From positions 2,045,141 through 2,109,140 of the forward strand of contig OX638324.1 of NCBI GenBank assembly GCA_951812825.1: a stretch of DNA of 64,000 bases, given 5' to 3'. Positions within the stretch are counted from its first letter, which is position 1; the number at the start of each line of letters is the position of its first letter. Below the pieces are notes generated by a model. That model did no database searches and had not been told where the DNA came from. It saw nothing but the letters and a program-made list of their open reading frames with translations. Shown here piece after piece: positions 1 to 64,000 of this stretch. The stretch comes from an uncultured Dehalococcoidia bacterium. GTDB lineage: Bacteria; Chloroflexota; Dehalococcoidia; Lucifugimonadales; GCA-2712585. A program made the position numbers and the translations under genes.

Positions 1-70
1 GCCAGGAGGACGTAGGAGGCCCGTAGGGCAGGTTGAGGGATTGTGTCGGATTTGGCAGAGGGTTTTGCAT
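1..70 (-). CDS. Possible 5' fragment of a gene downstream of the DUF58 gene
   Basis: An ATG at 70 on the minus strand opens a frame that stays open to the window edge (MQNPLPNPTQ...). It lies 6 nt after the DUF58 stop and on the same strand. MoxR and DUF58 genes are commonly followed by a transglutaminase-like membrane protein gene, so that is the likely identity. Only 23 codons are visible, I see no clear ribosome binding site, and the fragment shows no diagnostic motif. Confidence 0.3.
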   Translation of the reverse strand, partial: MQNPLPNPTQSLNLPYGPPTSSW

Positions 71-76
71 TTTGGG

Positions 77-1294
77 CTAGTAGACGAGGCGGTCCATGAC
101 GTTGGCGAGGGAGTGGGAGAGATGGTCGCCGCGTCGGATGACGTAGCCGTCGTAGGAGGTGGTTGCGGTGGTGGAGGTGAGGGAATCGCCGTTGGCCGAG
201 ACGTGGAAACTGCCGGAATCTAGGAGGACGGGCAGGACGGTGACGCCGCGGCGGTACATGTGCTGAAAGGCGCCCGGGCTGCCGGGAATGGGGCCGGGGG
301 CAATGACGACGGCAAGGCTGCCCTGGGGGAGTTCGCGACCCGCTTTGATGAGGAGATTGGAGAGGGAAACGTCGCCCTTGGCTTCAATTCGGGAGAGGGT
401 GCCCAGAATTGTCCAGAGTTGGGAGGTGTCCCGCTGGGGAACGATGGAGTGGAGGGATTCCCCGTGGACCATGAGGCCGACGTTCTGGTGGGACTCGATG
501 AGGCTGACGGCCAGGGAGGCGGCGATGGTTACGGCGTATTCTTCCGTGCTTTCGAGACCTTCGCCAATCTGTCGGGAGGCCTGGAGGTCAAGGATGAGCC
601 AGACGGCGGTGTGGCCGCCGCTGTCGAACTCCTTGCTCATGAGACGATTGGTCCTGGCGGTGGTGGGCCAGTGGATGCGGTTGAGGCTGTCGCTGGGGCG
701 GTATTCCCGTACGCGGGAGGCGGAGGCGCTGGCGCCCGGCATGAGACTGGCGCGGCCCACGTCGCCAAAAGCGGCGGCGCCCACGGAGAGTCCGGCGACC
801 AGGGGAACCACTTGGGGGTAGACGGTGATAGTCTGCGGCTCCCCAACCAAGCGGCTAATGGTGGTCAAGCCAAAGGGGTCGGAAGCGGCTATTTCAGCGG
901 CGCCGATGGTTTTGAGTCCACGCCGGTCCTGATGGGCCATGAGGGTATGTTGGGAAATGGACCTGGGCTTCAGATTCAGGGTGAGGTTATCTTCTCTGGT
1001 GGACAGGTCCAACATCCTTAGTCGCAGACCCAGGCGTGGAATACCCAGTTTCTCCCGTATGGTAACGCGCAGGTGCAAGGGGTGGCCCACCTGGGGCCGG
1101 GCGCTGAGGGTCTCCACGATGACTTCGAGGCCGCGGGTCTGAATCCAGGACCAGAGGTAGCTCAGGCCTGTCAGCAGCAAGCCGAAGTAGAGGAGGAAGT
1201 ACAGGGGCCGGTAAGCGGTGACGAGGGCCAGGGCAAGCAGAAGCACGGCTAGCGGTAGGACTATCGCCAACGTTAGAAGGGAGGGTCGGTTCAT
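77..1294 (-). CDS. DUF58 domain protein, membrane-anchored
   Basis: This 405-residue protein has two hydrophobic segments at residues 8-28 and 31-50. A beta-rich region and the DUF58 signature follow: REYRPSD at about 196-202 and IHWP at 207-210, with the conserved TAR/KEF stretch after them. The C-terminal half resembles a von Willebrand A fold. DUF58 proteins are usually encoded next to MoxR AAA ATPases and are thought to act with them in assembling or activating protein complexes at the membrane. Here the MoxR gene lies 53 nt upstream on the same strand, which supports an operon. The substrate cannot be inferred from the sequence. Confidence 0.93.
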   Translation of the reverse strand: MNRPSLLTLAIVLPLAVLLLALALVTAYRPLYFLLYFGLLLTGLSYLWSWIQTRGLEVIVETLSARPQVGHPLHLRVTIREKLGIPRLGLRLRMLDLSTREDNLTLNLKPRSISQHTLMAHQDRRGLKTIGAAEIAASDPFGLTTISRLVGEPQTITVYPQVVPLVAGLSVGAAAFGDVGRASLMPGASASASRVREYRPSDSLNRIHWPTTARTNRLMSKEFDSGGHTAVWLILDLQASRQIGEGLESTEEYAVTIAASLAVSLIESHQNVGLMVHGESLHSIVPQRDTSQLWTILGTLSRIEAKGDVSLSNLLIKAGRELPQGSLAVVIAPGPIPGSPGAFQHMYRRGVTVLPVLLDSGSFHVSANGDSLTSTTATTSYDGYVIRRGDHLSHSLANVMDRLVY

Positions 1295-1347
1295 TCGAGG
1301 GCCAATGCTCGTAACTTTGGGGGCGGGTTGATAGTCGGGCTCAAGCT

Positions 1348-2346
1348 TCAGCCAGACTGGCTGCGAACGGTGGGGAAGGGGAATCGCTGCATCCGGCCGG
1401 CACGTTCCACCGGTGTGGATGCGAGGATTTTCTCGACAATCTGCTCTTCGGTGGCCTCGGCGCGGCCCTCGGCGGTGAGCACGAGGCGGTGGCTGAGGGC
1501 GGCGACGGCAACGGCTTTGACGTCGTCGGGGAGGGTGAAGTCGCGTCCATCCAGGAGGGCGTGGGCCTGGGCTAGCCCGACCAGACTCAGGGAGGCGCGG
1601 GGCGATGCGCCGAGATGAATGGCGGGGCTGTTGCGGGTGGCGTTCACCAGGTCCACCACGTAGTCGGTAACGAGGCGGTCTACGAAGACGGTTCGGGCGG
1701 CTTTCTGCGAGAGGACCATCTCTTCGAGGGTTACCACCCGGGTGAGGCTTTCGATGGGGTGGGCGGGCATCTGGCGCTCAATGATGTCCGCTTCCTCCTC
1801 GACGGTGGGGTAGCCCAGGCGGAGACGCAGAATGAAGCGGTCGAGTTCCGTTTCGGGCAGGGGGAAGGTTCCTCCGTGCTCTGCCGGGTTTCGGGTGGCC
1901 AGGAGGAGGAAGGGCTGGGGGACTTGCTGGGTCACGCCATCCACGGTGACCTGTCGCTCCTCCATAGCTTCCAGGAAGGCTGACTGGGTCCTGGGGGAGG
2001 CGCGGTTAACTTCGTCCACCAACACCATGTTGGCCATGATGGGGCCGGGGCGGAAGCGGAATTCCCGGTCTCGCTGGTCGAAGATGTATGCGCCGGTGAT
2101 GTCGGTGGGGAGAAGGTCTGAGGTGCACTGGATGCGCTTGAAGGCGCCTCCGAGGGAGAGGGCGATGCTCCTGGCGAAGATGGTCTTGCCGACGCCGGGC
2201 ACACCGTCGATGAGCACGTGTCCCTGGCAGAGGAGGGCGAATACGCCGAGGCGAAGGGGTTGTTCGTTTCCGACGATGACCTTTTGCAGGTTTTCCAGAA
2301 GGGAATCGGCGACTTCTCGGGCGTCGCTGAGTGTGAATTCTTCCAT
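1348..2346 (-). CDS. MoxR-family AAA+ ATPase
   Basis: The 332-residue protein carries a P-loop GVPGVGKT at residues 48-55, a Walker B region ending VLVDEVNR near 108-115, and a sensor-1 stretch LLATRNP near 148-154. It has the length and order of the MoxR (AAA_3) family, with a C-terminal AAA lid. These ATPases act as chaperone-like factors, typically on proteins with a von Willebrand A fold such as the DUF58 protein encoded next. The ATG start is preceded by AAGGAG about 14 nt upstream. The gene is divergent from the CitE-like cluster. Confidence 0.95.
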   Translation of the reverse strand: MEEFTLSDAREVADSLLENLQKVIVGNEQPLRLGVFALLCQGHVLIDGVPGVGKTIFARSIALSLGGAFKRIQCTSDLLPTDITGAYIFDQRDREFRFRPGPIMANMVLVDEVNRASPRTQSAFLEAMEERQVTVDGVTQQVPQPFLLLATRNPAEHGGTFPLPETELDRFILRLRLGYPTVEEEADIIERQMPAHPIESLTRVVTLEEMVLSQKAARTVFVDRLVTDYVVDLVNATRNSPAIHLGASPRASLSLVGLAQAHALLDGRDFTLPDDVKAVAVAALSHRLVLTAEGRAEATEEQIVEKILASTPVERAGRMQRFPFPTVRSQSG

Positions 2347-2564
2347 AGAGGGTTTTTTCTCCTTAGTGGCTTTGCGAAAGCCGTTGATTCAACTTTAACG
2401 CAAGTTCTGAGGACGGGCAACCACGGGGCGCGGGAATGCGGTTGCCAGCGTTAGGACGCAGGGTTATTCTAGCGGGATGAAGCGTGACGAATTTCGGGTT
2501 GGCAACGTAGCAATCCTTGACAGGGCGGGTGTGGATGGGACTCGTGCACCTCAGAGGGGGCAAC

Positions 2565-3308
2565 TTGCCTAGTCCCAAACGACGTTCATGGCTGCTGGTT
2601 CCTCCTTTCGAGGAGGCGGTTGACGAGGCACTTGGCCACGGGCCGGACGTGCTGGTTATTGATATGGTGGAGCTTGTTCTGCCGGAGGCAAATGCCGAGG
2701 CGGTGAAGCGGTTACCCGGAGTGGTGGAGAGGGCGTTGGAGGCGGATGGTGTAGAGGTCTTCCTGCAGGTGAACGTGAACCAGATGGCGGAAGAGTTGGA
2801 AGCGGGGATCCAACTGGGGGTTAGCGGGATTGTGATACCGAGGTTGGAGTGGAAGGCGCAGGTGCGGCAGGCGGATGCAGTTCTGAGCCGGTTGGAGGAG
2901 CGGCAGGGCATTTCCGCGGGAAGCCTGCAGGTGGTGGCGTCGTTGGACACTGCGTTGGGGAATCACCGGGCTATGGAGTTGATTCAGACCAGTCCTAGAG
3001 TGTGGGGGATCAGCCCGGGGAGGGTGGACCTGGTGATGGACTTGAGGCCGGGCCCCGACGGGGAGTTTCACCTGCTGCCGTTCTTGATGCAGCGGCTGAT
3101 TATCGCAGCGGGGGCCGCGGGGGTAACGCCATTGGGCGCTTGGTGGCGTCCGCCGGCGAGGGGGCTGATGGCTTCCCCCAAGGACACTTATGAGGCAGCG
3201 ATTAGAGGGAAGGCCCTTGGGTTTCGAGGGGCGTTTTGTATTTTGGGAGAGCAGGCAAAGGCGCTTAATCGAGGGTTCGACGGGCAAGGTTGGGAGGAGG
3301 GTGGATGA
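2565..3308 (+). CDS. CitE-like (HpcH/HpaI aldolase superfamily) protein, degenerate active site
   Basis: This 247-residue TIM-barrel protein has the CitE layout: an opening RRSWLLVPP strand like the RSLLFVPG of the family, then LVIDMVE where LDLED is usual. The family's arginine strand (VRVN) reads QVNVN, and the metal-binding glutamate of the ETALGV motif is aspartate (LDTALGN). Catalytic residues are therefore changed, so it may be non-catalytic or altered in specificity. I chose the TTG at 2565 because AGAGGGGG sits 6 nt before it; an upstream TTG at 2517 lies inside a TTGACA sequence. Its stop overlaps the next gene's start in an ATGA, which implies translational coupling. Confidence 0.82.
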   Translation: MPSPKRRSWLLVPPFEEAVDEALGHGPDVLVIDMVELVLPEANAEAVKRLPGVVERALEADGVEVFLQVNVNQMAEELEAGIQLGVSGIVIPRLEWKAQVRQADAVLSRLEERQGISAGSLQVVASLDTALGNHRAMELIQTSPRVWGISPGRVDLVMDLRPGPDGEFHLLPFLMQRLIIAAGAAGVTPLGAWWRPPARGLMASPKDTYEAAIRGKALGFRGAFCILGEQAKALNRGFDGQGWEEGG

Positions 3309-4246
3309 GTTCCGGCATGGTGCGCAGGTCCGGTCTTACGATGCCGGTGAACAACCCTCGCTTCGTTCAGAAAGCGTGGACTAGGGGCTGCGACTTCATC
3401 ATCCTGGACTTGGAGGATTCGGTGCCTCCGGCGGAGAAGGCACATGCCCGGACTCTGGTTCGGGAGGCTATTGACATGGTTGCGAAGGGAGGGGCGGAGG
3501 TGTGGGTGCGGATCAATCACCACCTGGTGTTGGAGGACCTGGAGGCTTCGGTGTGGCCGGGGTTGAAACGGATCAATTATCCGAAGGCGGAGACGGCGCG
3601 GGAGATCTGGCTGGTGGACCGGATAATTTCGCGTCTGGAGAAGGAACGGGGCATTCCGTCGGGACACGTGGAGATAGGCGCCAATGTGGAGACGGCTCTG
3701 GGGGTGGCAAACGCGCTGGAGATTGCCGCCGCCAGCCCGCGAATCACAGACTTTGGCGGAGGGGGAGGCTACGACATGTCGCGGGACCTGGGGGTGGAGA
3801 TGTTCGTGGACTTCAACCAGTTCGTGTACGGGAGCGGGGAGTTAGAGCTGGCGGCAAGGGTGGCGGGGCTGGAGGTCCACTCGACGCCGTATATGCCGAA
3901 TCCGTCGGGGAGCGTGAGCGACGGCGACCACGCTTTCCGGGTGGCTGAGGCGACGCGGAAGCTGGGGTTCCGGATGGGGGGCGGGCTGCATCCCAACGTG
4001 GTGGAGCCGCAGAACCGGGGGCTTACGCCAACAGCTGAGGAGGTGGAAGTGGCGCGAAGGGTGCTGGAGATGTACGAGAAGGTGTCGGCGTCGGGTAGGG
4101 CGTGGGCGGCTGTCGAGGGGACGGTGGTTGACTGGTACGAAGCGAGACGGGCGCGGGACTTGCTGGAGTGGGCGGAGCTATGCGAGGGACGCGACCGGGA
4201 GAAGGAAGAGACCGCAGCCAGGGCGATGGGGGCGGACAATGGTTGA
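3305..4246 (+). CDS. CitE-like lyase / HpcH-HpaI aldolase family, intact active site
   Basis: This is the canonical member of the tandem trio (313 residues). It keeps LDLEDSVPP, the VRIN arginine strand, the metal-binding glutamate in NVETALGV, and an aspartate-containing DMSRDLG strand. The family cleaves C-C bonds in acyl-CoA compounds such as citryl-, malyl- or citramalyl-CoA; the substrate here is unknown. The ATG at 3305 is preceded by GGGAGGAGGG and overlaps the upstream stop. The downstream gene starts 8 nt before this one ends, so all three CitE genes should be translated together. Confidence 0.9.
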   Translation: MSSGMVRRSGLTMPVNNPRFVQKAWTRGCDFIILDLEDSVPPAEKAHARTLVREAIDMVAKGGAEVWVRINHHLVLEDLEASVWPGLKRINYPKAETAREIWLVDRIISRLEKERGIPSGHVEIGANVETALGVANALEIAAASPRITDFGGGGGYDMSRDLGVEMFVDFNQFVYGSGELELAARVAGLEVHSTPYMPNPSGSVSDGDHAFRVAEATRKLGFRMGGGLHPNVVEPQNRGLTPTAEEVEVARRVLEMYEKVSASGRAWAAVEGTVVDWYEARRARDLLEWAELCEGRDREKEETAARAMGADNG

Positions 4247-5177
4247 GGCAGCGCCGTTGATTGACCTGGTGCGCCGGACAAACCTGCTGGTCTCGCTGAG
4301 GTCATTGGAGGGGGTGGACAGGGTGTGGCGGTTGGGGGCCGACGCGGTGACGCTTGACCTGAGGGAGATGGCGGATGATGGGCTAAGTCAGCAGGCCCGG
4401 AAGTGGATTAGGATAAGCATAGGGTTCGCCGCTTACGGTGGGGCGGAGGTGCTCGTAGGCGTTGGTAAGGAGGACGTGGACCGTCGGCTGGAGGCGGGGG
4501 TGTGGCCGGGGATCGCGGGCGTTGTGCTGTACGACGTGGACTCGGCGGGGGACGTGGAGCGGCTGCTGCCGTTGCTGGAGTCCATGGAGGCTTACCGGGG
4601 GTTGAGCAGAGGTGCGCTGGAAGTGATTCCGGTGCTGGGAACGGCGGCGGGTGTGTGGAACGTGCGGGAGATCGTCGATTCCAGCGATCGGGTGAGGCAG
4701 ACGGTGTTGGACGAAGCCGCACTGTGCGAAGACATGGGGATCGTGCCGCAGGCGGATTATGACGCGCTGGTGTATGCACGGGGTCGGGTGGTGGTGGAGG
4801 CCATTGCGGCGGGGGTGCAGCCACTGGATTTGCCGCATCCGGTAAGCACGCTTTCGCCAACGTTATCGGAGGGCGAGATTCGGGAAGAAGGGGTGAGGGC
4901 GCGGAACCTGGGGTTCAAGGGTGCGCTGTTCCCTCAGCAGGACTGGGTGGGGCCGCTGAATGCGGCTTTCAGTCCGACGGGAGATCAGGTGTCGTACTAC
5001 ACGGAGGTGAGACGGGTGTTTGCGGAGGGGGTGGCACGGGGGACGGCGGCGGTGCCTTACCAGGGGCGGATGATTGACGTTCCAGTGGACGAGTGGGCCA
5101 AGGACGTGCTCCGGCGGGCGGTCAGCTGCCGGGAGCGGGACAGGCAGAAGCGGGAGGCGGTTGGGCGTAGGACATGA
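4239..5177 (+). CDS. CitE-like protein, third tandem copy, degenerate active site
   Basis: This 312-residue protein aligns end to end with its two neighbours: LRSLEGVDRVWRLGADAVTLDLRE, here split as LRSLEGV then DAVTLDLRE, matches the first strands. LDLED has become LDLRE, the arginine strand is missing (VLVGVG), and the glutamate motif reads LGTAAGV. A late aspartate strand (CEDMG) remains. I prefer the ATG at 4239, which overlaps the upstream stop by 8 nt. The longer frame back to 4128 lies inside the previous gene. Like the first copy it may be a non-catalytic partner of the middle, intact copy. Confidence 0.8.
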   Translation: MVEAAPLIDLVRRTNLLVSLRSLEGVDRVWRLGADAVTLDLREMADDGLSQQARKWIRISIGFAAYGGAEVLVGVGKEDVDRRLEAGVWPGIAGVVLYDVDSAGDVERLLPLLESMEAYRGLSRGALEVIPVLGTAAGVWNVREIVDSSDRVRQTVLDEAALCEDMGIVPQADYDALVYARGRVVVEAIAAGVQPLDLPHPVSTLSPTLSEGEIREEGVRARNLGFKGALFPQQDWVGPLNAAFSPTGDQVSYYTEVRRVFAEGVARGTAAVPYQGRMIDVPVDEWAKDVLRRAVSCRERDRQKREAVGRRT

Positions 5178-5184
5178 TGAGTGG

Positions 5185-5230
5185 GTCACCCCCATCTCAG
5201 CTTTCCCCCATCGAGGGGGAAGAGGAAAGG
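5185..5230. repeat. Dispersed intergenic repeat, C-rich box plus CCCCC/GGGGG arms
   Basis: The stretch has TCACCCCCATCTC followed by TTTCCCCCATCGAGGGGGAA, a short inverted repeat. Related copies occur at 13105, 38877, 48190, 56060, 58772 and 63043. This copy lies at the junction of convergent genes and supplies the last codons of the acyl-CoA synthetase on the minus strand. Confidence 0.65.
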
Positions 5231-7326
5231 GTGAGAAAAGCGTCGACGGCTTTGACGCCCCGGCCCTTGGGCAGGACTATGAGCGGGTTGACGTCCAACT
5301 CGGGCTTGCGGTTGGCAAGGTCGCCGGCCAACCGGGATATGGACATGATGGTGTCGACGAGGGCGTCCACGTCGGCTTCGGGGGCGCCGCGAAAGCCCTG
5401 GAGCAGTCTGGCACCGCGAACTTCGGAAATCATCTCTTCAGCGTCGGACTTCGTGATGGGGCAGGCGCGCATGGCTACGTCTCTATATACCTCGACGAAG
5501 ATGCCGCCCATGCCGAAGAGAAGGATGGGGCCGAACTGAGGGTCCTGGGAGATGCCCACGATGGTCTCAACCCCGCCTTCGATCATCTCCTGCACCAGGA
5601 CGGGTGCGCCTTTGGATTTGGGGGCGAATCTGAGGCCGTTGGCGAGGATTTCGCCGTAGGAACGATGCAGTTCGCGTGGGGTTTGCACGTTGAGTCGTAC
5701 AACGTCTGCCTCGGTCTTGTGGGGAATGTGCGGAGACTCCAGCTTGAGGGCCACGGGGAAACCGATGGTTTTGGCGGCTTCGAGGGCTTCCTGGATGCTG
5801 TGGACTCGGACCTCTTTGGTTGCAGGGATGCCCCATTGGGACAGGAGGTTCTTGGCGTCGTGCTCGGTGAGGGTTGTTGGCCTGTTGGGAAGCGGGGGTG
5901 GGGATTTCGCAGAGGGCGCGGGCGCAGTTTGGGAGTTCAGGAACTTCTGACGGCGCCGGTGATAACGGAAGAGGTCAGCCAGGGACTTAGCGGCGCGGCT
6001 GGGAGAGGTGAAGACGGGCACATGGGCTTCTCGCAGCATGGCGAGGCCTTCTTCCGTATTGTCGCCGCCGGTGGAGAGGAAGAGGACGGGCTTGGAGGTC
6101 TGGGACTTCAGGTCGATGACGATTTGGGCTTGGGACGGGGTTCCGGCGGTGGCGGTGAGGAGTGCTCCGGTCTGGGGTTCCATTTCCAGCAGGGCCAGGA
6201 CGTCGGCGAATTCGGCGCGGCTGGCGACGCCGGTGATGTCGGCGGGGTTGGCGGCCCAGCCGAAGCCAGAAAGGATACGGTTCAGCCCGGCCTCGGCTGA
6301 CTCGGTTAGGGGTGGCAGGGGGAGGTTGGCATTGCCCAGGTGGTCGGCGATGAGGGAGCTGATGCCACCGGAGTGGGAGACGACGGCTACGCCTTCGGCG
6401 GTGGGAGGCGGCGCGTAGGCGAGGAGATGAGCGGTCTGGATGAGGTCGTCGTAGTCCTCGCAGCGGGAGACGCCGAACTGTTGGAAGACGGCGTTGTGAA
6501 CTTCGTCGGAGCCGGTGAGGGCCGCGGTGTGGGAGCGGGCGGCCTTCGCGCCGACGCCGGAACGTCCTACCTTGATGAGGACGATTTTCTTGCCGAGATG
6601 GAGGGCCTTCTTTGCGGCCTCGAGGAACTTCCGGCCGTCCTTCAGGCCCTCAATGAAGCAGGCGACGACGCGGACGTGGGGTTCGTCGAGGAGGTAGTCG
6701 ATGAAGTCGGAAGCCTCGAGGTCGGCTTCGTTGCCGGTGGAGATGACGTGGGAATAGCCGAGGCCAATTTCGACGGCGCGGGTGGCAAGGGGGCCGAAAG
6801 AGGTGGCGCCGCTCTGGGATACGAGGGCGACGGGGCCTGGTTGGAGGTACGGGTCCGGGGCGTGGGAGCTGGGCCAGACGCCGCTTGTTACGTTGGCGAC
6901 GCCGAGGCAGTTGGGGCCGCAGACGCGGAGGCCGGAAGCAGCGGCGAAGGAGCCGATTTCGTCCTGAAGACGGTTTCGGTCTTCGCTGCCGCGCTCGGCG
7001 AAGCCTGCGGAGACGACGATGGCGGCTCCGGCTCCAACGTCGGCGCTCTGCTTGAGGACGGGGAGAACCTGGTGGTAAGGGACGATGATGCCTACGAGGT
7101 CGGGGGATTCAGGCAGGTCTGCAAGGGAAGAATAGCAGGGGACGCCTAGGACTTCCTGGTAGCGGGGATTGACGGGGTAGACCCTGACTTTATCCTGAGC
7201 TTCCAGCACGGAGCGGAGGAAACGTCCCCCGTATTGGGGCCGGGGAGTGGCGCCAACGACGGCGATGGAGCGGGGTTCGAGCATGCGCCGGATGGACTCG
7301 CGCTTGCGGTCGTGCTGGGAGGGCAT
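5197..7326 (-). CDS. ADP/NDP-forming acyl-CoA synthetase, fused alpha-beta subunits
   Basis: The 709-residue protein has an N-terminal CoA-binding Rossmann domain (VVGATPRP near 23-30), a succinyl-CoA-ligase-like flavodoxin domain, and the catalytic phosphohistidine in ARSHTAAL (His266). A C-terminal ATP-grasp domain follows from about residue 480. This order matches the fused ADP-forming acetate-CoA ligase family, which interconverts an acyl-CoA with the free acid plus ATP. No GNAT domain is attached, unlike Pat-type proteins. It converges on the CitE trio, so a shared acyl-CoA pathway is plausible but unproven. The last residues (SSPSMGES) come from an intergenic repeat. Confidence 0.93.
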   Translation of the reverse strand: MPSQHDRKRESIRRMLEPRSIAVVGATPRPQYGGRFLRSVLEAQDKVRVYPVNPRYQEVLGVPCYSSLADLPESPDLVGIIVPYHQVLPVLKQSADVGAGAAIVVSAGFAERGSEDRNRLQDEIGSFAAASGLRVCGPNCLGVANVTSGVWPSSHAPDPYLQPGPVALVSQSGATSFGPLATRAVEIGLGYSHVISTGNEADLEASDFIDYLLDEPHVRVVACFIEGLKDGRKFLEAAKKALHLGKKIVLIKVGRSGVGAKAARSHTAALTGSDEVHNAVFQQFGVSRCEDYDDLIQTAHLLAYAPPPTAEGVAVVSHSGGISSLIADHLGNANLPLPPLTESAEAGLNRILSGFGWAANPADITGVASRAEFADVLALLEMEPQTGALLTATAGTPSQAQIVIDLKSQTSKPVLFLSTGGDNTEEGLAMLREAHVPVFTSPSRAAKSLADLFRYHRRRQKFLNSQTAPAPSAKSPPPLPNRPTTLTEHDAKNLLSQWGIPATKEVRVHSIQEALEAAKTIGFPVALKLESPHIPHKTEADVVRLNVQTPRELHRSYGEILANGLRFAPKSKGAPVLVQEMIEGGVETIVGISQDPQFGPILLFGMGGIFVEVYRDVAMRACPITKSDAEEMISEVRGARLLQGFRGAPEADVDALVDTIMSISRLAGDLANRKPELDVNPLIVLPKGRGVKAVDAFLTLSSSPSMGES

Positions 7327-7437
7327 GGAGCGTCGTGGTTCCTCCTCGCCGGAAATTACGTGCCGCCAATGTTAAGGGTTGAGTTGGGCTAATGCCAGAG
7401 GAGGCGTGGGTTGGTGGCGAATGTACGCGCTGGCTGA

Positions 7438-7443
7438 TAGAAT
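7438..7443 (+). promoter_or_regulatory. Putative -10 box TAGAAT
   Basis: The sequence GGCTGATAGAATGGGCG occurs 84 nt before the gene at 7528. An almost identical stretch precedes gyrA, and a similar one precedes sucC. No good -35 is visible. Confidence 0.35.
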
Positions 7444-7527
7444 GGGCGTCGGAATCGTCGGGCATGTCCATTTCTCGCTCAGCAGAGAGATGTGTGCGGA
7501 GAGTCCAGAAGAAATCGGAGGTGACCA

Positions 7528-8109
7528 ATGGCAGACGGGGTGGACCCAAACAGGGTGATACTGACGGGGGAGAATCCCTACGTGCGGCTGGCGCTCAGCC
7601 CGGACGGCGAGTTGACGAGCAGGACGAGCCTTTGGAAGGTAGTGATGTCTCCGGCGGGGCCGGGCAACGCGCTGTTCATCGTAAGCGACCTTACGGACAA
7701 CGAGCCGCGGATATATTCGGACAACATCGCGATGGCCCGGTGGTTCCAGCGGGAGATTGTGTTCCGTCAGTATGAGCCTTTCGGGGACCTTTCCCTGGAC
7801 GTCATCGAGGCGGAGTTCGACGCGAACGGCGACGTGCGGTCTTTCTGGACGGAGAGGATCATGACGGAGGACGAGGAGATTACGCTTACCTGGTACGACA
7901 TTCAGGAACCGAGCATGATCAATCCTCCGCCGAACAGCAGGCCCGGACGGCCCCACGGCGTCTATGCCTGCATGATTGCTTCGGCGGGGGCGCGTCTGGC
8001 CCTCAACGGTACGCCGGCCATAGGGACGACTTTCCTTTCGAGCGAACACCCGGGGACGGAGGCGATGTCATCGCTGGCGTTCTCCGAGACGTGGACGCTT
8101 GAGCGGTAA
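7528..8109 (+). CDS. Conserved-looking protein of unknown function
   Basis: I do not recognise this 193-residue acidic protein. It has no signal peptide or membrane segment. It is rich in beta-type stretches with aromatic residues, such as DEEITLTWYD near 112-121 and SLAFSETWTL at the end, which suggests a soluble beta-sandwich or barrel. The ATG is preceded by GGAGGTGA at ideal spacing, so expression is likely. It stands just upstream of another small unknown gene and after a possible promoter at 7438. No function is proposed. Confidence 0.7.
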   Translation: MADGVDPNRVILTGENPYVRLALSPDGELTSRTSLWKVVMSPAGPGNALFIVSDLTDNEPRIYSDNIAMARWFQREIVFRQYEPFGDLSLDVIEAEFDANGDVRSFWTERIMTEDEEITLTWYDIQEPSMINPPPNSRPGRPHGVYACMIASAGARLALNGTPAIGTTFLSSEHPGTEAMSSLAFSETWTLER

Positions 8110-8169
8110 TGGAGTTTTTTCTCAGCGAGAGGTGATGGTGGGACGCAAACGTGGATACGGAGGTGGATG

Positions 8170-8448
8170 ATGAAGATATACTGGCAGCATAAACGGAGGG
8201 GCCAGGAGTTGATCTTGGACGCTCTCAACGGTCAGATTGCATCGCTGGGTGCGGTGCGGGAGACGAAGCGGGGCTTTGACGCCTTCGCTACGACCACGGG
8301 CTACGATCCGGGGAGGGCGACGAAGGGGTTGGTGTCGATGGAGGAGGCCAAGGCCTTCGTGGAGTCCTTCGAGCCGTGGAACCTGTACGAGGGGGGCATG
8401 GAGGCCCTTCCCATCGAGCCGGAGGTGAGGCCGAGGGAGACCGACTAG
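8170..8448 (+). CDS. Small protein of unknown function
   Basis: The 92-residue product starts MKIYWQHKRRG and ends with an acidic, proline-rich tail. Two adjacent ATGs exist at 8167 and 8170. GGAGG at 8159-8163 favours the second, because the first would be only 3 nt away. It has no membrane segment or known motif that I can see. It lies 60 nt after the previous unknown gene and 39 nt before the lipoprotein gene on the same strand, so the three may be co-transcribed. Confidence 0.6.
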   Translation: MKIYWQHKRRGQELILDALNGQIASLGAVRETKRGFDAFATTTGYDPGRATKGLVSMEEAKAFVESFEPWNLYEGGMEALPIEPEVRPRETD

Positions 8449-8487
8449 CCGACGATGAATTTCGAAACAAACGAGGTTGGACGCGTG

Positions 8488-9174
8488 ATGTCACTAAAGC
8501 GGGTGCTTTTGGTAGGAATCGCAGGGTTGGCGCTGGGACTGGCGGCGGCTTGCGGTGGTGACGAGGAACCTACTCTGCAGGCTACGCCCGTAGCGACGCC
8601 TGTTGCCCCAACACCCGCTCCCACGCAAATTATGCAGCAAACGGAGGAACGCCCCGAAGTTATGAGCAAGAGTTACGACAGCTACCCGGACATGGTTATC
8701 GACGAGGGCAAGCAGTATACGGCGACGGTGAAGACCAGCAAGGGAACCATAGTCCTTGAATTGTTTGCGAATGAAGCGCCGAAGACGGTCAACAACTTCG
8801 TGTTTCTGGCGAGGGAGGGGTTCTACGACGGGGTTATATTCCATCGTGTCATCAGCGGATTCATGATCCAGGGAGGCGATCCGACAGGCACGGGAATGAG
8901 CGGCCCAGGGTATCGCTTCGATGACGAACCTGTGAACAGGCAGTACCTGGCTGGCACGCTGGCTATGGCAAATGCAGGCCCCGACACAAACGGCAGCCAG
9001 TTTTTCATAATGCATAATGACTTTCGCCTTCCGCCCAACTACACTATCTTCGGCAAGGCCACAGAGGGACAGGATGTGGTGAACGCCATTGCGACGACTC
9101 CCACGTCGCCAACGGACCGTCCCCTGGAGGACGTTTACATCGTCAGCGTGACGATTGAGGAGTCAGACGGTTAG
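8488..9174 (+). CDS. Lipoprotein peptidyl-prolyl cis-trans isomerase, cyclophilin type
   Basis: The protein (228 residues from this start) opens with MSLKRVLL, a hydrophobic run and the lipobox LAAAC with the lipidated Cys at residue 22. A Thr/Pro-rich linker and a cyclophilin domain follow. Cyclophilin motifs visible are FHRVISGFMIQGGDPTGTG and NTNGSQFFI-like DTNGSQFFIMH. It should catalyse proline isomerisation of exported proteins on the outer face of the membrane. A start at 8455 is also possible but would put 11 residues before the signal peptide. A strong hairpin follows the gene at 9214. Confidence 0.94.
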   Translation: MSLKRVLLVGIAGLALGLAAACGGDEEPTLQATPVATPVAPTPAPTQIMQQTEERPEVMSKSYDSYPDMVIDEGKQYTATVKTSKGTIVLELFANEAPKTVNNFVFLAREGFYDGVIFHRVISGFMIQGGDPTGTGMSGPGYRFDDEPVNRQYLAGTLAMANAGPDTNGSQFFIMHNDFRLPPNYTIFGKATEGQDVVNAIATTPTSPTDRPLEDVYIVSVTIEESDG

Positions 9175-9213
9175 GTGAGGTCAACGGCCTAGGCTGATAT
9201 AGCGAACACGACA

Positions 9214-9238
9214 GAGGGCGGGTTTTACACCCGCCCTC
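9214..9238. terminator. Hairpin terminator between convergent genes
   Basis: GAGGGCGGGT and ACCCGCCCTC form a perfect 10-bp stem with a 5-nt loop. It lies 40 nt after the cyclophilin stop and 31 nt after the rhodanese stop on the other strand, so it may serve both. No long T-run follows on either side. Confidence 0.7.
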
Positions 9239-9268
9239 ACGCGTTTCAGGGAAATTGGGAAGGGGCCG

Positions 9269-9640
9269 TTAGTCGTCGGATGGGGTTACGAAGGGATATT
9301 CCTTCTTCCAGCCGCTGAAGCCGGGTTCCATGTAGGCGACGTTGGTGTAGCCCATCTGGATAAGGGTCTGCCCTGCCAGGGCAGCTCTACCGGAACCCCC
9401 TCAATGGGCGATGATGCAGGCGCTTTTGTCCGGCACCTGTTTCTCGATGCTGCCTTCGATGCGGCCTCGGGCAATGAGGGTTGCGCCTTCTATGTGACCT
9501 TCGGCCCATTCGTTGGGTTCTCTAACGTCGAGGATGACGATTTCTTCTCCGGCGGCGAGCCGGTCGTGGGCTTCCTTCAAGGGTACGTTTGGCACGGCCT
9601 TCTGGGCGGCCTCTACCATCTTCTTTCCTACGTTTTCCAA
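9269..9640 (-). CDS. Rhodanese-family sulfurtransferase with in-frame TGA (predicted selenocysteine) at the catalytic position
   Basis: From a TTG at 9640 (AGGAGA 7 nt before it) the frame runs 79 codons to TGA at 9401-9403. It then continues for 43 codons in the same frame to TAA at 9269. The joined product is a complete 123-residue rhodanese: VILDVREPNEW and GHIEGA before the TGA, then GGSGRAALAGQTL, MGYTNVAYMEPGF and GW after it. Rhodaneses have Cys-x4-Arg at the active site (CGSGGRAAL type). Here TGA stands exactly where Cys belongs. A SECIS-like hairpin starts 16 nt after the TGA. Other genes here end in TGA, so the code is standard. A Cys-to-stop mutation is the alternative; retained conservation after the stop argues against it. 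Confidence 0.8.
9368..9384 (-). promoter_or_regulatory. Candidate bacterial SECIS apical hairpin
   Basis: Read on the minus strand, CTGCCCT and AGGGCAG form a perfect 7-bp stem with the 3-nt loop GGC. The stem begins 16 nt after the TGA, and the loop 23 nt after it. Known bacterial SECIS elements lie directly downstream of UGA within the coding region and have a short apical loop with a G in its first two positions. This hairpin meets those rules. It also encodes part of the conserved ALAGQ region, so the hairpin could be partly coincidental. Confidence 0.65.
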
Positions 9641-9764
9641 GGGCTTTCTCCTTTGCTTGCGGCAGTTGCATCAAGAGATAGCATAAAGGGGGCTGGTAGT
9701 CAATTGTGGGGATAGGGAGAGTGGATCGATTCGGTATGAGGTGTATGAATCGCCGGTGGGTTGA

Positions 9765-9770
9765 TATACT
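9765..9770 (+). promoter_or_regulatory. Putative -10 box TATACT
   Basis: TATACT lies 22 nt before the GTG of the next gene, with AGGAAAAG between them as a possible ribosome binding site. No clear -35 is seen. Confidence 0.4.
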
Positions 9771-9792
9771 ATAGTTGTAGGAAAAGATTCTC

Positions 9793-10401
9793 GTGGTGCA
9801 GGTTGACATGAATCGGATGAAGAGCGCCTTTGAGCTGGCAATGGAGCGGGCGATGGAGTTGGAGGAGCCAGACGAAGAGCAGAAGCTGGAGTGGGAGCTG
9901 GGGCCGAGGGGCCGCAGGCTGGCGGGAGCGTTCCTAAAGGGGCAGGGCGCGCCCTTCACGACTATTGAAGGGGAGCCGTCCCAGCGTCGGGCCTACCTGG
10001 TGAAGGGGATGATGGAAGCTCTGGTTTCCAACCTGCAGCTTCCAAAATCGGACGGCGCAAATTACACGAATGAGAGAGTCATTGAGGGAATTCAGCGGCT
10101 GCTTACCGGCAAGGCGGAGGTCAAGGAATTGTTGGAGCGGATCAAGTACGTGACGGACCAGTACCGCCAGTTCGGCATGCCGCAGCGAGAGCAGGCCTAC
10201 GCCCAGTTGAAGGCGCAGTTCGAGACCCAGGTGATGGGGGCCATGGCGCGGCAGATGGGGCAGCCGGCGCAGGGTATGCAGGTAAACGTAGAGACGATGC
10301 CGGAGTTTCAACAACAGTGGCTGTCCGTTTCCAGCCAGATGGACTTGCAGTATGAGCAGCATCTGGAGGATTTCAGGAAGCAGCTGCTGGGGTTGGCCTG
10401 A
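9793..10401 (+). CDS. Alpha-helical protein of unknown function
   Basis: I do not recognise this 202-residue soluble protein. It is rich in Glu, Gln, Arg and Met, with long heptad-like stretches such as MERAMELEEPDEEQKLEWE and a Gln/Met-rich C-terminal third, so it is probably helical. There is no membrane segment. The GTG start follows AGGAAAAG and a TATACT box. Its stop is separated from the next start by one nucleotide, so the two genes should be translated together and may encode partners. Confidence 0.65.
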   Translation: MVQVDMNRMKSAFELAMERAMELEEPDEEQKLEWELGPRGRRLAGAFLKGQGAPFTTIEGEPSQRRAYLVKGMMEALVSNLQLPKSDGANYTNERVIEGIQRLLTGKAEVKELLERIKYVTDQYRQFGMPQREQAYAQLKAQFETQVMGAMARQMGQPAQGMQVNVETMPEFQQQWLSVSSQMDLQYEQHLEDFRKQLLGLA

Positions 10402-10402
10402 G

Positions 10403-11119
10403 ATGCGTGACTACGACGGGGACTTGCGGCGTCTGATGGACGCGGCGGCGCGCACCGAGGTGGTTAGGACGCCACGGCAACTGCTCCTGACCTTTGGCGT
10501 CACGAAGCTGGACTATTACGTAGTAACGGAGCCTTCCTACAGCGAGGTGATTCCGGGGTCTCCGGAAGCAGTGGTACGGGAGGGCCGGGTATCGGCTCAG
10601 CGGCCGTCGGTGGTCACGCCGGGCTACATGAGCCGGCTGGAAGGCTTTGGGGACGACGCCTATCGGTACTTCGACGATCTGGCCCGCCAGGTTGGGGCCA
10701 ACTCTCCGGGACTTCTGTACAGCTACTCCAACGAGCCGGGTGAGATGAACATTGTGGAGGGGACGTCCCGGGAGATTGCCGAGCGGATCAACAACCGGCT
10801 TGAAAGCGACGACAAGAGCCATTCAGCCGTGATTCGGGGCGTGGACGAGTTGTGGGACGTGTCCCTGCTGAAGTTCATTTTCGAGTACACAATGGCGTCT
10901 ATTTCGGCCAACGTGGACGAGTTGGGCAGCCGGGGGCTGATGAGTCCAGACCCGCGTCACGGCGTTCCGAGGGCGGCCATTCATCGGATAGAGTCCCTGT
11001 TTCTGCGGGCGGAGCATGGCGAGGACCCAACGGAGTTGAAGCAGGAACTTGACCGTTGGGACCTGTTCGAACGGTACCAGGACAGGTTTTTCGGGTTGTT
11101 CAAGAGGAGAGTTGGCTAG
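10403..11119 (+). CDS. Protein of unknown function, partner gene of the preceding one
   Basis: This 238-residue soluble protein has no motif I can name. It starts MRDYDGDLRRLMDAA, has a mid region rich in aromatic residues (DYYVVTEPSY), and ends with basic, helical sequence. The ATG at 10403 begins one nucleotide after the previous stop; a longer frame from 10352 would overlap that gene. The ABC exporter genes follow after 160 nt. Whether they share a transcript is unclear, since the gap has room for a promoter. Confidence 0.65.
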   Translation: MRDYDGDLRRLMDAAARTEVVRTPRQLLLTFGVTKLDYYVVTEPSYSEVIPGSPEAVVREGRVSAQRPSVVTPGYMSRLEGFGDDAYRYFDDLARQVGANSPGLLYSYSNEPGEMNIVEGTSREIAERINNRLESDDKSHSAVIRGVDELWDVSLLKFIFEYTMASISANVDELGSRGLMSPDPRHGVPRAAIHRIESLFLRAEHGEDPTELKQELDRWDLFERYQDRFFGLFKRRVG

Positions 11120-11279
11120 GGAATCAAAGGGCTTTGACCGCGCTTTCCCTTGACCGGAACGAATGTTGTGCCAGAATATCAGGCCCTGTTCTTCAATTGC
11201 GAGGGCGCTTGGGTTTCAATAGAAGCAAAACCATCTTGGAAGTAAAGGTGCGTCTACCGGTAACGGACGCGAGAGGTAA

Positions 11280-12320
11280 GTGATTTTGGCGAATAGCAAC
11301 GTGATCATTCAGGTTGAGGACCTGGTCAAGGTATACCCGGGCGGGACCAGGGCCGTTAATGAGGTGAACTTTTCCGTGGAGCAGGGGGAGTTTTTCGGCT
11401 TCCTAGGGCCTAATGGGGCAGGAAAGAGCACAACGATGAAGATTCTGGGAACGCTGTTGGGGAGAACCTCCGGCCTGGCGATGGTGGGGGGATATGACGT
11501 GACGCGGAACCCGAAGGAGGTGCGGCGTACCATTGGGTTCGCCATGCAGGAGGTGGGGTTGGACGATCTGGCGACGGGTTGGGACTTTCTGGTGATGCAG
11601 GGGCTTCTCTACGGGATGAGCCGCAGGGAGGCGAAAGCCAGGACGGAGGAACTGCTGGAGCTGGTGGCGCTAACGGACGTGGCAAAGCGGAAAGTGGGTG
11701 CGTACTCCGGCGGGATGCGCCGGCGCATCGACCTGGCAGCGGCGTTGGTGCATCGTCCGGCGGTGCTCTTTCTGGACGAGCCGACCACCGGGCTGGACCC
11801 TCAGAGTCGTCTGGCCATCTGGGAGCATCTGGAGCAGCTTAACCGGGAGGGAATTACCATCTTTCTCACCACGCAGATGATGGAGGAAGCTGATCACCTC
11901 TGTGAGCGGATAGCCATAATCGACCGGGGAGAGATTGTGGCGGAAGGCAAGCCGGCGGAGTTGAAGTCCGAGGTGGGGGACGACCTGGTGGTGTTGACGG
12001 TTGCGGGTGAGGATGAAGCCGAGCGGCATGGCCAAGCGGAACGGGCGCTGGAGTTGCTTACACCACTGGAGTACGTGGACGAAGCTTTTGCCACAGACGG
12101 CAGCGTGTCGGTGAGCGTGAAGGATGGCGGGGCGGCTATTCCCAGCCTGCTTCAGGCGCTGGGCAGGGAGGATATCGCCATCGTGAATCTGTCCCTCACC
12201 AGGCCCACTTTAGACGACGTTTTCCTGAAGCATACGGGACGGACAATCAGGGAAGAGGAAGCCGGCGGGGATGAATTCAACCGGGTGATGGGCCAATGGA
12301 TGGGGGTTAGCAGGAGATAG
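11280..12320 (+). CDS. ABC transporter ATP-binding protein, DrrA-type exporter
   Basis: The 346-residue protein has all ABC ATPase motifs: Walker A GPNGAGKST near 43-51, a Q-loop at MQEVGLD, the signature YSGGMRRR, Walker B VLFLDEPTTGLDP and a later H-loop region. The C-terminal extension with LTRPTLDDVFLKHTG is typical of the daunorubicin-resistance (DrrA/CcmA) exporters. It powers export by the permease encoded 2 nt downstream. The GTG start follows GAGAGGTAA. The substrate is unknown: drug, lipid or polysaccharide are all possible. Confidence 0.95.
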   Translation: MILANSNVIIQVEDLVKVYPGGTRAVNEVNFSVEQGEFFGFLGPNGAGKSTTMKILGTLLGRTSGLAMVGGYDVTRNPKEVRRTIGFAMQEVGLDDLATGWDFLVMQGLLYGMSRREAKARTEELLELVALTDVAKRKVGAYSGGMRRRIDLAAALVHRPAVLFLDEPTTGLDPQSRLAIWEHLEQLNREGITIFLTTQMMEEADHLCERIAIIDRGEIVAEGKPAELKSEVGDDLVVLTVAGEDEAERHGQAERALELLTPLEYVDEAFATDGSVSVSVKDGGAAIPSLLQALGREDIAIVNLSLTRPTLDDVFLKHTGRTIREEEAGGDEFNRVMGQWMGVSRR

Positions 12321-12322
12321 AA

Positions 12323-13084
12323 ATGGCAGTATTTCGAGAAACCTACTACATCTACCTAAGAAACCTGAGGGTCTGGCTGATGCCGGCGACCTTTCTTCCG
12401 CCCCTCTTCATTTCGGGCGTCCTGTACGTGCTCTTCGCGGCCACTTTTACGGAGGTGACGCAGCTGGGGGGATTCTCGACGGGGGACTACGATGCGTTTC
12501 TGGTGGCGTGGATAATTGTACAGGCGGTGGTGTTCAGCGGAGGAGATTCGGGCTTCGCCCTGCTGACGGACGTAATGTCCGGTTACTTCGAGAAGTTGCT
12601 GCTGGCGCCGATCAACCGGTTCTCGATCCTGTTTGGCAGCCTGCTGGTATCAGGGACGCGGGCCATGTTTCAGGGGGTGGTGATAGTGGTGATTGCTCTG
12701 GCTTTGGGGGTTACCTTCAAAACGGGGGTGTTGGGGGTGCTGGCCCTCTTGGGATTTGCCGCGGTGTTCGGTCTGGCCTGGGCGTGTCTGAGCATCATCA
12801 TTGCGTTGAAGACGAAAAATGCTCAGGCGACCCAGTCGTCCTTCGTCCTGTTCTTCCCGTTCGTATTCCTGACCACGGCCTTTATGCCGGAGGACCTGCT
12901 CAGCGGCTGGTTCAGGATTGCGGTGAAGGCCAATCCGGTTACCTACGTGACTGAAGCCATGCGGGCAATAGTGGTGGAAGGTTGGGAGATGGGTGTGATT
13001 CTGACAGGGCTTTGGGTGACGGTTGCGATGGTGAGCGTGCTGATGATAGTGACCACGTGGCTGTATAGAAGGGTGACGGTTTAA
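12323..13084 (+). CDS. ABC-2 type transporter permease
   Basis: The 253-residue membrane protein has about six hydrophobic segments and the ABC-2 layout. It includes a conserved region around FRIAVKANPVTYVTEAMR near the C-terminus and an early periplasmic loop. It partners the DrrA-type ATPase encoded immediately upstream. Together they form a minimal two-gene exporter. A dispersed repeat follows the stop before the convergent stress-protein gene. Confidence 0.93.
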   Translation: MAVFRETYYIYLRNLRVWLMPATFLPPLFISGVLYVLFAATFTEVTQLGGFSTGDYDAFLVAWIIVQAVVFSGGDSGFALLTDVMSGYFEKLLLAPINRFSILFGSLLVSGTRAMFQGVVIVVIALALGVTFKTGVLGVLALLGFAAVFGLAWACLSIIIALKTKNAQATQSSFVLFFPFVFLTTAFMPEDLLSGWFRIAVKANPVTYVTEAMRAIVVEGWEMGVILTGLWVTVAMVSVLMIVTTWLYRRVTV

Positions 13085-13104
13085 CGGATGATGTTCCGAG
13101 GGGG

Positions 13105-13170
13105 GTTCACCCCCATCCCTTCGGCAAGCTCAGGGCAGGCTCAAATCTTCCACCATCAATGGGGAAGGGG
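13105..13170. repeat. Dispersed intergenic repeat copy
   Basis: It contains TTCACCCCCATCCC, then TTCGGCAAGCTCAGGGCAGG, then a CAATGGGGAAGGGG end. The middle block is nearly identical to the copies at 48190 and, more loosely, 56060. It lies between convergent genes. Confidence 0.7.
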
Positions 13171-13186
13171 TTTGTTGAGGGCGGGG

Positions 13187-14176
13187 TTAGTCGGGGCGTA
13201 CTAGCAGGACGGGGGCGGTGGAGGTGGAGACCACGCGGTCTGCGACGCTTCCCATGATTGCCCGCCCCAGACCGGCCCTGCCGCGGCTGGTCATTACTAT
13301 CATGCTGTTGGCGTGCTGGTCAGCCGTCTCAACAATGTTGGCGGCGGCGTCGCCCACGAGGACAATGAAGTCTATATTTTCCAGGCCCTGCTGCTTCAGC
13401 TCTTCAACTTTGAGCACCAGGTAGCCCTTGGAGGCGTCCTCAACGGCAGTGAGCATGTCGGGATAGCCTGCGGGCCACTCGCTGGCCATGGACATTTGCA
13501 TGGTGGAAGAGGCCACGCGGAGGAGAAGGATTTTGGCGTCGATCCGGCCGGCGAGATCGATGGCTGTAGCAAGGGACTTTTCGGAGGTTTCCGAGCCGTC
13601 CAAGGGCACGATAAGGGTGTCGATTTCTGCGGGACCTTCAAAATCCTGGGCGGGAATGTCGGGGCGTTCCAGGTGTATGGAGAAAGATTCTCCCTGTCTC
13701 CAGGACTCGCGCTCAAGCCGGTCTTCATCAATCTCAGGACGGACGATGAGCATGGGGTTGGAGGAGTTGTGGAGGACCCGGTCGGTAACGCTGCCGACGA
13801 TGAGGCGTCCAATTCCCGTACGGCCGTGGGTGGACATGGCCACGAGGGTCTTGAGAAAGTCTTTGCTAGATTCGGTGGTTATGGCAGAGACGGGATCTTC
13901 GAAGGAGATAACCTGGTCCACCTGGACATCCTCAATACTCAGCTGGAGGTTGGCAAGATAGCTCTGGGCGCGTTCTCGCAGCCTCTCGCGGGCCTCGTTA
14001 GCCTTGATTTCGACCATGGGTCCAATATAGTCAACGGGGAGGGAGTTTTCGTCGAATTCGACGGCCCGCAGGAGGGAGACCTCCGATTCGAAGGCGCCGG
14101 CCAGAAGCCTGACGTACGGCAGCACTGCTTCGGAGCGCTTCGAACCGTCGAAGGGAACGATAATGCGTGTGAACAC
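13187..14176 (-). CDS. Tandem universal stress protein (two UspA domains)
   Basis: The product (329 residues from the GTG at 14176) contains two UspA domains. Each starts with an IIVPFDGS or LIVPLDGS strand, and each ends with the nucleotide-binding loop and C-terminal strand (GRTGIGRLIVGSVTDRV and GRAGLGRAIMGSVADRV). UspA proteins bind ATP and act in stress survival. The GTG follows AAGGGGG and aligns with the family's normal N-terminus. The longer frame back to 14371 is basic and unlike USP. The gene is divergent from the D-aminoacylase gene. Confidence 0.92.
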   Translation of the reverse strand: MFTRIIVPFDGSKRSEAVLPYVRLLAGAFESEVSLLRAVEFDENSLPVDYIGPMVEIKANEARERLRERAQSYLANLQLSIEDVQVDQVISFEDPVSAITTESSKDFLKTLVAMSTHGRTGIGRLIVGSVTDRVLHNSSNPMLIVRPEIDEDRLERESWRQGESFSIHLERPDIPAQDFEGPAEIDTLIVPLDGSETSEKSLATAIDLAGRIDAKILLLRVASSTMQMSMASEWPAGYPDMLTAVEDASKGYLVLKVEELKQQGLENIDFIVLVGDAAANIVETADQHANSMIVMTSRGRAGLGRAIMGSVADRVVSTSTAPVLLVRPD

Positions 14177-14327
14177 GGAACCCCCTTTTGAGACAGCGGA
14201 GCTTAATGCGAAAAGTATATTCATAGTAGTGGGTACGGTCAACATTGTGTACTCGTTCCTGGGGAACGCGGCTGTGCTATGATGGTGGCCCAGGGCAGGA
14301 TGATGCCTTGGGCGTTGGAGGTGAAGG

Positions 14328-15902
14328 ATGCTGGACCTGCTTATTAAGGGCGGCTTGGTAATTGACGGCACGGGAAGTCCGGGGTATTACGCTGCAGTGG
14401 GGATTGAGGGAGACACGGTGCGTATCCTGCGGGGCGACGCTTCCGGTGTGGAGGCGGCGGAGACCATCGACGCAACGGGCAAGGTGGTCTGTCCCGGATT
14501 CATCGACTTGCACTGTCACACGGGGCTGACGATTCTGGGCGAGCCGCGTCACGAGCCGAAGGTCCGCCAGGGGGTCACCACGGAGCTGGTGGGGATTGAC
14601 GGCATCTCCCACGCGCCATTCAAGACGCAGGATGAGCTACACCGGTACATCTGGCTGGACGCGGGCCTGAACGGTTACCCGCCTCTGCCGGCGGACTGGC
14701 TCACGGTGGCGGAGCAGTTGGGGAAGTACGACAACAAGGTATCGGTGAACGTGGCGTTCATTCTTGGCAATTCGCCGGTGAGAATCTGGGGGGTGGGCTG
14801 GAACGACAGGCCGGCGACAGGCACGGAACTGGAGGAGATGAAGTCGGTGACAAGGGAGGCGATGGAGGAAGGGGCTTGGGGCCTTTCTACCGGCTTGGAC
14901 TATCCGCCCGGGGCCTACGCCGATACGGACGAACTGGCGGCGCTGATGGGAACGGTGGCACGTTTCGGGGGATTCTACCACACCCACACGAGGACCGAGA
15001 TGAAGAAGGTGAGCCTGCTGGCGCCGTGGGATGAGGCGCTGGAGATTGGGCGCAGAAGCGGGGCGGCGGTGCATCTCACCCACTACCGGCAGAGCACGCA
15101 GGGAGAGGGGAGCCACTGGGACTATCTGGACCTGGTGGACGACGCGCGGGAGCAGGGGATGGACGTGACTTTCGACTGCTATACGTACCCTTACTCCGGG
15201 ACCAGCGCGACTATCGCCATACCGAACTGGGCCAAGGACGGCGGGCCGGAGGCGCTGATGGCGGCGCTGCAGGACCCGGAGGCGCGGGCCAGGATGAAGA
15301 GGGAGATATCGCCGGTGCGGCTGGAGGAGAGCTGGTTGACGCATTTCGTGCAGCCGCAAAACAAGGTCTACGAAGGGCATCGTCCGGTGGACATCGCGGA
15401 GCTGCGCGGGGAGGACCCGGCGGAGGTCTTTTTCGATTTGCTAGTTGAGGAGAAGTTGGGGATTTCGATTGTTGGGTTGGGCACTAACCCGCAGACGCTG
15501 CCGGACTTTGTGTCGCACCCCTGCGGGATGATTGCCAGCGACGCCATACTTCTGGGAGAGTACCCGAGTCCCCGAAGCTACGGCTGCTTTCCGGTGGTGC
15601 TGGCGGAGTTTGTGCGGGCGGAGCGGCATCTGAGGCTGCCGGAGGCCATCCGCAAGATGACTTCCTTCCCTGCGCAGCGGATGGGGATTCCGGACCGGGG
15701 GCTGCTGATTGACGGGATGAGGGCGGACATTGTGGTGTTCGACCCGAAGACGGTGAAAGCTCCGGCGACGAAGCTGCAACCGAAGCAGTTCCCGGTGGGG
15801 ATTGACTACGTGATAGTGAACGGCCAGGTGGTGGTGAGGGATTCTGAGCATACGGGAGCGCTGCCGGGACGTGGAATCCGGCGAGGACGCGCCACTACGT
15901 AG
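14328..15902 (+). CDS. N-acyl-D-amino-acid deacylase family amidohydrolase
   Basis: The 524-residue protein starts with the amidohydrolase beta-strand MLDLLIKGGLVIDGTG. It has metal ligands in FIDLHCHTG near 60-68, the GVTTELVG motif of D-aminoacylases, HTRTE and HLTHYR regions, and the late catalytic aspartate in MIASDA. The C-terminal part ends with the usual IVVFDP strand. Such enzymes hydrolyse N-acyl-D-amino acids or related N-acyl compounds; exact specificity is unknown. GGAGGTGAAGG precedes the ATG. It faces away from the stress-protein gene. Confidence 0.93.
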   Translation: MLDLLIKGGLVIDGTGSPGYYAAVGIEGDTVRILRGDASGVEAAETIDATGKVVCPGFIDLHCHTGLTILGEPRHEPKVRQGVTTELVGIDGISHAPFKTQDELHRYIWLDAGLNGYPPLPADWLTVAEQLGKYDNKVSVNVAFILGNSPVRIWGVGWNDRPATGTELEEMKSVTREAMEEGAWGLSTGLDYPPGAYADTDELAALMGTVARFGGFYHTHTRTEMKKVSLLAPWDEALEIGRRSGAAVHLTHYRQSTQGEGSHWDYLDLVDDAREQGMDVTFDCYTYPYSGTSATIAIPNWAKDGGPEALMAALQDPEARARMKREISPVRLEESWLTHFVQPQNKVYEGHRPVDIAELRGEDPAEVFFDLLVEEKLGISIVGLGTNPQTLPDFVSHPCGMIASDAILLGEYPSPRSYGCFPVVLAEFVRAERHLRLPEAIRKMTSFPAQRMGIPDRGLLIDGMRADIVVFDPKTVKAPATKLQPKQFPVGIDYVIVNGQVVVRDSEHTGALPGRGIRRGRATT

Positions 15903-15913
15903 GGGCGGGCGGG

Positions 15914-16504
15914 CTAGTCTACGGGGACCTTTGCCTCTTCCAGCAGGCGGGGCCGCCGCCGGAAGTACTCCTGCTCCAAAAGACCCATCACTGTTGAGTC
16001 GTACCACTCGCCGTCTTTCGGGTGGGTGCTTCTGAGGTGGCCTTCGAGGAGGAATCCAAGCCTTTCACACATGTGCCGGGCGTGGATGTTGTAGTCGGGG
16101 ACGTCGACCCAGGCGCGGTGGAGCTTGTAGGTGGAGAAGGTGACGTCGAGAAGTTCAAGCAGGGCGGCGGAGCCGAAGTGGTGGAGCCAGAGGTCCTGGC
16201 GGCCGATTATCAGGAAGAGCTGAGCTTCGTGGAGGGGAGCTTCAATGAGCATCTGGGCTTCGCCGATGTGTCCTTCGTTGGCGTCGTAGACGGAGAATAT
16301 CTTCCTGTCAGGGTCGTTGAAGATGCGCTCCCATTCCTCGTCGCCTGCCTGGATGGAAGTCTTGGGTGAGTAGCCGATGTGGAGGGGCTCGCCATCATCA
16401 TCGGCGCCGTACCACATGGTCATGACCTCCGGGTTTTGGAGCCAGTTCGCCATCCGCTCCACGTCTTCGCGAGACACGTCGGTGAGTCTTACTTCCGGTA
16501 CCAT
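15914..16504 (-). CDS. GNAT-family N-acetyltransferase
   Basis: The protein (196 residues) has the RimJ/RimL-like acetyltransferase layout, with LTDVSREDVERMANW at the start, the IGRQDLW acetyl-CoA strand region, and HARHMCERLGFLLEG near the C-terminus. It probably transfers an acetyl group to an amino group of a protein or small molecule. I chose the ATG at 16504 because AAGGAGGA sits 7 nt before it; an in-frame ATG at 16594 has no such site. It converges on the D-aminoacylase gene with an 11-nt gap. Confidence 0.9.
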   Translation of the reverse strand: MVPEVRLTDVSREDVERMANWLQNPEVMTMWYGADDDGEPLHIGYSPKTSIQAGDEEWERIFNDPDRKIFSVYDANEGHIGEAQMLIEAPLHEAQLFLIIGRQDLWLHHFGSAALLELLDVTFSTYKLHRAWVDVPDYNIHARHMCERLGFLLEGHLRSTHPKDGEWYDSTVMGLLEQEYFRRRPRLLEEAKVPVD

Positions 16505-16669
16505 AGCGTCCTCCTTCTGCAGGCGGTATTGGCCTTGATTGAATGGCTGGCTTAAGTTGAGATTAAGCGGAAACGGGGCTTTAGTCAACCGCATTGGGGG
16601 ATTGAGGACGGAAGATGGTCGCCCCGGGACTGGGGGTTGATGGCTGGCTCTAATCTCTGACTTTGGCGG

Positions 16670-16675
16670 TATAAT
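16670..16675 (+). promoter_or_regulatory. Putative -10 box TATAAT
   Basis: A consensus TATAAT lies 26 nt before the ogt-type gene's ATG. The -35 region is not recognisable. Confidence 0.45.
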
Positions 16676-16701
16676 GGCAGAGGCAGAGGAGTTTGAAGCT
16701 G

Positions 16702-17229
16702 ATGAAGTTGCGTTACGACGTTTTTTCGACGCCCTTTGGATGGTACGCCGCGGTGGTTTCCGAGAAGGGGCTGATGTTTGGGTCGATGAGGCGGTCGCCC
16801 GATGAGGCTATTGAGGAGTTGTCGCCTCGGTTGAACGGGGCGTCGCAAGACCCGGCGGCGGTTGTGGAGGTTAGGGAAGGGCTGCTGGCCTTCTTCGATG
16901 GAGACACCAAGGCGCTGGATGGGATTGCGTTGGACCTGGAAGGAGCGCCTCCCTTCCATCGAGCGGCATGGGAGACGTGCCGACAGATTCCGTTGGGAGA
17001 GACGCGGAGCTACGCATGGCTTGCGTCGGCGGCGGGAAGGCCTGGGGCGTATCGAGCGGCCGGGCAGGCGATGGCCAGGAACCGGGTGCCTCTGGTAGTG
17101 CCGTGCCACAGGGTGATTGGGAGCAGCGGGGGGCTGCACGGCTACGGCGCGGGAGGGCTGGTGGTGAAGGAGCGGCTGCTCAGGGCGGAGGCGGGAATGG
17201 CGCAGCGGGATTCCGTGAGGAAAGCTTAA
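16702..17229 (+). CDS. ogt: Methylated-DNA--protein-cysteine methyltransferase
   Basis: The 175-residue protein has the O6-alkylguanine transferase active site PCHRV with the acceptor Cys at residue 135. Before it come IPLGETRSYAWLA and the RAAGQAMARN DNA-binding helix, and LHGYGAGGL follows. It repairs O6-methylguanine by a single irreversible methyl transfer. The ATG at 16702 follows AGAGGAG. A consensus TATAAT is just upstream. Its TAA overlaps the stop of the convergent DUF2007 gene. Confidence 0.95.
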   Translation: MKLRYDVFSTPFGWYAAVVSEKGLMFGSMRRSPDEAIEELSPRLNGASQDPAAVVEVREGLLAFFDGDTKALDGIALDLEGAPPFHRAAWETCRQIPLGETRSYAWLASAAGRPGAYRAAGQAMARNRVPLVVPCHRVIGSSGGLHGYGAGGLVVKERLLRAEAGMAQRDSVRKA

Positions 17230-17444
17230 GGGTCGGTTTCGCCAAGCTGGTTCTGGAGAATCTCCAGGGCATCTTCTTTCTGGTGTTCCTGCACCAGGAG
17301 CCGGACGGGGAAGGGCGAGGAGCCAAGGAAGGGGTTAACATCGCCGCCGCGAATGGCTATGGGGATGCCGGACTCGTTGAGGATTCCCTGCCAGATGTGG
17401 GCGGTCCACTCGTTAGGTGCGGTGGTGAGGACGACCCACTTCAT
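17226..17444 (-). CDS. DUF2007-type putative signal transducing protein
   Basis: This 72-residue protein starts MKWVVLTTAPNE and has the DUF2007 pattern: a short alpha/beta unit covering a helix with LNESGIPI, a glycine-rich turn, and VRLLVQEHQKEDALEIL. The family's role is unproven; it resembles one half of a ferredoxin-like domain. The ATG at 17444 follows CAGGAGT. It sits 30 nt after dnaE on the same strand and may be co-transcribed with it. Confidence 0.8.
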   Translation of the reverse strand: MKWVVLTTAPNEWTAHIWQGILNESGIPIAIRGGDVNPFLGSSPFPVRLLVQEHQKEDALEILQNQLGETDP

Positions 17445-17474
17445 AGGTTTAGACTCCTGTGGCACGGGCGAGGT

Positions 17475-20400
17475 TCAGGGGGCGTCGGGTTGGACGGAGA
17501 TTCTCTCGGGTCCCAGGAGGTCTTCCAGCCGTTGCTGAAGCTCCGGACAGAACTTCACCGCGAAGGGCATGTCTATGCGTATCTGCTTGCTGTTGGAGAG
17601 GATGTTGATAAGCACCCGGTCATCCCCCGGGAATTCCAACATCGCAGCTACGGTGTCATTGAGAAGGCTGGCGTCCTGTTCCTGGTTGGCGGACTCTTCC
17701 ATGGTGAGCTGCAAGGTGCGGTTTTGGACGGGCTCCGGCGTACCGTTTGCAGGTGGGCGCGAACCGTTGCTGGCAGCCGCTCTGGGAGCTCCGTTTGGCC
17801 GGCTGGGCTTGGATGAGCCGTTGGAAGCAGTAGCGGGCTTCGATGCTGCCGGGCGGCGGGGTCTGGCAGAGCCGTTAGTGGCGGGCAGGGGTTTCTTGTC
17901 TGGGTCGTATTCCCGGACGTTGCTACAGTAGATTGAGACTTCTTCGCCCCGAACGACGACTTTGCCTTCTACCTGAAGCATACTGCCTTCCTTCCAGAGG
18001 CTTTGGGTGCGTTCGAGGACTTCGGACCAGGCGATGACTTCAACGTCGCCGCCGAGGAGCTCAATGGAGGCGTTCAGGAAGGGACGATGGTCTCTGGTGA
18101 GCCGCTGCTGGGCCGAAGATAGCTGACCTAGGATAGTTATATTGCTGCCCTCCATGTCGGTATCCATCTGGTCGAGGGAGGAGATGAAGCCGGCGGGTAC
18201 GTTCGCCAATAATTTATTGAGAGGGTTGGAGGTGATGGCGACGCCCAGAAGCTCTTTTTCCCAGGCAACCTTTTCGAAAGTTTCCGTATCGGGACCACTG
18301 AGGTCGAATGAGATCAGGGATTCTTCTGATTTTGTGCTGGCGCCGCCAAAGAGGCTGGTCTGGCCGGACTGACGGATTCGGGCCTCCATCTGGGACTGGG
18401 ACAGGATGGCGGCGGCGGCGTTGAAGATGGGGCCGCGACGGCCCAGGCTGTCGAAGGCGCCGGCTTTTATCAGGCTTTCCAGGGAGCGACGGTTGAGGCC
18501 GCGCAGGTCCACCCTTCGCACAAGGTCGGCCAGGGATTTGAAGGGGCCTTTGCCGGTGCGCTCCTCCACGATGGGCCCGACGGCGGACTCGCCAAGGTTC
18601 TTGATGGCGGAGAGGCCGAAGCGGATTCCTTCCCGGTTGTCAGCGTCCCGGTCAAGGGTGAACTCGACATTGCTCTTGTTGACATCGGGCGGGAGGATGG
18701 AGATGCCCATGCGCAGGCACTCGTTGACCGCGCTGGCCATTCTATCGGGATTGTCTCGCCGGGAGTTGAGGACGGAGGCCATGTATTCGAGGCTGTAGTT
18801 TGCTTTGAAATAGGCGGTCCAGTAGGAGATCTGGGCGTAGCTGACGCTGTGGGCCTTGTTGAAGGCGTATCCGGCGAAGGGTTCTATGAGGTTGAAGATG
18901 GCCTGGGCCTGTTCATGGGTGTATCCCTGGCCCATGGCGCCCTTTATGAACTTCTCCTCCTCCTGTGCCATGAGTTCGGGGATCTTCTTGCCCATGGCCT
19001 TTCTGACGATGTCGGCCTCGCCGAGGGAGTAGCCGGCGAAGGTCTGGAGGAGGCGGAGCACCTGGTCCTGGAAGACGATTACACCGTAGGAATCTTTGAG
19101 GATTTCGTCGAGGCTTGGGTGGGGAGACTTGACGGGAGATCGGCCATGCTTGGCTTCGATGAAGGTAGGGATCTGCTCCATGGGACCGGGACGGTAGAGG
19201 GCAATCATGGCCGCTACGTCGCTCAGGGAGGAGGGCTTGAGTTCGCGGATGTTGCGCTGCATTCCGGCGCTTTCCAGCTGGAACACCTCATTGGTTTTGC
19301 CGGAGGAGAGGAGATGGAAGGTCTTGTCGTCGTCCCAGGGGATCTGCTCAAGTTCGAAGTCCAGGTTGCGGGTCTGCTTGAGCATCTTGAGAGTTCTGTC
19401 CAGGATGGTGAGGTTGGCGAGGCCGAGGAAGTCCATCTTGAGGAGTCCCAGCTTGGCTATGGGGTCCATGGCGAACTGGGTCATTGCGACTTCGGACTCA
19501 TCGCCGCTGCGTGCCGGACGCTGGAGGGGTATGTATTCGGTGAGGGGTTCTTCGGAGATGACAACGCCGGCGGCGTGGGTGCTGACGTGGTGGGCGATGC
19601 CCTCCAGCCCTACGGCCTTGTCCACCAGGTCGGTGATGGCCGGGTCCTGTTCGTACATCTCCCTGAGCTGGGGGGTGTTGTCTACGGCGGCACGGAGGCC
19701 GTCCACCTTGAAGGGGATGAGGCGGGCGATGCGGTCAGTGTCGGCGTAGCTCATGCCCAGAGCCCGGCCCACGTCTCGGATGGCGGCTTTGGGTCCGAAG
19801 GTGCCGAAGGTGATAATCTGGGCCACCTTGTCAGTGCCATATCGCTGGGTGACGTAGTTGATGATCTCTTCCCGCCGGTCGTCCTGGAAGTCCAAGTCTA
19901 TATCCGGCATCTCCTTGCGCTCTACGTTGAGGAAGCGTTCGAAGACCAGGTTGTGTTCGAGGGGGTCTACATCGGTGACGCCCAAGCAGTAGAGGGCGAG
20001 GCTGGCAGCTGCGCTGCCCCGGACGGCAAGAAGGATACGGCGCTCGCGGGCGAAGGACACGATTTCCCAGACCACCAGGAAGTAGTTGGCGAAACGGGTC
20101 TGGCGGATGACTTCGAGTTCGTACTCCAGTCGATGTACAAGTTCGGGCGTGCGGGTGGGATAGAGGCGGTCCAGGCCTTCCCAACAGAGCTTGGTGAGGA
20201 ATTCGTCTGCGTCTCCGCCGCCGGGAACGGGGTACTTGGGAAGGTGAAGATTGTCGAACTCCAGGGTGACGTGGCAGGACTCGGCGATTCGCTGGGTGTT
20301 GGAGACGGCTTCGGGGAAATCCGTAAAGAGGGCGGCCATTTCCTGAGGGCTTTTCAGATAGAAGGAATCGTCGTCCATCTTGAGGCGCGAGTCGTCGTGG

Positions 20401-21080
20401 ACGGTGGTGTTGGTGTGAATGCAGATGCGCAGGTCCTGGAGGACGGAATCTTCTCTGTGGGTGTAGTGGCTGTCGTTGGTGGCGACGAGGGGTATGTTGA
20501 ATTCGCGATTCATTGCGACGAGGGCCTGGTTGATGTCGTCCAGGCCTGGGACGCCCTTGTGCTGCTGGACTTCCAGATAGAAGCGGTCCTGGAAGACTTC
20601 CCGGTACCAGTGAGCGCGGGCGGCGGCGTCTTCCAGCCGTCCTTCAGTGATGAGGCGGGGGATCTGTGCGCTGGGGCAGCCGGAGAGGGCGATGATGCCC
20701 TGGCTGTGCTGCTGGAGGAGTTCGTCGTCCACGCGAGGGCGGTAGTAGAACCCCTCCAAGTGGGCCTTGCTGACCAGTTGGAGGAGGTTCTTGTAGCCGG
20801 TGTTGTCCCGGGCCAGCAGGGTGAGGTGGTGGGGGCTCTTTTCGGATTGGTCCTTGATGTTGCGGCTGTTCTTGGCCTCGTAGATTTCGCAGCCGATTAT
20901 GGGCTTTATGCCCGCATCCAGGGCGGCTGAGTAGAAGTCAACGACGCCGTAGAGTGAGCCGTGGTCGGTGATTGCCAGGGAGTCCATGCCCAGCTTGGAG
21001 GTTTGCTCCACCAGTTGAGGAATGCGGCTGATGCCGTCAAGAAGGCTGTATTCGGTATGGACGTGGAGATGTGTGAACAT
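17475..21080 (-). CDS. dnaE: DNA polymerase III alpha subunit
   Basis: The 1201-residue protein starts with the PHP domain signature MFTHLHVHTEYSLLDG. The polymerase core contains the PDIDLDFQDDRR catalytic aspartates near residue 400, then GPKAAIRDVGRALG, the YRPGPM region and the helix-hairpin-helix and OB (ITILGQLS) domains. The C-terminal linker is unusually rich in Ala, Pro, Asn and Ser. It is the replicative polymerase. I use the ATG at 21080 because it begins the PHP domain; another ATG at 21104 directly follows a TATAAT, which might be a promoter. The long frame beyond is not family-like. Confidence 0.96.
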   Translation of the reverse strand: MFTHLHVHTEYSLLDGISRIPQLVEQTSKLGMDSLAITDHGSLYGVVDFYSAALDAGIKPIIGCEIYEAKNSRNIKDQSEKSPHHLTLLARDNTGYKNLLQLVSKAHLEGFYYRPRVDDELLQQHSQGIIALSGCPSAQIPRLITEGRLEDAAARAHWYREVFQDRFYLEVQQHKGVPGLDDINQALVAMNREFNIPLVATNDSHYTHREDSVLQDLRICIHTNTTVHDDSRLKMDDDSFYLKSPQEMAALFTDFPEAVSNTQRIAESCHVTLEFDNLHLPKYPVPGGGDADEFLTKLCWEGLDRLYPTRTPELVHRLEYELEVIRQTRFANYFLVVWEIVSFARERRILLAVRGSAAASLALYCLGVTDVDPLEHNLVFERFLNVERKEMPDIDLDFQDDRREEIINYVTQRYGTDKVAQIITFGTFGPKAAIRDVGRALGMSYADTDRIARLIPFKVDGLRAAVDNTPQLREMYEQDPAITDLVDKAVGLEGIAHHVSTHAAGVVISEEPLTEYIPLQRPARSGDESEVAMTQFAMDPIAKLGLLKMDFLGLANLTILDRTLKMLKQTRNLDFELEQIPWDDDKTFHLLSSGKTNEVFQLESAGMQRNIRELKPSSLSDVAAMIALYRPGPMEQIPTFIEAKHGRSPVKSPHPSLDEILKDSYGVIVFQDQVLRLLQTFAGYSLGEADIVRKAMGKKIPELMAQEEEKFIKGAMGQGYTHEQAQAIFNLIEPFAGYAFNKAHSVSYAQISYWTAYFKANYSLEYMASVLNSRRDNPDRMASAVNECLRMGISILPPDVNKSNVEFTLDRDADNREGIRFGLSAIKNLGESAVGPIVEERTGKGPFKSLADLVRRVDLRGLNRRSLESLIKAGAFDSLGRRGPIFNAAAAILSQSQMEARIRQSGQTSLFGGASTKSEESLISFDLSGPDTETFEKVAWEKELLGVAITSNPLNKLLANVPAGFISSLDQMDTDMEGSNITILGQLSSAQQRLTRDHRPFLNASIELLGGDVEVIAWSEVLERTQSLWKEGSMLQVEGKVVVRGEEVSIYCSNVREYDPDKKPLPATNGSARPRRPAASKPATASNGSSKPSRPNGAPRAAASNGSRPPANGTPEPVQNRTLQLTMEESANQEQDASLLNDTVAAMLEFPGDDRVLINILSNSKQIRIDMPFAVKFCPELQQRLEDLLGPERISVQPDAP

Positions 21081-21252
21081 AGCTGGTGGGAGGGAGACAA
21101 ACATATTATATCGACGGGGATGGGTCAAGGCTGAAGCGGGACTAAATTTACAAGATGGTATAAGGGGACAGGAGGTTGGGCACAAGGGATTGTAGCCATG
21201 GGGATGGTGGTTTACACTGGACTTATATTCTTGTGCAGGTTGGACACGTTCT

Positions 21253-22203
21253 ATGACCGTTATGGTGACGGGAGCAACGGGTTTTCTAGGCCGGCGGGTG
21301 GTACAAGCCCTGCTGGACAGGGGCAAGGACGTCCGCTGTCTGGTTCGTTCTCCCGGCGCCGAGGTGATGTTCGACCAGGACAGGGTGGACGTTCACTACG
21401 GGAGTGTGACGAACCCAGCGTCGCTGAGGGCGGCCTTCTACGACCTTGAGGAAGTGGTCCACCTGGTGGCGGTGATACAAGAGCGGGGAGGCGCGACTTT
21501 CTACCGCATCAACGTGGAGGGAACCCGGAACGTATTGAAGGCGTCGGAGGACGGGGGTGTTCGCCGATTTGTGCATATGAGCGCTATCGGGGCGCAGGAG
21601 AATCCAGCTATGCGGTACTTATACAGCAAATGGGTGGCGGAGCAGTTGGTATTCAGCAGCGGAATCCCTTACACGATATTGCGGCCTTCACTGCTGTTTG
21701 GGGAGGGAGACGAGTTCATGAACGCCTTGGCCGGGCTGATCCGGACCATGCCGATAGTTCCGGTGATAGGCAACGGCAAGAACGAGTTTCAGCCGATTTC
21801 AGTTGATGACGTGGCGCGCTGTGTGGCTAACGCCGTCGACAATCCGCGATTGAGAAACAGGCGAGTGGAGATTGGCGGACCTCAACGGCTGACTTACGAC
21901 CAGGTTGTGGACGAAGTTGCGTTTACCATGAGCACCAAACGTTGGAAGCTGCATATTCCGGTAGCGTTGATGAGATTTCCGGTTTGGCTCACGGAGAAAC
22001 TGTTTTCGAAACCGCCAGTTACTAAGGACCAGCTGGCCATGTTGCAGGTGCCGAACTATTCAGAAAAGGATACGGTGCAGGGGGAGTTCAGGTTCAGTCC
22101 CAGGCCAGTCAGGGGCAATATCACCTACGTGCGCCGAGTCACCTGGGGAGATGGGGTGAAGATGCTGCTTGGGCGGATGCCTGAGCATATCAGGGACCAT
22201 TAG
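21253..22203 (+). CDS. NAD(P)-dependent epimerase / NDUFA9-like atypical short-chain dehydrogenase
   Basis: The 316-residue protein has the Rossmann loop TGATGFLGRR near residues 6-15, a family-typical FYRINVEGTRNVL stretch, and a YSK triad position in RYLYSKWVAEQL. The C-terminal half with FQPISVDDVARCV resembles NDUFA9 and complex-I-associated or NAD(P)H-binding sugar epimerases. It probably acts on a nucleotide-linked or quinone-type substrate, but this cannot be fixed here. It is divergent from dnaE. Confidence 0.88.
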   Translation: MTVMVTGATGFLGRRVVQALLDRGKDVRCLVRSPGAEVMFDQDRVDVHYGSVTNPASLRAAFYDLEEVVHLVAVIQERGGATFYRINVEGTRNVLKASEDGGVRRFVHMSAIGAQENPAMRYLYSKWVAEQLVFSSGIPYTILRPSLLFGEGDEFMNALAGLIRTMPIVPVIGNGKNEFQPISVDDVARCVANAVDNPRLRNRRVEIGGPQRLTYDQVVDEVAFTMSTKRWKLHIPVALMRFPVWLTEKLFSKPPVTKDQLAMLQVPNYSEKDTVQGEFRFSPRPVRGNITYVRRVTWGDGVKMLLGRMPEHIRDH

Positions 22204-22313
22204 CCGGCCGGCGTTGACAGCTTCGAAGGTGCGTTCATAGACTAGCTGGGGTTGGTGGGCGGCAAAGCCTTAGGCGATATCGATATAAAGTAAGCAACGG
22301 AGGGAAGAGAGAC

Positions 22314-23525
22314 ATGGCCTGGAACGGCTGGAAAGTGATAGACATGGACTCCCACATAATGGAGCGTCCGCATGAGATGTACAATGGGTACGTCGATCCC
22401 TCCTACGAGGAGGACTTCGACCGGCTGAAGCGGGCCATTGAGGAGAATATCAGTCAGGGGGGAAAGGGGGCCCTGGCGGCCAGCCGTCATGCCATTCTTG
22501 CGCCGGTGGTCTCGGACAATGCGCTGGGGCAGTCGGACTCCTTCGGCCTTGCGCCGCGGGAGTTCATTCTCCAGCCGGGGTCCGGCGGACGGCCCAACTT
22601 CGGAAGGCCGGACAGGGGTGAGCTGCCGTCTATCCGTCCAGAGGTGAATTGGGACGTAAAGGCGCGTTTGGAGGACATGGACGCCGCCCATGTGGACATG
22701 GGGGTGTTGTATCCAACTCACGTGTCCAGCTACTGCGCCCTGAACGACCTGGGGTTTGAGAATGCGTTGTATGAGGCGTATCACCGATGGGTGAGAGATT
22801 TCTGCTCGCAGGCTCCGGAGAGGCTGAAGTGGACGCTGGTAGCGAACCTGAGGGACGCCCGAACGGCTGCGTCCGACATCCGGTGGTGGGCGAAGGAGGA
22901 CGATAACCTGGTGGGGATCTATTTCTCTCCGCAGGGGCCGGACAACCTGCTGCTGGACAGCAGCAGCCTGTATCCGATCTATGAGGCTGCGGAGGAGACG
23001 GACCTGCCTATTCTGGTCCACGGCGGGACGGCAAGGCCTCCCTTTGGCCCGGGGACCTTCGACCTTCGGGGAGCCTGGTTCCTGCAACATGGATTGGGCA
23101 ATCCGTGGGCGGGAATGGCAGCAATGGGCGCCATTATTGGTGGGGGTATTTTGGAGAAGTTTCCCACACTAAGGGCGGGCATTGTGGAGACGGCGGCCGG
23201 TTGGCTTCCGGCCATCCTGGACCGGTTTGACAGCCATTTTGTGCTTTCGCCTCACCACGTGCCCTTCCTGAAACGGTCCCCGACGGAGATGGTGAAGAGC
23301 GGACGATATTTCCACGGGATCGATACTTGGGAGACGACGTTGGAGTCGGTGGTGGACGTGGTGGGGGAGGACGTGCTGTTGTTCGCGACGGATTGGCCCC
23401 ACGGAGACACGGCGTGGCCGACGGGTGTGGACCAGGTGGTGGAGTGGCCGGGGCTTTCGGACAGAGCCAAGCGGAAGATTCTGGGGGAGAACGCCATGCG
23501 GCTTTGCCCCCGGTTGAAGGATTAA
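22314..23525 (+). CDS. Amidohydrolase-2 family metal-dependent hydrolase
   Basis: The 403-residue TIM-barrel protein begins KVIDMDSHIMERP, where DSH replaces the usual HxH-type metal site. It contains YPTHVSSY, the barrel histidine in LVHGG and FATDWPHGD near the C-terminus, which carries the catalytic aspartate. The family includes decarboxylases and hydrolases of aromatic and acyl compounds, so the reaction is uncertain. GGAGGGAAGAGAG precedes the ATG. It stands alone before folC. Confidence 0.9.
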   Translation: MAWNGWKVIDMDSHIMERPHEMYNGYVDPSYEEDFDRLKRAIEENISQGGKGALAASRHAILAPVVSDNALGQSDSFGLAPREFILQPGSGGRPNFGRPDRGELPSIRPEVNWDVKARLEDMDAAHVDMGVLYPTHVSSYCALNDLGFENALYEAYHRWVRDFCSQAPERLKWTLVANLRDARTAASDIRWWAKEDDNLVGIYFSPQGPDNLLLDSSSLYPIYEAAEETDLPILVHGGTARPPFGPGTFDLRGAWFLQHGLGNPWAGMAAMGAIIGGGILEKFPTLRAGIVETAAGWLPAILDRFDSHFVLSPHHVPFLKRSPTEMVKSGRYFHGIDTWETTLESVVDVVGEDVLLFATDWPHGDTAWPTGVDQVVEWPGLSDRAKRKILGENAMRLCPRLKD

Positions 23526-23560
23526 GTTCGGCGTTAGCCCTTAGAAATGCAATGGTGGAG

Positions 23561-23588
23561 TATAATTGACGCGCCCCCTTATGGGCGC
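23561..23588 (+). promoter_or_regulatory. Putative folC promoter with leader hairpin
   Basis: TATAAT at 23561-23566 is followed by a GCGCCC/GGGCGC hairpin (23571-23576 with 23583-23588, 6-nt loop) just before the start codon region. The hairpin could affect translation initiation. No clear -35 is seen. Confidence 0.4.
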
Positions 23589-23593
23589 GGCAG

Positions 23594-24981
23594 GTGACGT
23601 TGGAATACAGGGATTCCCTTGGGTTGCTGCTGGGACTGGTGGACTTCGAGCGGTTTCGCGGGCCGCGAGGACCACGCGTCAAGTTCGACCTGAGCCGGAT
23701 GGAAGCACTGCTTAAGCGGCTGGGCGATCCGCATCTCGTAGTTCCCTCGGTGCACGTGGCGGGGACAAAAGGCAAGGGCAGCACCACTGTCATGGTCTCC
23801 TCGGTGCTGACGCGGCAGGGGTACAGAACGGGAACGTTTACTTCACCCCACCTGCACACCTTCCGGGAGCGCATCAGCGTGGATGGGGAGCCGGTTTCGG
23901 AGAGGGAGTTTGCTTCGCTGGTGGAGCGGGTACGGCCCTTAGTTTGCGAAGTAAGCGAGGACGGGCGTTATGGGGAGGTCACGCTTTTCGAAACATTGAC
24001 GGCGATGGCGTTTATTCACTTCAGGGAGATTTGTGCGGACTTCCAGGTTTTGGAGGTGGGATTGGGGGGACGGCTGGATTCCACCAATCTGGTGGCGCCC
24101 GAGGCGTGCGCGATAACGTCTATCAGCCTGGACCACACCGCCATCCTGGGCGATTCAGTGGACATGATCGCGCGGGAGAAGGCAGGGATCGTGAAGACCG
24201 GGGTGCCGGTGGTTTCGGCGCCACAGTCGCCGCCGGCGATGGAGGAGATTCGACAGGTGTGCATTGAGAAGGACGCGCCCCTTTTGGAGGTGGGCCGAGA
24301 TATCGCCTTAACAGCAGGGGAAGAAGACCTTTCAGGGCAGTCATTTACCATTAGCGGAAGACTGAGAGAATATGGGTTTACAATGCCTCTTCTCGGACCT
24401 CACCAGCTAGAAAATGCCGCTGTCTCAGTGGGAGTGCTGGAGTGTCTGATGGAGCGGGGGTGGGAGGTTGGCGTTGACGCATTCCTTCGGGGATTTGAGA
24501 ATGTGAAGTGGCCCTGCCGTCTGGAGGTCTTGGAACGGGACCCGCCCTTGCTGTGCGACGGGGCACACAACCCGGATTCCATGGAGCGACTGGCAGGATT
24601 TTTAGAGAAGTTCTTTGAAGGCAGGCGACCGGTGGTTGTCTTTGGAGCGTCCAGAGACAAGAACTTGGGACGGATGATGGACGCGCTGGCGCCACTGATG
24701 CCGGTGGTGGTAGTGACCCAGTCGAGACATCCTCGCGCCGCGTCGCTCGCAGAGCTAGTTAAGGGCTTCGCCATGCGCGGGCTTGAGGTACACCAGTCGA
24801 TGGACACATGGCGGGCGGTGCAGAAGGCCAGAAGTCTTGTGTCGAAGAACGGGTATATGGTAGCCACGGGATCGTTGTTCCTTGCCGCAGAGGTCAGGGA
24901 AGTAGCGCTGGGCATTGAACCGGAGCTTTACGGAGAGTTTGACATGGCGTCATCAGTTCTTGAGACGAGGGGCAGCGGTAT

Positions 24982-24985
<4 letters not shown>
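23594..24985 (+). CDS. folC: Folylpolyglutamate synthase / dihydrofolate synthase
   Basis: The 463-residue protein has the Mur-ligase-type P-loop [11 protein letters not shown] near residues 55-65, the [12 protein letters not shown] folate loop, the [15 protein letters not shown] motif, and the C-terminal domain with DGAHNPDSM. FolC adds glutamate to dihydropteroate or folates. The start is uncertain: GTG at 23594 or TTG at 23600, the second having AGGTGA 4 nt upstream. Its TGA overlaps the fabF ATG in an ATGA. folB lies elsewhere in the window at 40974. Confidence 0.94.
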
Positions 24986-26223
<1,238 letters not shown>

Positions 26224-26226
26224 GGG

Positions 26227-26481
26227 TTACGAAGATGCTGCCGGGGAAAACCGTGCTGTCAGCATCGGATCCAGAATACGTTCCAGGGCCATGGTGTGGC
26301 TGCACGTGCTATAGACGGAAAAGAATTCGCATGAGCAGGACCACTTGCCTTCGCTGAAAGAAACATGGTGGTCGCTATGATTGCCGCGGAATGTGGCTTT
26401 GATGGAGCTGATGTCAACCCGCTCCTTCTGCTCAGCGTACTGCCGTGCCTTTTCCATTTTCCTGATAACGCTTGACTGCAT
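26227..26481 (-). CDS. Small SWIM zinc-finger protein
   Basis: This 84-residue protein contains a SWIM-type zinc motif: CSCEFFSVYSTCSH, i.e. CxC, nine residues, then CxH. SWIM domains bind DNA or protein and usually sit inside larger ATPases or transposases, so a stand-alone domain is less common. GGAGGT lies 5 nt before the ATG. It is convergent with fabF and divergent from alaS. No partner is apparent. Confidence 0.8.
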   Translation of the reverse strand: MQSSVIRKMEKARQYAEQKERVDISSIKATFRGNHSDHHVSFSEGKWSCSCEFFSVYSTCSHTMALERILDPMLTARFSPAASS

Positions 26482-26614
26482 CCTACCTCCTGAACCGCTA
26501 TTTGGTTAATTCTATTTCATGGCGGGTTTGGGGTCAATTGAGAGTGTGGCCTCTTGTCCTGCTATTGGCAGCGGACTACACTGGATATAGAGTTTTGAAA
26601 ACGCGGGATTTGGA

Positions 26615-29488
26615 ATGACGGGCGACGAAATCAGGGAGTTGTTTTTAAGGTATTTCGAAAGCAAGGGGCATTTGCGTATGCCCAGCGCTTCGCTTGTGCC
26701 CTCGGGAGACCCGACGCTGCTGTTCACCAGCGCGGGCATGGTGCCGTTCAAGCCCTTCTTTCAGGGAGAGCAGACGCCGCCTTCCCTTCGGCTGACGTCC
26801 AGCCAGAAGAGTTTTCGGACGACGGACATAGACGAGGTGGGGGACCACACCCATTTGACGATGTTCGAGATGCTTGGGAACTTCAGCATCGGCGACTACT
26901 TCAAGAAGAAGGCGATTGCGTGGGCGTGGGAATTTGTGACTTCGAAATCGCAGGGATTCGGGTTGGAGCCGGAGCGGTTCTATGCGACGGTGCATTACAC
27001 CGACGACGAGGCTTACGAACTCTGGAACAAGGACGTGGGGCTGCCGCCGGAGCGGATTTACCGTTACGGGGACGCGGACAACTGGTGGGGGCCGGCGGGT
27101 CTGGAGGGGCCCTGCGGGCCGTGCAGCGAGCTTCACTACGATTTTGGCGCTGAATTTGGATGCGGCAAGCCGATGGTAGACCCTTTGGGGGACTATGAGG
27201 AGGGGTGTCATCCCAATCACGAGTGCGAGCGTATAGTGGAGCTGTGGAACCTGGTGTTCATGCAGTTCTACCAGGACTTGGAGGGCGAGCGCACGCTGCT
27301 GCCGGCGCCCAGCGTGGACACGGGGATGGGGTTGGAGCGGGCGGCCATAGTGATGCAGCGACACATGAGCATCTATGACACGGACCTTTTTGAGCCGCTG
27401 GTGGCGAAGGCGTCGGAGATTTCGGGGAAGGTCTACGGTGGAGAACAGGCCACGGACTATGGGCTGAGGGTGGTGGCGGAGCATGGGAGGGCGGCATCCT
27501 TCCTGATTTCCGACGGGGTTGTCCCCAGCAATGAGGGACGCGGGTACGTGCTGCGTCGGATTATCCGTCGGGCTGTCAGGTATGGTCGACGGTTGGGGCT
27601 GGAGCGACCCTTCATGGAAGACATGGCGTCAGCCGCCATTGACAACTTCCGCGAGGCTTACCCGGACCTGGAGACTAACGGGGGGTTCATATTGAGGGTG
27701 TTGAAACTGGAGGAGGAGCGTTTCAACCAGACTATCCAGGTGGGGATGCCCATGTTGGAGGAGGGGTTAATTCCGTTGCATTTGGGGTTGCGGGAGATTT
27801 TCGATGGGCAACGGCCCATGACCGACGAAGCGAAGTCCGAGGCGTTAGAGCGGGTTTCGGTTCTGGTGGAAGAGGTGGGTGGCTTCGTCCGGCCACAGAG
27901 CTTGTTGGAGGGTGTGTTGGAGGAGGCCAAAGCGGCTGTTGAGGGGGCCGCGTCATTTCCCATTGAGAGCAGGCTGACGGAGATGCTTACGGGTAGGGAG
28001 GTTTTCGTTCTTCATGACACGTTCGGGTTTCCGCGGGAGTTGACGGAGGAGATAGCGCGTGAGAGGGGGTTAGGGGTGGACGAAGAGGGGTTTCAACGGG
28101 AGGCGGAGGCTCACCGGGAAAGGGCGCGGGCGGCCCACGTCTCTACGGGCGGGATGGAGATTCAGGCGCGATTTGAGGAGTTGGACTCGGAGTCGGTGGA
28201 ATTTGTGGGATATGGAGCGTTGGAGCGCGGATCAGAGGTGACGGCGTTGTTGGTGGGAGGGGAGCAGGTGGGACGCGCCTCCCACGGCCAGGAGGTGGAG
28301 GTTGTGCTGCGAGAGACGCCCTTCTATGCGGAGGGCGGGGGACAGGTGGGGGACGCAGGCAGCATCACCGGGCCGAACGGGGTAATCACGGTTAAGGACA
28401 CGCAGAATCCGACGGCCGGGCTTATCGTGCAGAGAGGGGTTGTGTCGGAGGGGGATATTTCGTTAGGGGACCCGGTGTCGGCGCAGGTAGATGCCAGTCG
28501 CCGTCACGCGGCGGCACAGAACCACAGCGGCACCCACCTTCTTCACGCATCGCTGAGGGCCGTACTGGGGCCTCACGTGAGGCAGGCGGGCTCACTGGTG
28601 ACGCCGGAGCGGCTACGCTTCGACTTTTCTCACGTGGGTGCTGTGGAGAGGGAAGAGATGCGGGAGATTCAGGCGCTGGCCAACGAGAAGGTGCGGCAGG
28701 ATATGTTGGTAGCCACCCACGTCACCACCTACGCCGAGGCGGTGAATGCAGGGGCGCTGGCCTTCTTTGGAGATAAGTATGGCGACAGCGTGCGGGTGGT
28801 GACGATGTCGAGCGGCAACAACGACAAGCCCTTCAGCGTCGAGCTCTGCGGAGGGACCCACGTGGAGGCAACGGGGGAAGTGGGGCCGCTGTTCGTTCTG
28901 GGAGAGTCGAGCATTGGTGGGGGGATGCGAAGGGTTGAGGCGGTTACCGGACAGAGTTCGGTGGAACTTTTCCAGGAAAGGTCGGAACTTCTACAGCGCA
29001 TCGCCGGTCAGTTGGAGACTCCCATGACGGACCTGGAGGAGAGGTTAGAGGGGTTTATTTCGGACATGCGGGCCTTGAGAAGGCAGGTGGCGCAGCTGGA
29101 ACGGGCGAATTTAAGGATGGAGGCCCAGGGGCTGCTGGGGCAGGTGAGGGAAGCGAAGGGGGTGAAGGTGCTGGCGGCACGAACGTCGGCGGGCAGCGTG
29201 GAGGCGCTTCGGGAGATGGGGGACTGGCTAAGGGCGAAACTTGAAAGTGGGGTTCTGGTGCTGGCAATGGCGCAGAATGGAAGGCCGCTGCTGGTTTCTA
29301 TGGTGACGCCGGACCTGGTGGCGCGGGGGCTACATGCGGGGAACATTGTCCGGGAGACGGCGCAGAAGTTGGGAGGCGGCGGGGGCGGCCGGCCCGAATC
29401 TGCACAGGCGGGTGGTCGGCGACTGGACGTGCTGCCGCAAGCTCTCGCCGACGTGGTGGGCCTGGTGGAGCGGGAGGTGAAGTCCTGA
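26615..29488 (+). CDS. alaS: Alanyl-tRNA synthetase
   Basis: The 957-residue protein begins MTGDEIRELFLRYFESKGH, with class II motifs FTSAGMVPFK and the RRIIRRAVRYGR region. The editing domain has HSGTH near residue 637 and CGGTH near 745, which bind zinc and hydrolyse Ser- or Gly-tRNA. A coiled C-Ala region follows. It is longer than the common length of about 875, with extra sequence around residues 390-450. Its stop overlaps the proposed CTG start of ruvX. Confidence 0.97.
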   Translation: MTGDEIRELFLRYFESKGHLRMPSASLVPSGDPTLLFTSAGMVPFKPFFQGEQTPPSLRLTSSQKSFRTTDIDEVGDHTHLTMFEMLGNFSIGDYFKKKAIAWAWEFVTSKSQGFGLEPERFYATVHYTDDEAYELWNKDVGLPPERIYRYGDADNWWGPAGLEGPCGPCSELHYDFGAEFGCGKPMVDPLGDYEEGCHPNHECERIVELWNLVFMQFYQDLEGERTLLPAPSVDTGMGLERAAIVMQRHMSIYDTDLFEPLVAKASEISGKVYGGEQATDYGLRVVAEHGRAASFLISDGVVPSNEGRGYVLRRIIRRAVRYGRRLGLERPFMEDMASAAIDNFREAYPDLETNGGFILRVLKLEEERFNQTIQVGMPMLEEGLIPLHLGLREIFDGQRPMTDEAKSEALERVSVLVEEVGGFVRPQSLLEGVLEEAKAAVEGAASFPIESRLTEMLTGREVFVLHDTFGFPRELTEEIARERGLGVDEEGFQREAEAHRERARAAHVSTGGMEIQARFEELDSESVEFVGYGALERGSEVTALLVGGEQVGRASHGQEVEVVLRETPFYAEGGGQVGDAGSITGPNGVITVKDTQNPTAGLIVQRGVVSEGDISLGDPVSAQVDASRRHAAAQNHSGTHLLHASLRAVLGPHVRQAGSLVTPERLRFDFSHVGAVEREEMREIQALANEKVRQDMLVATHVTTYAEAVNAGALAFFGDKYGDSVRVVTMSSGNNDKPFSVELCGGTHVEATGEVGPLFVLGESSIGGGMRRVEAVTGQSSVELFQERSELLQRIAGQLETPMTDLEERLEGFISDMRALRRQVAQLERANLRMEAQGLLGQVREAKGVKVLAARTSAGSVEALREMGDWLRAKLESGVLVLAMAQNGRPLLVSMVTPDLVARGLHAGNIVRETAQKLGGGGGGRPESAQAGGRRLDVLPQALADVVGLVEREVKS

Positions 29489-29901
29489 GGCTGCTGGCGC
29501 TGGACGTAGGGTCTCGCAGAATCGGGATGGCGGTGAGCGATCCTATGGGAATACTCGCTTCGCCGCGGGGCTACATCGAGAGGAAGGGAATGGAGGCAGA
29601 CGTGGAGGCTGTGGTACAGAAAGCCCGCGAATGGGGAGCGGAGGCGGTGTTGGTGGGCATGCCCTTCACGTTGAAAGGAAGGAAGGGGGTGCAGGCGCAG
29701 CTTGTAGATGAGTTTTGTCAGCGTCTGGAGGCGGACGGGGGCGTCCGGGTGTCCACGTGGGACGAGAGGTTTTCGACCTTCGATGCTGAGAGCCGTATGC
29801 GGGCTGCGGGAAGAAAGCCGTCAAGGGAGAAAGGGCGGTCCGATGCGGCGGCCGCGGCGGTAATTTTGCAGTCATACCTGGACAGTGAACGCCGGCAATG
29901 A
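29485..29901 (+). CDS. ruvX: YqgF/RuvX family nuclease, likely CTG start
   Basis: The family normally begins with a strand LLALDVGSRRIG that carries the first catalytic Asp. In this frame that strand is present, but the first ATG (29527) lies after it. The codon in the right place is CTG at 29485, giving LRLLALDVGSRRIG. GGGAGGTGA lies about 7 nt upstream, and the CTG overlaps the alaS stop as CTGA. Later motifs are WDERFST and SDAAAAAVIL. The 138-residue product probably processes the 16S rRNA 5' end or resolves Holliday junctions. Its stop overlaps aroE in an ATGA. Confidence 0.9.
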   Translation: MRLLALDVGSRRIGMAVSDPMGILASPRGYIERKGMEADVEAVVQKAREWGAEAVLVGMPFTLKGRKGVQAQLVDEFCQRLEADGGVRVSTWDERFSTFDAESRMRAAGRKPSREKGRSDAAAAAVILQSYLDSERRQ

Positions 29902-30776
29902 GAGGACGTTTGGGCATCATTGGATATCCGTTGGGGCATTCAATGTCGCCTGTAATGTTTCGCGCTGGAATGAAGGAGTATGGCTTGGACGTGACCTACG
30001 ACGCGTGGGAAGTCGCGCCTGAGAAACTGGAGGACTTTCTGGAGGAAGTGCGTAGTTCCGACGGGGAGATTCTGGGTTTCAACGCCACGGTGCCGCACAA
30101 AGAGGCGGTGATGGCGGCCATGGACGAGGTGTCTGAGGAGGCGCAACGAGCGGGGGCGGTGAATACGGTGGTGAACGATGACGGTCGGCTTGTTGGGTAC
30201 AACACGGATGGAACCGGTTTCGTCCGGGCTTTGCGGGAGGAGGCAGGCTTTGCCTTCGATCACAAACGGGTGTTGATAATTGGAGCGGGAGGCGCGGCAC
30301 GGGGGGTGGTTATGGCACTGTCCGGAGAGGCCGTGGCGGACTTCACCATCGCGAATCGCACACGGGAACGTGGGGATGGGCTGGCGGATAACCTGAGGCG
30401 ACACTTTGGGGGTGGGGTCAGGGTAGTTTCGCTGGAGTCCAGCGATTTCAGGCGGGCGGCTGGGTCGGCTGATCTGATAGTCCAGTGTACAACAATGGGG
30501 ATGCTTCATTCACCCGCGGCTGAAGCTTCTCCCTTGAGGACGGCGGATATCTCCGCCGACGCCGTGGTCTACGACCTAGTGTATAATCCACCGGAAACGC
30601 CGTTGATGCGGGAGGCAGTGAGGGCCGGGGCGAGGGTGTACGGAGGCCTGTCCATGCTGGTGTACCAGGGAGCTGTAGGATTTGAGACGTGGATGGGGAG
30701 TCCGGCGCCGGTGAAGGCGATGTTTGAGGCGGCGCAAACGGCGTTGGCCAAGCAGCAAGAGAGTATCAAGGGGTAG
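29898..30776 (+). CDS. aroE: Shikimate dehydrogenase
   Basis: The 292-residue protein has the substrate-binding GYPLGHSMSP near residues 9-18, NATVPHKE, the NTDGTGF motif, and the NADPH loop IGAGGAARG. It reduces 3-dehydroshikimate to shikimate. The ATG overlaps the ruvX stop by 4 nt, and aroC starts 2 nt after this gene. It is one of four aromatic-pathway activities encoded in this run. Confidence 0.96.
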   Translation: MRGRLGIIGYPLGHSMSPVMFRAGMKEYGLDVTYDAWEVAPEKLEDFLEEVRSSDGEILGFNATVPHKEAVMAAMDEVSEEAQRAGAVNTVVNDDGRLVGYNTDGTGFVRALREEAGFAFDHKRVLIIGAGGAARGVVMALSGEAVADFTIANRTRERGDGLADNLRRHFGGGVRVVSLESSDFRRAAGSADLIVQCTTMGMLHSPAAEASPLRTADISADAVVYDLVYNPPETPLMREAVRAGARVYGGLSMLVYQGAVGFETWMGSPAPVKAMFEAAQTALAKQQESIKG

Positions 30777-30778
30777 AT

Positions 30779-31960
30779 ATGATTAGGTTTCTTACCGCCG
30801 GCGAATCCCATGGGCAGGGGCTTGTGGTCATCGTAGAGGGGATGCCGGCCGGTCTTTCGATAAGCGAAGAGTATATCGGGACGGAGATGGCGCGTCGCCA
30901 ACGAGGCCACGGCCGTGGCGGGCGGATGCAGATAGAGAAAGATTGGGCCCACGTGGTATCCGGCATCCGGCACGGACGGACGCTGGGCAGCCCCATTGCG
31001 ATGACGATAGAGAACCGGGACTGGGTGAACTGGACGACGGTGATGAGCGTTAATCCGGTGGAGGAGGAAGTTGAGCGGGTCACGCGCATCAGGCCGGGCC
31101 ATGCGGACCTGCCCGGGACGATGAAGTACGGATACGACGACGTTCGGGACGTGCTGGAGCGGTCGAGCGCACGGGAGACGGCGGCGAGGGTGGCGGCAGG
31201 GGCGGTGGCGCGCCGTTTGCTGGAGGAGTTCGGCATGGAGATTCGCAGCCATTCCCTGATAATTGGCGGCGTGAGGGCCGAGGTCAATGGGGACGTGGAC
31301 TGGGAGCGGGTTGAGGCCTCATCGGTGCGGTGCGCAGACCCGGAAGCGGAACCGCGCATGGTGGACGCCATAGATTCGGCCAAGGAAGCGGGCGACACGG
31401 TGGGCGGCGTTGTGGAGGTGATAGTTTACGGGGTGCCTATCGGGCTGGGGTCACACGTGCAGTGGGACCGGAAGCTGGATGGGCGCATTGCCCAGGCATT
31501 GATGTCCATAAACGCAACCAAGGCCGTTTCCATTGGCGACGGCTGGGACTCTGTGAACTATCGCGGGTCGCAGGTGCACGACGTGATTGACCCGGTGACG
31601 GACCCGGACAGGCCGTGGCAGCGGCAGACGAATCGCTCCGGGGGGACGGAGGGCGGGATGACCAGCGGGATGCCGCTGGTGGCGAGGTTCGCCATCAAGC
31701 CCATTTCGACCCTGGTGAAGCCGCTGCCGTCAGTGGACCTGGATACGGGAGAACTGGTGCAGGCCCATTACGAACGCTCGGACGTTTGCCAGGTTCCCCC
31801 CGCCGGAGTTATCGGGGAGGCGATGGTGGCGCTGGTGGTGGCGGACGCCTTCATGGAGAAGTTCGGGGGGGACAACGTATCGGAGACACGCCGGAACTAT
31901 GCGGCCTACCTGGAGACGGTGAGGCCCAGGAAGTGGGGTACGGGGGTCAGCGCCGATTAG
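30779..31960 (+). CDS. aroC: Chorismate synthase
   Basis: The 393-residue protein begins MIRFLTAGESHGQGL and has the GRGGRMQIEKD FMN-binding region, RSSARETAARVAAGA and the GGTEGGMTSG motif. It converts 5-enolpyruvylshikimate 3-phosphate to chorismate with reduced FMN. It follows aroE by 2 nt and is followed by a HAD-phosphatase gene and fused aroKB. Length and motifs are typical. Confidence 0.97.
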   Translation: MIRFLTAGESHGQGLVVIVEGMPAGLSISEEYIGTEMARRQRGHGRGGRMQIEKDWAHVVSGIRHGRTLGSPIAMTIENRDWVNWTTVMSVNPVEEEVERVTRIRPGHADLPGTMKYGYDDVRDVLERSSARETAARVAAGAVARRLLEEFGMEIRSHSLIIGGVRAEVNGDVDWERVEASSVRCADPEAEPRMVDAIDSAKEAGDTVGGVVEVIVYGVPIGLGSHVQWDRKLDGRIAQALMSINATKAVSIGDGWDSVNYRGSQVHDVIDPVTDPDRPWQRQTNRSGGTEGGMTSGMPLVARFAIKPISTLVKPLPSVDLDTGELVQAHYERSDVCQVPPAGVIGEAMVALVVADAFMEKFGGDNVSETRRNYAAYLETVRPRKWGTGVSAD

Positions 31961-31972
31961 GGAAAGTTATTG

Positions 31973-32854
31973 ATGACACAGCCCCAAAACGTTATCGCCG
32001 TGGTCTACGATTACGACCGGACTCTGAGTCCGGTCATCATGCAGAACGACGTCATCTTTCCCGCCATTGGTGTGAAGGCGGATGAATTTTGGCTGAGAAC
32101 CAACCGGCTTCGTGACGTGCGTGCCTATGAGGACGAGCTGGCATGGCTGCGGTTGCTGCTCGAAAACCCGGACTTCCGTCAGCTTTCCAACGTAGACTTG
32201 CAGCAATTTGGCAGGGAGCTGGAGTTCTTTCCGGGAGTGCCGGAGGTGTTTAATGGGCTGAGCGGTTTTCTGGAAGACGAGAAGTACGTTCGGCATGGGA
32301 TTGCGTTGGAGCATTACATCGTGACGTCAGGGCTAAAGGAGGTGTTGTCGGGAAGCCCTCTCAGCGAACACGTGGAGGCCATCTTCGGCTGCGAGTTGGA
32401 CGAAGATAGGGAAGGAAAGGTATTTTGGCCGAAGCGGGTGGTGAGTCACACTGCGAAGACCCAGTACCTGTTTCGAATCTCCAAGGGGCCCGAGTATGTG
32501 GATTTATCCCACGACGTTAACGATCACATGCCGGAGGAAGAAAGGCGGATTCCCTTCCGCAACATGATTTATATTGGAGACGGGCCTACGGATGTACCCT
32601 GTTTTGCCGTGGTCAGCAGTCGGGGAGGGGTGGCTTTGGCGGTCTATGACCCTGGCGATGATGAGTCATTGCATATTTGCCAAAGGCTGCTTGACGCTAA
32701 GAGAGTACGGGAGATAGGCCCGGCAAACTACAACAAGGGGAGTCATTTACGAAGCATATTGGAGTATCGGCTCAAGCGGATTGCGAACCGGATAGCGGAT
32801 GAGCTGCAGCAGGCACACCAACGGGAGATCATTGAGGCGGCCAGGCCCCGCTAG
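31973..32854 (+). CDS. HAD-superfamily phosphatase-like protein inside the aro cluster
   Basis: The 293-residue protein has HAD motif I YDYDRT with Asp13 and Asp15, motif II in IVTSG, and motif IV IGDGPTDVP. A helical cap of about 100 residues lies between motifs I and II. It is probably a Mg-dependent phosphatase. The closest recall is of phosphoserine-phosphatase-like proteins, but the substrate is unknown. The ATG at 31973 follows GGAAAG. It sits 12 nt after aroC and before aroKB, so a role linked to phosphorylated shikimate intermediates is conceivable. Confidence 0.85.
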   Translation: MTQPQNVIAVVYDYDRTLSPVIMQNDVIFPAIGVKADEFWLRTNRLRDVRAYEDELAWLRLLLENPDFRQLSNVDLQQFGRELEFFPGVPEVFNGLSGFLEDEKYVRHGIALEHYIVTSGLKEVLSGSPLSEHVEAIFGCELDEDREGKVFWPKRVVSHTAKTQYLFRISKGPEYVDLSHDVNDHMPEEERRIPFRNMIYIGDGPTDVPCFAVVSSRGGVALAVYDPGDDESLHICQRLLDAKRVREIGPANYNKGSHLRSILEYRLKRIANRIADELQQAHQREIIEAARPR

Positions 32855-32866
32855 TTACCATGATGG

Positions 32867-34531
32867 ATGAATTGGTCCATGAGTAGCCGTCGGAACATCA
32901 TTCTCACCGGCTTTTCTGGTACTGGCAAGTCGAGGGTTGCCGCCGAGGTTGCGCGCATTCTGGGGTGGGAACTGGCGGACACGGACGCGGATATCGTCCG
33001 GCGGGAGGGGAAGGAGATTGGGGAGATTTTTTCTGAGAAGGGGGAGGAGTTCTTTCGTCTTTTGGAGAAAGAAGCGCTGATCAGGGCTTGTGATGCTGAA
33101 GGACGGGTTGTTGCCACCGGCGGTGGAGTGCTGATGGATGCGGACAACCGGCGTCTGCTCTTCGACAGCGGACTGGTAGTGGGGCTGGAGGCCCGGCCGG
33201 AGACGATCTACCAGCGGTTGTCTACGGAAGGGCAGGGCAGGTCTCCGGAGGAGCGCCCCATGCTGGCGGGGGATGATCCTCTCGCCAGAATACGCAGCCT
33301 GAAAGCGGAACGGCAACCCTTCTACTCGCTGGCCCAGTGGGTTGTGCAGACGGATGATTTGAGCGAAGGGCAGGTGGCGGCTGAGGTGGTGAGGGCGTGG
33401 CAGATGTTGGGAGGGCGCATGGATTCCTCCGGTGACGGCGACCCGGAGTTGGCGGCGGTGGTTACTCATTCCAGGGGAAGCTGTCCCATCAGGGTTGGAT
33501 GGGGGCTGCTGGACCGGATTGGCGAGGGATTTCGGGCATCGGGAATTGACGGTCCGGTGTATATCATTACGGATGACAACGTGTTTCCCCTCTACGGGAG
33601 GCAGGCGCAGCGTTCCCTGCAGCGTGCGGAGATAGAGGCCCATTGCTTCATCATTCCGGCGGGGGAGGAGAGCAAGTCCTGGGAGATGGCGAACGCCATC
33701 TATCACTGGCTGGCGAGTCGACGGGCGGAGCGACGGCATACGATTCTGGCCGTGGGCGGTGGTGTGGTGGGAGACCTGGCGGGTTTCGTGGCGGCTACTT
33801 ATCTGAGGGGGATGCCCTTTGTCCAGGCGCCCACGAGCATGGCGGCGATGGTGGATGCCTCCATAGGAGGAAAGACGGCGGTGAACCTGCCGGAGGCGAA
33901 GAACCTGGTGGGGGCTTTCTACCAGCCGCAGATGGTGCTGGCGGACCCTCATACGCTGACGACTCTGGGTCGAAGGGAGTTATCGGAGGGGTGGGCGGAG
34001 GCCATCAAGCATGGGTTCATCATGGATGCGGACCTGGTTTCCGTGTTCGAAGACCACGCATCCGAGCTAATGGGACTGGAGCCGGAGCTATCCACGGAGG
34101 TTATCAGGAGGAGCATGGCCATCAAGGCAGAAGTTGTCTCGCAGGACGAGCGGGAGACTCTGGGCAAGCGGGTGCTGCTTAACTACGGACATACCATTGG
34201 CCACGCCATTGAGGCTACCACCGGATACGGCGACTGGATGCACGGGGAGGGGGTGTCGGTGGGGATGATGGGTGCGGCGGAGCTGAGCCGGCGGATGGGG
34301 ATGATAGACGGGGACGTGGTGAGACGTCAGGGAGAGCTCTTGCGGCGTTTTAATCTGCCTTTGAAGGCTGAAGGTTTGGACGTGGAGCAGATCTTCTCGG
34401 CGATGTCTTTGGACAAGAAGTCGACGGGGGGAGCGATTCGGTGGGTGCTGCTGGAGGAGGTGGGGAGAGCGACGACCAGTCGGGACGTTCCTCCGGAGCA
34501 GGTGCGCGAGGTGGTGGAAGGGCTGCTGTAG
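32867..34531 (+). CDS. aroKB: Fused shikimate kinase / 3-dehydroquinate synthase
   Basis: Residues 1-175 are shikimate kinase, with P-loop TGFSGTGKS, the DTDADIVRREGKEI Asp, and ATGGGVLMD. Residues 190-554 are 3-dehydroquinate synthase, with VGGGVVGDLAGFVAATYLRG, IGGKTAVNLPEAKNLVG and the zinc ligands in NYGHTIGHAIE. The fusion joins steps two and five of the shikimate pathway. Both domains keep their key residues. aroA, aroD/Q and DAHP synthase are not in this window. Confidence 0.95.
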   Translation: MNWSMSSRRNIILTGFSGTGKSRVAAEVARILGWELADTDADIVRREGKEIGEIFSEKGEEFFRLLEKEALIRACDAEGRVVATGGGVLMDADNRRLLFDSGLVVGLEARPETIYQRLSTEGQGRSPEERPMLAGDDPLARIRSLKAERQPFYSLAQWVVQTDDLSEGQVAAEVVRAWQMLGGRMDSSGDGDPELAAVVTHSRGSCPIRVGWGLLDRIGEGFRASGIDGPVYIITDDNVFPLYGRQAQRSLQRAEIEAHCFIIPAGEESKSWEMANAIYHWLASRRAERRHTILAVGGGVVGDLAGFVAATYLRGMPFVQAPTSMAAMVDASIGGKTAVNLPEAKNLVGAFYQPQMVLADPHTLTTLGRRELSEGWAEAIKHGFIMDADLVSVFEDHASELMGLEPELSTEVIRRSMAIKAEVVSQDERETLGKRVLLNYGHTIGHAIEATTGYGDWMHGEGVSVGMMGAAELSRRMGMIDGDVVRRQGELLRRFNLPLKAEGLDVEQIFSAMSLDKKSTGGAIRWVLLEEVGRATTSRDVPPEQVREVVEGLL

Positions 34532-34560
34532 GAGTGCCGGCGGTCAGGGGCTAGTTTGGG

Positions 34561-35370
34561 CTAGCCGGTGACCTTTTCTATGAGGTACTGGACGGAACCT
34601 TTAGGGACGATGACCTGTACCTCCTCGCCTGCCTGCCGGTTCATAAGGGCCTTGCCGACGGGAGACTCGCTGGAGATCTTGCCATCCACGGGATTGGCTT
34701 CGCGAGGATGCACGACCAGGTAGGAGAACTTGCGGCCGTTACTTGTGGTCTTCAGGATCACTTTCTTGCCGATAGCCACTCGCTGGATCTTCCTTGTTGA
34801 GTCGCCTCCGGTGATGACGGCGGAACTGAGGGTCTGCTCCAACTCTCGAATTCGGGATTCTACGAGGCCCTGTCGCTCCTTGGCGGCGTCAAGAGGGGCA
34901 TTTTCTCGGAAGTCCTTGTCTGCCATGGCGCGACCAATATCGCCGACGACTCTGGTGCGTTCGGCCTTGAGGGTTTCCAGCTGTTCCGTGAGCTGCTTGA
35001 AGCCCTCCTGGGTGAGTTCTGCAACGTCCGGTGCGGCCCTCTGGCTTCTGGCGATTCTGGCGAGGGCCTTGTTCTTGGGCACTCGGGCGTGGGTAGCAAG
35101 GCTGACCTTGACCAGTTCTTCGTTCTTGAGATAGGTGAGGAACTTCTTGACAGGGTCCAGTTTCTTGGCGACGTCACCGCCACTGCGGCCCAACCACTCG
35201 CAGTAGGAAGCCACGGTTTGTGGGGTAAGGCCGCTAATGGGGCCGGAACTGCCACACCAACGTACGAATCTGTTGAGGTCCTGGGAGATACCCTTCTTTC
35301 TGTTTGCCTTGAGTCCGCTTACGTACTGGCTATAAGCCTTATTGAGGGGCAGGTCCGTAACTTGTGCCAC
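34561..35370 (-). CDS. GreA-type transcript cleavage factor fused to an integrase-like SAM core-binding domain
   Basis: Residues about 125-269 are a GreA/GreB protein: a coiled coil (QLTEQLETLKAERTRVVGD), the acidic DFRENAPLDAAKERQG tip, and the C-terminal FKBP-like domain ending SPVGKALMNRQAGEEVQV. Residues 8-100 instead match the N-terminal SAM-like DNA-binding domain of tyrosine recombinases: YSQYVSGLKANRKK, SGLTPQTVASYCEWLG, then KKFLTYLKNEELV. The catalytic recombinase domain is absent. The usual GreA is about 158 residues. The GTG start follows AAGGAG. The factor probably rescues backtracked RNA polymerase, with the extra domain giving DNA or protein contact. Confidence 0.88.
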   Translation of the reverse strand: MAQVTDLPLNKAYSQYVSGLKANRKKGISQDLNRFVRWCGSSGPISGLTPQTVASYCEWLGRSGGDVAKKLDPVKKFLTYLKNEELVKVSLATHARVPKNKALARIARSQRAAPDVAELTQEGFKQLTEQLETLKAERTRVVGDIGRAMADKDFRENAPLDAAKERQGLVESRIRELEQTLSSAVITGGDSTRKIQRVAIGKKVILKTTSNGRKFSYLVVHPREANPVDGKISSESPVGKALMNRQAGEEVQVIVPKGSVQYLIEKVTG

Positions 35371-35537
35371 GTAGTTTCTAACTCCTTCGCGATTTCTCTA
35401 TTTGAGGGTCATGGGGTGGACGCCATACTCAGCACTTCCGTTAGGCTATGCATACTTCGTTGCTTAGCATACCAATTAATGGAGGTGTTGGCAAAGGGAA
35501 CTTTGAGGGGCGAATGGTAAAGTTGTTCCAGCTTTAG

Positions 35538-35543
35538 TATAAT
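35538..35543 (+). promoter_or_regulatory. Putative -10 box TATAAT
   Basis: A consensus TATAAT with upstream TTTAG lies in a 250-nt gap before the degenerate amidotransferase gene. Transcription would begin near 35550, giving a leader of about 77 nt to the ATG at 35627. Confidence 0.45.
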
Positions 35544-35626
35544 TACATAACATGGTAATCGTTATCTTGAGGCCCTCCTGTGAAGGAAAAGCGCGTTCCA
35601 AAACGGGTTTACCTCACAGAGGCGAT

Positions 35627-36244
35627 ATGGAACTACGACTAGTGGAAGCGGGGCCGCAAGCCGGGCCCGGGTTGCTGAGTGAGACGGGAGCGGCGGGCAT
35701 CTACGTTTTGGGTGATGGGTTGGGGGATTCCCTAAACGGTCTTGCCAACAAGGATTGGGTCTGCTACTGGGCTCAGGGGCATCGGGAGATATTGGCTCGA
35801 TCCCTGGATTTGAACATGCCGATCTTGGCGGTGGGCGAGGGACTATTTTTGCTAAATGAAGTGTTTGGGGGAAGGCCTCCCGAGGTTTTGTCAACGGAGG
35901 CAGGGGATGGCGTGGATTCGGAAAAGCCGGGGCGAAGGACTGTATACGTTTCGCCCGGAAGCAAGACGGCGGCGATTCTGGGAGCGGGGGGGTTCTTCCG
36001 GCTCGGAGGGGCAGGGACTTCGCCGCGGCTGATGGAGAGTCATCGGGCGCCCGGTTTGCTGGCTTCCGCCTACGACGTTGAGGACGGGGCGGTGGAGGGG
36101 TTGGAGAGTGGGGAACATGATTGGGTGATCGGGTTCCGGGCCGACCTGAGTACAGAGGAAGAACTGCCGCGAGGCTTCAGCGGCATCTTTCAGGCGTTTG
36201 TTGAGAGGGCAGAGGGCTTTTTTCTCGCCCGAACAGTTCCTTAG
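35627..36244 (+). CDS. Degenerate class I glutamine amidotransferase-like (C26) protein
   Basis: This 205-residue protein has the shape of a peptidase C26 protein: IYVLGDGLGDSLN for the LLPGG strand, PILAVGEGLFLLNEVFGG for the usual PILGICRGxQLLNVxLGG, and LLASAYDVEDGAVEGLE for the C-terminal strands. The nucleophile Cys is Gly70, and the His-Pro-Glu is replaced by ADLSTEE. It is therefore very likely catalytically inactive. The ATG at 35627 follows AGAGGCG; an in-frame ATG at 35552 would add 25 residues. It lies 172 nt before gyrA. Confidence 0.75.
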   Translation: MELRLVEAGPQAGPGLLSETGAAGIYVLGDGLGDSLNGLANKDWVCYWAQGHREILARSLDLNMPILAVGEGLFLLNEVFGGRPPEVLSTEAGDGVDSEKPGRRTVYVSPGSKTAAILGAGGFFRLGGAGTSPRLMESHRAPGLLASAYDVEDGAVEGLESGEHDWVIGFRADLSTEEELPRGFSGIFQAFVERAEGFFLARTVP

Positions 36245-36333
36245 CTTTGCCCATGGCCGGCACAGAGGGCGCTCACGCCTGTATAGGGCAAAATTCGCTC
36301 GCCACTATATAGAGAGGGCGCAGAAGCGGCTGA

Positions 36334-36339
36334 TAGAAT
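36334..36339 (+). promoter_or_regulatory. Putative gyrA -10 box TAGAAT
   Basis: CGGCTGATAGAATGTGCG lies 78 nt before gyrA and is nearly identical to the sequence before the gene at 7528. The GC-rich bases after the box resemble a stringent-type discriminator. Confidence 0.4.
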
Positions 36340-36416
36340 GTGCGAGGGAGCAGTATACATAATCACCGGGGCGCAGGTTTGTGCATATGCCCGGTGAGCA
36401 AGAGGTGAAGAAGTAG

Positions 36417-38876
36417 ATGGTAACCACTCCTGGAGAGAGAATTCGACCCATACGCATCCATGACGAGATGCGGACGTCCTATCTGAACTATGCCATGAGC
36501 GTCATCGTGTCGCGGGCGCTGCCGGACGTCAGAGACGGATTAAAGCCGGTGCAGCGGCGGATTCTGTACGCCATGCACGAGATCAGCCTGGGACCCACGA
36601 ATGCCCACAAGAAGTGTGCGCGGATAGTGGGCGAAGTGCTGGGCAAGTACCATCCCCACGGAGACGGGCCGGTGTACGATGCCCTGGTACGGATGGCACA
36701 GGAATTCTCTCTTCGTCATCCGCTGATTGACGGCCAGGGGAATTTTGGCAGTATCGACGACGATCCACCGGCGGCAATGCGGTACACCGAGGCGCGGCTG
36801 ACTCGCATCGCCCAGGAGTTGCTGGCGGACATCCAGCTGGACACGGTGGACTTCGCCCCCAACTTCGATGATTCCATCCAGGAGCCGGAGGTTCTTCCCG
36901 CCCGGTTGCCGAACCTGCTGGTGAATGGGGGAGCAGGAATCGCAGTCGGGATGGCAACCAGCATCCCGCCCCACAACCTGGGGGAGATATGCAACGCCAT
37001 TTGCTATCTGATTGAGAACCCGGACGCATACGTGGAAGACCTGCTAAAGGTTGTGAAGGGGCCGGACTTTCCGACGAGAGCGATGGCGTTGGTGGGCAAG
37101 GACCGGGAGTTCGTCAAGCAGATGTACACCACGGGCCGGGGAAGGGTGGTGATGCGGGCGAAGGCGGATATCGACGAGTTGAAGAACGGCCGCTCCCGGA
37201 TAGTGGTCTCCGAGCTTCCGTACCAGGTAAACAAGGCAAACCTGGTGGCGCGCATTGCCCAGATGACGCGGGACAAGAAGATAGAGGGCATTTCGGACAT
37301 CCGGGACGAGTCGGACAGGAAGGGTCTGCGCATGGTAGTGGACCTGAGGCGGGGAGCCCAGCCTCAGATGGTGCTTAACAACCTGTACAAGCACACGCCG
37401 ATGCAGTCGTCCTTCAACGCCACGATGCTTGCGTTGGTGGACGGACAGCCCCAGGTGCTGAACCTGAAGCGGATGCTTCAGCTATTCATCGAGCACCGGC
37501 GGGTGGTGGTGGTCCGGCGGACGGAGTTCCTGCTGAAGCGGGCCAACCAGCGGGCGCATATCCTTGAGGGTCTGCGCATCGCCATCAAGTTCCTGGACAT
37601 GGTCATCAAGCTCATTCGCGGGGCGGAGAACGTGGAGGCGGCGAGAGAGAGCTTGATGGTGGAGTTGGGGCTGACGGAGGAGCAGGCGCAGGCGATTCTG
37701 GACATGCAGCTACGACGGCTGGCCGCGCTGGAGCGGCAGAAGCTGGAGGACGAATACGAAGCGCTGCTGCAGACCATCGGCGAGCTGGAGGAGCTGCTGG
37801 CGGACCCGGCGAAGGTGTTGAGCGTCATTAAGGACGAGACCCTTGAGCTGAAGAAGAAGTATGCTAATCCTCGAAGGACGAAGATAATCCGGGACGAGCC
37901 CAGGCAAATATCTTTGAGGGACCTGACGCAGCATCAGGAGGTGGTGATTACCATCAGCCGGCGTGGGTACATCAAGCGTATGCCGACGACGACGTACCGT
38001 TCGCAGCTGCGCGGGGGCAAGGGCAAGCGGGGGATGACGACCCGGGAAAGCGACGCGGTAAAGCATCTTCTGGTTTCCGACACCCACGATATGCTGTTGT
38101 TCTTCACGAACCGGGGGAGGGTGTACCGTCTGGACTGCTTTGAGATTGTGGGGGATACGTCGCGGACAACCCGGGGCACTCCACTGGTAAATCTCATCAA
38201 CCTTGTGCCCGGAGAGCGGGTTACGGAGGTGGTATCCACCTCGAAGCTGGACCTGGACAGCAGGTACGTATTGGGCACGCGCAATGGCAAGGTGAAGGGA
38301 CTGGAGTTGAGAAATCTGGCCAACCTACGGAGCAACGGACTGATCATCATGCGACTGGACGCGGGGGATGAGTTGATATCCGTCAGGGAGCTCGAGGAAG
38401 AGGAGGAGGTTATTCTGTTTACCGCTGGCGGCAAGTCAATCCGCTTCCCGGTAAATGAGCAGCTGATCCGGTCCCGTACTTCGGGTGGACTGAAGGGCAT
38501 ACACTTGTTGCGCGGCGACAAAGTTGTCGGGATGGAAGCCATTATGCCCAGAGATAAGATTCTGATTATCAGCGCCAATGGCATAGGCAAACTGATGACA
38601 GTTGTGAGGAACAGGACACAGCAGAGAGGCGGACAGGGGGTAATTTCTTTCCGCGTCACCGAGAAGACCGGGCCGGTGGTGGATGCCAGGGTTGTGCGCG
38701 AGGGAGAAGAAGACGAGATATTCGTGGTTTCTAAACAGTCGCAGGTCTACCGCACCAACCTGGAAGGGATATCGACGTATAGTCGAACTGCGGGCGGCGT
38801 GATCATCTGGCGACCCGGTGAGGACGACCAGGTAGCTTCGATAGCTTGCTTCAGGAACGGGCACAATAGAGCGTAG
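36417..38876 (+). CDS. gyrA: DNA gyrase subunit A
   Basis: The 819-residue protein has the type IIA topoisomerase breakage-reunion domain, with the active tyrosine Tyr123 in MRYTEARL, and [11 protein letters not shown] and YHPHGD before it. The C-terminal beta-pinwheel contains QQRGGQG near residue 735, close to the GyrA box QRRGGKG that distinguishes gyrase from topoisomerase IV. It introduces negative supercoils with GyrB, which is not in the window. Start and length are typical. Confidence 0.97.
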
Positions 38877-38936
38877 GGGAGTCACCCCCATCCCCCGCCT
38901 TCGCAGGGCCGGCTCTACGCGGGGATGACGGAGGGG
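38877..38936. repeat. Dispersed intergenic repeat copy
   Basis: GAGTCACCCCCATCCCCCGCC followed by a CTTCGCAGGG arm and GGGGATGACGG; the first block resembles the copy at 63043. It lies between the convergent gyrA and flavin reductase genes. Confidence 0.6.
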
Positions 38937-39005
38937 AGTGGGGGAAGGAGGTGCGGGCGACTACAAGGGTCGCCCCTACGCGGGAGGCGATGGTTGGGGT
39001 GGGGG

Positions 39006-39488
39006 TCAGGCTTGTCCCAGGTTGGTGAAGCGGCTCTCGTAGTAGAGTAGCGGGTTGGCCTTGTTTCCAAGGGCCATTTCGTCCACGGAGCCGATGTAGA
39101 TGGTGTGGTCGCCATGGACGTGGGCATCGACGACGCGGCAGCCGAAGTAGGCGATGGAACCCTGGATGACAGGCAAGCCCATTTCACTCAGGTGGTGTTG
39201 GAAGGGAGTTCCCATACGGTCCTGGGGCTTGCGGGCGAAATAGCCGCCAATCTCCTCCTGCTCCTGGCTCAGGATGTTTACCCCGAAGGCGCCGAGGGCT
39301 TTGATGTAGTTGTGGGTATGGGTGCGGAAGTCCACGCAGACGAGGGCCAAGGGAGGGGTGAGGGAGACGGAGGTGAAGGAGTTGGCGGTCATGCCGTGGA
39401 GGTTGCCCTGATGGTCCAGGGTGGTAACTATGGTGACGCCGGTGGCGAACCGGGCCATGCCACCCCGGAAATCATCTTTACTTACCAT
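39006..39488 (-). CDS. Flavin reductase domain protein
   Basis: The 160-residue protein is a FMN-binding split-barrel flavin reductase: FATGVTIVTTLD near 14-25, GMTANSFTSVSLTPPLALVCV, and the FGVNILS strand. It probably reduces FMN or FAD with NAD(P)H, often for a partner monooxygenase. No monooxygenase gene is adjacent. The ATG is preceded by GAGGGCAG. Confidence 0.93.
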   Translation of the reverse strand: MVSKDDFRGGMARFATGVTIVTTLDHQGNLHGMTANSFTSVSLTPPLALVCVDFRTHTHNYIKALGAFGVNILSQEQEEIGGYFARKPQDRMGTPFQHHLSEMGLPVIQGSIAYFGCRVVDAHVHGDHTIYIGSVDEMALGNKANPLLYYESRFTNLGQA

Positions 39489-39702
39489 AACTGCCCTCGC
39501 TTGGAGTTAGGGATACCTATTTTTGTACCAAGGTCAGGCGTATGTCAACGGCGCACGGGTATGGATTTGGAGAGGTCTATCGCCAAGCATTCCATCTGAT
39601 TACGCTGTTGGCTGTCTGAGGAGGCTTCCGGTCGGTACGTCGGGGGCGGCTTCCCGTATCTCCAGGCTCAAGACGGCTTGTTTGTGGGTGACTCTTGGGT
39701 GC

Positions 39703-39708
39703 TATACT
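39703..39708 (+). promoter_or_regulatory. Putative -10 box TATACT
   Basis: TATACT lies 71 nt before the TTG of the CitE-like gene. TTG-containing sequence is 15-19 nt upstream. The surrounding 291-nt gap (39489-39779) holds no gene that I can support. Confidence 0.4.
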
Positions 39709-39779
39709 TGGCCGGTCGCAGATGGCGGTGGGTTTGAAGGTGGTCATGGAAGCGAATGGTGCGCTCAGGAGGAAGTTAG

Positions 39780-40661
39780 TTGGAGTTGTTGAGAAGTTTG
39801 CAGTTCGTGCCGGGGAACCGCCGGGACATGCTTCAGAAAGCCAGGGGGTTTCGTGCGGATGCGTTGGTCGCTGATCTGGAGGACTCGGTGCCGCCGGACG
39901 AGAAGTCTGCGGCGCGGGAACTGGTGGCGGAGCTGGTGCCGATCCTGTCAAAATTGGGGCAAAAGGTGATGGTGCGGGTCAACTCTCTGGACACGGGGAG
40001 GACGGCTGAGGAGCTGCGTGGGGTTGTGTGCCCGCAGCTATACGGGATTAGCCTGGGGAAGGTGGACTCGCCGTGGCACATTAAGGAGTGTGAACGGCTG
40101 CTGAGCGTGGAGGAAGCCCGCCAGGGAATGCCCCAGGGTGTGGTGAGGATCATCCCGTGGATTGAGAGCGCGGCGGGCGTTCTCTCGGCATCATCGATTG
40201 CGGCAGCTTCGAGTCGAGTGGTTGCTCTGGCCTTCGGGGCTGAGGATTTTACGAACGATATGGGATTGCAGCGAACGGAGGGCGGGGAGGAGGTGGCTTT
40301 TCCACGGGCTATGATTCCCATTGTGGCGCGGGCGGCTGGCATTGTCGCTTTGGACACGCCCTACGTGCGATTTCGGGACGCTGAGGGGCTTCGGAAGGAA
40401 GCGGAGTCGGCGGCGAAGCTGGGATACAAGGGGAAGTTTGCCATCCATCCCGCGCAGCTGGAGACCATAAACGCGGTATTCACGCCCAGGGAGGAAGACC
40501 TGGAGCACGCCCGCAGAGTAGTTGCCGCGTGGGAGGAGTCGACGGCGCAGGGCCGGGGAGCGCTGGCGCTGGACGGAGAGATGGTGGACGTGCCGGTGGT
40601 GAAGCGGGCCTACAATTTGCTGGAACTGGCGGAAGAGATTTCCAGGATGGAGGATGCCTGA
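39780..40661 (+). CDS. CitE-like lyase / HpcH-HpaI aldolase family
   Basis: This 293-residue protein is the fourth CitE-like gene of the window and has an intact active site: ADLEDSVPPDEK, VMVRVN, the glutamate in IESAAGVL and FGAEDFTNDMG. It should cleave or form a C-C bond in an acyl-CoA substrate. The TTG start is preceded by AGGAGG 6 nt upstream and matches the family's N-terminus. The next gene starts on the last base of its stop codon, TGATG. Confidence 0.93.
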   Translation: MELLRSLQFVPGNRRDMLQKARGFRADALVADLEDSVPPDEKSAARELVAELVPILSKLGQKVMVRVNSLDTGRTAEELRGVVCPQLYGISLGKVDSPWHIKECERLLSVEEARQGMPQGVVRIIPWIESAAGVLSASSIAAASSRVVALAFGAEDFTNDMGLQRTEGGEEVAFPRAMIPIVARAAGIVALDTPYVRFRDAEGLRKEAESAAKLGYKGKFAIHPAQLETINAVFTPREEDLEHARRVVAAWEESTAQGRGALALDGEMVDVPVVKRAYNLLELAEEISRMEDA

Positions 40662-40993
40662 TGATTACTGTTACCACGGAAACGGTGGTGGGGAAGCGCA
40701 TTGTGAGGATGCTGGGGATGGCGGAGGGCAGCACGGTGAGGGCCCGCAACCTGGGCCGCGACATAGTTGCCGTCATCAAGAGCTTGTTCGGGGGTGAGAT
40801 TGTCGAGTATTCGGAGCTTCTGGCAGAGGCCAGAGTGGAGGCGATGGGGCGGATGATTGAGCAGGCACAGAGCATGGGCGCCAACGGGGTTGTGAACGTG
40901 CGGCTGGCAACGTCGGTGATAATGTCCGGGGCCACGGAGCTTTTCGCGTACGGTACGGCGGTGGTGTTGGAGGATGAAGAGAGCAGTGAGTGA
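40661..40993 (+). CDS. YbjQ/UPF0145 (DUF74) protein
   Basis: The 110-residue protein has the YbjQ pattern: TTETVVGKRIV, GSTVRARNLGRDI, a GGEIVEYSELL helix start and GANGVVNVRL. The family forms pentamers; its function is unproven, and it is often labelled heavy-metal-binding. The ATG uses the last base of the previous stop. A longer frame to 40529 lies inside the CitE-like gene. Its end overlaps folB. Confidence 0.92.
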   Translation: MITVTTETVVGKRIVRMLGMAEGSTVRARNLGRDIVAVIKSLFGGEIVEYSELLAEARVEAMGRMIEQAQSMGANGVVNVRLATSVIMSGATELFAYGTAVVLEDEESSE

Positions 40994-41369
40994 CCGGATA
41001 ATTCTGGAGGGGATGCAGTTCTACGGCTATCATGGTCGGAATGAGGAGGAGCGGGCGCTGGGCCAGCCCTTCGAGGTTGACCTGGAGGCGGAGTTGGACC
41101 TGAGCAGGGCGGGAGCGTCCGACGACATAGCCGACAGCGTGAGCTACACGGACCTGTACCGGGTGGCGAAGCGCCACATGGAGGGTGCGGGGAGAAACCT
41201 GGTTGAGGCGGTGGCCGAATCAATCGCCAGTGAGATTCTGGATACTTATGACGTGGAGAGTGTGAGGGTGCGGGTGATGAAAGTCCGTCCGCCCATAAAG
41301 GGCAGCGTTGTAGCAGGCGCGGGGGTGGAGGTGTTTCGGCATCGGACAGAATCAGAAAGGGAACGGTAG
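40974..41369 (+). CDS. folB: Dihydroneopterin aldolase
   Basis: The 131-residue protein has the FolB layout: DRIILEGMQFYGYHG near residues 7-21 with the pterin-site residues, the SVSYTDLYRV strand, NLVEAVAESIA and VRVMKVRPPI with its catalytic Lys. It makes 6-hydroxymethyl-dihydropterin in folate synthesis. The start may be ATG 40974 or GTG 40986; both overlap ybjQ. The other folate gene here is folC at 23594. Confidence 0.94.
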   Translation: MKRAVSDRIILEGMQFYGYHGRNEEERALGQPFEVDLEAELDLSRAGASDDIADSVSYTDLYRVAKRHMEGAGRNLVEAVAESIASEILDTYDVESVRVRVMKVRPPIKGSVVAGAGVEVFRHRTESERER

Positions 41370-41372
41370 TCG

Positions 41373-42200
41373 GTGATTGAGTTCACCACGGACCTGGCGT
41401 TGTGGCAGCTTGCGCTGCTGGCAATGTTGTCGTTCGGGGTGGGAGTGTTGGGAGGCTTTGTGGGGCTGGCGCTGGGTACTATGCGGCTGCCGGGGTTGCT
41501 GCTGATGGGGATGAATCCGCAGTTTGCAGCGGGCACCAACATCCTGACGAGCGCGCTGTCGGCGATGGCGGGGGGATACCGGCACGTGACGGAGGGTCGC
41601 ATTGATTGGGGGGTGGTGATGTGGCTGGGGATACCTTCAATAGTTGGGGGCTTCCTTGGGGGGTTCTATGCGGGGGAGTTTCCGAAGGGGCTGCTGATTG
41701 CAGTAGCGGGGGCGCTGGTGCTGTGGCAAGGGGTTGAGTTCTTTGGATTGAGTCGACGGTTGGCTGCGGCAGGAAGGGGAGGGGAGTCGGACGGGGAAGG
41801 CGCGGGTGAGGAGGCTTTGACGAAGAAAAGCGGAAGCCTGGCGGCGGCGGGCGGCGCGGCCATCGGGCTGCTGGGCGGGGGAGTGGGGCTGATTCTCGGC
41901 AGCTTGCGGCTGCCTCTGATGATTCGGTTGTTGAAGATAAATCCTCGTCGGGCGGCGGGCTCCAACCTGGTGGTGGGGGCGGCGTTGGGAATTTTCGGGT
42001 TCGCGGGCCACGGGATTCACGGGGAGGTGGATTTGCCGCTGCTGCTGGCGATGGGGTCGACGGGGATGATCGGGTCGTACATTGGGGCGCGATACACGGG
42101 GAGAGTCAGCGTGCGGAGCCTGGTGCTTGTGCTGGCGTGGGTGCTGCTGGCGGTGGGGATTATCCTGGTGGTGCGTGGGGTGAGGGACCTGGTGGGTTAG
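41373..42200 (+). CDS. TauE/SafE family membrane permease
   Basis: The 275-residue protein is strongly hydrophobic with about eight membrane segments in two repeated halves. Each half has the family loop: GTMRLPGLLLMGMNPQFAAG and GSLRLPLMIRLLKINPRRAAG. The TauE/SafE family exports organic sulfonates, sulfite or related anions. The GTG start lies 3 nt after folB, so it belongs to the same operon. The substrate is unknown. A glycine- and glutamate-rich cytoplasmic linker joins the two halves. Confidence 0.92.
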   Translation: MIEFTTDLALWQLALLAMLSFGVGVLGGFVGLALGTMRLPGLLLMGMNPQFAAGTNILTSALSAMAGGYRHVTEGRIDWGVVMWLGIPSIVGGFLGGFYAGEFPKGLLIAVAGALVLWQGVEFFGLSRRLAAAGRGGESDGEGAGEEALTKKSGSLAAAGGAAIGLLGGGVGLILGSLRLPLMIRLLKINPRRAAGSNLVVGAALGIFGFAGHGIHGEVDLPLLLAMGSTGMIGSYIGARYTGRVSVRSLVLVLAWVLLAVGIILVVRGVRDLVG

Positions 42201-42300
42201 GGGGTTGGTTGTTGTTGTAGGATGATTCGTTTTGGTGTGATTCGTTTTGCTGTGTGGTGGATACGAATGGTATTTTCCTTCGTAATTTGGGATTCGAAAT

Positions 42301-42710
42301 TTACTGTGGTGAAAACGAAGGTTGCCCTAACCATAGATGTACCGTCTCTGAGCCTTGGGGGGGATTGATGGCACGTATGAGGAGTTCGGTGGAAAGTTCA
42401 AGACCGTCCAGGAGGGCGTCGAGCTTGACGCGTAGCAGAGCGATTTCCGGGCCGAGGTCCCTGAGGTCGTCGGCGTCTTCCAGCTGTTTCGCCTGCTCAG
42501 GGGTGAAGTGCCTGGAGTAGAAGCCGTGCTTGCGGGCGTTCTGGTTGCCGGGCTGGCCGCCACGCTTGCGTTTTTTTCCTGGTCCACGTCTCCGGCGGGC
42601 TCTTGGTCGCTGCTTAAGTCGTAGAAGGAGCCTTTGGGGATTTCATTGGGGATGCCGAGGATGTCCAGCAATTTCTCAAATTCCTTATACAATTGTTCTA
42701 TTGTTTTCAT
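42301..42710 (-). pseudogene. Frameshifted gene with a KHGFYSR basic domain
   Basis: The ATG at 42710 opens a frame MKTIEQLYKEFEKLLDILG followed by an acidic linker. After a run of seven A residues the reading continues sensibly only in the -1 frame: KKRKRGGQPGNQNARKHGF, then YSRHFTPEQAKQLE and a helical region, stopping at TAA 42301. RGGQPGNQN-KHGFYSR domains are known from phage- or transposon-linked small proteins and may bind DNA. The shift point is the heptamer A-AAA-AAC. It could be programmed frameshifting, a mutation or a base miscall. No ribosome binding site is clear and the C-terminus looks shortened, so decay is likeliest. Confidence 0.6.
42570..42576 (-). promoter_or_regulatory. 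Slippery heptamer A-AAA-AAC
   Basis: On the minus strand the zero-frame codons are AAA and AAC preceded by A, which is the canonical X-XXY-YYZ phase for -1 frameshifting. A GGAG lies about 12 nt upstream, the position of the stimulatory Shine-Dalgarno in dnaX. Whether it works is unknown. Confidence 0.4.
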
Positions 42711-42820
42711 GTGATGGAGGGTAGCAGGGGGTGGGGGTTGGTGGCAATGGGCAAAATGTCACTTTTGGGGATGGGGGTCATAGAGGTGAGAGGGAGTGAT
42801 ACGTGTTGGAGGGGGAGGGA

Positions 42821-42852
42821 GGGACTGGATTCCGGTATTCACCGGAATGACG
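42821..42852. repeat. Short inverted repeat ATTCCGGT/ACCGGAAT
   Basis: An 8-bp perfect stem (42829-42836 with 42841-42848) with loop ATTC is followed by GACGGAGG. It resembles the widespread GGATTCC..GGAATGACG intergenic elements. The gap 42711-42950 holds no other feature that I can support. Confidence 0.5.
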
Positions 42853-42950
42853 GAGGGGGCTGGGCGCGGCGGTTGGGCGAATGGGATGGATGGGGCTAAG
42901 AGTGGGCTCCCGCGTTCGCGGGGGAAGGCTTAAGAGGGAGGGGGAGAGGG

Positions 42951-45833
42951 TCAGAGGAGGGCGTCCCGGAGGAGTTCGATGAGGTGGCGGGGGCGGCGGC
43001 TGGTGCCATGTTCGACCTGCTGGCGGCAGGAGATGCCCATGACGGCGATTTCCCAATCGTCGCTTTTGGATTCGACGAGGGGGAAGAGTTTTTGGCTTCC
43101 GATGGCCATTGATATGTCGTAGTGTTCCTTTTCGAAGCCGAAGGATCCGGCCATGCCGCAGCATCCGGTTTTCGCTTCCTCTACGGTGAAGTTGGGGGGC
43201 AGGTTGAGGATGTTGAGGGAGTCGGTGGCGCCGACGAGGGCCTTCTGGTGGCAGTGGCCGTGGAACAGGATTCTCTTAGACGTATCGGAGAAATTGAGGG
43301 CCAGTTCGCCTTTGCGGTGGAGGTCCATGAGGAATTCGTCTATGAGGAAGGAGTTGGCGGCTACGGCCTTGGAAGCGTCGTTGCGGAGAAGGTCAGGGTA
43401 CTCGTCGCGGAGGGTGAGGAGGCAGCTGGGTTCGCAGCCGACGATGGGAACGCCACGGGCGGCGTAGGTGGCGAGCAGGTCCACGTTGAAGCGGGCGTTG
43501 GCCTTCGCTTCGGAGAGCAGACCCTTGGAGATCATGGGACGGGCGCAGCAGCGGGAGTTGGCGAGTATAACCTCAAAGCCGGCGAGTTCCAAAAGCTCCA
43601 CGGCGGCGATGCCGATTTCGGGGACGTTGTAGTTCATGAAGGTGTCGTTGAAGAGGACGACGGGGCCGCGGGGGGCGTTGGTGGGGGGAGTTCGCTTCTT
43701 AAACCAGCTGGGGAAGGACTGGCGGGCGAAGGAGGGGAGGGGGCGTCGCTTGTGGATGCCGAGGAATTGGTGGAGCAGCCAGCGGAGGCCGGGGGTGTGG
43801 GACGCGAGGTTGGCGAGGGGGGCGAAGCGGCTGCCGAGGCGGCTCAGGCGGTTGATGTGGGCGAAGAGCTTAGCCCTGAGGGGGGTGCCGTTGGCAGCGT
43901 TGTAGTTGTGGAGGAACTCATACTTGAGCTTGGCCATGTCTACGTTGGAGGGGCATTCGCCCTTGCATCCCTTGCATTCGAGGCAGAGGTCCAGGGTTTC
44001 GTAGAGGCGGCTGCTGGTGAGGGTGTCCGGGGGGAGGGCGCCGGAGATGGCGGCGCGGAGGAGGTTGGCGCGGCCTCTGGTGGAGTGCTCCTCGTCGCGG
44101 GTGGCCATGAAGGAGGGGCACATGGTGCCGTCGGGCTTGCGGCAGGCGCCCATGCCGTTGCACATGTCGATGGCGCCTTCGAAACCGTCGTCGGCGGAGA
44201 AGTCCAGCTGGGTGGGGAAGGTGAGGGTCTTGTAGCGGGGGCCGTAGCGCAGATTGTCGGTGAGAGGCGGGGTGTCGATGATTTTGCCGGGATTCATGAT
44301 GCCGTCGGGGTCGAAGGCCTGCTTGACCTGGCGGAAGGCGTCGTAGATTTTGGGGCCGAACATCTTCTCCGTCCAGACGCCGCGGACTATGCCGTCGCCG
44401 TGTTCGCCGCTGAGGGAGCCGCCGAATTCCTGGACGAGATCGGCGATTTCCGAGGCGATGGAGGCCATGGTGTCGAGGCCGTCCTGGGTCTTGAGGCTGA
44501 CGAGGGGGCGGATGTGGAGGCAACCGACGCTGGCGTGGCCGTAGTAGCCGGCGGTGGTGCCGTGGTTGCCGACGATTTCATCGAAGCGGCGGACGAACCG
44601 GCCGAGATGCTCGGGGTCGACGGCGGTGTCTTCGACGAAGGGGATGGGCTTGGCGTCGCCGCGGACGCTCATGAGCAGGCCGAGGCCGGCCTTTCTGACG
44701 GCCCACACGTTGGCCTGGCCAGCGCTGTCCAGGATGGTGATGCAGTCGTAGCCGAGACGACGGCGGGCGAGGTTTTCTTTGAGTTTTCGGGCCCTGTCGG
44801 CGGCCTCTGCTGGGGTGTCTCCGGTGAATTCTACAACCAGGATTGCGCCGGGTTGGCCGTTGACGAAGGTCATGCGGCGGGAGAAGGTGGGGGAGTTGCG
44901 GGTGCGTTCCAGCAGCATTTCGCCGACCAGCTCGACGGCGGCGGGTGAGTGCTCGAGGATGGTGGGAGTGGCGTCGCAAGCCTCGCCCAGGCTATCGAAG
45001 TGGGCGATGGAGAGGGCGGTGGCTTTGGGCGTGGGAACGAGGTTGATTTTTGCTTCGGTGATCACGCCGAGGGTGCCTTCGGATCCGACGAGCATTTGGC
45101 TGAGGTTTACGTTGTCGCCGTTCTGGAACTGGTCGAGGTTGTATCCGCTGACCCGGCGCATGATGTTGGGGTAACGGGAGGCGATTTCATCGCTGTGCTG
45201 TCGGGAAATTTCGGGAATGGCGCGGTAGATGTGAGACTCGAGGCCGCTGCCGGAAAGCTTGGTTTCCAGCTGGGATGGGGCCAGGTCGGAGAAGCGGGCT
45301 TTTGAGCCGTCGGCGAGGACGACGTCGAGTTCCAAGACATGGTCGCTGGTCTTGCCGTAGATGACGGAGTGGGAGCCGCAGGAGTTGTTGCCGATGCCGC
45401 CGCCAACGGATGCGCGGTTGGAGGTGGAGGGATCGGGGGCGTATTTGAGGCCGTGGGGAGCCAGGAGGCCGTTCAGGGTATCGAGAACAATGCCTGGCTG
45501 GACTCGGGCCCAACGTTCGTGGGGATTCACCTCGATGAGGGAGTCCATGTACTTGGAGAAGTCGAGGACTATGGCGTGGTTGACGGTCTGGCCGGCGAGG
45601 CTGGTGCCGCCGCCGCGGGGGAGGATGGGGACGCCGGTTCGGCGGGCGACGTCGATTGCGGCGAGGACGTCGTCCTTGTGGCGGGGAATGACGACACCGA
45701 CGGGTTCCATCTGGTAGATGCTGGCGTCGGTGCTGTAGAGCACCTTCGAGAAGTCGTCGAAGCGCACCTCCCCTTCGACCTGCTTACGCAGTTCCTGCTC
45801 GAGGGTCCGGGTTTGGGAGGGAGCGCTTTTCAT
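42951..45833 (-). CDS. FAD-linked oxidase / Fe-S oxidoreductase fusion (GlcD-GlcF type)
   Basis: The 960-residue protein joins an FAD-binding PCMH domain (RGGGTSLAGQTVNHAIVLD near 75-93, ASVGGGIGNNSCGSHS), a FAD-oxidase C domain, two ferredoxin clusters (CNGMGACRKP, CLECKGCKGECPS) and two CCG domains (GCEPSCLLTLRDEYP, GHCHQKAL, TGCCGMAGSFGFE). The layout is that of D-lactate/glycolate-type dehydrogenases that pass electrons to the quinone pool. The 2-hydroxyacid substrate is unknown. A 3-hydroxyisobutyrate-dehydrogenase-like gene lies 1.4 kb away on the same strand. Confidence 0.95.
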   Translation of the reverse strand: MKSAPSQTRTLEQELRKQVEGEVRFDDFSKVLYSTDASIYQMEPVGVVIPRHKDDVLAAIDVARRTGVPILPRGGGTSLAGQTVNHAIVLDFSKYMDSLIEVNPHERWARVQPGIVLDTLNGLLAPHGLKYAPDPSTSNRASVGGGIGNNSCGSHSVIYGKTSDHVLELDVVLADGSKARFSDLAPSQLETKLSGSGLESHIYRAIPEISRQHSDEIASRYPNIMRRVSGYNLDQFQNGDNVNLSQMLVGSEGTLGVITEAKINLVPTPKATALSIAHFDSLGEACDATPTILEHSPAAVELVGEMLLERTRNSPTFSRRMTFVNGQPGAILVVEFTGDTPAEAADRARKLKENLARRRLGYDCITILDSAGQANVWAVRKAGLGLLMSVRGDAKPIPFVEDTAVDPEHLGRFVRRFDEIVGNHGTTAGYYGHASVGCLHIRPLVSLKTQDGLDTMASIASEIADLVQEFGGSLSGEHGDGIVRGVWTEKMFGPKIYDAFRQVKQAFDPDGIMNPGKIIDTPPLTDNLRYGPRYKTLTFPTQLDFSADDGFEGAIDMCNGMGACRKPDGTMCPSFMATRDEEHSTRGRANLLRAAISGALPPDTLTSSRLYETLDLCLECKGCKGECPSNVDMAKLKYEFLHNYNAANGTPLRAKLFAHINRLSRLGSRFAPLANLASHTPGLRWLLHQFLGIHKRRPLPSFARQSFPSWFKKRTPPTNAPRGPVVLFNDTFMNYNVPEIGIAAVELLELAGFEVILANSRCCARPMISKGLLSEAKANARFNVDLLATYAARGVPIVGCEPSCLLTLRDEYPDLLRNDASKAVAANSFLIDEFLMDLHRKGELALNFSDTSKRILFHGHCHQKALVGATDSLNILNLPPNFTVEEAKTGCCGMAGSFGFEKEHYDISMAIGSQKLFPLVESKSDDWEIAVMGISCRQQVEHGTSRRPRHLIELLRDALL

Positions 45834-45973
45834 TACGGGCTAACTTTCAGATTCACAGACTCGGCTTTCCTCTACATGAGATGGCTTGCGACAGAGCGGG
45901 GCGTATTTCTGGGTACTTTAGACCAGAAGGACGGGTGGGGCAACTGCATGGTTGCTGTGGTATCTTCTTGGAG

Positions 45974-46459
45974 ATGACGACTGAAGACAGATATTGTCCG
46001 CAGTGTGCCGGGCGCCTCAGGGACAGTTCGGTGGAGGGAGTGAGGCGGCCAGTCTGCCCGGACTGCGGCCGGATTGTCTATTATGACCCGAAACTGGCTA
46101 CGGCGATGATTCTGGAGAGGGGTGGAGCGGTGCTGCTCGTGCGACGAGCTACGGAGCCGGGGCTGGGTCTGTGGAGCCTGCCGGGCGGCTACGTGGACCG
46201 GGGAGAGGTGGTGGAGGAGGCGGCGGTTCGGGAGGTGTGGGAAGAGACGGGGCTGCGGACGAGGGTCGCCCGCTTGGTGGGGGTGTTTTCTGAGAAGGGA
46301 AGTCCGGTGGTGCTGGTGGTCTATGCGGGGGAGATTCTGGAGGGCGAACCGCAGGCTAGGGAGGAGGTGATGGAGGTGGACTTCTTCGACGTGGGGGAAA
46401 TGCCGCCTTTGGCCTTCGAGCGAGACAGGGATATTGTGGCAGGGCGGTTGGGGGACTAG
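45974..46459 (+). CDS. Nudix hydrolase with N-terminal zinc ribbon
   Basis: The 161-residue protein starts MTTEDRYCPQCAGRL, and a second CPDCG pair completes a zinc ribbon. The Nudix box runs from GGYVDRGE through REVWEETGL, with the Mg-binding glutamates present. It hydrolyses a nucleoside diphosphate linked to another group; NADH pyrophosphatase-like or ADP-ribose enzymes share the ribbon. I used the ATG at 45974 rather than the long frame from 45881, which reads through the promoter region of the divergent FAD-oxidase gene. Confidence 0.92.
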   Translation: MTTEDRYCPQCAGRLRDSSVEGVRRPVCPDCGRIVYYDPKLATAMILERGGAVLLVRRATEPGLGLWSLPGGYVDRGEVVEEAAVREVWEETGLRTRVARLVGVFSEKGSPVVLVVYAGEILEGEPQAREEVMEVDFFDVGEMPPLAFERDRDIVAGRLGD

Positions 46460-46469
46460 GGGGAGATGG

Positions 46470-46885
46470 CTAGCCGGGTTGTGGGACTGTCAGGAGGGCG
46501 GCTCCGTCAAGTCGGGCGAGTCTGCGGTCAAAGGTGTAGGGGGGTTTGCGCCCGCGCGTTTGGCGTCGGCGAGGATGAGGAGGTCTGAGAAATTAGTGGG
46601 TGATTGAACGTATAGTTCGGCGGCATTTGCAACGTCATCGGCGTTTTCAACAACTATGCCGTCATTGTCCAGTAAATACAACAGAGCGTTGGCAGTTTCC
46701 GTGCGGGTGAATCCGTAGGACCTTTCGAGAACCCAGACTGTCTCGAGTGCGACTTCCCTCCCAATGAAGCCGGGATTCTCCGGGGTCAGACTGTGAATGA
46801 GGGACCTGGCCGCTCCAGCCAGTGTGGGGATGTCATTGGTAAAATACCGAACCAGGATATTAGTATCGAGCGCCAGCACTTTCAC
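46470..46885 (-). pseudogene. VapC-like PIN-domain toxin gene with C-terminal frameshift
   Basis: The frame from GTG 46885 gives VKVLALDTNILVRYF, with the first PIN Asp. The Glu helix (REVALETVWVL) and NFSDLLILADAKRAGA follow, and the frame then runs out in a proline-rich tail. Shifting -1 at a run of six C residues (46539-46544, minus strand) restores PYTFDRRLARLDGAALL and a stop at 46470, including the fourth acidic PIN residue. The gene is therefore broken, misread, or decoded by slippage at C-CCC-CCT. PIN toxins are RNases that cut tRNA or rRNA. It overlaps the antitoxin gene by 26 nt. Confidence 0.75.
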
Positions 46886-47126
46886 ACGCTGCCTTGGCAA
46901 TATCCTCGTCCATCTGCTCCAGAGATACGGGCGGACCGTCGTAACGTAGCGAACCAGCGAGTTGCTCCAGGGAGCGAACGGGTAGGACACGCAATTCGCC
47001 TTCCAAGATGAACAGTCTGACCTGATCTCCCGGCTTGAGAGCAAGGGCCTCCAGCGCCTCCTCCGGGAGGGTTATCTGTCCTTCCGAGCCGATGGTGACC
47101 TTTGGTATGTTGATTTTCTGTTTCAC
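46860..47126 (-). CDS. SpoVT/AbrB-type antitoxin (VapB-like)
   Basis: The 88-residue protein has the AbrB swapped-hairpin DNA-binding sequence: VTIGSEGQITLPEEALEAL and LKPGDQVRLFILEG at residues 10-46. An acidic C-terminal tail suits binding a PIN toxin. It overlaps the start of the PIN gene, the usual order for vapBC. The GTG start follows TGAGGA. It probably represses its own operon. Since the toxin seems broken, the antitoxin may be a leftover. Confidence 0.9.
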   Translation of the reverse strand: MKQKINIPKVTIGSEGQITLPEEALEALALKPGDQVRLFILEGELRVLPVRSLEQLAGSLRYDGPPVSLEQMDEDIAKAACESAGARY

Positions 47127-47204
47127 TGTCCTCAGGTTACTTCCTTCGTTGGGAACTCTAGTCTATCTTGCGGGTTGTAGGGGGATGGAGCAATGTCGAG
47201 GGGG

Positions 47205-48119
47205 TTAGAGCATGGTGGTTTGGTTGCCCTGGACGGTGACTTTGGCCATCTCTTCCAGGCCCTTGATGTAGGACTGGGTGCCCTCTTCGCCGAGACCCTT
47301 TTGGGCCAGCAGGTAGAAGAATTGGCGGGCCACGGCGGACACGGGCATGGGCAGTTCCATTTCCTGGGAGGCCTGGTTGACGAGTCGCTGGTCCTTGAGC
47401 ATTAGCTTGACGGAGAAGCCGGGATCGAAGTCGCGCTGGAGGATGCGGGAGCCGAGGTTTTCGAGCTGCCAGGAGTTGGCGGCTCCGCCGGTGACGGCCT
47501 GGAAGACCTTGTCGAGGTCGACGCCCGCCTTTGCGCCCAGAAGCAGGCCTTCGCAGACGGAGGCGAGAGTGCCTGCGACCATGACCTGGTTGACAAGTTT
47601 GCATACCTGGCCCATGCCGCCGGGACCGATGTGGATGATGTTTGTGCCCATGGCCTGAAGGACGGGCAAGGAGCGTTGGAAGACATCGGGTTCGCCGCCG
47701 ACCATAATGGAGAGGGTGCCATCAGCGGCGGCCCAGGAGCTGCCGCTGACGGGGGCGTCCAGCATGTGGGCGCCTTTTTCGGCGAGCAAACCTCCGATAT
47801 GGCGGGTAACGGAGGGGGCGATGGAGCTCATGTCTATGACTATGGCGTCGTTTTGGATTCCTTCGATGACGCCGTTCTCACCGAGGACAACTTCCTCAAC
47901 GTCGGGGGAGTCGCTGACCATTACTATGACGACGGAGGAGCGCTGGGCGACTTCCCTGGGAGAGTCAGCGACGGCAGCGCCTTTGGAGGCGGGCTCTGCG
48001 GTCTTGCTTGTGGTGCGGTTGTACACCGTGAGGGGATAGCCTGCTTTCAGGAGGTTCAGGCTCATGGGCAGGCCCATGATGCCCAGTCCAACGAATCCAA
48101 CGGTCTCCTTGCCAGTCAT
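47205..48119 (-). CDS. 3-hydroxyisobutyrate dehydrogenase family NAD(P)-dependent oxidoreductase
   Basis: The 304-residue protein starts with the Rossmann loop VGFVGLGIMGLPMSLNLLKAG. It then has DAPVSGSSWAAADGTL, the signature that places the substrate, and GAGGMGQVCKLVNQ-like GPGGMGQVCKLVNQ with the catalytic Lys. It oxidises a beta-hydroxyacid such as tartronate semialdehyde's reduced form or 3-hydroxyisobutyrate. The ATG at 48119 follows AGGAGA. It is divergent from sucC. Confidence 0.94.
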   Translation of the reverse strand: MTGKETVGFVGLGIMGLPMSLNLLKAGYPLTVYNRTTSKTAEPASKGAAVADSPREVAQRSSVVIVMVSDSPDVEEVVLGENGVIEGIQNDAIVIDMSSIAPSVTRHIGGLLAEKGAHMLDAPVSGSSWAAADGTLSIMVGGEPDVFQRSLPVLQAMGTNIIHIGPGGMGQVCKLVNQVMVAGTLASVCEGLLLGAKAGVDLDKVFQAVTGGAANSWQLENLGSRILQRDFDPGFSVKLMLKDQRLVNQASQEMELPMPVSAVARQFFYLLAQKGLGEEGTQSYIKGLEEMAKVTVQGNQTTML

Positions 48120-48189
48120 TTTTTCTCCTATTAATGGGGAAGTGTGAGTGTTGGTGAATGTACCGGAGATGGGGGGCTGCGTCAATGAA

Positions 48190-48262
48190 GGGGATTCGCC
48201 CCCCATTCCTTCAACAAGCTCAGGGCAGGCTCAAATCTATCCCCGTTGAGGGGGAAGGGGTC
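48190..48262. repeat. Dispersed intergenic repeat copy
   Basis: It holds TTCGCCCCCCATTCC, TTCAACAAGCTCAGGGCAGG, and CCCCGTTGAGGGGGAAGGGG. The middle is almost identical to the copy at 13105. This copy lies in the divergent region between the dehydrogenase and sucC genes. Confidence 0.7.
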
Positions 48263-48337
48263 AGACGGCGCTAGTGAGGGGGATATGGGGAGGTTTCCGA
48301 CGAGGGGGAGGGAGAAGGGGGAAGGGATTAGGTGTGT

Positions 48338-48343
48338 TAGAAT
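48338..48343 (+). promoter_or_regulatory. Putative sucC -10 box TAGAAT
   Basis: GTGTTAGAATATGCG resembles the boxes before 7528 and gyrA. Transcription from near 48351 would place GGGAGG and the ATC start in a short leader. Confidence 0.4.
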
Positions 48344-48375
48344 ATGCGCTGATATTTTGGGCGGGAGGTAGCGTC

Positions 48376-49533
48376 ATCAAGATCCACGAGTATCAATCCA
48401 AGGAGTTGCTGGCGAATTTTGGCGTGCCTGTTCCGAAGGGGCGGGTGGCTTCGTCGCCGGAAGAAGTTGCTGAGATTTGCCGGGAGTTGGGCGGAACGGC
48501 GGTGGTGAAGGCCCAGGTGTACGCAGGAGGCAGGGGCAAGGCGGGCGGAGTGAAGCTGGTGAACTCTCCGGAGGAGGGTGTGGAGTACGCCCGGGGGCTG
48601 CTTGGCACCCGGTTGGTGACGGTGCAGACGGGGCCGGAGGGCGTTCCCGTGCAGCGGGTTTTGGTGGAGGAACCCGCCCAGGTGGAGAGGGAGTTGTACC
48701 TGGCGCTAACGGTAGACAGGTCGGCCCAGGGGCCGGTGTTTATTGCCAGCGCCGCAGGTGGGATGGAGATTGAGGAGGTGGCAGAGACCCAACCTGAGGC
48801 TATCGCTCGCGAGGGTGTGGACATTGCGGTGGGACTGCAGGCTTTTCAGGCTCGGCGGATTGCGCGGGGTTTGGGTCTGGACGCCGGGCAGCAGAGGAGC
48901 GCCGCGCGGATTATGGCCGCGATGTACAAGCTGTTCATGGAGCGGGACCTGACTTTGATTGAGATCAACCCGCTTGTGGTGTCTAAGGACGGCAGCCTGG
49001 TGGCGGTGGATGCGAAGGTGAGTCTGGAGGATGACGCCCTGTTCCGCAATAAGGACTTTTCTGATTGGAGAGACCCGGAGCAGGAAACGCCGTTGGAGGT
49101 GGAAGCCTCTGAGTATGGCATTGCTTACGTGAAGCTGGACGGCTCCGTGGGTTGCCTGGTGAACGGGGCGGGGCTGGCTATGGCCACCATGGACCTGGTG
49201 CGTGGCGCGGGGGCCACTCCCGCGAATTTCCTGGACGTAGGCGGCGGAGCTGATGAGGCCAAGGTGGCGAAAGCGGTGAACATCATGCTTTCCGACCCGG
49301 ACGTGGAGAGCATTCTGGTCAACATATTTGGCGGGATACTTCGGAGCGACATTGTAGCCAGGGGAATCGTGCGGGCCTACGACGAAACGAAGTCGGAGAT
49401 TCCGTTGACGATTCGTTTGCAGGGGGTGCAGGTGGACGAAGCGAGGGCGGTGCTGGACGAGTCGGGGCTTCAGGTGTCCTTCGCAGAGACGCTGCTGGAC
49501 GTGGAAGCCCGGCTGGCAGAGTCTCTAGGCTAG
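48376..49533 (+). CDS. sucC: Succinate-CoA ligase beta subunit, apparent ATC start
   Basis: The protein matches SucC (about 386 residues): KIHEYQSKELLANFGVPVP at the start, the ATP-grasp domain with AQVYAGGRGKAGGVKL, and the C-terminal NIFGGILR loop. The normal initiating Met falls on ATC at 48376, with GGGAGG 7 nt before it and a TAGAAT box upstream. The nearest standard start in frame is GTG at 48334, which overlaps the possible promoter and adds 14 residues. With SucD it interconverts succinyl-CoA and succinate with nucleotide phosphorylation in the TCA cycle. Confidence 0.92.
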   Translation: MKIHEYQSKELLANFGVPVPKGRVASSPEEVAEICRELGGTAVVKAQVYAGGRGKAGGVKLVNSPEEGVEYARGLLGTRLVTVQTGPEGVPVQRVLVEEPAQVERELYLALTVDRSAQGPVFIASAAGGMEIEEVAETQPEAIAREGVDIAVGLQAFQARRIARGLGLDAGQQRSAARIMAAMYKLFMERDLTLIEINPLVVSKDGSLVAVDAKVSLEDDALFRNKDFSDWRDPEQETPLEVEASEYGIAYVKLDGSVGCLVNGAGLAMATMDLVRGAGATPANFLDVGGGADEAKVAKAVNIMLSDPDVESILVNIFGGILRSDIVARGIVRAYDETKSEIPLTIRLQGVQVDEARAVLDESGLQVSFAETLLDVEARLAESLG

Positions 49534-49573
49534 GGCACTGCACTTCGAATAGATTAAGCGGCTAAGGAGCAAG

Positions 49574-50449
49574 ATGAGCATACTGGTTGATGAGAATACG
49601 CGGGTGCTGGTGCAGGGGATAACGGGACGAGAGGGGAGTTTCCACGCCACCCGTTGCATGGAGTACGGGACCAACGTGGTGGCGGGGGTGACTCCGGGAA
49701 GGGGAGGCTCCGTATTCAACGATTCGGTGCCGGTCTTCGATTCGGTGGAGGAGGCGGCGAATGAGACGGGGGCGACGGTTTCGCTTCTATTCGTACCGGC
49801 GCCATTCGCCCAGGACGCGATGATTGAGGCGGCGGATGCGGGGATAGGGTTGATTGTGTGCATTGCGGAGGGGGTGCCGGTGTTGGACTCGGCCAGGGTG
49901 CTGAGATACCTGGAAGGGCGGGGAAGCCGGTTGCTGGGGCCCAACTGTCCGGGGCTGATTTCGCCGACGGGGAAGTGCAAGGTGGGAATAATGCCGGGGC
50001 ACATTCATCAGGCCGGAAGGGTGGGAGTGGTGTCACGGAGCGGCACGCTGACGTATGAAGCGGTGAGCCAGTTGAGCGCGTTGGGTCTGGGCCAGTCCAC
50101 CTGCGTAGGCATAGGCGGCGACCCATTGATAGGAACGAACTTCGTGGACGTGCTGGAGTTATTCAACGAGGACCCGGATACGGACGCGGTGGTGATGATT
50201 GGGGAGATTGGGGGTAGCATGGAGCAGGAGGCGGCCCAGTTCATCAAGGAAAACTTTGCGAAGCCGGTGGTGTCTTTCATAGCGGGAGCGACTGCGCCTC
50301 CCGGAAAGCGGATGGGGCACGCCGGGGCGATTATCACGGGTTCTGATGCGACGGCGGAGGCGAAGAATGAGGCTCTGCGGGACGCCGGCGCCCACGTGGT
50401 ACCTTCGCCGGGGCTGATTGGTGCGGTGATGAAGGAGGCGCTGAGTTAG
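49574..50449 (+). CDS. sucD: Succinate-CoA ligase alpha subunit
   Basis: The 291-residue protein has the CoA-binding domain with [10 protein letters not shown] near 16-25. It also has the [11 protein letters not shown] region and the phosphohistidine His249 in [11 protein letters not shown]. It lies 40 nt after sucC with AAGGAG before the ATG. The pair form the standard sucCD operon. Start and length are typical. Confidence 0.97.
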
Positions 50450-50492
50450 TGTCTTCGGGAAGCGAAGGTCTCTAGCGGCGGGAGTGGGGCCC

Positions 50493-50879
50493 ATGGTCAA
50501 GGGTGCGCTGATAGGGTTCGGGCTGAGCATTCTGCTGCTCATGATTCCGATAGTGCATTTCATCACCGGTCCGTTAGGGCCGTTGGTTGGGGGGTACGTG
50601 GGTGGCGGGGTTGCGCGGGCGACACCCGGTCAGGCCCTTGGCATCGGGGTCTTGATGGCGTTCTTCATGGCAGCGCCGACATTTCTGACTGCGCTTGCGC
50701 TGGAGTCGCTCGGAGTCTGGGCTTCGGCGCAGGAGATCCTGAGTTGGGTGGTGGGGATACTGGCCGTTTGGGCCGGGCTGCTGGGGACTATTGGAGCTTA
50801 TTTCGGAGGGCGGGCAAGCGGCAGCAGCGGGGTAATCATCATCCGGGGCGGGAGATACGGCGGACGCCGACTTCGCTAG
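50493..50879 (+). CDS. Small membrane protein of unknown function
   Basis: The 128-residue protein has about four hydrophobic segments near residues 5-25, 25-45, 50-75 and 85-110, several rich in glycine. A short basic, glycine-rich tail ends GGRYGGRRLR. It is similar in build to small DUF5518-like proteins, but I cannot assign it. The ATG at 50493 follows GGGAG. Its stop overlaps the stop of the convergent hisS by 4 nt (CTAG). Confidence 0.65.
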   Translation: MVKGALIGFGLSILLLMIPIVHFITGPLGPLVGGYVGGGVARATPGQALGIGVLMAFFMAAPTFLTALALESLGVWASAQEILSWVVGILAVWAGLLGTIGAYFGGRASGSSGVIIIRGGRYGGRRLR

Positions 50880-52126
50880 GAAGCGAGCCTCTTCAGGAAG
50901 TCTTCGCGCGCGATAACCAGTTGCTCCCTGGTGGCCATCTCACGCGCTGTGACTGTGCCGGCCTTCGCTTCGTCCTCACCGATGATGAGGACGGTGGAGA
51001 CGCCGAGGGAGTTGGCGTTCCGCATTTGACCGCGCAAGCTCCGGCCCCATGCTCCCTGTATGACGCCCACGCCGGTCCTGCGCATGGCGGCTGCCAGCTC
51101 TAAGGCTGGTTCCACCGCGTCCTCGCCGAGGGCGGCGATGTAATATCTGGGTATCTCCTCACCGGCTACTTCGACGCCTTGACTCTGGACGTTGAGGATC
51201 AGCCGCTCCATACCCGTGGCGAAGCCCACGCCCGGGGTTGGGCGGCCTCCAAGCTGCTCGATGAGACCGTCGTAGCGGCCACCGCCCAGGATTGTGCCCT
51301 GGGCGCCCGCTCCGGGGGGGACAATCTCGAAAACGGTGCGGGTGTAGTAGTCGAGGCCGCGCACGAGGCGGTGGTCGACGGTGTAGGGTATGCCCAGGGC
51401 GTTCAGGTATGTTTGCAGGCGGCGCCAGTGCTGCTCGCACTCGTCGCAGAGATGCTCCGTAGATCTGGGGGCGCTTTCCTGGAGGGGGCGGCATGAGTCG
51501 CGCTTGCAGTCCAGAAGGCGAAGGGGGTTATGTTCCCAACGTTGGCGACAGTCTGAACAAAGGTCTTCCCGGACGCTTTCGTAGTAGCTGCGGAGGGCGT
51601 CGATATATCCCGGGCGACAATTTGAGTCGCCGATGCTGTTGATGAAGAGGCTCAGTCCGGCCAACCCCAGGTCGGAAGTGAGGGTCCAGCCCATGTCGAC
51701 AATCTCGGCGTCGGCCAGGGGAGAGCCGTCTCCCAGTATCTCCACTCCGTACTGGTGGTGCTGGCGGTAGCGCCCGGCCTGGGGTCTATCGTACCTGAAG
51801 ACGGGGCAGAAGTAGTAGAGACGCACGGGCTGTGGCAGGCTGTGCATGCCCGCTTCCAGAAAGGCGCGGCAAACGGGGGCGGTGCCTTCCGGGCGCAGGG
51901 TGAGGGAATCTCCACCCCGGTCGAGGAAGGTGTAGGTCTCCTTGTCCATAATGTCGGTGCCCGCTCCGACGGACCGGTGGAAGAGGTCCGAGCTTTCGAA
52001 GACGGGCGTGTCGAGGCGGCCAAAGCCGTGGCGGCGGGCAAGAGTTGACGCTTTGTCTTCCACGTATCGCCAATACTTCTGCTCGGCAGGCCCTATGTCC
52101 TTGGTGCCTCTAGCTGCCCTGTACAA
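50876..52126 (-). CDS. hisS: Histidyl-tRNA synthetase, TTG start
   Basis: The 416-residue protein starts YRAARGTKDIGPAE, the family's N-terminus, at a TTG that overlaps the end of the upstream HEPN-like gene. Motif 2 is RPEGTAPVCRAF, the histidine-specific motifs are LVRGLDYYTRT and GGRYDGLI, and the C-terminal anticodon-binding domain follows. A four-Cys segment (CSDC ... CDEC), common in this HisS subgroup, lies in the middle. It charges tRNA-His. The longer frame up to 52252 overlaps the other gene and is not family-like. Confidence 0.95.
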   Translation of the reverse strand: MYRAARGTKDIGPAEQKYWRYVEDKASTLARRHGFGRLDTPVFESSDLFHRSVGAGTDIMDKETYTFLDRGGDSLTLRPEGTAPVCRAFLEAGMHSLPQPVRLYYFCPVFRYDRPQAGRYRQHHQYGVEILGDGSPLADAEIVDMGWTLTSDLGLAGLSLFINSIGDSNCRPGYIDALRSYYESVREDLCSDCRQRWEHNPLRLLDCKRDSCRPLQESAPRSTEHLCDECEQHWRRLQTYLNALGIPYTVDHRLVRGLDYYTRTVFEIVPPGAGAQGTILGGGRYDGLIEQLGGRPTPGVGFATGMERLILNVQSQGVEVAGEEIPRYYIAALGEDAVEPALELAAAMRRTGVGVIQGAWGRSLRGQMRNANSLGVSTVLIIGEDEAKAGTVTAREMATREQLVIAREDFLKRLAS

Positions 52127-52502
52127 CTGCCATCGCCTCGGCGTCCCGGATGTATCCCAGGGTTTCCCGTACGTCGGCGATAATGGCGTCAGCGGGCTCC
52201 AGAATCCCGTCGTAGAAACACGCTCCATGTAGAAAAGATTGACGGAGGGCATACTGCAAACGCAATGGTTCCAGGGATGGGTTCTGCCTACGCAGTTGCT
52301 GAAGCTGCCGAATAGTCTGGCCTGACGTGCGGGGTTCCCTTCCGGTGCGGGCCAAAATCAAACCACCGGTTGCCCGCTTTGTGGCGTCCCACGCCTTCTC
52401 GGAGGCGTTGGGCAACCGACCCTGCTCAAGGATCTCCAAAGCGTCGTCATACAGGCTACTGGCGTCGGAGAACAGCAAGTCTGGCTGGTTGGTTTCGAGC
52501 AT
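52110..52502 (-). CDS. HEPN-like helical protein
   Basis: The 130-residue protein resembles HEPN/PaREP1-type sequences: LYDDALEILEQGRLPNASEK, then KRATGGLILARTGREP, and later LHGACFYDGILEP and YIRDAEAM. HEPN proteins are helical and often nucleotide- or RNA-associated, some being toxins. The RNase-type RxxxxH motif is not evident, so an RNase function is not claimed. The ATG at 52502 begins the homologous part. It overlaps hisS by 17 nt, so hisS may be translationally coupled to it. Confidence 0.75.
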   Translation of the reverse strand: MLETNQPDLLFSDASSLYDDALEILEQGRLPNASEKAWDATKRATGGLILARTGREPRTSGQTIRQLQQLRRQNPSLEPLRLQYALRQSFLHGACFYDGILEPADAIIADVRETLGYIRDAEAMAVVQGS

Positions 52503-52722
52503 GTATCTTCTCTTCGCCGGTGTTGGATTGGCTGACCGCGGAACAGAAAAAGTATACCACCTCACGTTCCAGGCTTGAACCTTGGCAAAACTCCCTACTA
52601 CTCATAACCGAGGAAGACTGGCGCTTGCCCTTGTGAAAGCAAGGGATTGGGGTGGAAATTCCTCAGCCAAGGACCTTTCCCGTAGACTGGACGAAAACCG
52701 TACGGACAAATATGATAGGGAT

Positions 52723-54924
52723 ATGACATTGAAGACGGCAACGGCGCCGAGCCTGAGACAGTTAATTCGACGGACCAGTAAGTATCTTCCCAAGGAGAAG
52801 AGCGAACTGGTGGAGTCTGCCTACGAATTTGCGGAGCAATCCCACCGGGGCCAGTTTCGCGCTTCGGGGGGACCCTACATCGAGCATCCCCTGAGCATTG
52901 CCCTCTTCCTGGCGGACCTGCAGTTGGACGCGACAACCCTTTCCGCCGCGCTTCTTCACGACGTGGTGGAGGACTGCGACGTCACATCACAGGATATCAG
53001 TCGTCATTTCGGTCCGGACGTATCCAAGTTGGTGGATGGGGTAACCAAGCTGACGCGGATGGAGTTGGTGGATTTGGCCGACGTGTCGAGCCAGCCCCCG
53101 GAAGACCGGCTGAAGGCCGAGACCCTTCGCAAGATGCTGGTGGCGATGGCGGAAGACGTGCGGGTGGTGCTCATCAAGCTGGCGGACCGTTTGCACAACA
53201 TGCTGACGCTGGATGCCCTGGCCCCGCCCAAGCAGAGGGCAATGGCGCAGGAGACGATGGATATTTACGCGCCACTGGCCCACCGGCTGGGAATTTGGGA
53301 CATCAAGTGGCGGCTGGAAGATCGCTCTTTCCACTGCATGGAGCCTGACATATACAGGGAAATCTCCGAAATGCTGGCTACGCGACGGGAAGAGCGGGAG
53401 CATTACATTGAGGAGCAGCGCCAGATTCTGGTTGACGCTTTGGAAAGTCATGATTTGAAGGCGCAGGTACTTGGGCGACCAAAGCACATCTACAGCATCT
53501 ATCAGAAGAGCCAGAAGTACGAAAGCGAAGGCAAGAGCACGAGGGACATCTACGATCTCTACGCGTTGAGGGTTCTTGTGAAGTCCACGTCCGACTGCTA
53601 CAACGCGCTGGGGGTTGTGCATAATCTCTGGCGACCCATTCCGGGGCAGTTTGACGATTACGTGGCCAATCCGAAAGAGAACCTCTACCAGTCTCTACAT
53701 ACGACGGTGATGTGCAAGGGCGCTACTCCGCTGGAAGTGCAGATACGCACCCACGAAATGCATCAGCTTGCCGAGTACGGGGTGGCCGCCCACTGGCACT
53801 ATAAGGAAGGCAACACCAGCGATTCAAAGTTCGAGCAGAAGATGACGTGGATGCGCCAGCTTCTCGAATGGCAACGGGACGTGCAGGGTACTGACGAGTT
53901 TCTGGAGTCCGTCAAGACGGACATCTTCCAGGACCAGGTGTTTGTGTTCACGCCCCAGGGGGACATTGTGGAGCTTCCTTCAGGGGCCACTCCCATAGAC
54001 TTCGCCTACCGCATCCATACGGAGCTGGGACACCGGTGCATAGGGGGCAAGGTGAACGGGCGGCTGATGGCCCTGGACTACCAGCTTCAGAACGGCGACA
54101 CGGTAGAGATTCTGACAACGAAAGTTGCCCGGGGGCCCAGCCTTGACTGGCTAAACCCCAATTTGGGATATATACGCACTGCCAGCGCGCGCAGCCGTAT
54201 TCGCCAGTGGTTCCGGCGTCAGTCGCGAACGGCTAACATACAGCTGGGCCGGGATCTGCTGAAGAAGGAAGCCAGGCGTCTCAACATGAAGATCGACGAA
54301 CAGGCGCTGGCCGCGACCTTCAAGATGGACAACGTGGAGGAGTTTCTCATCTCCCTTGCCTCTGGCGGCACGACAATCAACCAGGTGATCAACAGGCTAA
54401 CTGCGGATGAGCGGAAGGTGCAGGAGCAGCGGTCGAGCAGTCTTCCGCTCACAAGTCCCGGTTCGGGGATCAAGGTATTGGGAGTGGGAGACCTGCTGAC
54501 GCGGATCGGGCAGTGCTGCAGTCCGTTGCCCGGCGACCGGATAATCGGCTTCATCACGCGATCGAGAGGCATTACTGTTCACAAGACCAGTTGCCACAGC
54601 GTGAGAAACGAAGACGAGCGGGAGCGTCTTGTGGACGTGGATTGGGGAGAGGAGGAGAAGCTCTATCCCGTTCGGATTGAGATCAAGGCCCGGGACAGGG
54701 TTGGTCTGCTGAGGGACATTACGGCCCGGGTTTCCGAGGAGAAGGTGAACATTGCCGAGGTCCTCACGGACGAGAGATCCGACGGAACGGTGACCATCTA
54801 CCTGACGCTGCATACGACGGGGCTGGAGCAGATGGGCCGGATTTTCGCCAAACTGGACGGCATTAAGGGGATGCTGAGCGCGGGCAGAATAGTAACCGAC
54901 CCATTCAGCATATCCAAGAAGTAG
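52723..54924 (+). CDS. rel: Bifunctional (p)ppGpp synthetase/hydrolase
   Basis: The 733-residue protein has an intact HD hydrolase domain (LLHDVVEDCD, His-Asp at 79-80). The synthetase domain has IYDLYALRVLV and PKENLYQSLHTTV. A TGS domain (VFTPQGDIVELP), zinc-finger-like CC region (GQCCSPLPGDRI) and C-terminal ACT domain follow. It makes and degrades the alarmone (p)ppGpp in the stringent response. The ATG at 52723 begins the conserved part; an in-frame start at 52582 has no ribosome binding site. TATGAT just before the start could be a -10 box of a near-leaderless message. Confidence 0.95.
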   Translation: MTLKTATAPSLRQLIRRTSKYLPKEKSELVESAYEFAEQSHRGQFRASGGPYIEHPLSIALFLADLQLDATTLSAALLHDVVEDCDVTSQDISRHFGPDVSKLVDGVTKLTRMELVDLADVSSQPPEDRLKAETLRKMLVAMAEDVRVVLIKLADRLHNMLTLDALAPPKQRAMAQETMDIYAPLAHRLGIWDIKWRLEDRSFHCMEPDIYREISEMLATRREEREHYIEEQRQILVDALESHDLKAQVLGRPKHIYSIYQKSQKYESEGKSTRDIYDLYALRVLVKSTSDCYNALGVVHNLWRPIPGQFDDYVANPKENLYQSLHTTVMCKGATPLEVQIRTHEMHQLAEYGVAAHWHYKEGNTSDSKFEQKMTWMRQLLEWQRDVQGTDEFLESVKTDIFQDQVFVFTPQGDIVELPSGATPIDFAYRIHTELGHRCIGGKVNGRLMALDYQLQNGDTVEILTTKVARGPSLDWLNPNLGYIRTASARSRIRQWFRRQSRTANIQLGRDLLKKEARRLNMKIDEQALAATFKMDNVEEFLISLASGGTTINQVINRLTADERKVQEQRSSSLPLTSPGSGIKVLGVGDLLTRIGQCCSPLPGDRIIGFITRSRGITVHKTSCHSVRNEDERERLVDVDWGEEEKLYPVRIEIKARDRVGLLRDITARVSEEKVNIAEVLTDERSDGTVTIYLTLHTTGLEQMGRIFAKLDGIKGMLSAGRIVTDPFSISKK

Positions 54925-54939
54925 CCCCTTTCAAAGGGG
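54925..54939. terminator. Short hairpin after rel
   Basis: CCCCTT and AAGGGG pair with loop TCA immediately after the rel stop. No T-run follows, so termination is uncertain. Confidence 0.4.
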
Positions 54940-54951
54940 GAACGCAGGCTT

Positions 54952-54957
54952 TATACT
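54952..54957 (+). promoter_or_regulatory. Putative rpsT -10 box TATACT
   Basis: TATACT in CTTTATACTATC lies 36 nt before the rpsT start, after the rel hairpin. The -35 is weak. Confidence 0.45.
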
Positions 54958-54992
54958 ATCTGTCAAACAAACGTCACCCTCCGGAGGTACCA

Positions 54993-55250
54993 TTGCCGTC
55001 TGAGAAATCAATGCGATCTTCCTTGCGGAAGCAGGAGCGCAACCGCAGTGTAAGGTCAGCCACAAGAACCTACATAGCGAAGGCTGTCAAAGCCATCGAA
55101 GAGTCGGACCAGGACGAACGGGAAGCGGCCGTGAAGCGCGCATTGAAGGCGCTGGACGAGACGGCGAAGCGGCGCATTATTCATCCCAACAACGCCGCCC
55201 GACGGAAGTCCCGATTGATGAAGCGGTTGAACACCGCGTCTGCAGAATAG
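54993..55250 (+). CDS. rpsT: 30S ribosomal protein S20
   Basis: The 85-residue basic helical protein begins PSEKSMRSSLRKQERNRSVRS, matching the S20 N-terminus. It continues with VKRALKALDETAKRRIIHPN and NNAARRKSRLMKRL. It binds 16S rRNA in the small subunit. The TTG start is preceded by GGAGG at good spacing; a TTG start for S20 is known to limit expression in other bacteria. It lies upstream of lexA. Confidence 0.94.
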   Translation: MPSEKSMRSSLRKQERNRSVRSATRTYIAKAVKAIEESDQDEREAAVKRALKALDETAKRRIIHPNNAARRKSRLMKRLNTASAE

Positions 55251-55312
55251 CAATTTCCCGGGAGTTGATTTCTTGTATTGACTATTGGGATAAGGTTGTG
55301 TTACTTTCATAA

Positions 55313-55324
55313 GAACCCCCGTTC
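55313..55324 (+). promoter_or_regulatory. LexA (SOS) box GAAC-CCCC-GTTC
   Basis: The palindrome GAAC-N4-GTTC matches the Gram-positive-type SOS box and lies 11 nt before the lexA ATG. TTGACT at 55278 may be a -35, with a weak extended -10 TTACTT 17 nt on. This implies autoregulation of lexA. Confidence 0.75.
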
Positions 55325-55335
55325 AGAGGATAAAT

Positions 55336-55986
55336 ATGAGGAAAAGAAGTAAGAAAACATCTGAGAAACAGCAGCGTATGCTCCGGTTCATCCGGGAATT
55401 CATGTCTGAAAACGGTTTCCCGCCTACGGTGAGAGACATCCAGTTTGCCTGCGGCATCAGTTCCACGTCGGTTGTTGACTACAACTTGAGATTGATGCAG
55501 CGAGACGGTCTGATTCGGCGAAGGCCGGAAATGGCGCGGGGCATTGAATTGCTGGATGAGAAGGGCCGCGCCGCGGGGTTCCTTCCGCAGATTCCGGTGA
55601 TGGGCTATATTGCCGCGGGCGAGCCTCTTCCCGGCCCTTCCAGCGAAGGCTGGGACCAGGAACCTCTTGAGAGCATAGAGATGCCGCGCTACATGGCGGA
55701 AACCTACAAGGACCTGTACGCGCTGCGGGTCAAGGGCACCTCGATGATTGACGCATTGATCGATGACGGGGACATAGTGCTCATAAATCCGAACCATCAG
55801 ATCAAGAACGGGGATATGACGGTGGCGTGGCTGAAGCTTGAGCAGGAAGCCACGCTGAAGCGCTTCTACAAGGAGGGCAGAAAGGTGAGGCTACAGCCGG
55901 CGAACGCTCGCATGAAACCCATCTATACCAAGGCCTCCAACGTAGAAACCAGGGGCAAGGTTGTAGCAGTACTACGCACCCTTTAA
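55336..55986 (+). CDS. lexA: LexA repressor
   Basis: The 216-residue protein has a winged-helix domain (FPPTVRDIQFACGISSTSVV), the Ala94-Gly95 self-cleavage site in GYIAAGEPL, nucleophile Ser136 in KGTSMID and Lys175 in EATLKRF. It represses SOS genes until RecA filaments stimulate self-cleavage. The extra N-terminal basic residues (MRKRSKKTSEK) are modest. A matching operator lies directly upstream, and a strong terminator follows the stop. Confidence 0.96.
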   Translation: MRKRSKKTSEKQQRMLRFIREFMSENGFPPTVRDIQFACGISSTSVVDYNLRLMQRDGLIRRRPEMARGIELLDEKGRAAGFLPQIPVMGYIAAGEPLPGPSSEGWDQEPLESIEMPRYMAETYKDLYALRVKGTSMIDALIDDGDIVLINPNHQIKNGDMTVAWLKLEQEATLKRFYKEGRKVRLQPANARMKPIYTKASNVETRGKVVAVLRTL

Positions 55987-56006
55987 GCCTGTGAACTGAA
56001 TTAGGG

Positions 56007-56045
56007 AGAGCCGCTCCACAGTTGGAAGTGTGGGGCGGCTCTTTT
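56007..56045 (+). terminator. Rho-independent terminator after lexA
   Basis: AGAGCCGC-T-CCACA pairs with TGTGG-G-GCGGCTCT in a 14-bp stem (one T-G pair) with an 8-nt loop, followed by TTTT. It ends the lexA transcript. Confidence 0.88.
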
Positions 56046-56059
56046 GCGTCCGGCGGGAT

Positions 56060-56144
56060 GTTTGCCCTTCGACAGGCCCAGGACAGGCTCAGGGTAAGGG
56101 GGAGTTCACCCCAATCCCAACCTTCCCCCATGAAGGGAGAAGGG
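56060..56144. repeat. Dispersed intergenic repeat copy
   Basis: It holds TTCGACAGGCCCAGGACAGG, then GTTCACCCCAATCCC and CTTCCCCCATGAAGGGAGAA. The blocks are the same as in other copies but in a different order. It lies between the lexA terminator and the MFS gene. Confidence 0.6.
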
Positions 56145-56247
56145 GTAAGAGGTGAGGGGGTTTGGGTTGTTGTGGGGTTGGGTGTCGCGCTGTTATCATC
56201 GTTGGAATTCAATAGGGGTGGCGGCGGAAGTCTGACGGGAGGCGCTT

Positions 56248-57738
56248 TTGGGCCTATTATCCAATTACCGGGAGGTCTTGGACACCCCGGCGCGCAGGCA
56301 GGTGATGCTGGCCCTGTGTTCCACCTTCCTGCTGGTGCAGGTTGCAAGCTTTCCGGTGGCGCTTGCGCTGCCAAGCATCGCTGAGGATTTCCTGATTGAC
56401 GTTGAGACGGCGGCGTGGGTGCTGGTGGCGGAGCTGCTGGCGCTGGGCGCGACGGTGTACCTGGCAGCAAAGCTGGGAGACCGGTATGGGCACAGCCGGA
56501 TATTCTTCTATGGGATAGTGATAACAACGCTGGGCGCGGTGGCGGCGGCGTTTGCCATGGACTTCACACAGCTGCTGCTGTTCCGGGGGGTGCAGGGGTT
56601 GGGGGCGGCGCTGGTGACGGGGAACGCCAACGCTATTCTGGCGGGCAATTTCTCGGCGGAGGAGCGGGGCAGGGCCTTTGCGGTGCCGATTACGGCGGCG
56701 AGGTTCGGGACTTTTGTGGGGCTCATTGCCTTTGCCATATTCCTGCAGTGGCTGGGTTGGCGGTACATTTTTTTCTCGTTCATACCTCTGGGGATAGTGG
56801 CAATCTGGTCAGGGCTGCCGCTGCTCCGGCAGAAGGGGGAGGAAAGGCTGGACAGGGAAGGGCCGGTGGACTTCGGGGGCGCCTTCCTGTTCATTGGGAT
56901 GATTGGGGCGCTTATTTTGTCCGGACTCCACCTTCACCCCGGGGAAGAATCCTTCACCAGCGGCGACGCAGTGTCGTGGCACGTGCCGATGCACATCGCG
57001 TCGATTGTGCTGCTGGTGGCGTTCATCATTTACGAACGAAGGGTTAAGCAGCCCTTTGTGGACCTGAGGCAGTTCAAGAACCGGCACTTTTCACTGGCGC
57101 TCTTTTCCAACACCACGTTCCATCTTTCCATGCTGGCGATTATGACGCTAGTGCCCATTCTGGTGGAAAACGGGTTCGGCTACGGGCCGCTGTTCGTGAT
57201 ATACGTGCTGCTACCGCATCAGAGCATGGGGTTGTTTGTGCCTATTCTGGCCGGCTGGTACTACGATAGATATAGACCCCGCCTGCTGCGTCCCATTGCG
57301 CTGTGCCTGATAGCCCTGGGGATCTTTCTGATGGGGATGTTCGCGCTGAAGATACCATTCTGGGTGATGCCGTTTCTGCTTTTTCCGGCTTCCATAGGCA
57401 CGTCAATCTTCAATACTATTAACAATGCCGTGATTATGAATTCGGTGGGTAATGAGCATCGGGGGTTCGCTTCGGGGATGATCGAGACGACGCGCCAGGT
57501 GGGGCATACACTGGGGGCGACGGTGGCGGCGTCGGCGTTGGGGTTGGTGCTTCCGGCGGGGATTGCGCTGCTGAGCGAGGCGGAGGCACAGGACTATTAT
57601 TTCCGGGGCTTGCAGGCTTCGGCGGTGGTGGTGGTGTGGATAATACTGGCGGGGGCGCTGGTGGCGTTCAATCATAGAGTGCTGCCCTCAACGCCAAAGG
57701 CAGAGGCGCCTCAATCTTCCGGCGCAGCCGGAGGTTAG
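56248..57738 (+). CDS. MFS transporter, DHA2-type multidrug exporter
   Basis: The 496-residue membrane protein has about 14 hydrophobic segments. The MFS motif A loop appears as GDRYGHSRIF after the second helix, with motif C-like GxxxGPxxGG features less clear. The DHA2 build, with a long central loop around EERLDREGPVDFGG, suggests proton-driven drug or metabolite export. The TTG start follows GGGAGG. It stands alone between the lexA terminator and the dehydrogenase. Confidence 0.92.
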   Translation: MGLLSNYREVLDTPARRQVMLALCSTFLLVQVASFPVALALPSIAEDFLIDVETAAWVLVAELLALGATVYLAAKLGDRYGHSRIFFYGIVITTLGAVAAAFAMDFTQLLLFRGVQGLGAALVTGNANAILAGNFSAEERGRAFAVPITAARFGTFVGLIAFAIFLQWLGWRYIFFSFIPLGIVAIWSGLPLLRQKGEERLDREGPVDFGGAFLFIGMIGALILSGLHLHPGEESFTSGDAVSWHVPMHIASIVLLVAFIIYERRVKQPFVDLRQFKNRHFSLALFSNTTFHLSMLAIMTLVPILVENGFGYGPLFVIYVLLPHQSMGLFVPILAGWYYDRYRPRLLRPIALCLIALGIFLMGMFALKIPFWVMPFLLFPASIGTSIFNTINNAVIMNSVGNEHRGFASGMIETTRQVGHTLGATVAASALGLVLPAGIALLSEAEAQDYYFRGLQASAVVVVWIILAGALVAFNHRVLPSTPKAEAPQSSGAAGG

Positions 57739-57811
57739 GGGCGAGCGAATTGTTGGGATATTTTATTTCGGATAGAATAGCCGGGAGTGCAGGAGAATTG
57801 GAGGGCTGGCA

Positions 57812-58771
57812 ATGAAAGCAGGACAGTTGACGGGGCCACGCAGGATGGACCTTGTTGAGGTTGAGGAGCCTTCGCCGAGGGAGGGGGAGGCGCTGGTGCG
57901 GCTGGAGAAGATATCCATCTGTGGAAGCGACATACGGCCCTTTGCCGCGGTGATGGACGAGGCGCGATACCCGTTGCATCCGGGCAGGCCCACCCACGAG
58001 TGCGCGGGGGTGGTGGAGGAGAGCCTTTGCGACGAGATCAACGTGGGTCAGCGGGTGATTGTGTTCCCCTACTCGGAGGGGGGATTCCGGGAGTACCTGG
58101 CGGTGCCGCCTGAGAACCTGGTGGCGCTGCCGGACGAGGGGTCCATGGACACGTGGATCATGTGCCAGCCCATGGGCACGGTACTTTATTCGGTGAGCCG
58201 GATAGGGGACGTGATAGACAAGAACGTGGTGGTGCTGGGTCAGGGGGCCATCGGGCTGAGCTTTACGACTTTCCTGAGCGGCATGCACTGCCGGGAGCTG
58301 ATTGCGGTGGACCTGGAGGGCTATAGACTGGACGTGGCCAAGTCGCTGGGGGCTACGCGGACCATCAACCCGCGCTACGAGAATGTGATGGACGCCATCC
58401 AGGAGCTGACGGGGGGCGAGGGGGCCGACGTGGTGGTGGAGGCGGCGGGAGAGCATGAGACGGTGCGGCAGTCGGTGGTGATGGCGAAGAAGTTTGGGAC
58501 GGTTATCTGGTTCGGGATGACGCATAATGAGTATTTTGCCATTGACTTCCAGCAGATACGGAACAAGGACTTGACGATGATTGGGACGTCGAGCGCGAGG
58601 GCGGGTACGATGCCGCAGTACGTTCGGCAGGTGGTGCACATGGTGGACCAGGGGAGGCTGGACCCTTCGATGCTGGTGACGCACCGGATGAAGGCGGAGG
58701 AGGTGCAGGAGGCTTTTGTGATGTACGAGGAACGGGCGGACGGGGTCATCAAGGTGGTGATGGATATGTAG
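57812..58771 (+). CDS. Zinc-type alcohol dehydrogenase-like (MDR) oxidoreductase
   Basis: The 319-residue protein has the MDR fold: a GroES-like domain with catalytic Zn ligands in ICGSDIRP and THECAGVV, then the Rossmann domain with VVLGQGAIGLSF and VVVEAAG. The four-Cys structural zinc loop is absent. It oxidises an alcohol or polyol with NAD(P); substrate unknown. GGAGGG precedes the ATG. It is convergent with tmk across a repeat. Confidence 0.92.
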   Translation: MKAGQLTGPRRMDLVEVEEPSPREGEALVRLEKISICGSDIRPFAAVMDEARYPLHPGRPTHECAGVVEESLCDEINVGQRVIVFPYSEGGFREYLAVPPENLVALPDEGSMDTWIMCQPMGTVLYSVSRIGDVIDKNVVVLGQGAIGLSFTTFLSGMHCRELIAVDLEGYRLDVAKSLGATRTINPRYENVMDAIQELTGGEGADVVVEAAGEHETVRQSVVMAKKFGTVIWFGMTHNEYFAIDFQQIRNKDLTMIGTSSARAGTMPQYVRQVVHMVDQGRLDPSMLVTHRMKAEEVQEAFVMYEERADGVIKVVMDM

Positions 58772-58824
58772 GGGGGTTTTTACCCCCATGCCAGCCTTCC
58801 CCTGTCTAGGGGGAAGGGGTTTAC
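58772..58824. repeat. Dispersed intergenic repeat copy
   Basis: TTTTTACCCCCATGCCAGCC then CTTCCCCTGTCTAGGGGGAA, similar to the copy at 5185. It lies between convergent genes, so it may act as a bidirectional terminator hairpin. Confidence 0.65.
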
Positions 58825-58837
58825 AGGCGTTGTGGCG

Positions 58838-59443
58838 TTAGAGGAGGGGTTGGAGGCGGGCCCAGATTTGTTCGGCGATGGTGTCGACGGGGAGGGTTCC
58901 GTCTATGGTGAGCCAGGTTTCGGGGTTGTTGGCGGCCATTTCCAGGTAACCTTGGCGGACGCGCTGGTGAAATTCCTGCCGCTGGCTTTCCAGCACGTCC
59001 AGGGAATCAGGTTCAATTCGGGAGCGGGCCGCTTCTATCGGCGCATCCAGAAACACGGTCAGAGTTGGCTTCAGACCATCTGCGGCCAGGCGGTTTAAAT
59101 CTTCCACGATGCTGGCGTCCAAGCCGCGTCCGTAGGACTGGTAGGCCATGGTGGATGGGGCGAAGCGGTCGGAGAGGACTATGCGGCCGGCTTCGATGGC
59201 GGGTTGGATGACTTTCTCCACGTGCTCGGCTCGGGCGGCTTCAAAGAGGAGGAGTTCGGTGACGGGGGAGAGGTTGGGGTAGCCTCGAAGCCAGCGACCT
59301 GCCGCTTCTCCCAGAGGCGTCCCGTCGGGTTCCTGGGTGACGAGGGGGTCATGGCCGTTGGCAATGAGGGATTGGCTCAAGAGCTCAATCTGGGTGGACT
59401 TACCTGAGCCGTCGATGCCCTCGAAGACGATGAAGGGGGCCAC
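58838..59443 (-). CDS. tmk: Thymidylate kinase
   Basis: The 201-residue protein has the P-loop FEGIDGSGKST at residues 7-17, the DRF motif in SDRFAPSTMAYQ, and the lid region LDAPIEAARSRI. It phosphorylates dTMP to dTDP. The GTG start lies 10 nt after the AAA/R3H gene on the same strand, at the end of the pdxS-pdxT operon. Confidence 0.95.
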   Translation of the reverse strand: MAPFIVFEGIDGSGKSTQIELLSQSLIANGHDPLVTQEPDGTPLGEAAGRWLRGYPNLSPVTELLLFEAARAEHVEKVIQPAIEAGRIVLSDRFAPSTMAYQSYGRGLDASIVEDLNRLAADGLKPTLTVFLDAPIEAARSRIEPDSLDVLESQRQEFHQRVRQGYLEMAANNPETWLTIDGTLPVDTIAEQIWARLQPLL

Positions 59444-59453
59444 TACTGGCCTC

Positions 59454-61025
59454 CTATTTGCGGAGGAGCCGCACGTGGCGGCGAGGGTCGACGCCGATGC
59501 TGAGGGAGCCGAGGTTGTACTTTTGGGCGAGCAGGTGCTGGAGCCGCCGGACGTAGGCGCGCTGGGAGGAAAGGTCCACGTACTCCTCGCCGTCCAGGAC
59601 GCTCTGGGCTGCTTGGTGGGCTTCCTGCAGGGCGACGTTGAGGTTCTGGTCGCCGTTGCTGCGACTCTGCCGGCCTCGGAGGAACTGCTGCACCTGGGCG
59701 GCGGTGTTCTTGCGAATGACCTGGACGGGGGTGCCGGACTCTTCGGCGATGCGGACGACCCTGGACCCGCGCTTGTAGTGGGACTTGGTGGTGAGGATCA
59801 GGTCTGCGTGTCTGAGGTCGGTGACGATTTCCACGTCGACGCCGGAGTTGCCGGCGGCCTGTTCGAGCTTGTCGCGGCCCACGCCGAAGAGGAAGATGCG
59901 GGGGGCGAGGGAGTCCTCGACCAAGGATGGGTTCGCGGCTTCTTTTCCGGTGGGCAGAAGGCCTGCCCGAACGGAAGATGGGGGAGAAGCTACGGGCCTT
60001 GTCGCGCTATCCATTATCACCTGCCCGGCATGGTTCAGGCGGCGGACTTCAGGGACGAGGGCGTAGCCTCTGAGCCAGGAATCGACGACCTTGGCCACGT
60101 TGTCGTGGACGGATACGGTGTCCCAGCTCTGGATTTCGACAACGACGTCGAAGGTGGGAGGGGCTTTACGCTCCAGGACGCTTTTCTGTGTGCCGCGGTA
60201 GCGGGCTTCGTCGTCGCCGAGGGTGACGGTCTGGATACCACCGACGAGGTCGGAGAGGGTGGGGTTGAGGATGAGGTTGTCGAGGGAGTTGCCGTGGGCG
60301 GTGGCGATAAGCTGAACGCCGCGTTCGGCGATGGTGCGTGCGGCGGCGGCTTCGAGCTCGGTGCCCATTTCGTCGATGACGATGACCTGGGGCATGTGAT
60401 TTTCGACGGCCTCAATCATGACGGCGTGCTGGAGGTTGGAGGAGGCCACCTGCATGCGGCGGGCGTGGCCGATGGCGGGGTGGGGGATGTCACCGTCGCC
60501 GGCGATTTCGTTGGAAGTATCGACGACGATGACGCGCTTCTTGGCAGCGTCGGCGAGGACGCGGCTGACTTCGCGGAGCATGGTGGTCTTGCCGACGCCG
60601 GGGCGGCCCAGGAGGAGGATATTCTTGCCGGAGAAGACGAGGTCTTCGATGGTCTTGATGGTGCCGAAGACGGCCCTTCCCACGCGGCAGGTAATGCCGA
60701 GGATCCTGCCCTTGCGGTTTCTGATGGCGGAGATGCGGTGGAGGGTGCGTTCGATGCCGGAACGGTTATCGTCGCCGAATTCGCTGATGCGAGAGGTGAC
60801 GTAGTCCAGGTCGGCAGGGGAGACTTCATCCATGTCCAGAATGACGTCGCCGTCGGGGAACCGGGCCTCAGGGGGACGGGCCAGATCGAGGACGACTTCC
60901 AGGAGTTCGCTGACGTCGTGCATGTTTCGGAGGGGTCCTACGATACGTGGCGGAAGGCATTGGAGGAGGAGGTCCAGGTCGTCCTGGATGTGGCGTTCAA
61001 GCTGCCGGGTCTGCTGTTCAATCAT
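59454..61025 (-). CDS. SpoIIIAA-like AAA ATPase with C-terminal R3H domain
   Basis: The 523-residue protein has a P-loop GRPGVGKTT at 140-148 and Walker B VIVIDEMGTELEA near residue 215, in a SpoIIIAA/Jag-type ATPase core. A linker and a C-terminal R3H-like nucleic-acid-binding region (SSQRAYVRRLQHLL ... GVDPRRHVRL) follow. The family is often annotated as single-stranded nucleic-acid-binding R3H protein; its role is unknown. Its ATG overlaps the pdxT stop in an ATGA, and tmk follows. Confidence 0.9.
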   Translation of the reverse strand: MIEQQTRQLERHIQDDLDLLLQCLPPRIVGPLRNMHDVSELLEVVLDLARPPEARFPDGDVILDMDEVSPADLDYVTSRISEFGDDNRSGIERTLHRISAIRNRKGRILGITCRVGRAVFGTIKTIEDLVFSGKNILLLGRPGVGKTTMLREVSRVLADAAKKRVIVVDTSNEIAGDGDIPHPAIGHARRMQVASSNLQHAVMIEAVENHMPQVIVIDEMGTELEAAAARTIAERGVQLIATAHGNSLDNLILNPTLSDLVGGIQTVTLGDDEARYRGTQKSVLERKAPPTFDVVVEIQSWDTVSVHDNVAKVVDSWLRGYALVPEVRRLNHAGQVIMDSATRPVASPPSSVRAGLLPTGKEAANPSLVEDSLAPRIFLFGVGRDKLEQAAGNSGVDVEIVTDLRHADLILTTKSHYKRGSRVVRIAEESGTPVQVIRKNTAAQVQQFLRGRQSRSNGDQNLNVALQEAHQAAQSVLDGEEYVDLSSQRAYVRRLQHLLAQKYNLGSLSIGVDPRRHVRLLRK

Positions 61026-61630
61026 GGGCTATTCGCTGGTGTGGACTGCTCTATCAGGCTGAGGAAGTACTGGTGGAAGCGGGTGTCCCGGGTGAGTTCG
61101 GGGTGGAAGGAGGTTACGAGCAAATTGCCCTGGCGGAGGGCGACGGGGGTGCCGTCGGGAAGGGAGCCCAGGACCTGAACGTCGGGGCCGATGCGGGTTG
61201 CTGCGGGGGCGCGGATGAAGACGGTGTGGAAGGGTTCTGCGCCGAGAATTGGAAAGTTGATATCGATGACAAAACTGTCCACCTGGCGTCCGTAGGCGTT
61301 GCGGCTGACGGTGACATCCATGAGGCCAAGAGGCTCAGGACGGTGGTCCTCAAGCTCGGAGGCCATCATAATCATGCCGGCGCAGGTGCCCCATATTGGG
61401 ACGCCGGAGGATGCGAGGGCTGCGATGGGTTCGGCCAGGCCGTAGAGGTCGAAGAGGTGGCGAAAAGTGGTGCTCTCCCCGCCGGGCATGATAATGGCGT
61501 CCAGGCCCTCCAGATCCTTGGGCAGACGCACTTCCCGGGTGGAGACGTTCAGCTTTTTGAGGAGGGCGACATGCTTGGCGAAATCGCCCTGAACGGCAAC
61601 CACGCCCACGGTGAGCACTGGTTCTTGCAC
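61022..61630 (-). CDS. pdxT: Pyridoxal 5'-phosphate synthase glutaminase subunit
   Basis: The 202-residue class I amidotransferase has PGGESTT near 49-55, nucleophile Cys83 in GTCAGM, and the His-Glu pair in SFHPELT. It supplies ammonia to PdxS to make PLP. The start is GTG at 61630. Its stop overlaps the next gene by ATGA. Unlike the C26-like protein at 35627, it keeps all catalytic residues. Confidence 0.96.
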   Translation of the reverse strand: MQEPVLTVGVVAVQGDFAKHVALLKKLNVSTREVRLPKDLEGLDAIIMPGGESTTFRHLFDLYGLAEPIAALASSGVPIWGTCAGMIMMASELEDHRPEPLGLMDVTVSRNAYGRQVDSFVIDINFPILGAEPFHTVFIRAPAATRIGPDVQVLGSLPDGTPVALRQGNLLVTSFHPELTRDTRFHQYFLSLIEQSTPANSP

Positions 61631-61652
61631 TTGCGCTGCGGTCAGAGGTCTA

Positions 61653-62573
61653 CTACCAGCCCCTGGTGGCGAGGAGTTCCTCTTCCTTCATCTCTCTGAC
61701 GGAGAGGCCGGGCATGGCGTCTCCCAAGCCCCTTGAGACCTCAGCAATGATCTTGGCGTCCTGATAGTGGGTGACAGCCTCGACGATGGCCTTGGCCATG
61801 AGGGGCGGGTTGGAGGACTTGAAGATGCCGGAACCGACGAAAACGCCATCGGAGCCGAGCTGCATCATGAGGGCAGCGTCGGCGGGCGTGGCCACGCCGC
61901 CGGCGGAGAAATTGACGACGGGCATGCGGCCCTGCCGCTTGACGGCCTGAACGAGTTCCAAGGGGGCGCCGAGGTTCTTGGCCTCGGTGGGGAGCTCGTC
62001 TTCGGACATGTTCATGATTTTGCGGATTCCGCCTTGCACGGTGCGGTTGTGGCGGACGGCCTCGACGATGTCGCCGGTGCCAGCTTCGCCCTTGGTGCGG
62101 ATCATGGCGGCGCCTTCGCTGATGCGGCGGAGGGCTTCGCCGAGGTCGCGGCAGCCGCAGACGAAGGGTACGGTGAAGTCGTGCTTCCAGACATGGTGGG
62201 CTTCGTCGGCGGGGGTGAGGACTTCGGACTCATCGATGTAGTCGATGCCGAGGGCCTGGAGGACCTGGGCTTCGACGAAGTGGCCGATGCGACACTTGGC
62301 CATGACGGGGATGGTGACGGCTTCCTGGATTTCGATAATCTTGGTGGGGTCGGACATGCGGGCGACGCCGCCGTCCTTGCGGATGTCTGAGGGGACGCGT
62401 TCGAGGGCCATGACGGCGCAGGCGCCGGCGTCTTCGGCAATCCTGGCCTGTTCAGCGGTAACGACGTCCATGATGACGCCGCCCTTAAGCTGTTCGGCCA
62501 TTCCGATTTTCACTTCCCAGGTGCCGGTCTGAGCGTTTTCCGAGCCGTTGAGTCTATCCTTGCCAGTTGCCAT
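61653..62573 (-). CDS. pdxS: Pyridoxal 5'-phosphate synthase subunit PdxS
   Basis: The 306-residue TIM barrel starts with the usual [16 protein letters not shown], has [17 protein letters not shown], the lysine in [11 protein letters not shown]-like [11 protein letters not shown], and [20 protein letters not shown]. It builds PLP from ribose 5-phosphate, glyceraldehyde 3-phosphate and ammonia. It leads the operon pdxS-pdxT-AAA/R3H-tmk. Confidence 0.97.
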
Positions 62574-63192
62574 GTCCGCTCCTTGTAAAACAGCTGTAGA
62601 ACTCTAGTAGGGTCATTATACGATAGGGGTTGTCAATTGGCAATTGAGAAGGGGATGGGAGGGAGGGTTGAAGGGGGCGGGATTAGCCATTGCCGAAAAG
62701 GTGGGAGGTTGAGTGGATTTGAGGGATTCGTTTGTGAGGAGCGAAGGATTCGTTTCAAGCATGGAGTTGATTGGAATCAGGGAACGAAGATGGGGGGATG
62801 TGGGGGTGTTTCAGGCGTGGATTTTGGGGTTTTGGCATTGGTTTTTCGTTTCTGGGAAAAGTGAGGGAATCGGATGATGAGTGAGGGCAGATGAATGCGG
62901 GGGCGGATGGAAGTTTGTGAGGGTTTGGAAGGTGTTGAGGAACATTTGATTGAATATTATCAGAGGAGGGGGTTATTGGCAAGGAGCGAATTGGCACTTC
63001 AGGGGGGGCGGTTCGGGAACGGCGTGTATGGGGAGTTGGTGAGGGGGGAATCACCCCGCATCCCCCGCCTTCGCGCGGGCGGGGGATGCGCAAGAATGAC
63101 GGTTGGAGGGGTGTGTGTCACGGCGGCGAGATTCTTCGCCGCGGAGCCTCCTCCAAATGACATGGGGGAGTGAGGGAAAAGAGGAGGGGTGG
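62574..63192. other. Long intergenic region without a supported gene
   Basis: Between pdxS and the pyr leader there is about 620 nt of G-rich sequence. Short frames exist, but none has a ribosome binding site or recognisable product. The only structure that stands out is the repeat at 63043. The pdxS promoter must lie near its left end. Confidence 0.6.
63043..63106. repeat. Dispersed repeat copy with 12-bp hairpin
   Basis: GCATCCCCCGCC (63058-63069) and GGCGGGGGATGC (63078-63089) form a perfect 12-bp stem with an 8-nt loop, followed by AAGAATGACGG. TCACCCCGCATCCC matches the first block of the copy at 38877. Confidence 0.7.
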
Positions 63193-63220
63193 TTGTGTTT
63201 CTTGGGGGGTGTGGTACACT
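63193..63220 (+). promoter_or_regulatory. Putative pyr operon promoter
   Basis: TTGTGT at 63193 and TACACT at 63215 are separated by 16 nt. Transcription would start near 63228, about 110 nt before pyrR, which leaves room for the attenuator. Confidence 0.45.
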
Positions 63221-63247
63221 GGGTTGCGGACTCCTATTGGGGACCAA

Positions 63248-63297
63248 CCTTTAATTCAGCCCGGCGAGGTTGACAAGGAAGGCCCTGCGCGAAGGGC
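63248..63297 (+). promoter_or_regulatory. pyrR leader: PyrR-binding RNA element and adjacent hairpin
   Basis: CCTTTAATTC-AGCCCGGCGAGGTT-GACAAGG has the shape and sequence of the Bacillus PyrR binding loop (AGUCCAGAGAGGCU between CCUU and AAGG arms). A small GCCCT/AGGGC hairpin (63282-63297) follows. PyrR bound with UMP would favour the downstream terminator. Confidence 0.82.
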
Positions 63298-63308
63298 ATA
63301 TCTGCGCA

Positions 63309-63338
63309 CCCCTTGTCGACCCGGCAAGGGGGTTTTTT
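63309..63338 (+). terminator. Attenuator terminator overlapping the pyrR ribosome binding site
   Basis: CCCCTTG pairs with CAAGGGG around a 9-nt loop and is followed by six T residues. The start codon GTG is at 63339, so the terminator's 3' arm AAGGGGG also serves as the Shine-Dalgarno sequence. Confidence 0.85.
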
Positions 63339-63905
63339 GTGGCCAGATTGACGGCCCAGGTCAGCCGTTTGGAGACGCCGGAGAAGACGATTCTTGACGG
63401 CGCCGGGCTGGACAGGGTTCTGTGGCGGATTGCTCACCAGATATTGGAGCGGAATAGGGGAATTGATGGGCTGACGCTGGTGGGCATCCTGACCCGGGGG
63501 CTGCCCCTGGCGCAGCGGTTGGCGTCGAAGATTCGTGAGGTGGAGGGGATGGCGCCGCCGCTGGCGGGTCTGGACGTGAGTCCGTTCAGGGACGATGGAG
63601 TGAGCCAGAATGGTGGGCGTCCTTCGCCGTCGTTGGACGTGGACGGGCGGAAGATTGTGGTGGTGGACGACGTGCTTTACACGGGTCGGACGGCCCGGTG
63701 CGCGCTGGACGCGCTGGTGCAGGCGGGGAGACCCCGGCTGGTGCAGCTGGCGATTCTGGTGGACCGGGGGCATCGGGAGCTTCCCATTCGCGCGGATTAC
63801 GTGGGAAAGAACCTTCCGACATCTCGCAAGGAGAGGGTGCAGGTGAGGCTGAGGGAGGTGGACGGGCGGGATGAGGTGGCTCTGCTGAGGGGCGAGGGGG
63901 GTTAG
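63339..63905 (+). CDS. pyrR: Pyr operon attenuator / uracil phosphoribosyltransferase
   Basis: The 188-residue protein has the PRPP-binding motif VVVDDVLYTGRTARCALDAL near residues 107-126 and the PyrR-type ILTRGLPLAQRLA region. It binds pyr leader RNA in response to UMP and has UPRT activity. The GTG at 63339 follows AAGGGGG. The frame continues upstream through the leader to 63270, but that part is the terminator and is not protein. It precedes pyrB by 2 nt. Confidence 0.95.
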   Translation: MARLTAQVSRLETPEKTILDGAGLDRVLWRIAHQILERNRGIDGLTLVGILTRGLPLAQRLASKIREVEGMAPPLAGLDVSPFRDDGVSQNGGRPSPSLDVDGRKIVVVDDVLYTGRTARCALDALVQAGRPRLVQLAILVDRGHRELPIRADYVGKNLPTSRKERVQVRLREVDGRDEVALLRGEGG

Positions 63906-63907
63906 GG

Positions 63908-64000
63908 ATGTACCGGGGCGGGCTGATTAGCATCGAAGACATGTCCACTGAGGAGATTGTGGACGTGTTGGAGCTGGCGCGGGAGATGGCCCAGGACATC
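63908..64000 (+). CDS. pyrB: Aspartate carbamoyltransferase, 5' part
   Basis: The visible 31 codons give MYRGGLISIEDMSTEEIVD then VLELAREMAQDI, which matches the N-terminal helix region of PyrB (LxSIxDLSxEEI). It starts 2 nt after pyrR, the usual order in attenuated pyr operons. It would catalyse the first committed step of pyrimidine synthesis. The rest lies outside the window. Confidence 0.8.
   Translation, partial: MYRGGLISIEDMSTEEIVDVLELAREMAQDI

Follow-up and report, generated by a model that had tools for sequence, protein, structure and literature searches.

A class-wide GreA variant of Dehalococcoidia carries an integrase-type core-binding domain and keeps both tip acids, at least one of which is lost from accompanying stand-alone GreA copies

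We found that a gene in the 64,000-nt stretch of DNA analysed here (the window), from an uncultured Dehalococcoidia bacterium, encodes a GreA transcript cleavage factor with an integrase-type core-binding domain (CBD) at its N-terminus, and that such fusions keep both cleavage acids of the GreA tip, whereas the stand-alone GreA copies in fusion-bearing genomes have lost at least one of them. This difference between the two kinds of GreA was absent from the initial annotation of the sequence, which had pointed out the fusion itself as one not known to be described. For the open-access literature this holds, as we did not find a description of a CBD-GreA fusion there (in noisy lists, the term 'GreA' also matching 'great'); the genes themselves sit in public genomes under the name 'GreA'. 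The protein is thus apparently an undescribed variant of GreA that extends across a bacterial class.

The fusion gene occupies positions 34561..35370 of the window on the minus strand, where it had been placed initially, and encodes 269 amino acids (CBD, linker and GreA), read from a GTG start codon with the motif AAGGAG 11 nt upstream. A promoter-like site (35466..35494, minus strand) lies ~95 nt upstream of the start; it reads TTGCCA-17-TATGCT, its second hexamer preceded by TG, and is a consensus match only (1 found versus 0.4 expected). Conservation of the domain pair in ~100 relatives ruled out both a spurious ORF and an error of assembly. With gene names assigned by sequence inspection, the fusion gene is flanked by a convergent aroK-aroB, whose end is at 34531, and by a 230-aa ORF with gyrA beyond it. 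In the former, shikimate kinase and 3-dehydroquinate synthase apparently form one fused ORF (32867-34531, plus strand). An inverted repeat (GGCTAG-TTTGGG-CTAGCC; 34545-34570) lies between the convergent genes and overlaps the stop codon of the fusion, and is a possible shared terminator of both. When a conserved operon partner was sought as a hint of function, aroKB and gyrA proved common to near relatives only, and no neighbour kept a constant position throughout the fusion family.

The CBD, an integrase-type SAM-like domain, spans residues 7-100 (35071..35352, minus strand), with model helices at residues 9-19, 22-39, 50-63 and 67-83, and is followed by a linker of low model confidence (residues 101-116; 35023..35070, minus strand), which is disordered in the predicted model at residues 102-112 (pLDDT under 50). 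The similarity to integrases is weak in a single sequence and significant in an alignment: a search with the N-terminal 110 residues left the integrase SAM-like families below cut-off (Phage_int_SAM_4, E = 0.013; XerD model, E = 0.0014), whereas a profile built from 28 relatives matched the integrase CBD of PDB 3nrw at E = 1.4e-6. Profile-profile comparison of the fusion CBD with Xer CBDs from the same order gave E = 2.6e-9 (probability 96%), as against a best E of 0.059 among 30 column-shuffled Xer profiles used as a control, and neither the Xer catalytic domain nor GreA gave a match to the CBD. The CBD profile also finds an Xer protein in the genome of one relative (G010; E = 2.4e-5), and no other further CBD copy was found in the genomes of 12 relatives.

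Structure prediction for the CBD alone (mean pLDDT 74) produced a model that superimposes on 3nrw with a Z-score of 13.2 (1.9 Å over 95 residues), on XerD with 11.0 and on the CB domain of lambda Int with 10.7, and nearly all of its best 46 structure matches are recombinase CBDs or their relatives. The fold match alone would be insufficient, because helical bundles can reach a Z-score of 13 by accident; joined by the profile result it is convincing, and by these two lines of evidence the N-terminal domain is a CBD of the tyrosine-recombinase family, with a predicted four-helix fold. The earlier assignment of the first ~100 residues to the SAM-like core-binding domain of XerC-type integrases is thereby borne out, as is its remark that the integrase catalytic domain is missing: no integrase catalytic family, with its R-K-H-R-Y residues, matched the fusion, of which residues 117-268 are GreA.

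This GreA part is complete, and includes the acidic tip region that had been read in it initially. The N-terminal coiled coil (residues 119-186; 34813..35016, minus strand; model helices 121-150 and 158-183) matches GreA_GreB_N (PF03449) with E = 5.8e-19 and 68.5 bits (cut-off 24.5), the C-terminal globular domain (residues 196-268; 34567..34785, minus strand) matches GreA_GreB (PF01272) with E = 2.5e-20 and 72.7 bits (cut-off 26.9), and the predicted fold resembles both E. coli GreA (1grj) and Thermus Gfh1. The NCBIfam equivalog and subfamily models, in contrast, score below their curated cut-offs (NF001263, 135 versus 145 bits; TIGR01462, 124.8 versus 139 bits), so that the fusion's GreA is, as judged by its sequence, a divergent GreA subfamily. 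At the tip of the coiled coil (ADKDFRENAP, residues 150-159; 34894..34923, minus strand), D153 and E156 correspond to D41 and E44 of E. coli GreA.

GreA requires D41 and E44 at its tip, and an E. coli GreA carrying D41A and E44Y is without antipause activity (PMC7527559). Both acids are invariant among the fusions (98/98 aligned, and 116/116 with later ones added). Most fusion-bearing genomes, this one included, also have a stand-alone GreA, and in stand-alone copies taken from ~60 Chloroflexota genomes the tip was intact in 0/39 fusion-bearing genomes (one misaligned case aside) versus 12/20 genomes without the fusion, some of the latter being partly sampled or incomplete. The difference gives p between 1e-7 and 1e-6 (Fisher), a value that overstates the case, both for that reason and because the genomes compared are not independent by descent. 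The same pattern does recur, however, in six fusion-bearing genomes outside Dehalococcoidia; copies in which D41 is kept and E44 is changed to D number 6 in fusion-bearing genomes and 4 in others. The stand-alone copy of the present genome (L001, G000:C1:2389443-2389929, minus strand) lies outside the window at ~2.389 Mb and has the degenerate tip GGTVDNAEYDEAK, in which GGTVDNAEY shows D41 changed to G and E44 to D, making it a candidate Gfh1-like factor. In a class member without the fusion (G045, locus L238), two stand-alone GreA genes lie side by side, with the tips GDITDSAQY and GDITDDSGQY.

Because the fusions keep the acids and the accompanying stand-alone copies have lost at least one, we infer that cleavage in these bacteria probably falls to the fusion, and that the stand-alone copy in fusion-bearing genomes is most likely a Gfh1-like remnant. 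The reverse assignment, with the stand-alone GreA as main cleavage factor and the fusion as an accessory regulator, could draw on the wide presence of the stand-alone copy, but it is disfavoured and we regard it as very improbable: the altered tip of L001, the lack of an intact stand-alone tip next to an always intact fusion tip in the sampled genomes, and the complete genomes of one family (at least 8, small and in single contigs), where no protein other than the fusion has a GreA C-terminal domain, all speak against it.

Full-length matches to the fusion occur in 123/148 sampled Dehalococcoidia genomes, and in 23 of ~216 sampled genomes of other Chloroflexota classes (22 listed, plus G344). 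The initial annotation had counted an architecture standard for the phylum against its own reading, and this applies in part: the architecture is standard for Dehalococcoidia but patchy in the other classes. Beyond Chloroflexota, the evidence is a scan for the pattern in 84,980 species, which returned 77 relatives, 76 of them from records that are apparently Chloroflexota and the remaining one an ordinary GreA. In a GreA tree, all fusions share one side with the Thermus outgroup (95/94), opposite the stand-alone copies, once the G344 protein is counted as a fusion, and the joining branch has only moderate support (94/69). A second, independent origin had been suggested by the placement of two fusions (L160 and L163) beside an apparently stand-alone protein (L211), and was dropped when L211 also proved to be a fusion; the sequences are therefore compatible with a single origin.

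Annotated start sites can hide the CBD. Acetylation of K17 has been reported for the GreA of D. mccartyi, cbdbA743 (PMC7918482), and in three sequences that are likely from this species (L145, L146 and L149) residue 17 is a lysine only when translation is read from an internal ATG, the canonical GreA start. The long reading has no lysine at position 17, and the idea that the acetylated residue marks the CBD was accordingly rejected. Since K17 fits the internal start only, the annotated cbdbA743 probably omits the CBD.

The CBD of the window's lineage has a net charge of +9 (mostly +2 to +7 in the main group of fusions), with +4 on each of helices B and D; the positive charge lies on these helices and on the tail, as in integrases, where these are the sites of DNA contact. 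Helix D has a mean charge of +2.7 in the main fusion group versus +2.8 in Xer proteins of the same order, and in XerH it is the N-terminal domain that inserts into the major groove and makes most base contacts (PMC5241119). Together with the Lys-rich tail MPKAKKVTKKRPSKKASEV that stands in place of the CBD on a fusion-type GreA (L233, genome G118), these features favour a DNA tether, and contact between CBD and DNA is likely for the window's lineage. It cannot be general, because 27/98 fusions have acidic CBDs (net charge -2 to -17, helix D near 0), and the loss of the Xer helix B motif (below) also speaks against a tether. Fusion-type GreA also persists without a CBD in two lineages of the sample, G118 and G117, where the domain is thus dispensable; the G117 protein (L232), from a 1.2 Mb genome, has no N-terminal domain or basic tail at all. 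Three proteins of one genus (L234, L235 and L236) have a long acidic stretch in front of the CBD, which itself contains insertions. Given the acidic subgroup and the two losses, the 'DNA clamp' proposed in the initial annotation is plausible in the window's lineage, though unproven, and is contradicted as a rule for the family, and none of our results points to the replisome or to the transcription conflicts with which it had been linked.

The acidic subgroup leaves some room for a CBD that contacts protein rather than DNA (RNA polymerase near the mouth of the secondary channel, another factor or the CBD itself) and so gates or anchors a GreA that is still a cleavage factor. Such a role would also fit the loss of the S..T...Y motif of Xer helix B, which is not conserved in the fusions, and the nature of the conserved core residues (F35, W38, G40, Y56, F77, L78 and L91), which are mainly of the fold type, so that residues for DNA contact are not the most conserved. 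Against the integrase-like distribution of charge in the window's lineage and the lysine-rich substitute in G118, we consider a protein-contacting CBD unlikely, although it is the strongest of the alternatives. A CBD that is merely the passive leftover of a gene-fusion accident, retained by chance on a protein that works as any GreA, could account for the natural losses and for a sequence that diverges more across the fusions than that of the GreA part. We hold this to be improbable, as the domain has been kept across Dehalococcoidia and in several further classes, its fold positions conserved, and the losses in the sample are only two.

The reading that we prefer, at a probability of roughly 0.6 as a whole, takes the fusion as the cleavage factor, with its CBD on DNA in this lineage, and the stand-alone GreA as having handed over its activity. 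Early in Chloroflexota, an ancestral GreA would have gained the CBD of a tyrosine-recombinase-family protein on a flexible linker. In the window's lineage the CBD would most likely touch DNA beside the polymerase through basic helices B and D, and might thereby keep more of the factor close to transcribed DNA or stabilize it at arrested complexes. Once the fusion provided cleavage, the acids of the stand-alone GreA could be lost, and this copy probably turned into a channel binder of the Gfh1 kind or was itself lost. Of all this, the architecture, the homology of both parts, the distribution and the fate of the tip residues are computational results, and cleavage activity, DNA contact and the role of the second copy are inferences. 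A bolder statement, that cleavage throughout the class now belongs to a GreA held on DNA by a captured integrase CBD, the ordinary copy having turned inhibitor or been lost, is tentative, and we rate it somewhat short of an even chance.

Gre factors are usually seen as free proteins of two domains, in competition for the secondary channel, and to our knowledge no DNA-anchored cleavage factor is known for any RNA polymerase. The fusion is a Gre factor with a possible DNA anchor in dehalogenating (Dehalococcoides) and deep-ocean (SAR202) bacteria, and offers a natural system in which to ask whether a tether alters the rescue of arrested polymerase. It also points to the likely transfer of an important activity between paralogues, which can be read in the tip residues.

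Compared with GreA and GreB (PF03449 plus PF01272; 1grj), the fusion shares the complete coiled coil, the globular domain, the equivalents of D41 and E44 and the fold, and differs in the ~110 extra residues at its front that form the CBD and in its tip, DKDFRENAPL rather than sequences like GDLSENAEY. With XerC/XerD, lambda Int CB and 3nrw the CBD shares the four-helix fold, profile-level similarity and a basic helix D; unlike XerC/XerD and lambda Int, the fusion has no catalytic domain, has lost the helix B motif and is coupled to GreA instead. A precedent for integrase folds used without recombination is provided by the regulators MrpR and YopR (Z about 8 to the CBD), which are larger integrase-like phage proteins and are not joined to a polymerase factor. 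Gfh1 of Thermus and Rv3788 of Mycobacterium are Gre paralogues that inhibit RNA polymerase, and have in common with the stand-alone L001 a Gre scaffold with an altered tip. Gfh1 keeps several tip acids, and its inhibition was shown by biochemistry (PMC4598747), whereas the likeness of L001 to it is one of sequence. A similar division of labour, in which one paralogue cleaves and the other has lost cleavage, is described for the archaeal TFS4, a cleavage-factor paralogue turned inhibitor (PMC5715097), which belongs to an unrelated, TFIIS-like protein family.
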